Shown here: piece by piece, positions 1 through 25,127 of the stretch | Layout of the letters: every line of letters begins with the position of its first letter | Position numbering within the stretch: position 1 is the stretch's first letter | IMG/VR virus record: IMGVR_UViG_3300031974_002909 | Location: 1-25,127 of that record | DNA length: 25,127 bases | Source of the DNA: a virus | Reading direction: 5' to 3' (one strand) | Made by a program: the position numbers and the translations under genes | The notes under the pieces: model-generated | Told to the model about the DNA's origin: nothing | The model's database searches: none | What the model saw: the letters and a program-made list of their open reading frames with translations, nothing else

Positions 1-410
1 ATCATTATCCTAATTCTAACGGTATCACCGTTGGTCTTCCAGATGGTAATCTTCTCAGCGTACCAGCCTTCATAATATCGAGTGTGAACAACACTATCGA
101 TATCAGATCCAACAGTATCTCCAGGAGTCAAAGAGTGCTTACTCATGATCCTTGGATGATTTGATTTTCTCTCAGGATGTAGATCGTACTTATAATTACG
201 ACAGACCAGGACATGTGGGAAGCCGTTGGTATCGATCTCATAGTAAGCATCACATATGGGAAGAACTGTCCACGTTTTTAGATGCGAGCGACCGTGACCA
301 TCGATATCATAGATATCATGATCATAACCGTGACTGATCCACGTATCTGGTGTCTTATTACAAGACATCATGAAGAGTGCAACAAGAGTTGCTATGAAGG
401 TGTGCTTCAT
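1..410 (-). CDS. Phage lipoprotein, partial (C-terminus beyond left edge)
   Basis: An open frame starts at the ATG whose first base is 410 and runs 136 codons off the left edge without a stop. It begins MKHTFIATLVALFMMSC, a short lysine/histidine n-region, a hydrophobic core and a lipobox-like end (LFMMSC). This predicts signal peptidase II processing with Cys17 as the lipidated residue. The mature part starts NKTPDTW and is polar, rich in Asp, His and Tyr (runs such as GYDHDIYDIDGHG), with several aromatic residues suggesting a small beta fold in the periplasm or outer membrane. It follows the tRNA-like element and the two-helix membrane protein on the same strand, so a lysis role (spanin-like) or superinfection exclusion are both possible. 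I do not recognise the family. No Shine-Dalgarno is visible; the leader is A-rich. The signal peptide is clear, the function is not. Confidence 0.72.
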   Translation of the reverse strand, partial: MKHTFIATLVALFMMSCNKTPDTWISHGYDHDIYDIDGHGRSHLKTWTVLPICDAYYEIDTNGFPHVLVCRNYKYDLHPERKSNHPRIMSKHSLTPGDTVGSDIDSVVHTRYYEGWYAEKITIWKTNGDTVRIRIM

Positions 411-430
411 TGGTTGTTGATTTAAGGTTA

Positions 431-510
431 GTGCAATGTTGGGAATCGAACCCAAGGACACCCCTCCGGATTGAGAGGTGTCCAACCATTCATCACTAGA
501 CCGAAGTCTA
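431..510 (-). tRNA. tRNA-like element, possibly degenerate; anticodon not assignable
   Basis: Read on the minus strand, 439-455 gives a perfect T-arm: stem TTGGG/CCCAA around the loop TTCGATT. Upstream, 456-483 holds a seven-base-pair stem GGACACC/GGTGTCC, and GGTCTAGTG...GGTTGGACA resembles the D-arm of glutamate-type tRNAs. The rest does not fold canonically. The bases after the T-arm (CATTGCA) have no seven-base partner at the expected 5' end. The anticodon loop is six or fourteen bases depending on how the stem is drawn, with no clear U33. The 5' part (497-510) instead forms a TAGAC-TTCG-GTCTA hairpin. GTG-ATG (491-496) can pair with CAT-TG-CAC (431-438) if two bases bulge. It could be a decayed tRNA, a D-armless form or a tRNA mimic. 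The TAG stop of the neighbouring gene lies inside its 5' end. Confidence 0.4.
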
Positions 511-897
511 TTCAAGCCACTTGGCTATTCTTCCTAGCCTTTTGGCTTTGCGAAGCCACTTCTGATGTTTCTCCTCATAGTAGGAGGGATCTTCTTCTGC
601 AAGGAAGAAGGCTTCGTTCATCTGAACCACATCCTTGATATTGAGCGCAGCATCTGAGCATGCTTTGCGTAGATCATTAAGCTGCCATGAAATGATGAAG
701 AAGCCCATAGCTATCAAGACCAGCATCATGAATACCACTTTCACATCTGTTTCGGTGAGTACATCTTTTTCGATGACCCACCAGATGAGTATTGGTATAG
801 ATGCTATTGTCATGAATAGCGATACGACTACATCAAAGGCAGTCTTTCTTACTTTTTGAATCGAGGATACGATTCTGGGATCAGAAAATTGTGTCAT
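508..897 (-). CDS. Two-helix membrane protein, holin candidate
   Basis: This 129-aa protein has two strongly hydrophobic segments at about residues 23-43 (VVVSLFMTIASIPILIWWVI) and 53-70 (VKVVFMMLVLIAMGFFII), separated by a short charged turn. A hydrophilic C-terminal half follows with heptad-like spacing and a basic end (KWLRKAKRLGRIAKWLE). Two close transmembrane helices plus a charged cytoplasmic tail fit class II holins in size and layout, and the gene sits at the distal end of the tail-fibre strand, where lysis genes are often found. No endolysin is in the window to support the assignment. Starting at the ATG at 897 gives MTQFSDPRI; no Shine-Dalgarno precedes it. The stop overlaps the tRNA-like hairpin. 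It could equally be a membrane protein for superinfection exclusion. Confidence 0.72.
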   Translation of the reverse strand: MTQFSDPRIVSSIQKVRKTAFDVVVSLFMTIASIPILIWWVIEKDVLTETDVKVVFMMLVLIAMGFFIISWQLNDLRKACSDAALNIKDVVQMNEAFFLAEEDPSYYEEKHQKWLRKAKRLGRIAKWLE

Positions 898-965
898 TTT
901 GATTGTTAGGATTTAGACACGATGCTGCAATTGAAGGCTTGCAACTTAGCCTGTACTATTGTAGT

Positions 966-985
966 GCCTATAGGTATTATTAGGC
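966..985. repeat. Short inverted repeat upstream of the membrane-protein gene
   Basis: GCCTA (966-970) and TAGGC (981-985) form a five-base-pair inverted repeat with a ten-base spacer, about 70 bases upstream of the start at 897. It could be an operator or a weak hairpin. No good -7 element is visible next to it, so its role is open. Confidence 0.25.
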
Positions 986-1010
986 AAAACCAAAATGTCG
1001 TGTTGACCCA

Positions 1011-1066
1011 GCGGGGGGACTGCCCCACTGCGCAGACATGGGGGCCGACCTTCTAGATAGCCCCCA
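1011..1066. other. GC-rich structured intergenic segment with two hairpins
   Basis: The gap 898-1100 carries no credible ORF longer than a few residues but contains two GC hairpins. GGGG-ACTG-CCCC at 1015-1026 is a tetraloop hairpin next to GCG/CGC flanks. TGGGGGC (1039-1045) pairs perfectly with GCCCCCA (1060-1066). This is unusual in an otherwise moderate-GC sequence. Without a following T-run on either strand neither is a standard terminator. A leader RNA, RNA-processing site or transcription pause site are possible. Confidence 0.4.
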
Positions 1067-1100
1067 CTCCTAGCGCAAACAGAAAATTTTGAGAAACCGT

Positions 1101-1208
1101 TTATACGGTAAGAGCCACGACACAGATGGTCGTGATCAGAAGAAGTACTATGATGATGTCGCTGTCAGGCTTGACCGCGCGGTATTTGGTAGTGAATGAC
1201 CTTATCAT
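1101..1208 (-). CDS. Candidate 35-aa single-pass membrane peptide
   Basis: A 35-codon frame starts at the ATG at 1208 and ends in TAA at 1101. The first 17 residues are polar and basic (MIRSFTTKYRAVKPDSD). The rest is a hydrophobic stretch (IIIVLLLITTICVVALTV) long enough to cross a membrane once, with the N-terminus inside by the positive-inside rule. It overlaps the preceding 40-codon frame by 44 bases, so it could be translated by coupling. Its position beside the two-helix holin candidate would suit an antiholin or pinholin-like accessory, but that is inference. A frame this short with a convincing membrane segment could still be chance. Confidence 0.38.
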   Translation of the reverse strand: MIRSFTTKYRAVKPDSDIIIVLLLITTICVVALTV

Positions 1209-1287
1209 TCTGGGGGTCGTTTTTGGTCAGGCAAAAGTACACTAAGAATAGTGTGCCGTCTTCAAAAACTTGATAGAATAAACGCAT
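1165..1287 (-). CDS. Candidate 40-aa ORF overlapping the membrane peptide
   Basis: An ATG at 1287 opens 40 codons ending in TGA at 1165. The start MRLFYQVFEDGTLFLVYF reads like a small beta hairpin, followed by a polar tail (CLTKNDPQNDKVIHYQIPRG). It begins nine bases after the GC hairpin that follows the tail-fibre operon on this strand. No family is recognised. The composition looks protein-like, but the length gives little statistical support. Confidence 0.3.
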   Translation of the reverse strand: MRLFYQVFEDGTLFLVYFCLTKNDPQNDKVIHYQIPRGQA

Positions 1288-1295
1288 GGGGTATC

Positions 1296-1324
1296 AACCC
1301 CCCTTGGAGAGAAACCGGGGGGTT
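1296..1324 (-). terminator. GC hairpin at the end of the tail-fibre operon
   Basis: AACCCCCC (1296-1303) pairs with GGGGGGTT (1317-1324), giving eight base pairs around a 13-base loop. The hairpin overlaps the TAA stop of the last tail-fibre operon gene. No U-run follows on the minus strand, so it may be a Rho-aided or partial terminator, or an mRNA-end stabiliser. Confidence 0.45.
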
Positions 1325-1727
1325 AGATATCGAATACTGGGATTAAGGCAGTCATCTCTGACTTGGTGAGGATGTTATCGATCCTCCAGTGATCAGCCCA
1401 AGTTCTGAACTCTGCTGCTGAGATAGGATTGGCGTAATTACCGTTGGCATCACATTTACCTATTTGGATGATTGACTTATTCTCAGTGAGACTGTCGAAT
1501 GTTCTGGCATACTGCATCCAAGTGTAAGAATGCTCTACACCTTCTTCATCAGTGTATGAGGAGCCAGTAAAGGCAGAAGGAACTTCTTCTTTTAGGATAT
1601 TAGTATCTACTTCTACACCACCGATGAATCCATGGATTTCGGTTTTGGTGTTGTAAAGCTCTACCATCTCTTCTTTAGAGAGGGAGGGATGTTGAGTAGT
1701 AACTGTTGGCTGGGTTAAGTCTTTCAT
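1323..1727 (-). CDS. Small protein of the tail-fibre operon (unknown, 134 aa)
   Basis: The 134-aa product starts MKDLTQPTVTTQHPSLSKEE. It has an acidic central part (ILKEEVPSAFTGSSYTDEEG) and a C-terminal segment with aromatic residues (FRTWADHWRI). There is no signal peptide, membrane segment or recognised motif. Its ATG overlaps the stop of the upstream gene as ATGA (1724-1727), so the pair is translationally coupled. Small soluble proteins at the end of fibre operons are often assembly chaperones or fibre-tip adaptors. That is the best contextual guess, not something the sequence proves. Confidence 0.75.
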   Translation of the reverse strand: MKDLTQPTVTTQHPSLSKEEMVELYNTKTEIHGFIGGVEVDTNILKEEVPSAFTGSSYTDEEGVEHSYTWMQYARTFDSLTENKSIIQIGKCDANGNYANPISAAEFRTWADHWRIDNILTKSEMTALIPVFDI

Positions 1728-2053
1728 TCTTCTTCGGGTTCAGGGAAATATTCAGGATGTAGTTCTTTGCATTTATCTGTCCACTCTTTAATAGCAGAGC
1801 TGTTGCCAAATACATGGAGTCCTGGAGGTGGGCACCAAATCATATGGTCATCCCATGATGGCTCAACCTCGGCACTCCACAGCACATCAACGTGATATGT
1901 GGTTGACATTACTGGGGGATTCTCTTCGTCACCAGGAGTCTCTACAATGTGACCAAGCTCTACTACAGTATGGGGATGCTCTTCTCCTAAAGCAGTGATA
2001 GCTGCCTTGGCTGTATCAGCATCTACGAATTGGTATTTACGGAATGTTCTCAT
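1724..2053 (-). CDS. Small acidic protein of the tail-fibre operon (unknown, 109 aa)
   Basis: I start this gene at the ATG at 2053, because it forms an ATGA overlap with the stop of the upstream 595-aa gene (2050-2053). The frame stays open to a TTG at 2071, which is less likely. The product begins MRTFRKYQFVDADTAKAAI, has a beta-like middle (STTYHVDVLW) and ends in a run of acidic residues (HPEYFPEPEEE). I do not recognise the family. The small size, acidic tail and location between a fibre gene and another small gene suggest a fibre-assembly or accessory protein. Confidence 0.75.
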   Translation of the reverse strand: MRTFRKYQFVDADTAKAAITALGEEHPHTVVELGHIVETPGDEENPPVMSTTYHVDVLWSAEVEPSWDDHMIWCPPPGLHVFGNSSAIKEWTDKCKELHPEYFPEPEEE

Positions 2054-3837
2054 GTTGTCAAGGTAATACAATCAGCGTCAGAGAGGGGATCATCAAATAC
2101 TAAGAAGCTTTTTAAATTTGTTGGAGACTGAATTGTAAAATCTATTCTACCTAGATTATACGCTGTTAAACCTGAAGCACTACGTTTAGTAGTAATTCCA
2201 TTGAATCTGATAAACATATCATACGACCCGTCTCCATTTGCTCTAAATACTACCTTACCAGTATCACTACGATTAGCATCTACATTAGTACCAAATGCAT
2301 ATGTACTATCTTCATTAAAGTAAGGTGTTATGACATGTTCACCATTCCTTGTAAACATTCTGAAACTTTGATAGATTGCAGTATTCGCAAAATCTTTTAG
2401 ATTCAGAAACTGTTCATTTGAGACTAAAGGCATGTTGTCTAAGTGCAATTCAAAGAATACAGTAAACGTATTGTTTGATGTAGGATCTATGGTTTGAAGT
2501 GGAATACTATCATTGCTCCTAGTAGCAGTAGCACCATAAGTGGAAATGTAGGATGTGGGGTAAGAACCTTGTTCTAGTTGCATCGCTGTAGCAAATACTG
2601 AAGAAGAACCATCTCGATCTGCATTTATATTATTATCTGTTTCTGCAGGGGCAATTTTAGTATTTACCACACCTGTGTTATCGGCAGTAAAAACCATTAT
2701 ACATCTATACCACCCATTTCCAAAGGATTCAATACTACCTGTTGCACCACCGCTTTCAGTTCCTACCTGTCCTGTAGACAAATTAAACCAGACACGCTTA
2801 TCAGAACTTGTTGCCGCACCATCAAATGAAAAGTATATAAAATTTAATTGGTCTGCTTTTGCAAAAATAGAAGCCGTGTAAGTAGTAGAAGCCGTTAAAC
2901 TAATAATTTGGAACAAAGCAAGTCTACCATTACCCCCCGAGTTAGAGTCTATTATTTGACTTACTCTAACACCCTCTATTGGACAAGTAGTATTTGAAAA
3001 ATTTACTAAAGTAGAAGAGTTCTTTGAATGGCCGTTTAAGTATTCTGATTGAGTAATCAAATTAGTTCTACTCGGCTCCATCAACAATGATGGTGTGCCA
3101 CCAGTGTAGTCTATTCTTGGTAGGGCTTCTAGGATACCAGCAAGTCCACCAGTAACATAATCTACTTTGTCTATATACTCTGTAGCTACTAAACCATACT
3201 CTGCTTGAAAGTTTTGTATGTAAACAAAATCTCCACTAGTTCCTCCAGCAACTCCTGGGGTCCCATCAGTTGTTGGATAGAATCTTACCTCTGTGTTGTT
3301 AAAGTATGCTGTCAATGAACAACGATACCAACCGTTACCAACGCTTTCTATTTTAGAATCTAATAAAGCGGAACCTTGAGTGTAGGTTACACTACCGTTT
3401 CCAGTTAATTCGAAATAAACTTGATTACCACCAGTAGTCCAAATAACAAAGTAACTTAGGCTACCTGCCTTTACATAAAGGCTGTAAGTAAATACAGCGG
3501 TTCCTAAACTACCGGACTCTAACCATCTCAAGTAATCTCCTGAACTAGTGCTTTTGATTAGTTTCCAAGCATTATTGGTTCCATCATAACCAGCCTCTCC
3601 TGAAGAAACAGTAACACCAAAAGAAGTCTTACCTATACTAAAATTATTGGAGAAGCCTACAAAATTTTCTCTACCCTTTTTAATCAGACCATTCTCATCT
3701 ACTCTTGTAGCAGCAAGGTTGGATCCTCTAGTAAATGTAAAGTCACCACTACCATCTGTAGGTTTGATAGAATACAACTTACCATCCTTGATACCATCTG
3801 GTACTAACGCAAGACTTGCTTTATCAAATACTCCCAT
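2050..3837 (-). CDS. Tail fibre / carbohydrate-binding-type protein (595 aa)
   Basis: The N-terminal 55 residues (MGVFDKASLALVPDGIKDGK, then DGSGDFTFTRGS and ENGLI) form a leader I know from fibre-like proteins of marine and Bacteroidota phages. Two jelly-roll-like repeats follow, each with the motif NGWYRC: about residues 60-225 (GNGWYRCSLTAYF) and 265-440 (GNGWYRCIMVFTA). Each repeat ends in a Q-x-E-x-G segment (QAEYGLVATEYI and QLEQGSYPTSYI). They are joined by a linker with RIDYTGGTPSLLMEPSRTNL. Residues about 445-595 look like a LamG-type beta sandwich (TVFFELHLDNMPL). This architecture fits glycan or receptor binding at the virion surface. It starts one base after the 1212-aa gene ends. 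No catalytic residues are evident. Confidence 0.85.
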   Translation of the reverse strand: MGVFDKASLALVPDGIKDGKLYSIKPTDGSGDFTFTRGSNLAATRVDENGLIKKGRENFVGFSNNFSIGKTSFGVTVSSGEAGYDGTNNAWKLIKSTSSGDYLRWLESGSLGTAVFTYSLYVKAGSLSYFVIWTTGGNQVYFELTGNGSVTYTQGSALLDSKIESVGNGWYRCSLTAYFNNTEVRFYPTTDGTPGVAGGTSGDFVYIQNFQAEYGLVATEYIDKVDYVTGGLAGILEALPRIDYTGGTPSLLMEPSRTNLITQSEYLNGHSKNSSTLVNFSNTTCPIEGVRVSQIIDSNSGGNGRLALFQIISLTASTTYTASIFAKADQLNFIYFSFDGAATSSDKRVWFNLSTGQVGTESGGATGSIESFGNGWYRCIMVFTADNTGVVNTKIAPAETDNNINADRDGSSSVFATAMQLEQGSYPTSYISTYGATATRSNDSIPLQTIDPTSNNTFTVFFELHLDNMPLVSNEQFLNLKDFANTAIYQSFRMFTRNGEHVITPYFNEDSTYAFGTNVDANRSDTGKVVFRANGDGSYDMFIRFNGITTKRSASGLTAYNLGRIDFTIQSPTNLKSFLVFDDPLSDADCITLTT

Positions 3838-3838
3838 C

Positions 3839-6800
3839 TTAAATGCTGTCTATTATAGTTAATGTATTTGTCTGACCTGCTGCTAACGTACCACCATCTG
3901 CCAATACTCTAGTTGAGTATGGTGTGTAGATTGGGTGATAGTTCTTTTGCAGGTAGTCATACACTTGTTGCTTCTGAGCTGCAGTCAGCTCATCAGTGTA
4001 AGCAAGAATGTTGTGAACTTGGTTTGGAACAACAAAGTGTGCAAATAGTCTGTGGAGGTATTCGTAGTCATACCAGCTCTGATACATATCTGCAAACGTG
4101 ACATCTTTCAGAGTAGGCATCTGAATAACTCTAACTGACTCTATATATATCAGATCCTCAAAGGCGTCGTTGTTTATTGTAAAGTCGGTACCATTAAGAC
4201 CTTGCAGTCGTAATGAGATAGTACTACCACCAACATCAGTCAGTGTAAATGGCCCAAACATTTCTTTTCTCCAAGCACCAACAGCATCTGATGTAATGCT
4301 AACATTTGCTTGCGGGAAGTTAAATGGGTTTGAAGAATCTTGTGCACCCCAACCAGTCCATACTCTAAACCCATTGATTTGATTGTTGGTCGAAGGAAGC
4401 AAGAACCTTACCTCTGCATAGAATACCTGGTTACTACCATCTACGTTTGTTCTTAGCTCAAGAATGTTATCCATACTTGTAAGAACACCGTGCTGTAGGT
4501 TTGTACCGCTAGCTGCAGTGTAACGCAGACAGTTATCAAAGCTAGTAGCGGCATCATCAGTTACACCATCTATATTAGCTGCTACTGAACCATTTGCACC
4601 AACTATTGCTGCAAAACCATCAGTCGTTGATGAAAAGTCTGAAGTATACCTTTCTGCATTTTTAGTAAAGAATGGTGCAGTTGTAAACTGACGATTCAAT
4701 ACTTCAAAGGTTGCAGTGTGAGGAAAGTTTATCTCTGTCTCAGCATCATTGTGCCATTTGCCAGCAGGGTTATCACTAACCTTTGTGTACCCAGAAATAG
4801 TTGGGTTCAATCCAAGAGGCACTCTTTGAATAATAGTACCCGTTGCATCATCATCGTATAAGCTAAACCCTTTCTTGAGGTTCCAGTGGAACTGATCTTG
4901 CTTGATCCAGAAATCAGATAGAGTGGCGTTGACTATTGTACCATGATTGTTATTACCAGACACATCATAGACTGTGGACCCATTACCTGCACTTGGTACT
5001 AAAAAAATCTCAAGACTATCTGTATCCATGTTGTATGGATCAATAGCTCTTGCTTCCTCAATAGTCATCGCTTTACTGTGTAGTGATGCCCAAGCAAGAG
5101 TTCCTCCAAGACCTGGACCACTATACCTTTTACCAATCATATCGTAAGGAGCAATAGCTCCAGATTGAGCAGGATCTGTAGTTACAGTTCTTGAGTCATT
5201 CTCTACTACGAACGATATGGTGTTTGCTGAATCGTTTCTAATGATGGAAAACTTCTGCCATTTATCAACCACTTCTTCATCTGGGATATGAGGGCTGAAA
5301 TTATATATGCCACTATGACCAGCAGCATAGTAGTAAAGCCTTTGATCACTAAAAAATAAAAGTCCTTGCGAAGTATTATTATCTGTAAATAATTCTCTGT
5401 TTGTACTAGCTCCAGCTAATGAACTATCTAGGTAAGCATAGAAGGTCATAGTAAAATCACTCACATTGATTTGACTAAAGTCAACCTTGTGAGGTGTATC
5501 TAAATACGCACCGTTACTATTAACCAGACTAAGAGGTTGTGCTACCTGTCCTTTGTAGGTTAGTGGGTTACCGAGTACATCCTCATCTACACTCTCGAAG
5601 AATATCTTGGTTACATTGCCCGTACCTGTGTTTGTAATATTGACACCACCATTGAAGTCATTGGCACCATTCCATACGGTGCCATCACTTAGCTTGAGGT
5701 AGGCAAGAATAAAGTCAGTGCTGTATGTCTGAGGAAAGAATCTATCAAAGGTATAGGTACCTTCGTTTCCTAGAGTTCCGGCGCTAAGATTGTGACTTAC
5801 AATTAAATTACCATCTCTATCAAAAAGATCTAATTGTCCAACAGTTCCCGAAGTACCAGCCGGTGCCTCTACAGTTTTAGTTACCTTAAGTAAATAAAAA
5901 TCATTGTTAGGTATATCTATGCTAGCTACAACCGTTCTCATTTGATTCTGACCACCATTGGGCCCAAAGAATCTAAAGTCTACCCCTGACGCTATATTAG
6001 CAAAAAACTGAGAGCCTCCGCTAGTATGTGTAGCCCAACTCCCTGTTTCACTATCAGGTTCACCAGTGCCTACTGTAGCAATACCAAACTCCATCCAGTC
6101 TCCAGGATTAGTAAGACCAGCAAATGCAGTGTTTAAGTCTATGAAGTTATTAGCATGATCCGGGATATAGTAAGCATACTTACCAGCATTGTATAAAGGA
6201 ATGTCTGTCACCCTTGGTCTTGGTATATAGACATTTGGTTGAGTGATGACTATGTTTTTGAAATAAACTTTTGCGCCATCATCATCAATTGTATTGCCAC
6301 CCGATGCCGTTTGTATACGCAGTTGAATAGAAGTAGTTACTGCCGTTCCTCCTGTCACGCTCATTGTTTGCCAACTACCTGTCACATTGGTGTTTGTTTG
6401 AGTTGCACCCGACAAACCTGTCACTTGTAATTGACCTATCTGTGACCCCGATGGAATGTAGTAGTCAAATTCAACTTTATGCTCTTGACCATTTTGATAT
6501 ACAAATGATTTAGTAATTTGATGAACTTGACTGCCATTTGTAAGTTCTACCTCAAGAGCGTTCTCAACCCCTAAAATTGTTACCCCTCCTGTTGATATAG
6601 TATCATCATTGCTCCATCCATCTACTCCACTTGAAAAGTCAGATGTGTACATATTTAAAGGAGAATACCCATCTGTATTTAAGAATGTACCTTGATCACC
6701 ATTTGTGATTCTTATATCCTCAACACGGAAGGTTGATATAGTGGCATTGTTGATAGTACCGTGGAAGTTATTCATCACACGGTTGTAGCAGATAGTACCC

Positions 6801-7477
6801 GCACCTTCTTCAAAGGCATACTCACCTATAACAATGTTATCTTCTTTGATTTTTAGATATCCCAGGATACCATTGAAGTAGTTTCCTAATGTGGTATACC
6901 TTCTACCAAGCATTATTAGACCCGCACCAGCAATGGCGGATGTAGGAGTTATGGTAAGATTAGTAGCTCCGTTTACTGTAAGTGTTGCAGTATTATCGCT
7001 GTAGCTGATAACAAGGATATACCTTGTGTTTGTTTCAACAGCAAATGAGGTATCTCTACCAACGACGTCTCCTACTCGAAGGCCAAACCTCCAGTCAGAA
7101 CTATAGTTTTCAATTCTAAGCTGAATACCTGCAGCTTGACCTGCATCATCTGTACAGAAGATGTCCTGAGTACCTACAATTGAGTTTCCTGTAATTATCT
7201 CAAGAGTAACCTCAAAGCTAGTTGGAGTATCTGTTGACGGATAAGTTTTTGAGATTGATACATAATCAGTACTATCCGTAAACTGCAATGCACGGGCTTT
7301 GTGCCAAGTACGAGAGGTATCTACATCAGGGGTCTCATCTATGACTTCAGTATCACCTATGTTTTTCTTGTGAAACCAGGCACCACTGAGTAGGTCAAAC
7401 GATAGCTTTTTTAGCTTATTGACACCAGAGCTAAATCTACGATGCCACCAAGGATGGGGGCCATTTAATGCTTTCAT
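3839..7477 (-). CDS. Large tail-fibre/adhesin-type protein with two LamG + CBM-like modules (1212 aa)
   Basis: After a basic N-terminal segment (WWHRRFSSGVNKLKKLSF), about residues 62-250 form a LamG/concanavalin-like domain (ALQFTDSTDYVSIS to NNFHGTINNATI). Residues about 275-410 form a CBM4/9-like sandwich beginning YTSDFSSGVDGW. Residues 430-640 are another beta region. A second LamG-like domain lies at about 646-845 (ending NNNHGTIVNATL) and a second CBM-like copy at about 943-1110, beginning YTSDFSSTTDGF. The C-terminus (AYTDELTAAQKQQVYDYLQK) resembles the end of a LamG unit and may be the operon-facing tip. The ATG at 7477 overlaps the upstream stop as ATGA. The protein probably binds host capsule or surface glycans. 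No hydrolase motif is seen. Confidence 0.85.
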   Translation of the reverse strand: MKALNGPHPWWHRRFSSGVNKLKKLSFDLLSGAWFHKKNIGDTEVIDETPDVDTSRTWHKARALQFTDSTDYVSISKTYPSTDTPTSFEVTLEIITGNSIVGTQDIFCTDDAGQAAGIQLRIENYSSDWRFGLRVGDVVGRDTSFAVETNTRYILVISYSDNTATLTVNGATNLTITPTSAIAGAGLIMLGRRYTTLGNYFNGILGYLKIKEDNIVIGEYAFEEGAGTICYNRVMNNFHGTINNATISTFRVEDIRITNGDQGTFLNTDGYSPLNMYTSDFSSGVDGWSNDDTISTGGVTILGVENALEVELTNGSQVHQITKSFVYQNGQEHKVEFDYYIPSGSQIGQLQVTGLSGATQTNTNVTGSWQTMSVTGGTAVTTSIQLRIQTASGGNTIDDDGAKVYFKNIVITQPNVYIPRPRVTDIPLYNAGKYAYYIPDHANNFIDLNTAFAGLTNPGDWMEFGIATVGTGEPDSETGSWATHTSGGSQFFANIASGVDFRFFGPNGGQNQMRTVVASIDIPNNDFYLLKVTKTVEAPAGTSGTVGQLDLFDRDGNLIVSHNLSAGTLGNEGTYTFDRFFPQTYSTDFILAYLKLSDGTVWNGANDFNGGVNITNTGTGNVTKIFFESVDEDVLGNPLTYKGQVAQPLSLVNSNGAYLDTPHKVDFSQINVSDFTMTFYAYLDSSLAGASTNRELFTDNNTSQGLLFFSDQRLYYYAAGHSGIYNFSPHIPDEEVVDKWQKFSIIRNDSANTISFVVENDSRTVTTDPAQSGAIAPYDMIGKRYSGPGLGGTLAWASLHSKAMTIEEARAIDPYNMDTDSLEIFLVPSAGNGSTVYDVSGNNNHGTIVNATLSDFWIKQDQFHWNLKKGFSLYDDDATGTIIQRVPLGLNPTISGYTKVSDNPAGKWHNDAETEINFPHTATFEVLNRQFTTAPFFTKNAERYTSDFSSTTDGFAAIVGANGSVAANIDGVTDDAATSFDNCLRYTAASGTNLQHGVLTSMDNILELRTNVDGSNQVFYAEVRFLLPSTNNQINGFRVWTGWGAQDSSNPFNFPQANVSITSDAVGAWRKEMFGPFTLTDVGGSTISLRLQGLNGTDFTINNDAFEDLIYIESVRVIQMPTLKDVTFADMYQSWYDYEYLHRLFAHFVVPNQVHNILAYTDELTAAQKQQVYDYLQKNYHPIYTPYSTRVLADGGTLAAGQTNTLTIIDSI

Positions 7478-7791
7478 GAATAGGCAGGTTGAGCATAGAG
7501 AATGATCTGTCCTTCAGATAGAGTCGTTCCTTGCTTAACCTTTAGGGGAATGCCTAATCCTTCACCGAGTACCGGAGTAACGGATCCAGTTGCAGTGTTA
7601 CCAGAGAACGAGCTGAATACAGGGGTGACTGTTGCGATTACGTAATCGAACTCTAGGTAATTACCTTCTGCATCAGTCGGCCACGAACCAGCGTTCGTGC
7701 TGTCAAGTACAAAGGGTTTAACCTCTCTGTTGATGCCCCACTGAGCATCGAACAGTGACTTGACGCCTAACCAAAGTTTTTTGAAGTTCAT
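7474..7791 (-). CDS. First gene of tail-fibre operon, small fibre-base-like protein (105 aa)
   Basis: I start at the ATG at 7791 (MNFKKLWLGVKSLFDAQWGI). The upstream in-frame TTG at 7812 lies inside the promoter element TATCTTTG and would not be transcribed. The N-terminus is amphipathic and basic. The remainder is beta-rich with VTPVF and SVTPVLGEGLG motifs and an end (GTTLSEGQIILYAQPAYS) reminiscent of short virion-attachment domains of fibres. As first gene of a coupled five-gene fibre operon it may connect the fibres to the tail, but I do not recognise a named family. Confidence 0.75.
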   Translation of the reverse strand: MNFKKLWLGVKSLFDAQWGINREVKPFVLDSTNAGSWPTDAEGNYLEFDYVIATVTPVFSSFSGNTATGSVTPVLGEGLGIPLKVKQGTTLSEGQIILYAQPAYS

Positions 7792-7809
7792 TGCAAAATA
7801 TAGTTTGAT

Positions 7810-7817
7810 CAAAGATA
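7810..7817 (-). promoter_or_regulatory. Bacteroidota-type -7 element of the leftward tail-fibre operon
   Basis: On the minus strand the bases read TATCTTTG, an exact match to the TAnnTTTG -7 consensus. Transcription would start near 7804, giving a leader of roughly 13 bases before the ATG at 7791. A matching -33 TTTG at the expected distance is not seen. Confidence 0.55.
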
Positions 7818-7826
7818 CAATAGTGC

Positions 7827-7859
7827 TTTGTAGAAGTTATTACAGAATTTGTATTATTG
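7827..7859 (+). promoter_or_regulatory. Rightward promoter of the packaging block
   Basis: TTTG at 7827-7830 is followed after a 21-base spacer by TATTATTG at 7852-7859, a one-mismatch form of TAnnTTTG. The ATG at 7864 begins five bases after the element, so the transcript would be leaderless or nearly so. It lies back to back with the leftward promoter at 7810-7817. Confidence 0.55.
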
Positions 7860-7863
7860 TAGC

Positions 7864-8499
7864 ATGAGCAGAAAGTTTGATTCTACACACGAGGAAATCT
7901 TTCAGTGGTGGCTTGATGAAGCAAAAGCAGCTGGGCTGGTTACCGTGGATATTTTGCCATTACCGTATGAATTGACACCAGCCGTAAAGGTTCCTTTTCA
8001 GAAGATCGGTGTTACAAAAAACACAGAAACTACCCGCGAGTTATTCAAGCCATGGACGTATACGCCTGACTTTGTGTTCTACTGGGCACCAGAGGCCAAG
8101 GGTAAGTTGTTTGTTCCATACAATGAGCGTACAAGTAAGGATTCAACAAGCGCGTTGTTTTGGGCAAACCAAGATGTTACCGGTGCATACTATAGCGTCA
8201 TAGATGTAAAGGCTGCAATCAACAGATTTGGACGCAGGGATTCAGACGTAAGGTTTCCATTGTGCCAAAAGGTAGTATACCAACTCAAAGGTGTTTATGT
8301 ACAGAAGATCTTTATTTACCCTGTAGGCAAAGACAATCCAGACAAGACATTGATTGGTGCTACATGGGTTCCTCAGAACTACAAACCAGAGATGTTCTAC
8401 AAGAGAGACTACAAACGTAACGGTGAGGTTTTGCACAAGATGGGTGATCCCAAAGTAGATTGGCCATTGCGCTCTGTTATTGATTTTGCAGTTCTCTAA
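7864..8499 (+). CDS. PD-(D/E)XK family nuclease (DUF1064-like), 211 aa
   Basis: I start at the ATG at 7864 (MSRKFDSTHEEIFQWWLDEA). The frame extends to a TTG at 7849, which lies upstream of the likely transcription start. The N-terminal helix has a Glu pair (HEEIFQWWL). It is followed by a beta hairpin, the motif YTPDF (Pro68-Asp69) and IDVKA (Asp114-x-Lys116), the PD...DxK layout of PD-(D/E)XK nucleases. A later helix-strand unit (CQKVVYQLKGVYVQKIFIYP) completes the core. Similar 200-aa proteins recur in Bacteroidota phages and probably act as DNA endonucleases (replication, recombination or packaging). The specific substrate cannot be read. It is the first gene of the rightward transcript. 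The fold call is fairly strong by motif but not tested by structure. Confidence 0.8.
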   Translation: MSRKFDSTHEEIFQWWLDEAKAAGLVTVDILPLPYELTPAVKVPFQKIGVTKNTETTRELFKPWTYTPDFVFYWAPEAKGKLFVPYNERTSKDSTSALFWANQDVTGAYYSVIDVKAAINRFGRRDSDVRFPLCQKVVYQLKGVYVQKIFIYPVGKDNPDKTLIGATWVPQNYKPEMFYKRDYKRNGEVLHKMGDPKVDWPLRSVIDFAVL

Positions 8500-8517
8500 C
8501 AGTTTTTGTTATATTTG
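8485..8517 (+). promoter_or_regulatory. Internal promoter before the winged-helix gene
   Basis: TTTG at 8485-8488, a 21-base spacer and TATATTTG at 8510-8517 match the Bacteroidota -33/-7 promoter exactly, with the same spacing as the promoter at 7827. The ATG at 8523 is six bases after the -7 element, so initiation would be leaderless. The -33 box lies inside the end of the nuclease gene. Confidence 0.65.
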
Positions 8518-8522
8518 CGATA

Positions 8523-8909
8523 ATGAAACCGAATATCAATGTAAGAACTCCTGACCGAGAAGAGCAGATTCGTAAGTTTTTGCAGTTCACGAGAAACATT
8601 ACGCATTCGTTGACAATTGCAGAAATAGAGATTGCTACGCATTTGATACTGAAGTGTTCCCCCGGCAAAGGGAGTCTTGACGAGGCTCTCAAGTATTCGA
8701 ACCGAGCGGATATACGAGACTTACTGGATTTGACCGAAGGCAACTTCAACACATCCTTGTCTCGTATTCGCTCGAAGGGATTCATCAAATCCAAAGTTGA
8801 TTCAGCTACGAACACAAAGACTGAGTGGATAGACGATATCTACACGCTGCCTCTGATTAAAAACTTCAATCTTGTAATTGGATTTAGTCATGCAGAAGAG
8901 AGTGAGTGA
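8523..8909 (+). CDS. Winged-helix-like DNA-binding protein (128 aa)
   Basis: The product is helical in its first two thirds. LTIAEIEIATHLILKCS (about residues 31-47) is followed by RADIRDLLDLTEGNFNTSLSRIRSKGFI (about residues 61-88). That reads like a helix-turn-helix in which TEGNFNTSLSRIRSKG is the recognition part, and a short wing follows (KSKVDSATNTKTEWIDDIYT). It resembles small winged-helix regulators or replication-initiator domains, without a specific family that I can name. It has its own strong promoter and comes before the HU-like and packaging genes, so it could regulate late transcription or be a DNA-recognition subunit of packaging. The start is the first ATG after the promoter. 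The end overlaps the next gene by 20 bases. Confidence 0.72.
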   Translation: MKPNINVRTPDREEQIRKFLQFTRNITHSLTIAEIEIATHLILKCSPGKGSLDEALKYSNRADIRDLLDLTEGNFNTSLSRIRSKGFIKSKVDSATNTKTEWIDDIYTLPLIKNFNLVIGFSHAEESE

Positions 8910-9213
8910 TATTGTTAGGCGCGTTGGTGCAGAGATGGGGATATCTCCAGATCACGCAGAACTGATGTTCAGAGCACCATGGAAACACACCGTGGATACG
9001 ATACGCACGAACGACGAACTTACCGAAGAAACCACAGAAGACGATCGACCTTATTTCATTCACAAACACCTTGGAACATTTCGCATAAGCGAAAAACGTT
9101 TACAGAGACTTAAAAGTAAATTCCTCAAAAATGGCGAAAAACAAAAACCAAGCCTTTGCGAATCTCAACAATCGCAAGAACAACAAAGCTCTCAACAAGG
9201 AGCTGACTCGTAG
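8890..9213 (+). CDS. HU/IHF-like DNA-binding protein (107 aa)
   Basis: From the ATG at 8890 (MQKRVSDIVRRVGAEMGISP) the first 60 residues are helical: a helix, a Gly-Ile-Ser-Pro turn like the GLS turn of HU, and a second helix (DHAELMFRAPWKHTVDTI). Then comes YFIHKHLGTFRISEKRLQRL, which parallels the HU strand pair IGFGTFEVRER. The basic C-terminus (KSKFLKNGEK) is followed by a Gln/Ser-rich tail read through the overlap with the next gene. Similar short proteins with a HLGTF-type motif occur near terminase genes of many Bacteroidota phages. A role in DNA bending during replication or packaging is likely but unproved. The frame is also open from a TTG at 8878. I prefer the ATG. Confidence 0.7.
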   Translation: MQKRVSDIVRRVGAEMGISPDHAELMFRAPWKHTVDTIRTNDELTEETTEDDRPYFIHKHLGTFRISEKRLQRLKSKFLKNGEKQKPSLCESQQSQEQQSSQQGADS

Positions 9214-9724
9214 GGATGCGTTGCCCAGTGCATCCGTGATCAACAGTGGCGAATCTCTTTCCGACGAAGAAAGGCTCAAAAACTTTGACGACGAAATGAT
9301 GCGTATTGCATGGTTGACCTATCTTACTGATCAGCCGATCGCTACGCCTCTCACTGACCGGATCATGTTACGCATTGACCCTGACTCCTATGTCAAGCAA
9401 GACAAGAACATGATGCTTCAGACCAATACGTTTGAAGTTGTCAGAGTTGGTCCAGATCAGACTGTGATCAAGCCAGGTGACTGGGTCATGATGAACGAGC
9501 GCTTTTTCTCTAATGGTGCCCAGCGTACCATGTGGGGTAACGGCAGTGGTTTCTTCATCATCGATCCGTCTTGGGCCGTAGCTGTTATGGACCCTATGTG
9601 GTCTCGTGATATCGAAAACGAACCCAACGAAGAGTTCAAGCAGAAGTATTACGCTGAGAAGGCTGAGAAAGAAGCTGCTCGTCGTAAGGAGTTGAATCTT
9701 CCAGATCTTGTAAATGAGCGATAG
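9131..9724 (+). CDS. GroES-like (cpn10-fold) protein (197 aa)
   Basis: The N-terminal 70 residues are basic, then acidic (MAKNKNQAFANLNNRKNN, then SLSDEERLKNFDDEMM). Residues about 73-125 read PLTDRIMLRIDPD, then TFEVVRVGPDQTVIKPGDWV, closely following the cpn10 pattern PLxDRVLV, GxVVxVGPG, VKVGDxV. A C-terminal charged helix (EEFKQKYYAEKAEKEAARRK) is not part of cpn10. T4 gp31 and other phage cochaperonins share this fold and help fold the capsid protein. Alternatively this is a packaging or head-tail protein that merely has a GroES-like barrel. A mobile loop is not obvious. The start at 9131 overlaps the previous gene by 83 bases; a later ATG at 9299 would avoid this but would lose only the linker. 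Confidence 0.68.
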   Translation: MAKNKNQAFANLNNRKNNKALNKELTRRDALPSASVINSGESLSDEERLKNFDDEMMRIAWLTYLTDQPIATPLTDRIMLRIDPDSYVKQDKNMMLQTNTFEVVRVGPDQTVIKPGDWVMMNERFFSNGAQRTMWGNGSGFFIIDPSWAVAVMDPMWSRDIENEPNEEFKQKYYAEKAEKEAARRKELNLPDLVNER

Positions 9725-10310
9725 TCTGCTTGTAAACTATGACACATCCAATAACTTTTGGGAAACCAATCGCCATTGGCTGAACGTCAAAGTCTTCAAA
9801 GCTCACTACAACAAAGATCGTAGTCAGGAAGACGGCAAGACTACAAAACACCGAAGCTCACGAGAAATGTGGGCTTTGGCGTTTTTGTACGATGCTGACC
9901 CTACGAATCTCTACAGGCACATGCCAATTGACAAACGCAAGAAGGCAGTTGCTCGTGAGGTACTTGGGGATCCTAATTACGACTGGTCTCAGTTAGAGCA
10001 TCTTGAAGACTTGGTTGAAGAGATGTGTACGACCCCGGCTCAGCGACACTATGCCACACTGGTTGAGAAGATGAACCAGCGTGACAAGTTCTTGCGTGAA
10101 ACAGAGTATACCTTGGACAACTACATTACAGACGAACTCACTGGTAAGACCAGGGTTGTCAAGGGTACTGCTGATCAGCTTGAAAAAATGCTTACCAACT
10201 CCGACAAGATATACGACGCCTTGGAGACCATACGTGGTAAGATCATTGTGGAGAAAGATCGTAAGAAGGGTTCAGGTAATATGTCTGAAACAGAGCAAGG
10301 CTTGATATGA
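9714..10310 (+). CDS. Possible terminase small subunit (198 aa)
   Basis: This soluble, helical, highly charged protein lies immediately upstream of terL and is coupled to it by an ATGA overlap (10307-10310). The N-terminus (MSDSLLVNYDTSNNFWE) leads into helices rich in Arg/Lys and aromatic residues (NRHWLNVKVFKAHYNK; SREMWALAFLYDADPTN). The C-terminal half is a long helix-rich region (HYATLVEKMNQRDKFLRETE; DQLEKMLTNSDKIYDALETI) that could form an oligomer core. Position, size and helix content suit a small terminase, but I see no clear helix-turn-helix. The alternative is a structural chaperone or a packaging accessory protein. It overlaps the upstream gene by 11 bases. Confidence 0.65.
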   Translation: MSDSLLVNYDTSNNFWETNRHWLNVKVFKAHYNKDRSQEDGKTTKHRSSREMWALAFLYDADPTNLYRHMPIDKRKKAVAREVLGDPNYDWSQLEHLEDLVEEMCTTPAQRHYATLVEKMNQRDKFLRETEYTLDNYITDELTGKTRVVKGTADQLEKMLTNSDKIYDALETIRGKIIVEKDRKKGSGNMSETEQGLI

Positions 10311-12619
10311 TCAGTAATGATGCGTTTCTGGAAAAAGAATTTCCTGACTTCAATCCTATCACACAAAGGACTGAACGCATCAACTATTGGCGTGAGATCA
10401 AGCGTCGCTGTATGGAGGGTTACTGGGTTGGTGGTAAATGGATGCCCGGAGAACTCTATACCTACTGCAACATTTGGCATATCAAGCTTAATGACGCAAG
10501 CCGAAAGAATGCCGGTAAGGTAATCGCAAGACCCTGGCTCAGGGATATTGACTGGGAGAAAGCCTACATCGCTACAGAAGCATACGGTTTTTCTGGATTT
10601 ACTAACGATACAGAAAATACCTGCGACCGTCGGTACGACCCCAAAGAGCTTGATTTTAACATTTCAATCGGGCTAATTACAGCTGAGGAAGCTGCCAAGA
10701 AAAACTACATACCCGCGTACGATTACCTAAGGCGTAACCACGGTAAGGACCTTGGTAAACCGTTGTACGAGAACCAAGCCAAGAATGTGATAGATATTGA
10801 GGCTCGTGGTGGCGGTAAGAGTTACTGGGCATCCGTACAGATATTTCACAACTTTGCTTTTGACGGTAGTCATGACTACGATGCGTACATAACCGCACGT
10901 CATAATGATATGCCAATGACATCGGAGACACTGGTGGGTGCAATTTCTGCACAGTACAGTAATGACCTGATGGATAAGTACATAAACGGTCTTGACCATC
11001 TGCCCGGTAGTTTTCAGTTTCAGGATGACTTGTTCCCTAGCCCGTTAGCCATATCTGTAACAGGTACGTATGCTGATGGTAAAAAGGGCGCAAAGAATAC
11101 TCTGTCAGGCAGTAAGCTGCACCACAGGACATTCCACTCGAACCCGTTTGCCGGTAACGGTACCCGTCCATCGAAAGCATTCCTTGAAGAGATCGGACTG
11201 TTTGGATCTTTGATCGAGACCCTTGGTGCGATGAAGGATACCACTATGGATGGCTCGTTCAAGTTTGGTACTATCTGGATGTTTGGTACCGGTGGTGATA
11301 TGGCCGGGGGTTCTACAGAGGCTGCGAAGAAAGTATTCTACAACCCTGAGGAATTTGATTGTTTGTCCTTTGAGGATACCTGGGAAGGTAAGGGTAAGAT
11401 CGGGATGTTTGTTCCTGCCGACTTTGCTATCAATGACTTTAAGAAGGGTCCCGAAAAGATCACAGACTTTGAGCTTGCGGATCTGGTGCTGACCAGAGAA
11501 CGAGACCGTCTTAAGAAGGCTAAGTCTCAGGTACCATTCCAGGCTGAACAGCAGAACCGTCCAAGGAAACCATCGGAGGCATTCTTGACCACGGGTCAAA
11601 ACAAGTTTCCCGGTAAAGACCTTGACCTCAACCTTGAGCGTATACGGGCTAACCCAAGAATACTGGCATCAAACTGGACCGGCTTTGTCACAAGAGATCC
11701 GAATGACGCTACTAAGATCCGATGGAAGAATACAGACGACCGTCCGTTCAGAGAGCACCCGCCCGATATAAAGTATGGTGAAGAGGGTTGTATTGAGATA
11801 TTCGTACACCCCAAGACTATGAAGGAAGGGTTACCGTTTCCATACAGATACATAGCTGCAGTCGACCCGGTAGATGATGACGGGCTGGAGGGATCACTGC
11901 AGTGTTGCCTGATAATGGACTTGTACACGGAGACCATTGTTGCAGAGTACACAGGGCGTACAGAGGTAGTTGACGATTGGTATGAGAACTGTCGTTTGCT
12001 GCTGATGTACTACAACGCCATATGTCTGTACGAAAACAACAAAAAAGGTTTTTACACACACTTCCGTAATAAGAATAGTCTGCATCTCTTGGCTAAGACA
12101 CCGGAGGTTCTTTACAGTATGGACGTAAGTAAGTCCCGACCTGATGCTTTGAACAAAAGTTATGGTGTTGTGGCAACTGCCGCTATCAACGAGTTTGGTC
12201 GACAGGTTTACAACACCTGGTTGAGAAAACAGGCCGTTCGACACGACGAAGGAATTACGAATGCCATGATACTTAATTCCCTAGGTCTCACGGTAGAAAC
12301 ACGCGATTATAACGCAGATGGAAACTTTGACCGTGTGTCAGCTGCGGAAAAATTGTTTATTTTGTATGCCGATATGATGTTTTATCTCGGGGGTGTTGAC
12401 GCTGTTTGGGGAGATACTACGAGTTTACCTGAGAAAAAGCCCAACCGACTTGTTGAGCAAGAAGACGATATATACAGTCGGCACATGAACCGCCTAAAGC
12501 AGAAAGGCTTATTTAGTTATGGAGAAAAAAGTGAGATACAGCGGATTACCCCCGCAAGTTATTCCAACGTCGAAGAAAAAATCGAAGCGTTGGCTGATCG
12601 ACAATATCGAGGGCGTTGA
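10307..12619 (+). CDS. terL: Terminase large subunit (TerL), 770 aa
   Basis: The packaging motor ATPase-nuclease pumps DNA into the prohead and cuts it. Walker A is ARGGGKS at residues 166-172. The acidic Walker B-type pair is in FLEEIG (Leu293-Glu294-Glu295). A coupling-motif candidate is GTGGD about 40 residues later. The C-terminal RNase H-like nuclease shows Asp520 in AAVDP followed by an acidic run, Glu576 in LYENNKK, and a third acidic candidate around Asp647 (DEGITNAM). At 770 aa it is much longer than T4- or lambda-type TerL and agrees with crAss-like and related Bacteroidota phage terminases. The N-terminal 140 residues before Walker A are an extra domain. The ATG is coupled to the upstream gene. 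The last 101 bases overlap the portal gene. Confidence 0.95.
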   Translation: MISNDAFLEKEFPDFNPITQRTERINYWREIKRRCMEGYWVGGKWMPGELYTYCNIWHIKLNDASRKNAGKVIARPWLRDIDWEKAYIATEAYGFSGFTNDTENTCDRRYDPKELDFNISIGLITAEEAAKKNYIPAYDYLRRNHGKDLGKPLYENQAKNVIDIEARGGGKSYWASVQIFHNFAFDGSHDYDAYITARHNDMPMTSETLVGAISAQYSNDLMDKYINGLDHLPGSFQFQDDLFPSPLAISVTGTYADGKKGAKNTLSGSKLHHRTFHSNPFAGNGTRPSKAFLEEIGLFGSLIETLGAMKDTTMDGSFKFGTIWMFGTGGDMAGGSTEAAKKVFYNPEEFDCLSFEDTWEGKGKIGMFVPADFAINDFKKGPEKITDFELADLVLTRERDRLKKAKSQVPFQAEQQNRPRKPSEAFLTTGQNKFPGKDLDLNLERIRANPRILASNWTGFVTRDPNDATKIRWKNTDDRPFREHPPDIKYGEEGCIEIFVHPKTMKEGLPFPYRYIAAVDPVDDDGLEGSLQCCLIMDLYTETIVAEYTGRTEVVDDWYENCRLLLMYYNAICLYENNKKGFYTHFRNKNSLHLLAKTPEVLYSMDVSKSRPDALNKSYGVVATAAINEFGRQVYNTWLRKQAVRHDEGITNAMILNSLGLTVETRDYNADGNFDRVSAAEKLFILYADMMFYLGGVDAVWGDTTSLPEKKPNRLVEQEDDIYSRHMNRLKQKGLFSYGEKSEIQRITPASYSNVEEKIEALADRQYRGR

Positions 12620-14876
12620 GCATATTGGCTCCGCGCATGCCTCGAGGATTCGCGTTGACCATTCTAGAAAAGCTATCAACTTTGATCTTTGGGACGGTAA
12701 GCTCAACAAAGATGACATTCTAAACCTGACCGATCCGGATCGCATCATGGATGGAACCATGAGCACCGAGATCCCACACCACCCGATCCTTACAAGTAAG
12801 TTCAACGTTCTTATTGGTGAAGAGAGTCAGCGTAGCTTTATTCCTGTAGCCGCAGTTAGTAATCCCACAGCCTTGTCTGACAAAGAAAAGGCTATGACTC
12901 AACAATTGACTGCATCTATCCAAGCTGTTTTAAATGATCCTGAAACTACAGACGATCAGAAAAAACAGATCATGGCTGAAGAGCGCAAGAGACTGTTGAC
13001 CAACTTCCAAGACCAGCGTGAAATCAGAGCCAATCGGATTATCAAGTATTTGTTCCAAGATCTGAGGCTGCGTAAGAAATTTAATGACGGATTCAAAAAT
13101 GCTCTCCTGTCTGCTGAGGAGATCTACGATGTGAGTCCTATTGGCGATAAGCCTAACATGGAGGTGCTGAATCCACTGAACGTATACACGATCATGGACG
13201 GTAACTCCAATCGTATTGAGGATGCCGACATTATTGTGATCGAGAACTACAGGAGTCTTGGTCAAATACTGGATCGTCATCATGAGAATCTTTCCAAGAA
13301 AGACATCAAGCAGATCGAAGACCATACCCATGGTTACTCTGCTCCTGGTGAGGATAACTATGTAGGTGGTAAAGAACCTTACTTTACATCGTCTGCATTT
13401 GAGACTGATGATCCTGTTCTCAAGACAATTGATATTGCTGAGGCACTTGCTGGTATCAATGGGCACACGTTTGGTCCATACTATGATACTGCTGGAAACA
13501 TCAGAGAGCTTAGAGTTCTTTGGAGATCCAAGAAACCTGTACAGATCGTAAAGTACCCCAACCCAGCAACTGGTGAAGAAGAGACTATGATCATGCCTGA
13601 GACATACATTCCTGATGAGTCCAAGGGAGAGTATGTCAAGACCATCTGGGTAAACTGGTGGTGGGACGCTTACAAGATTGGAGACGATACTTACTTTGGT
13701 GGTCCATGTCAGATACAAGTGGTTGACATGACCAACCCATCTATTGTACTGCCACCGATCGTTGGTACTGTTTACAATACCAATGGTGGCCGTGGTGTAT
13801 CTCTGATGGATCGATGCAAGACCTATCAGTACATGTACAACCTGATCTGGGATCGCCTGCGTAATGCAATGGTCAACTGGTGGCCTCCGATCATGGAGAT
13901 GGATGATGCCAAAAAACCAGACAAGTGGTCTTTTGAAAAGTGGATGTTCTACGCGCGTAAGATGAATGTACTGCGTGTCGACTCATTCAACACTAAGTCT
14001 GAGGGAATGCACAAGGGTGCCCTTGGTGGTAACTACAATACCACGGGTAGGATGCTGTATGCCGATATCGGAAACTACATTCAGCAGTTGGTCAATATGC
14101 TTCAGTTTATTGAGCTGCAAGTAAGTATTGTTACCGGTGTAACCAAGCAGCGTGAAGGACAGACCAAGGATCGTGAAACAGCCAGTGGTATTCAGCAGAG
14201 TCTGCTTCAGTCTACCAGTATCACAGAACCATTATTTGTAGAGCACGAAGAGACCAAACTTCGTGTTACTCGTCAGCTTGTAGAAACCTGCAAGTATTTG
14301 TGGCGTAACAAAAGGTTCCAAGCTCAGTATGTTTTAGACAACGGCAGTCTTGACCTTTTTGATGTAGACGGTGATGAGTTTGCAGACAGCAACTACGACA
14401 TCAATATTGTAGATGGTTCTACAGTACGCAGGCTTGATCAAGCTATGGATATGTTGGGCCAGGCTGCTATGCAAAATGACCAAGCATCTCTGCTTACACT
14501 TGTTGATCTGTACACCTCAGCATCATTGACTGAGAAGCGCCTTACTCTTCAGACAGCTCAGGAAGAAATGCGTGAAAGACGTAACGAACAGCACGAACAA
14601 CAGAAAGAACTTCAGCAGATGAAGATTGATGCTGCTAAAGAACAGCGTCTTGAAGATCGTATGGACAAGCGTTGGGATACTATTTACCAAGGAAATGTTG
14701 CCCTGGAAAGATCTCTAATTCAAGCTGAGTCTTTTGGTAATGTTGAAAACGATAGAGACATTCAAAAGCTTACTGAAAAGAGAGATAAGCTCATGGAAGA
14801 CATGAAGGATCTTGAGTCTGAAATGCGTGCTCAAAAACGTAAAGTTAAATCCGATAAAGCTAAAGCCAGTGCGTGA
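12519..14876 (+). CDS. Portal protein (785 aa, crAss-like type)
   Basis: The portal dodecamer forms the DNA channel at one capsid vertex and docks TerL and neck proteins. The N-terminus is basic (MEKKVRYSGLPP), followed by NFDLWDGKLNKDD and by HHPILTSKFNVLIGEESQRS, patterns typical of crAss-like portals. The central clip/stem region includes GVSLMDRCKTYQYMYNLIWD. The stretch VTGVTKQREGQTKDRETASG with QQSLLQSTSITEP is the wing-to-stem signature I associate with this family. The C-terminal 130 residues are a long charged coiled coil (EEMRERRNEQHEQQKELQQM to DKLMEDMKDLESEMRAQKRK), which could form the portal barrel. It starts 101 bases inside terL. Confident on role, less so on exact family. Confidence 0.92.
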   Translation: MEKKVRYSGLPPQVIPTSKKKSKRWLIDNIEGVEHIGSAHASRIRVDHSRKAINFDLWDGKLNKDDILNLTDPDRIMDGTMSTEIPHHPILTSKFNVLIGEESQRSFIPVAAVSNPTALSDKEKAMTQQLTASIQAVLNDPETTDDQKKQIMAEERKRLLTNFQDQREIRANRIIKYLFQDLRLRKKFNDGFKNALLSAEEIYDVSPIGDKPNMEVLNPLNVYTIMDGNSNRIEDADIIVIENYRSLGQILDRHHENLSKKDIKQIEDHTHGYSAPGEDNYVGGKEPYFTSSAFETDDPVLKTIDIAEALAGINGHTFGPYYDTAGNIRELRVLWRSKKPVQIVKYPNPATGEEETMIMPETYIPDESKGEYVKTIWVNWWWDAYKIGDDTYFGGPCQIQVVDMTNPSIVLPPIVGTVYNTNGGRGVSLMDRCKTYQYMYNLIWDRLRNAMVNWWPPIMEMDDAKKPDKWSFEKWMFYARKMNVLRVDSFNTKSEGMHKGALGGNYNTTGRMLYADIGNYIQQLVNMLQFIELQVSIVTGVTKQREGQTKDRETASGIQQSLLQSTSITEPLFVEHEETKLRVTRQLVETCKYLWRNKRFQAQYVLDNGSLDLFDVDGDEFADSNYDINIVDGSTVRRLDQAMDMLGQAAMQNDQASLLTLVDLYTSASLTEKRLTLQTAQEEMRERRNEQHEQQKELQQMKIDAAKEQRLEDRMDKRWDTIYQGNVALERSLIQAESFGNVENDRDIQKLTEKRDKLMEDMKDLESEMRAQKRKVKSDKAKASA

Positions 14877-15042
14877 GTCATTAAGTGAGATCAGAGAAAG
14901 ACTTAAAGAGGTTCGTAAACTTCGTAAACAGATGATGGAGAATCCTCTGGAAATGCCTCCTATAGCATCACACTCTTTAGGAGATACACCAGAGCCTCGT
15001 GAAAGGAGATCATCTATTATGAAAAACCCAAAAAAGTCTTAA
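14869..15042 (+). CDS. Small basic protein after portal (57 aa)
   Basis: A GTG at 14869 overlaps the portal stop and opens 57 codons. It begins RESLSEIRERLKEVRKLR, a basic amphipathic helix, followed by a Pro-rich stretch (ENPLEMPPIASHSLG) and a basic end (RERRSSIMKNPKKS). The frame extends upstream to a TTG at 14812, but that part is the shadow of the portal coiled coil. A start at the ATG at 14932 is the alternative. No function is recognised. Its location just before the terminator and the scaffold gene suggests a head-assembly accessory protein. Confidence 0.5.
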   Translation: MRESLSEIRERLKEVRKLRKQMMENPLEMPPIASHSLGDTPEPRERRSSIMKNPKKS

Positions 15043-15064
15043 TTTTCATTACGTCTATATACTA

Positions 15065-15097
15065 ATACCCTGGTTTACACCGGGGTATTTTTGTTTT
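15065..15097 (+). terminator. Rho-independent terminator after the packaging/portal block
   Basis: ATACCCTGG (15065-15073) pairs with CCGGGGTAT (15080-15088), nine base pairs with one G-T, around a six-base loop, followed by a T-rich tract (TTTTTGTTTT). It sits between the basic protein and the scaffold gene. TATTTTTG at 15086-15093 also fits TAnnTTTG, so a promoter may overlap the U-tract. Confidence 0.75.
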
Positions 15098-15114
15098 GAC
15101 GAAAATTTATAATT

Positions 15115-16272
15115 ATGGCTCAAAGTAATACCAGCGACACCGAAGTGACATTCGACCTCGCAGAACTTCTTGGAACTGAGGACAATACTGGCGGAGGGGA
15201 TCCTACCCCTGATTCAGGAACACCCGCACCAGCAGACCCTCCATCAGAACCAAGTGATCTTATTGAACTCCCCGATGACTTATCAAAGCTTGACGACTTT
15301 GGTGGGCAAACTTCTGGACAATCCAACAGTACTGAGCCGGGGGCTTCTGATTCAACAGAATCACCGTTTGAAGTCGTCGCTCAAATGTATGTTGATAAGG
15401 GGGCCCTTAGTCCAGATGACCTGAAAGAAGTCACTAAAGACGTAAGTGACCTTTCAGAGTTGTACGACCGGATTGAAGCAAAGCGCCAGGATGGTGCTAT
15501 GAGTCGTTTGACCCCACTACAGCAGCAAGCAGTTAAAGCCTTTGAAGCAGGTGTTGATGTTCAGGTCTTTCAAGACAATCGCAGAGAGCGTGAGGTTCTT
15601 GACAAGATTACTGACAAAGTACTTGAAAGTAATGAAGATCAATATGAGATTCCAAAGCGCAGGCTGATTGCTCAACAGATGGTTAAAGTCAAGAACTATT
15701 CTGAAAAAGATGCAGATACTCTGGCTCGGGCTATATCTAAGGAAGATTTAGCTCAGGCTTCCAAGGAAGCTAGAGATGCCATGAAAGGTTGGTACGATGA
15801 TCAGATTCAATCTCAGATTGATGAAGAAATTCAGAATAAAGCAACCGAGGTTGAAAATACCAAGAAGGTTGCTGATGACGTAAAGACCAAGGTTGAAAAA
15901 GCTGATAAGCTCTTCGGACTCAAGGTTACCGATCAGCTTCGTGATAGCATTATGGAATATGCCACGAAGAACTACGGTACCGAAAACAAGCCGATGAACT
16001 ATCTGCAGGCAGAGCTTGAAAAAGATCCTGTGGATACAACGGTTAAGATCAACTGGATCTTGGCAATGACCAAGGGCCTTACCGATCTGACACCATTGCT
16101 TAGTAAATCGGCGAGTAATGCTACCAAAGCACTTGACCAGATTATTAGTCAAGGTAGCCGAGGCAGCGCTACCGGCGGACGTGCAACTGCACCTCAGTCA
16201 GGTAGTTCGAATAACCCTGATAACGCATTCCAAGGTATCGAAGGTGCTTTGGAGTTATTGTTTGACAAGTAA
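15115..16272 (+). CDS. Capsid scaffold-like protein (385 aa)
   Basis: Placed between portal and MCP, where scaffolds usually lie. The first 95 residues are disordered, acidic and Pro/Ser/Gly-rich (SGTPAPADPPSEPSDLIELP). From about residue 95 the protein is almost all helix with strong charge alternation (DNRREREVLDKITDKVLESN; EEIQNKATEVENTKKVADDV), probably a coiled coil. The C-terminus has a Gly/Ser/Ala linker (SQGSRGSATGGRATAPQSGS) and a short helix (FQGIEGALELLF) that could bind the capsid shell. No protease triad is visible, so fusion to a maturation protease is unlikely. The A-rich leader follows the terminator directly. The scaffold assignment rests on position and composition. Confidence 0.7.
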   Translation: MAQSNTSDTEVTFDLAELLGTEDNTGGGDPTPDSGTPAPADPPSEPSDLIELPDDLSKLDDFGGQTSGQSNSTEPGASDSTESPFEVVAQMYVDKGALSPDDLKEVTKDVSDLSELYDRIEAKRQDGAMSRLTPLQQQAVKAFEAGVDVQVFQDNRREREVLDKITDKVLESNEDQYEIPKRRLIAQQMVKVKNYSEKDADTLARAISKEDLAQASKEARDAMKGWYDDQIQSQIDEEIQNKATEVENTKKVADDVKTKVEKADKLFGLKVTDQLRDSIMEYATKNYGTENKPMNYLQAELEKDPVDTTVKINWILAMTKGLTDLTPLLSKSASNATKALDQIISQGSRGSATGGRATAPQSGSSNNPDNAFQGIEGALELLFDK

Positions 16273-16304
16273 ATATAAACCCCGACTAATCTAAAACCCG
16301 ATCT

Positions 16305-17810
16305 ATGCAAGTTAGTCCCTTTCAGGTTACGGAGGCCAAAGCAATGGCAGGCCTCGTTCGTAACAACCACTTCCACTCGCTGTATGAGGTTGCTCCTCAG
16401 TACGCTGGTAAAGTGATGAACAAGATGCTGTCCAACAAGTACGGCAGCAACATTGAAACGTACCTCGATGGTTTGCCATCTGAGACGTTCGAAACCGATG
16501 ACGATTATTTCTGGAAGCTCCAGGGTGATCACAACCGGAACATCGAACTGGTCAGTGGTAGCTGGAAAGGTGCTGCAATCACTGGTTCAACCACCCGTGT
16601 TGGTGCAAACCACATGCCTTTTGAACTGACTTTCCCCGAGAAGTGGTTCGACGAAGGTCACGTAATCGTTGGTGAGAAGAACGAAATCTATCCGATCTAC
16701 ATCGAGTCTGTTCGTCGCGGTGCCGCTGAAGAGTGGATCTACACTTGTGTATCTGCACTGTCTAGCCCTGATGGAATCCCAGGTTCTGAACTGACTGCTG
16801 GTAAGTTGTTCAGCATTGAATTCTCTCCAGTAGAGAGCACAATGTCCATTCGTGGTACTGGTATCCGCCGGGTGACTCCTATCGAATTCCGCAACGGTTT
16901 CACAACTGTTCGTAAGGAGAACTCCATTCCTGGTAACATGAAGTCTCGGAAGCTGGCTACTGCTTTCCCTGATCCTCGGAATGACAAGGCCATCGTCTCT
17001 TGGATTGAGTACGAAGACTTCATTCTTGAGTATGAGTTCATGGAGGAAAAAGTTAAGGCCATGTACTATGGACGCAGCAACCGCGATGCGGAAGGTCGTT
17101 CTTACATGACTGGTCCTTCTCAGAATGAGATCTTGATCGGAGCTGGTCTTCGTGAGATGATGGAGGTTTCTAACGTGTACTACTACACTGACTTCCAGCT
17201 GAGCACTCTCGAGAATGCGCTCTTGACTCTGTCTGAAGGTAAGCTCGGAATGGACGAGCGTGTATTCATGCTCCGTACTGGTGAGCGTGGTGCTAAGCAA
17301 TTCCACGAAGCTGCCAAGGCTGAGGCTACAGCTTGGACTCAAACTGGTAACAGCATTGTTCGCGATACTAACGCTGGTGCTTCTTACCGTCCAACAAGCA
17401 GTCCTCTGCACTCTCAGGCATATCAAGGTGGATTCCAGTTCACTGAGTGGTTGTTCGCCAACAGCATCCGTGTGATCGTTGAGGTTGACCACAACTACAG
17501 TGACCAGGTACGTCACAAGATCAATCACCCTGACGGTGGTAAGGCCGAGTCTTATCGTTACGACATCTTTGATATCGGAACTGTACAAGGTCTTCCTAAC
17601 ATGCAGAAGGCATACGTCAAGGGAGCTGAGTACATCCGTGGTATCGAAGAAGGTCTGAGATCACCATTCTCTGCTGACTCCGGAACAAACTATAACAAGA
17701 TGGCAAACCGCAAGGATGCCTGGACTGTTACCTTGTTCTGTCAGTTCGGTGTGATCCTTCGCGATCCAGAGCGTACTATGAGTCTCATCCCTAACATCCT
17801 GTCTGCGTAA
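16305..17810 (+). CDS. Major capsid protein (501 aa)
   Basis: Size, position after the scaffold and internal patterns fit the HK97-fold major capsid proteins of crAss-like and related Bacteroidota phages, which are about 490-510 aa. The N-arm (MQVSPFQVTEAKAMAGLV) is followed by E-loop-like and P-domain segments (YGSNIETYLDGLPSETFETD; EIYPIYIESVRRG). The A-domain end shows NYNKMANRKDAWTVTLFCQF and DPERTMSLIPN, conserved-looking C-terminal features. There is no Ig-like decoration insertion. The 5' leader shares TCTAAAAC with the 411-aa structural gene. Base usage (GC-richer, uniform codons such as CGT, GGT, AAG, AAC) differs from the AT-rich fibre genes, as expected for the most strongly expressed gene. 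Confidence 0.88.
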   Translation: MQVSPFQVTEAKAMAGLVRNNHFHSLYEVAPQYAGKVMNKMLSNKYGSNIETYLDGLPSETFETDDDYFWKLQGDHNRNIELVSGSWKGAAITGSTTRVGANHMPFELTFPEKWFDEGHVIVGEKNEIYPIYIESVRRGAAEEWIYTCVSALSSPDGIPGSELTAGKLFSIEFSPVESTMSIRGTGIRRVTPIEFRNGFTTVRKENSIPGNMKSRKLATAFPDPRNDKAIVSWIEYEDFILEYEFMEEKVKAMYYGRSNRDAEGRSYMTGPSQNEILIGAGLREMMEVSNVYYYTDFQLSTLENALLTLSEGKLGMDERVFMLRTGERGAKQFHEAAKAEATAWTQTGNSIVRDTNAGASYRPTSSPLHSQAYQGGFQFTEWLFANSIRVIVEVDHNYSDQVRHKINHPDGGKAESYRYDIFDIGTVQGLPNMQKAYVKGAEYIRGIEEGLRSPFSADSGTNYNKMANRKDAWTVTLFCQFGVILRDPERTMSLIPNILSA

Positions 17811-17835
17811 GTAGAGAGTGTTACGGAAATTGTTG

Positions 17836-17843
17836 TATTATTG
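17836..17843 (+). promoter_or_regulatory. Possible -7 element upstream of the post-MCP gene
   Basis: TATTATTG within TTGTATTATTGTA repeats the 13-base core seen at 7850-7862 before the nuclease gene. The ATG at 17867 lies 24 bases downstream. No TTTG is present 21 bases upstream, so it is a weaker candidate. Confidence 0.35.
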
Positions 17844-17866
17844 TAACGACGTTATAATAAACAACA

Positions 17867-18796
17867 ATGGCTCAACAGAGAAAATCCAAGTCGGCTAGTC
17901 AAACAGCAGTTGCTGAGGCTACGCCGACTTTTTTATTGCCTGACAAAACCGTAAAGATCGAACTGGTTGAGAAGGCACCAATGTTCATCAGAGAACAACG
18001 AACTCGTTTTAATCCATTCACTAAAGGTCTTGGTGATAAGACTGCTATTGAATATGATCTTCCTAAGTCTAGTGCAGGCGGTAGGATAAATCCTTTCAAC
18101 AGTACTGAGGAGCGTGAGTACCTTGAGGAAAGATTGTATCACGAGAAGGGTTGGCTTGATGTTCGTAATCGTAACAGTACTTTCTGGAAAGACTACCGGA
18201 TTGCCTTGGGTAAACTCGGTCGTGTCCTTAAGCTCAATCAACCAGAGGATTACTTGTTCTATCTGGTGGCCAGAGCTCAGAAAGATCTTGTTGCCCCAAG
18301 TGAGGATGAGTACCGTAACAATCCGAAGGCAACTTACAAGTTCATGATCGTTGATCAAAGCCTCCGTGATCGCAGAGAGGCTGAGAGCATTACTACCAAG
18401 TCTGAGGCATACGTGCATTTCAACAAGCTCAAGAACAACGCGACTATGCTGCGTCATATCTTGATCGAAAGCATGGGTGGTTCAAGGCTTCCAACCGGTG
18501 CAAACAACCACAGCTGGTTGATCAAAGAGATTGACAAGCTGGTTGATGCAGAGCCTACTAAGTTCCTGGAGATTGCCGGTGATCCTAATCTGGAGGTACG
18601 GGCGTTTATTCATGACGCAGTACAGCTGCAGGTTCTGGAAAGAATGAATGGTCTGTACTATACCAAAGACGGTAAGCCACTTGCACTTGCGGGAGGAAGT
18701 TCCGATCTTCGTGGTGCCGTAGACTTTTTGATCGATGACAACAACAACGAGTTGTATCTCACTCTTCAAAGTCAGGTAGAAAAAGCCCGTGAATAA
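17867..18796 (+). CDS. Conserved phage structural-region protein, role unknown (309 aa)
   Basis: A Ser/Lys/Ala-rich start (MAQQRKSKSASQTAVAEA) precedes a segment I recognise as recurring next to MCP genes in Bacteroidota phages. Its members carry a run such as FNPF...AIEYDLPKSSAGG followed by INPFNSTEEREYLEERLY. The middle holds FWKDYRIALGKLGRVLKLNQ and PEDYLFYLVARAQKDLVAPS. The rest is helical, with repeated acidic and basic heptads (KEIDKLVDAEPTKFLEIAGD). The C-terminus DNNNELYLTLQSQVEKA is helical. The function in published families is not known to me. Location between MCP and ring protein suggests a virion or head-completion role. It ends in TAATG shared with the next start. Confidence 0.72.
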   Translation: MAQQRKSKSASQTAVAEATPTFLLPDKTVKIELVEKAPMFIREQRTRFNPFTKGLGDKTAIEYDLPKSSAGGRINPFNSTEEREYLEERLYHEKGWLDVRNRNSTFWKDYRIALGKLGRVLKLNQPEDYLFYLVARAQKDLVAPSEDEYRNNPKATYKFMIVDQSLRDRREAESITTKSEAYVHFNKLKNNATMLRHILIESMGGSRLPTGANNHSWLIKEIDKLVDAEPTKFLEIAGDPNLEVRAFIHDAVQLQVLERMNGLYYTKDGKPLALAGGSSDLRGAVDFLIDDNNNELYLTLQSQVEKARE

Positions 18797-19551
18797 TGAC
18801 TGCTACTGAGTTTGATGACGAATTTCTATTGAACTACCAATATGCCGGGGGCAATTCAGCTCCCGGCTTTAATGCTTATGCGAGGAGTTTGTTCCTCTCG
18901 CGTGCGCAGGAAGAGTTGGTAAAAGATGCTTACAGACAGAGATCCAATACAAGGCTCGAAGGTTTTGAAGCAAGTGAGACACGTCGTCGTCAACTCTCTA
19001 ACTTGGTTAAGCAGGAGATCATCCTACCTGGTCAAGCGGTTCCTTACAATGTGAACTTTAACATTAGCCCAGACTCTCAGATCTTCAATAACCTTGATCT
19101 GAATAAAGTCTTGCGTATTGTGTCTGAACACATTGATGTGGACCCAGCAGTCTGTGGTAAAAAGCAGTTACCGGTATATGCAATAACTCATGATGAGTAT
19201 TCTAGCTACGTAGGAGATCCTTTTCGTAAGCCTACTAAGGATCATGCGTGGCGTTTGGATACTGGGGTATTTGATGATATCAATAATAGTTTGGAACTTA
19301 TTACAAATGTTTCTTATATTCGCTATGTCTTACGATATATTCGTCGTCCAAGACCCATCATAGTCGCTGATCTCAGTAATCTTAGCGGTGTTGCGTACTC
19401 AATTGATGGCGAGACGTCGGTTCAAACTTCAGAACTTATTGAAGGGTTCCATCCCGAAATCGTCACCAGAGCGGTGCAAAACGCCCTTGAAGCTGTTGGC
19501 GACCCAAGGTTCCAGACGCACTTTATAGCGAAAGACAACAGAATTGAATAA
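18796..19551 (+). CDS. Ring/adaptor-like neck protein (251 aa)
   Basis: The pattern FDDEFLLNYQYAGGN, then SLFLSRAQEELVKDAYRQ, closely follows the crAss-like ring protein 1 / head-tail connector family. Typical members read FNKYFN...LNEAQEELVKEFY, then a Pro-rich beta part. The second half reads PVYAITHDEYSSYVGDPFRK, HAWRLD, YIRYVLRYIRRPRPIIV, ending in a helix (HPEIVTRAVQNALEAVGDPR), all consistent with that family. These proteins dock below the portal and seal the neck. It starts at the A of the preceding TAA stop. Family assignment is by memory of the pattern rather than a search. Confidence 0.78.
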   Translation: MTATEFDDEFLLNYQYAGGNSAPGFNAYARSLFLSRAQEELVKDAYRQRSNTRLEGFEASETRRRQLSNLVKQEIILPGQAVPYNVNFNISPDSQIFNNLDLNKVLRIVSEHIDVDPAVCGKKQLPVYAITHDEYSSYVGDPFRKPTKDHAWRLDTGVFDDINNSLELITNVSYIRYVLRYIRRPRPIIVADLSNLSGVAYSIDGETSVQTSELIEGFHPEIVTRAVQNALEAVGDPRFQTHFIAKDNRIE

Positions 19552-19576
19552 CTAACCCAACTCTAAAACTAAAATC

Positions 19577-20812
19577 ATGAGTTATCTTGAAGGCGCACCC
19601 TCGCGCTTCGTCCTTGTCGGGACACAGTATGAAGACCAATCTGGAGCCACAGTTGATGCCGATGCGGCTGGAACTGCCGGTGACATCACTCTCTTGGACA
19701 AAGACGGTGGAGGTTTTGACAGCTCTGGAGCCAATTCTAATGGAGACGGTATTGCTCTCCGTTTGGTTACAGATAATCAAGAAGTAGGCGCTAGCCTTTC
19801 TTCTGATATCTTGACTCCAGTATTCTCAGCAGCTGACGTTGTTAAGTACCCATCTGCTGTAACTGCTTTCGCTCAACCTAAAGTACATATTCAGGAACTT
19901 GATCTTTCTGGAATGACTATTACTGCTGGCGAAGTCTTTATGATGAATGTTCGCTACCGCAACGTAGGTGCTGTATCTGATGGTCGTTTCTTTGACGTAT
20001 GGGCTGATCACACTGTTGTTACTAATACAGCAGTAGCTGTTGCTTCTGGTTTGGCTACTCAGTGGAACAAGACCAACGACAAGCGTAAGGTTGATAGCGC
20101 TACTGCTTATGTAGGAGCCGCTCTTACTAACTTTACCTCAAAGATCAACAGTGCTAGCCACTTTGAAGTAACTACTGGTTCCAAGACCGTTACTCAATAT
20201 AACGCACTGAGCGGTGGAGCACCTGTAAATACTACTGCTGGTGCTTTGACCATTTTGGTAAACATTGGTGGGGTTCCTTACAACATGACTACTGCCGGTG
20301 GTGTAGCTACATGGACTCTTGATCGTCCATACGAAGGATCTGACTCTGCTCGTTTGGCCGCTGCTGTATTTACTGCAACTGGTGCTGGTAAAGTTTTCTT
20401 GATCGGAGACATTCAGTCTAAGATCGACTTTAACCACCCCTTCCGCCCAATCGATTTCGATACTACTATGACAGTAGATGGCGATGAAGCCACTGGTTTG
20501 GTTACTGTTGATACTCAGCAGGCTGACATTGGAAACGGTTACGGTCCTCACGTTGCAGTTATCGAAGAGTTGAGCCTCGCTCAGTTCTCTGGTCTGATGT
20601 GGACTGAGTATCGTCGGATGCGTACTCGCCGGTTGGAGACTGTTTCAACTAAGCAGTACGATCAGTTCAGCATTACTCTGCGTAAGAATACCGCACAGTA
20701 TCCAGGATCTGTTGTAAACAGCGAAGCTGAGATTACAGTATTCATCCCTCGGGATGCTGGTGCTGGAAACACAGCTGCTGATCTGTTGACAGACATCCAG
20801 GCTAACGACTAA
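19577..20812 (+). CDS. Beta-rich structural protein, possibly tail tube or decoration (411 aa)
   Basis: The sequence is dominated by Gly, Ala, Thr, Val and Ser with short alternating hydrophobic strands. There are acidic Gly-rich loops (DKDGGGFDSSGANSNGDG), an insertion-like beta region (VNTTAGALTILVNIGGVPYN), and near the C-terminus a conserved-looking segment (YRRMRTRRLETVSTKQYDQF followed by SEAEITVFIPRDAGAG). It is flanked by its own leader (shared TCTAAAAC motif) and a strong terminator, so it is likely made in large amounts. That would fit a tail tube, a capsid decoration or a major neck protein. I cannot decide between them, and there is no tape-measure gene nearby to settle the tail type. 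Confidence 0.72.
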   Translation: MSYLEGAPSRFVLVGTQYEDQSGATVDADAAGTAGDITLLDKDGGGFDSSGANSNGDGIALRLVTDNQEVGASLSSDILTPVFSAADVVKYPSAVTAFAQPKVHIQELDLSGMTITAGEVFMMNVRYRNVGAVSDGRFFDVWADHTVVTNTAVAVASGLATQWNKTNDKRKVDSATAYVGAALTNFTSKINSASHFEVTTGSKTVTQYNALSGGAPVNTTAGALTILVNIGGVPYNMTTAGGVATWTLDRPYEGSDSARLAAAVFTATGAGKVFLIGDIQSKIDFNHPFRPIDFDTTMTVDGDEATGLVTVDTQQADIGNGYGPHVAVIEELSLAQFSGLMWTEYRRMRTRRLETVSTKQYDQFSITLRKNTAQYPGSVVNSEAEITVFIPRDAGAGNTAADLLTDIQAND

Positions 20813-20831
20813 TCGTTACGCCTTTTGTAAC

Positions 20832-20862
20832 AAAAGCCTCAGCAACCGCTGGGGCTTTTTTT
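20832..20862 (+). terminator. Strong Rho-independent terminator after the 411-aa structural gene
   Basis: AAAAGCCTCAGC (20832-20843) pairs with GCTGGGGCTTTT (20848-20859), twelve base pairs with one T-G around an AACC tetraloop, and ends in a T-run. Just upstream, CTTTTG-TAA-CAAAAG (20822-20836) can form a competing hairpin that shares the AAAAG strand. Confidence 0.85.
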
Positions 20863-20863
20863 A

Positions 20864-20871
20864 TATCTTTG
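20864..20871 (+). promoter_or_regulatory. Bacteroidota-type -7 element for the Cys-rich gene
   Basis: TATCTTTG directly follows the terminator U-tract and matches TAnnTTTG exactly. The same eight bases form the -7 element of the leftward fibre operon. Transcription would start near 20877, placing the ATG at 20887 about ten bases downstream. A -33 TTTG at 21 bases is absent. Confidence 0.5.
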
Positions 20872-20886
20872 ATAAAAGCGAAGTCC

Positions 20887-21375
20887 ATGGCATCCATTTA
20901 TGTCGAGTTTGAGAAAGATTACTCTGAACTCCACGTTATCTCCGATATAGATTTAAGTCCTGAAGGCCCTTTGGATTTGTATCACAACAACGTAAAAAAA
21001 GAGTCTTTTGCAACCCCAACTCTGGCAATGAGTTATCTTCAGACTACTTTCGGGGCTCGATATGTATTTACGATTACTCCTACAATGATCGGAGAGTCTA
21101 CATTCAGTGATGGAATCTGGCATGTTGTTTTCAACGGTAGTAGTGAATTAGTAGCTGGTGATCCCAAGATGAAATGTCTTTGGTGCGCACTTGCTAAGAT
21201 GCTGAATGGCGACTGTGACTATACTGCTGACATTGAGATCGTAAATAAGATCCATGCATACATGGTTGTTGCTGAGGGTGCCACAAGGGTTAAAGACTTT
21301 GAAAAGGCTTACAGCTCATACAGCATAGCCAAGGGATACGCTGACCCATATAACTGTGATTGTACTGCATCATGA
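20887..21375 (+). CDS. Cys-rich structural-region protein, possible metal site (162 aa)
   Basis: I use the ATG at 20887 (MASIYVEFEKDYSELHVISD); the upstream TTG at 20869 lies inside the predicted promoter. The N-terminal half is beta-rich (GARYVFTITPTMIGESTFSD; IWHVVFNGSSELV). The C-terminal half has five cysteines: Cys97 and Cys100 in KCLWC, Cys110 in LNGDCDY, and Cys157 and Cys159 in NCDC. This CxxC...C...CxC spacing could bind zinc or form a disulphide-linked tip. Related small Cys-containing proteins occur in neck regions of Bacteroidota phages, but no function is known to me. It is coupled to the next gene by an ATGA overlap. Confidence 0.7.
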   Translation: MASIYVEFEKDYSELHVISDIDLSPEGPLDLYHNNVKKESFATPTLAMSYLQTTFGARYVFTITPTMIGESTFSDGIWHVVFNGSSELVAGDPKMKCLWCALAKMLNGDCDYTADIEIVNKIHAYMVVAEGATRVKDFEKAYSSYSIAKGYADPYNCDCTAS

Positions 21376-21749
21376 GTGTTACGAATCTAAACCTGGATGC
21401 AACTAAGGATGTAAATATCACATTTACAAAGGGGTATACCTTTGATGTTTACCTACGCCTTTCTAAGAAGAACACTGATCCAGTTGAGTATTACGATCTA
21501 ACTCAGTACACATTTGAGCTGAAGTGTAAGTTTTCAAGCTACGATGAAAGTGCAGCCTGGCAGTTCAATACTTCTGAAATTACACAGAACGCAAATGGCG
21601 AGCTGTTCCTTCGTAAAGAAGCTGCTGTTACAAATCTGATCAATCCGGCTACATACGTATATGAACTACGGGCTACCAAGACATCTGATGGAACAAGCTC
21701 AAGGATCATGGCTGGTAAGATGATCGTTAAAGACGCAGTAAATGATTGA
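21372..21749 (+). CDS. Small beta-domain virion protein, BppU-like (125 aa)
   Basis: I start at the ATG at 21372, which forms an ATGA overlap with the previous stop. The first half reads MSVTNLNLDATKDVNITFTK, then GYTFDVYLRLSKKN and YYDLTQYTFELKCKFS. That resembles the N-terminal beta domain of BppU-type baseplate/fibre-base proteins (KGDTFxxxLxL...YDLTGYTFxxxV). The second half (LFLRKEAAVTNLINPATYVY, then SRIMAGKMIVKDAV) completes a compact sandwich. The likely role is an adaptor for the downstream SGNH tail protein. Alternatively it is a head fibre base. Confidence 0.68.
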   Translation: MSVTNLNLDATKDVNITFTKGYTFDVYLRLSKKNTDPVEYYDLTQYTFELKCKFSSYDESAAWQFNTSEITQNANGELFLRKEAAVTNLINPATYVYELRATKTSDGTSSRIMAGKMIVKDAVND

Positions 21750-21819
21750 AGAGTTTGATCTTGAAATAGTTGTACGCACATTTGATCCTGAAATTCAGAT
21801 CAGCGCGTACTCATCATAA
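21742..21819 (+). CDS. 25-aa mini-ORF resembling the N-terminus of the next gene
   Basis: An ATG at 21742, overlapping the previous gene by eight bases, opens 25 codons ending in TAA at 21819. The product starts MIEEFDLEIVVRTFDPEIQI. The next gene starts MTEFDIQIANRGIDPHVEIV. Both share EFD-[LI]-[EQ]-I, then R-x-[FI]-DP and a following hydrophobic-x-I. The likeness suggests duplication followed by truncation, or a real mini-protein with a shared docking motif. Its coupling to the previous stop favours translation. The only strong evidence is the similarity. Confidence 0.42.
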   Translation: MIEEFDLEIVVRTFDPEIQISAYSS

Positions 21820-21835
21820 GTAGTTTCATACTACA

Positions 21836-22153
21836 ATGACTGAGTTTGATATCCAAATAGCTAACCGTGGGATCGATCCTCACGTTGAGATAGTTATTGC
21901 AGAAGCTGGTCAGATAACCATTGTTTCTGCACCAACAGCTGGTACCGATGACGAACTTCGGCCCAGTGTAGGAGGTCAAACAAAAACACTTTACTTTGCT
22001 TCAACGGCTGCACTTAGAGTATACATAAGTACTTTGAGCGGTAGCAGCTATCGTTTTGGTTGGATTGTTGATGACGACGATGGCTTTGGTCCGGCAAACG
22101 GATTCTTTGATGGTACCGATATCCACTACAATGTGGCAATAATTATTACTTAG
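21836..22153 (+). CDS. Small virion-region protein of unknown function (105 aa)
   Basis: The protein begins MTEFDIQIANRGIDPHVEIV, the same motif as the 25-aa ORF just upstream. The rest is beta-like and Gly/Ser/Asp-rich: TIVSAPTAGTDDELRP, LYFASTAALRVYISTLSGSS, FGWIVDDDDGFGPANGFFDG. An acidic DDDD turn could bind calcium. There are no membrane or signal segments. It lies five bases before the 897-aa tail protein and may be a fibre-attachment or cap protein. I do not recognise a family. Confidence 0.7.
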   Translation: MTEFDIQIANRGIDPHVEIVIAEAGQITIVSAPTAGTDDELRPSVGGQTKTLYFASTAALRVYISTLSGSSYRFGWIVDDDDGFGPANGFFDGTDIHYNVAIIIT

Positions 22154-22158
22154 AACTC

Positions 22159-24852
22159 ATGGGAAGATTACTAGACGTAGCTACGCAATCGATCAAAGAA
22201 AAGATTCAGCTTGAAGGCAGGCCTGTAAATCTTAGCGTTGCTTTGGAAGGTGATGCTTCGGCTTTACCTACAAACTCTTCACCACCTCCATTGTACTTTG
22301 ACATTGTTGCTGGTGTTATTGATATTGCGGTAGGTCGTGCATTAATGACCAACTCAATTACCATTACATCAAACGCCAAAGGCAGAGTCTCAGGAGTTAT
22401 TGCTCAGAATGGTATTGGTGACTGGATTGGTCTGTCTAATCAAGATGAGTTTTCATTAGCTGTTAGCGAAGGGGGTTCGACCACTCTTAACTTTGATGGC
22501 TTTATACTTGGTCCTGGCTCTAGAGTTTCTTTAACGTTTACACCATATCCTGTGGCGGGTCAAACCGATCCGGATATTGGTATGCACATTAACGGAATTG
22601 AGTTTACAGCAGACTTTAATTTTACTGCAACCAAGAGACTTCTTTACTGTGGCGACTCTATATCCTGGAGCCTTGTGGGCAACTGGAAGACACAGGACAT
22701 GGGTTACAATTATACCGGTAACCGTAAAGAAACCAGTAATCCATATCCAGAATATTTTGGTGACGAGCTTGCTTCATTTAGATTGGTAAATGCTCTGAGG
22801 AGTAAGGCTACTCCTGAGAGTATACGTCTTGTAAACAAGGGCTTTGGTGGTTCTAAGCTTGCTACCGATCAGTGGTTTGCATCAAGGTCCGGACTGTATA
22901 CTCTTCCTTGGAACTTAATGGTAATGCAGGCAGGGGTTAACGATGCCACTGATGTACAGACACCATTGCGTCAACTGACCATGGCTCAAAGAATACAGGA
23001 CATGGTGACCAAGCGTAACAACGATGGTCGCAAAAATTACCCTATGGTATTCTGTACACCACCATCGGTAGACGATAGGTATGATGGTGTGTCATCGAGA
23101 GTTTGCTTAGACCAGCGTGTACCCATTGCAAGTGAGAGTTACACGGCTTCGTTTGACAGTACATCCGTTTCAGTAATTGACTTTGGAACCCCTTCTGGTG
23201 ATTTTTGGTATGAGATCAAGGGTGATGGTTCTAATGACCTTGAGATGCAAGGAGGTGTTAATGGTCAAGTTTATAGGCTTGACTTTATAACTGACAACGA
23301 TCTACTTACCGGTGTGGCTGATGATGCTACAAATTCAAAAGCGTTTATCCGAACTCTTGAGTCTCAGCAGAACGTAGACGATTCTCCAATTACAAATACT
23401 GGCGTACTCAAAGTGGATGCTAACACTACGCTATTTATTCGTTGTGTAGTTACTGATGAAGAGTATGAAGAGGTTGATCGTGTAAGCCTTATTGGTAGAG
23501 CTTTAGCTGCTGATGCAAGTAAGTTTGATGCCTCAGAGTCTACAATAGATCACTTTATTACAAGTATCAATACAACGCCTACAGAAATCTTAGGTCCTAC
23601 TATTGAAGGAGTAAGTGAGTCAGTGAGTGTCATTAACGCTATTTCAAGTAGAAACATTACTCAATTTAGCTTTGGTGCTGCGTCAACTCTACCATTGTCG
23701 AATCTACCAGCTGCAAATGTTATTGATGAAAGTGATGTGTGGCTTAGGATCAAGAACATGCAGGACACCTCTACTGCCGGACAAACTAGTTGGTCAGATG
23801 TAAATGGTTTTTACAAAGTGGTGAATTACAATCTTTCGGGTAGTGGTCAGAGAATTGTGAACGTTCAAGTAATGCTTGATAGTAGAGATTCTTTTGACAG
23901 AAAGTTTGAAGGCAATTTTGGATTGACAGTGACTTCTATTTCGAAAGCTGCTAATGCAGTTGTAGATCTTAGCGCGGACTTGACAGGTAAGATTGTTGGA
24001 GATACAATTGCTTTAGGTGATGTAGAAGGCACTACTCCAGGTGGAGATTTTGAATCTAACGCTAACGGAGTTTTTGAAATTACTGCCATAAACTCATCTA
24101 CTCAGATTGAGATCGATCTTGATAGTTCAAGTTTTTCTGACACTTATGTAGCTAACTCAGGATATCTGAGTGGTGCAGAAGTTGAGATATTTAGTAGCCG
24201 TCCTTACTTAGCTGAGTTTGAAGGAACCGCCGGCAACACTTTAGTTGGCAATAACTACAGCTACTTTGCTCATGGCGATAATACCTATGATGACTACACG
24301 GTAAAGGTTCAGCTATCTACTGGTATTGGTACCCAGTACAATCTTGTCGAAGGTAATGGTATTGTGTTCTCTGTGTATCAGCAAGGTAACATCATATTTA
24401 TGAATGAGGTAGCTCGTGGTAATATTACTAACGCAGGGAAGATTGTTGGTAAAAACTCACTAAGTGATTTCTATTCACAGACTGAGGTAGGTTTGACCAG
24501 ACTAAAAACAGTTCGTAAGATAATTACCGATACTGTAACTAGTCTGAGTTCTGACAATGTACACCTTGTAGATCTTTACGAAATCACGGATCTTAAGTCA
24601 ACCACAGAAACAACTGCGGGTAGACTCGAGTATGGTAGTGCGAGTTACAAAGCTGATACAAGCTCAGGGAGTTCTTCTAAGTTGTTGATCAACGATCTTA
24701 TAGAAGATCCTGTATTCAAGGCTACAGGTGATTCAGGAGTTAACGAGAGAGTTATGGGTAAAAGACTACACAGGTCTCCCAAAGGACATGAGCTTTTATT
24801 CGAAAGACTAAATCAAGTTATCGGTGCAAGTAGCTTTACGATTCCTTCGTAA
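22159..24852 (+). CDS. Tail protein with SGNH/GDSL esterase domain split by a long insertion (897 aa)
   Basis: The first 150 residues are a beta-rich virion/anchor region. The SGNH core starts at RLLYCGDSISWSL: block I is Gly165-Asp166-Ser167, with Ser167 the nucleophile. Block II Gly is in NKGFGGSK (about 228-231). Block III is G259-V-N261-D262. After VFCTPPSVDDRYDG (about residue 305) the core is interrupted by about 450 residues of beta-rich repeat-like sequence. It resumes near 770 (FYSQTEVGLTRLKTVRKII; VHLVDLYEITDL) and ends with LHRSPKGHELLFERL, where His871 is the likely catalytic His. The usual Asp three residues before it is Lys868, so the enzyme may work as a Ser-His dyad. It probably deacetylates or de-esterifies host surface glycans. 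Confidence 0.85.
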   Translation: MGRLLDVATQSIKEKIQLEGRPVNLSVALEGDASALPTNSSPPPLYFDIVAGVIDIAVGRALMTNSITITSNAKGRVSGVIAQNGIGDWIGLSNQDEFSLAVSEGGSTTLNFDGFILGPGSRVSLTFTPYPVAGQTDPDIGMHINGIEFTADFNFTATKRLLYCGDSISWSLVGNWKTQDMGYNYTGNRKETSNPYPEYFGDELASFRLVNALRSKATPESIRLVNKGFGGSKLATDQWFASRSGLYTLPWNLMVMQAGVNDATDVQTPLRQLTMAQRIQDMVTKRNNDGRKNYPMVFCTPPSVDDRYDGVSSRVCLDQRVPIASESYTASFDSTSVSVIDFGTPSGDFWYEIKGDGSNDLEMQGGVNGQVYRLDFITDNDLLTGVADDATNSKAFIRTLESQQNVDDSPITNTGVLKVDANTTLFIRCVVTDEEYEEVDRVSLIGRALAADASKFDASESTIDHFITSINTTPTEILGPTIEGVSESVSVINAISSRNITQFSFGAASTLPLSNLPAANVIDESDVWLRIKNMQDTSTAGQTSWSDVNGFYKVVNYNLSGSGQRIVNVQVMLDSRDSFDRKFEGNFGLTVTSISKAANAVVDLSADLTGKIVGDTIALGDVEGTTPGGDFESNANGVFEITAINSSTQIEIDLDSSSFSDTYVANSGYLSGAEVEIFSSRPYLAEFEGTAGNTLVGNNYSYFAHGDNTYDDYTVKVQLSTGIGTQYNLVEGNGIVFSVYQQGNIIFMNEVARGNITNAGKIVGKNSLSDFYSQTEVGLTRLKTVRKIITDTVTSLSSDNVHLVDLYEITDLKSTTETTAGRLEYGSASYKADTSSGSSSKLLINDLIEDPVFKATGDSGVNERVMGKRLHRSPKGHELLFERLNQVIGASSFTIPS

Positions 24853-24857
24853 ATTTG
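24850..24857 (+). promoter_or_regulatory. -7 element before the 42-aa membrane peptide
   Basis: TAAATTTG overlaps the TAA stop of the 897-aa gene and matches TAnnTTTG. The ATG at 24862 is five bases after it, the same geometry as at 7859/7864 and 8517/8523. No -33 box is apparent. Confidence 0.45.
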
Positions 24858-24861
24858 CACT

Positions 24862-24990
24862 ATGGAGCATTTCGAAGATCTTGTTTTTGATTTCATAAGT
24901 CACGAGCATTCTTGTAGAACGCTCTTGTTCATACTGCTGACTTACATGCTGTGGCTAAACCACAAGCATAAAAAAACGCCGACTGAGTAA
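24862..24990 (+). CDS. Small single-pass membrane peptide (42 aa)
   Basis: The ORF runs from the ATG at 24862 to TAA at 24988-24990, whose stop lies in the loop of the following terminator. The product starts MEHFEDLVFDFISHEHSC (acidic and aromatic), then has a hydrophobic segment of about 14 residues (TLLFILLTYMLWL), and ends in a basic tail (NHKHKKTPTE). The segment is short for a full membrane span but could still insert. It follows a tail esterase and precedes a convergent terminator, so an accessory lysis or membrane function is possible. No family is recognised. Confidence 0.55.
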   Translation: MEHFEDLVFDFISHEHSCRTLLFILLTYMLWLNHKHKKTPTE

Positions 24991-25007
24991 GCCGGCGTTT
25001 GTCTTTT
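24974..25007. terminator. Bidirectional terminator between convergent genes
   Basis: AAACGCCG (24974-24981) pairs with CGGCGTTT (24993-25000), eight base pairs around an 11-base loop. On the minus strand the stem is followed by a run of Ts. On the plus strand the tail is GTTTGTCTTTT. It serves the plus-strand esterase/membrane-peptide unit and the minus-strand basic protein. Confidence 0.8.
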
Positions 25008-25020
25008 AAGAAAGTCTGTT

Positions 25021-25127
25021 CTACCACTTGACTCTGTTAGCCCAGTAAGCAGCGCTCATCTTACCTTTCTTGATATTTTTAGCATGACGAGCCTTAAAAG
25101 ATTTAGCACGCTTGGTAGGTTTCTTGT
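25021..25127 (-). CDS. Small basic KARH-motif protein, partial (C-terminus)
   Basis: The visible 34 codons run from the right edge to TAG at 25021 and read KKPTKRAKSFKARHAKNIKK followed by GKMSAAYWANRVKW. This is very basic, with a K-A-R-H-x-K-N-I-x-x-G motif and a Y-W-A-N-R end that I know from small hypothetical proteins in marine and Bacteroidota phages. The charge suggests DNA or RNA binding, perhaps a packaged nucleoprotein, but its function is not established. The start lies beyond the window. It is transcribed toward the plus-strand genes and stops at the shared terminator. Confidence 0.7.
   Translation of the reverse strand, partial: KKPTKRAKSFKARHAKNIKKGKMSAAYWANRVKW

Follow-up and report, generated by a model that had tools for sequence, protein, structure and literature searches.

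The sequence that we analyzed, referred to here as the window, is a stretch of 25,127 nucleotides of viral DNA (IMG/VR record IMGVR_UViG_3300031974_002909). Judged by its sequence, the phage from which the window derives is crAss-like (Crassvirales): its portal protein is 34-36% identical to those of crAss-like phages over 99% of the length, and its MCP and TerL are 41% and 34% identical, respectively, to those of phage phi14:2. The order of its genes, terminase-portal-MCP-gp33-ring-(auxiliary)-(hub), parallels that of phages crAss001 and phi14:2. Three small genes are the counterparts in position of crAss001 gp38 and gp39, the tail-fiber docking hub genes (PMC10172136), to which they had no significant sequence match, and their assignment to the hub is one of gene order only. 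The gene that follows them, which is the subject of this report, occupies the site that a virion protein with the annotation “pectate lyase” takes up in phi14:2. Crassvirales tail spikes are expected to recognize and digest host polysaccharide, and that region of the genome is highly variable (PMC10136315). We also noted two large tail-type genes on the minus strand of the window (2050-7477), divergent from the structural cluster, which may encode further adsorption proteins; one (595 aa) has matches to tail proteins in PHROGs and the other (1212 aa) has, by eye, LamG-like repeats.

The open reading frame of 897 aa is uninterrupted. A second, independent IMG/VR contig (L001/L021) carries the same ORF, likewise intact (100% identity in the search, 99.9% over the ORF), and in six other relatives (L002-L007) nearly the entire protein was covered without a frameshift. 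The frame of L007 ends at residue 878, where its contig ends, and the partial copies in L008 and L010 also stop at contig ends. An assembly chimera was rejected as the source of the gene, since the ORF is repeated in the independent contig and has full-length relatives. Relatives at 43-79% identity were collinear with the window protein, in a family sample that is small (~10 contigs in the collections searched). The protein was found in IMG/VR contigs only: tblastn searches of phage GenBank with the window protein and its relative from L019 gave no match, and no relative was found in the bacterial and archaeal genomes scanned. Searches of PHROGs with any segment of the protein, and of PDB sequences with the whole protein, a profile of its first half or the excised core described below, gave nothing meaningful, and there was no match in NCBIfam. 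A search for distant relatives with the C-terminal part of the insert and the first SGNH half recovered only the same family, and no trimerization or chaperone domain was found in the 897-aa protein. In L018, the gene lies between a GroEL-like gene (1192-2859, 555 aa, 34% identical to phi14:2 GroEL) and a 100-aa ORF (5353-5655) that is GroES-like by eye; the tail gene of the L018 phage may thus be flanked by a chaperonin pair of the phage's own.

Table 1. Features at the esterase locus; positions are those of the window and residues are those of the 897-aa protein.
Feature	Position	Strand	Basis
Second module type (~75 aa) in the 411-aa virion-position protein	20147..20371	+	47% identity, E 2.9e-15, to the L005/L023 insert module
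Small genes of 168, 129 and 105 aa, after the gene in auxiliary-capsid position and before the esterase gene	20869..22153	+	Position counterparts of crAss001 hub genes gp38/gp39
Whole gene: 897-aa split SGNH hydrolase, probable tail-fiber/spike receptor-binding enzyme	22159..24852	+	ORF and relatives
N-tip, residues 1-16, backbone-specific, probable virion docking tip	22159..22206	+	Identity contrast between backbones
N-terminal domain rich in beta-strands, residues 17-157	22207..22629	+	Alignment; low-confidence secondary structure
Putative SGNH domain, first half, residues 158-316	22630..23106	+	PF13472 E = 0.031 uncut; PF00657 after excision
Block I, GDS 165-167, nucleophile Ser167	22651..22659	+	Invariant
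Block II, NKGFGG 226-231, oxyanion Gly	22834..22851	+	Invariant
Block III, GVND 259-262, oxyanion Asn261	22933..22944	+	Asn invariant
Putative insertion in the SGNH domain, residues 317-774 (458 residues)	23107..24480	+	Excision restores full-length GDSL match; controls; none in gp25
Optional module of predicted FCCH fold nested in the insertion, residues 587-672	23917..24174	+	Presence/absence at the site; Pfam; AF2; Foldseek
Putative SGNH domain, second half, residues 775-897 (helix, VHLVDLY strand, His block, final helix)	24481..24849	+	C-halves of L018/L019 match PF00657 145-208
DLIEDPxFKxxGDxGxxE stretch 846-863, preceding the His block; may supply a substitute acid	24694..24747	+	D846, E849, D850, E863 invariant
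K-R-L-H 868-871: vacant Asp position and catalytic His871	24760..24771	+	Aligns with D-G-I-H of crAss001 gp25

Comparison of the uncut window protein with Pfam gave a weak match to Lipase_GDSL_2 (PF13472) and no match that passed a Pfam cut-off. With boundaries set by the alignment, residues 317-774 were then cut in silico out of the window protein and of its two most distant relatives, L018 and L019. After excision, the joined halves matched PF00657 from position 5 to position 208 of its 208 positions (4-207 for L019), with E-values of 4e-4 for the window protein (21.0 bits), 2e-5 for L018 (25.3 bits) and 7e-7 for L019 (30.0 bits). The curated cut-off of PF00657 is 23.6 bits, which the L018 and L019 cores exceeded and the window core fell just below. 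When each half was compared by itself with PF00657, the N-halves reached no further than profile position 93, and the C-halves of L018 and L019 matched positions 145-208 and 148-207; this half-by-half coverage puts the insertion at approximately profile position 130-145. With the first half joined to a shuffled second half, the PF00657 match was gone. The excision test and the shuffled control together exclude chance as the cause of the SGNH assignment. The insertion point lies after strand beta-4 (VFCTPP) and before the helix that precedes beta-5 (VHLVDLY). In crAss001 gp25 the blocks align with the joined halves and nothing is inserted at the junction. The direct comparison of an HMM of the joined core with gp25 was not significant (E 0.012 against one target), and the residue alignment was the sole use made of it. 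We read residues 158-316 and 775-897, on these profile comparisons, as one SGNH domain interrupted by the insert. The original prediction had proposed that, in this phage gene of the tail region, a large and beta-rich insertion splits an SGNH domain, and the excision, the half matches and the shuffled control all bore it out; the limits given for the insertion, 320-770, had to be moved to 317-774.

The insert had also been taken for one whole inserted domain. Large as it is, it proved to be composite, with ~370 residues that are common to all relatives and an optional module of ~86 residues at 587-672. This module is missing from that site in L004, L005, L018 and L019, and copies of it are found elsewhere, as an extra module near residue 43 of the N-terminal domain in L004, L007, L008 and L010, and in three places in L007. 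Modeled alone with AF2, the module had a pLDDT of 76, and the best Foldseek match of the model was the FCCH half-domain of ubiquitin-activating enzyme E1 (E 9.6e-4, TM 0.65), followed by the endosialidase of phage phi92 and the I-domain of the P22 capsid. In Pfam, the module copies matched DUF7243, E1_FCCH and End_beta_barrel, mostly under the cut-off: the best copy scored 20.4 bits against the 29.5 required for E1_FCCH (PF16190), and one L007 copy passed the cut-off of DUF7243 (32.0 versus 27). We assign the module a predicted FCCH fold on the basis of its model. The alignment of module copies was too diverse to be used for scanning, and a single-copy query recovered itself only. For the insert outside the FCCH module, no significant relative was found. 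A second, distinct module type of ~75 residues is present in the insert of the esterase of a sister phage (L005/L023; residues 358-432 in L023) and, in the window, in the 411-aa virion-position protein. The 411-aa protein itself diverges at this module between the window phage and the sister phage.

Comparison of the window with the sister contig L023 revealed ~92.5% DNA identity over 15044-23132, that is, to residue ~325 of the esterase, no alignment over the rest of the insert, and a return of similarity at 24373 (residue ~739). The same contrast was observed between the window protein and that of L005: amino acid identity is 93% for the first SGNH half, drops to 47% for the insert and is 76% for the second half. 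The inserted region behaves as an exchangeable cassette.

The gene as a whole is also found on different structural backbones. The window protein is ~77% identical to its counterpart in L024, a contig that its portal and terminase place in another lineage, one with relatives among Flavobacterium elemo and Cellulophaga phages, and it is 81% identical to its counterpart in L026, yet the capsid protein of L026 is only 41% identical to that of the window. Within the L024 lineage, the portal proteins are 97-100% identical and the esterase proteins are as little as 54% identical (best aligned segment). L020 and L018 represent further backbones, which brings the number that carry a relative to at least four. 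Residues 1-16 depart from this pattern, as they have 19% identity to relatives on other backbones, compared with ~77% for the rest of the protein, and 88% and 62% within the crAss-like contigs. An N-terminal tip that tracks the backbone in this way is the pattern expected of a tip that docks the protein to the virion. The products of the small gene directly upstream of the esterase gene (21836-22153 in the window; 5609-6013 in L024) differ between backbones except for their last ~31 residues, which are 51% identical. This conserved end adjoins the exchanged gene and may serve as a docking tail or mark a boundary of recombination.

We hypothesize, with a probability of roughly 60%, that the gene encodes a crAss-like adsorption protein that is a Ser-His polysaccharide O-acylesterase with a split SGNH domain and an exchangeable recognition insert. 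In this protein the N-tip would attach the molecule to the virion, and the two sequence halves would build a single catalytic domain from which the ~458-residue, beta-rich insert would project and recognize or position the host surface polysaccharide. Phages would swap the insert and the optional FCCH-fold modules as a cassette and retain the catalytic halves, and the swap would alter specificity and leave the chemistry as it was. Based on the crAss-like context, the position of the gene and the precedents for SGNH domains in phages, the enzyme would most likely be a polysaccharide O-acetylesterase used in adsorption. The original prediction had suggested that the insertion places a glycan-binding arm beside the active site. 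The cassette swap, a module of the FCCH or endosialidase-barrel type and the precedents discussed below are in keeping with such an arm; against this, most of the insert lacks a recognizable relative, and for that reason glycan binding is a role that we infer for it.

The insert could instead be mainly structural, its beta-domains forming a shaft or bridging the subunits of an oligomeric fiber with no direct role at the receptor. Folds similar to that of the 587-672 module are common in predicted phage proteins, including fibers, and FCCH-like domains are found in many structural proteins of phages, which differ in function (with matches to baseplate, fiber and capsid I-domain). The sharing of the ~75-aa module type with the 411-aa protein in the auxiliary-capsid position also points in this direction. 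A shaft placed within a catalytic domain would be unusual, however, and the N-terminal region could fill the role of a shaft. In addition, within a segment that is otherwise 92% identical, nothing is exchanged as much as the insert, and this fits a determinant of specificity rather than a shaft. We therefore consider a mainly structural insert to be unlikely.

Whether the protein is an active enzyme was considered from its catalytic residues. The motif blocks lay where they had been predicted from the sequence alone: GDS (165-167), then GFGG within NKGFGG and GVND within AGVND (258-262), all before residue 262 or ending at it, and the His block LHRSPKGH at 870-877. Block I has the GDS with its Ser, the oxyanion Gly and Asn of blocks II and III are invariant, and block V has its His. 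Across all relatives that cover them, down to 43% identity, there was no variation in Ser167, Gly230/231, Asn261, Asp262, His871 and His877, and no region of the protein is more conserved than the first SGNH half. The Asp of block V, which is canonical and not universal, is absent; the residue three positions before His871 is Lys868. The column reads K, K, K, R, K, E and S across relatives, which indicates that the Asp position is vacant throughout the family and that Lys is no fixed replacement. The K-x-x-H motif highlighted in the original prediction was thus correct in the loss of Asp and not meaningful as to the Lys, and Lys868 as a catalytic innovation was rejected because the residue is not conserved.

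The vacant position, where crAss001 gp25 has the canonical D, raises the alternative of a degenerate esterase in which catalysis was lost with the block V Asp and the SGNH domain persists only to present the inserted domains, whether as a scaffold or as a binder of lectin-like type. We regard this as improbable. The invariance of Ser167, Gly230/231, Asn261 and His871 and the high conservation of the first SGNH half argue against a loss of catalysis, as does the activity of other SGNH enzymes that do without this Asp, namely the Ser-His dyads of CE2 (PMC9487903) and the water-mediated triads of CE20 (PMC12313940). For the esterase that we favor, the missing Asp would probably be replaced by an acid of the stretch D846-E863, by a backbone carbonyl or by a residue of the insert. 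The stretch 846-863 is missing from crAss001 gp25 in the alignment, and D846, E849, D850 and E863 are candidates for the substitute acid because they never vary in the relatives.

An AlphaFold2 model of the full protein, made from a five-sequence alignment, had a pLDDT of 35, which is too low to inform on the fold or on a convergence of Ser167, Asn261 and His871, and only its pattern of helices and strands was used; the Foldseek matches of this model (rmsd 10-74) were discarded. In that low-confidence prediction, helix and strand alternate over 198-299 and 781-888, and 339-774 is nearly all strand. A further reading is that nothing is inserted: the region would simply continue the SGNH fold, or chance would have brought together two domains that are not related, with HRSPKGH a coincidence. 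This reading could account for the weakness of the SGNH similarity before excision and is very improbable, given that the C-halves of L018 and L019 by themselves match the final part of the GDSL profile, that the joined halves of three diverged relatives cover the profile from one end to the other, that the match is lost in the shuffled control and that, in the prediction, the alternation of helix and strand does not return until past residue 775.

If the split esterase with an exchangeable insert is correct, a recognition cassette that phages exchange can be housed within the fold of the enzyme domain of an adsorption protein. The design would be that of the hemagglutinin-esterases of animal viruses, with recognition and sugar deacetylation in one exchangeable unit, and the protein would add an SGNH family without the canonical Asp. 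Natural swaps are available, in which near-identical genomes combine the same catalytic halves with inserts that differ, or one insert type recurs on different backbones, and these could be used to test for changes of surface-polysaccharide specificity in crAss-like phages and their flavobacterial-phage neighbors.

SGNH domains in phage receptor-binding proteins are demonstrated esterases or deacetylases (PMC13123978, PMC9569702). In G7C gp63.1, Possum gp66 and the receptor-binding proteins of Klebsiella prophages, as in the window protein, the SGNH domain is part of an adsorption protein, with O-deacetylation a probable entry step, and the descriptions available report no inserted domain (PMC13123978, PMC9569702). 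The crAss001 protein gp25 (L029 2096-4444) is a tail-region SGNH protein from the same phage order, and its blocks align with those of the window protein. Its SGNH domain, in contrast, is uninterrupted and C-terminal (residues 608-767, PF13472 1-178) and has the canonical D-G-I-H, and the remainder of the protein is unrelated, with Mtd_N at the N-terminus. The deposited annotation of gp25 is tail hyaluronidase/tail fiber and does not name an esterase. As for the modules, that at 587-672 has the predicted fold of the FCCH domain, the endosialidase beta-barrel and DUF7243, and it differs from these in being nested in an esterase insert and in its variable occurrence at several sites. The BACON repeats of p-crAssphage tail proteins are likewise modular repeats of carbohydrate-binding type that come and go in the tail protein of a crAss-like phage, although they are a different domain and, as far as described, do not lie within an enzyme (PMC10136315).

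Precedents for the design are found outside phages. In HE/HEF, a discontinuous SGNH esterase encloses a receptor-binding R domain, which is a lectin (PMC9487903). The phage protein resembles these in having a sequence-discontinuous SGNH domain that encloses another domain and, probably, in being a virus surface protein with a cell-surface glycan as its target. HE/HEF differ in that they retain the Ser-His-Asp triad and act on the sialosides of animal cells, whereas the phage protein has no Asp at 868 and its insert is ~458 aa long, composite and exchanged as a cassette. That the phage protein is a true counterpart of the hemagglutinin-esterases, with a recognition module nested in the catalytic domain and swapped across backbones and with the contact to His supplied by the insert or by D846-E863, is a possibility that we put forward tentatively. 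In CE20 enzymes, known from the Bacteroidota (Flavimarina, Pedobacter), the SGNH domain is interrupted by an ancillary beta-sandwich, and Asp no longer contacts His directly (PMC12313940). Here, too, SGNH is split, by an insert predicted to be rich in strands, and the usual Asp-His contact is missing. CE20 enzymes differ in having a GQSNM block I, a DxH motif and flanking beta-sandwiches at both the N- and C-terminus; the phage protein has GDS (GDSIS) as block I, KxxH (KRLH), a larger insert and nothing after its SGNH domain. Since it has neither the motifs of CE20 nor the triad of HE, we assign the phage protein to neither family, alike as the designs are. In our search of the literature, which covered open papers only, no phage adsorption protein turned up for which a split SGNH domain had been reported. 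The original description of this protein as the least ordinary in the window is a fair one, qualified by the precedents for the split-with-insert design outside phages. Split SGNH domains with inserted beta-domains were already known from viral HE/HEF and CE20, and loss of the Asp from CE20 and from CE2, whose enzymes work without it (PMC9487903); what is new is the phage version.
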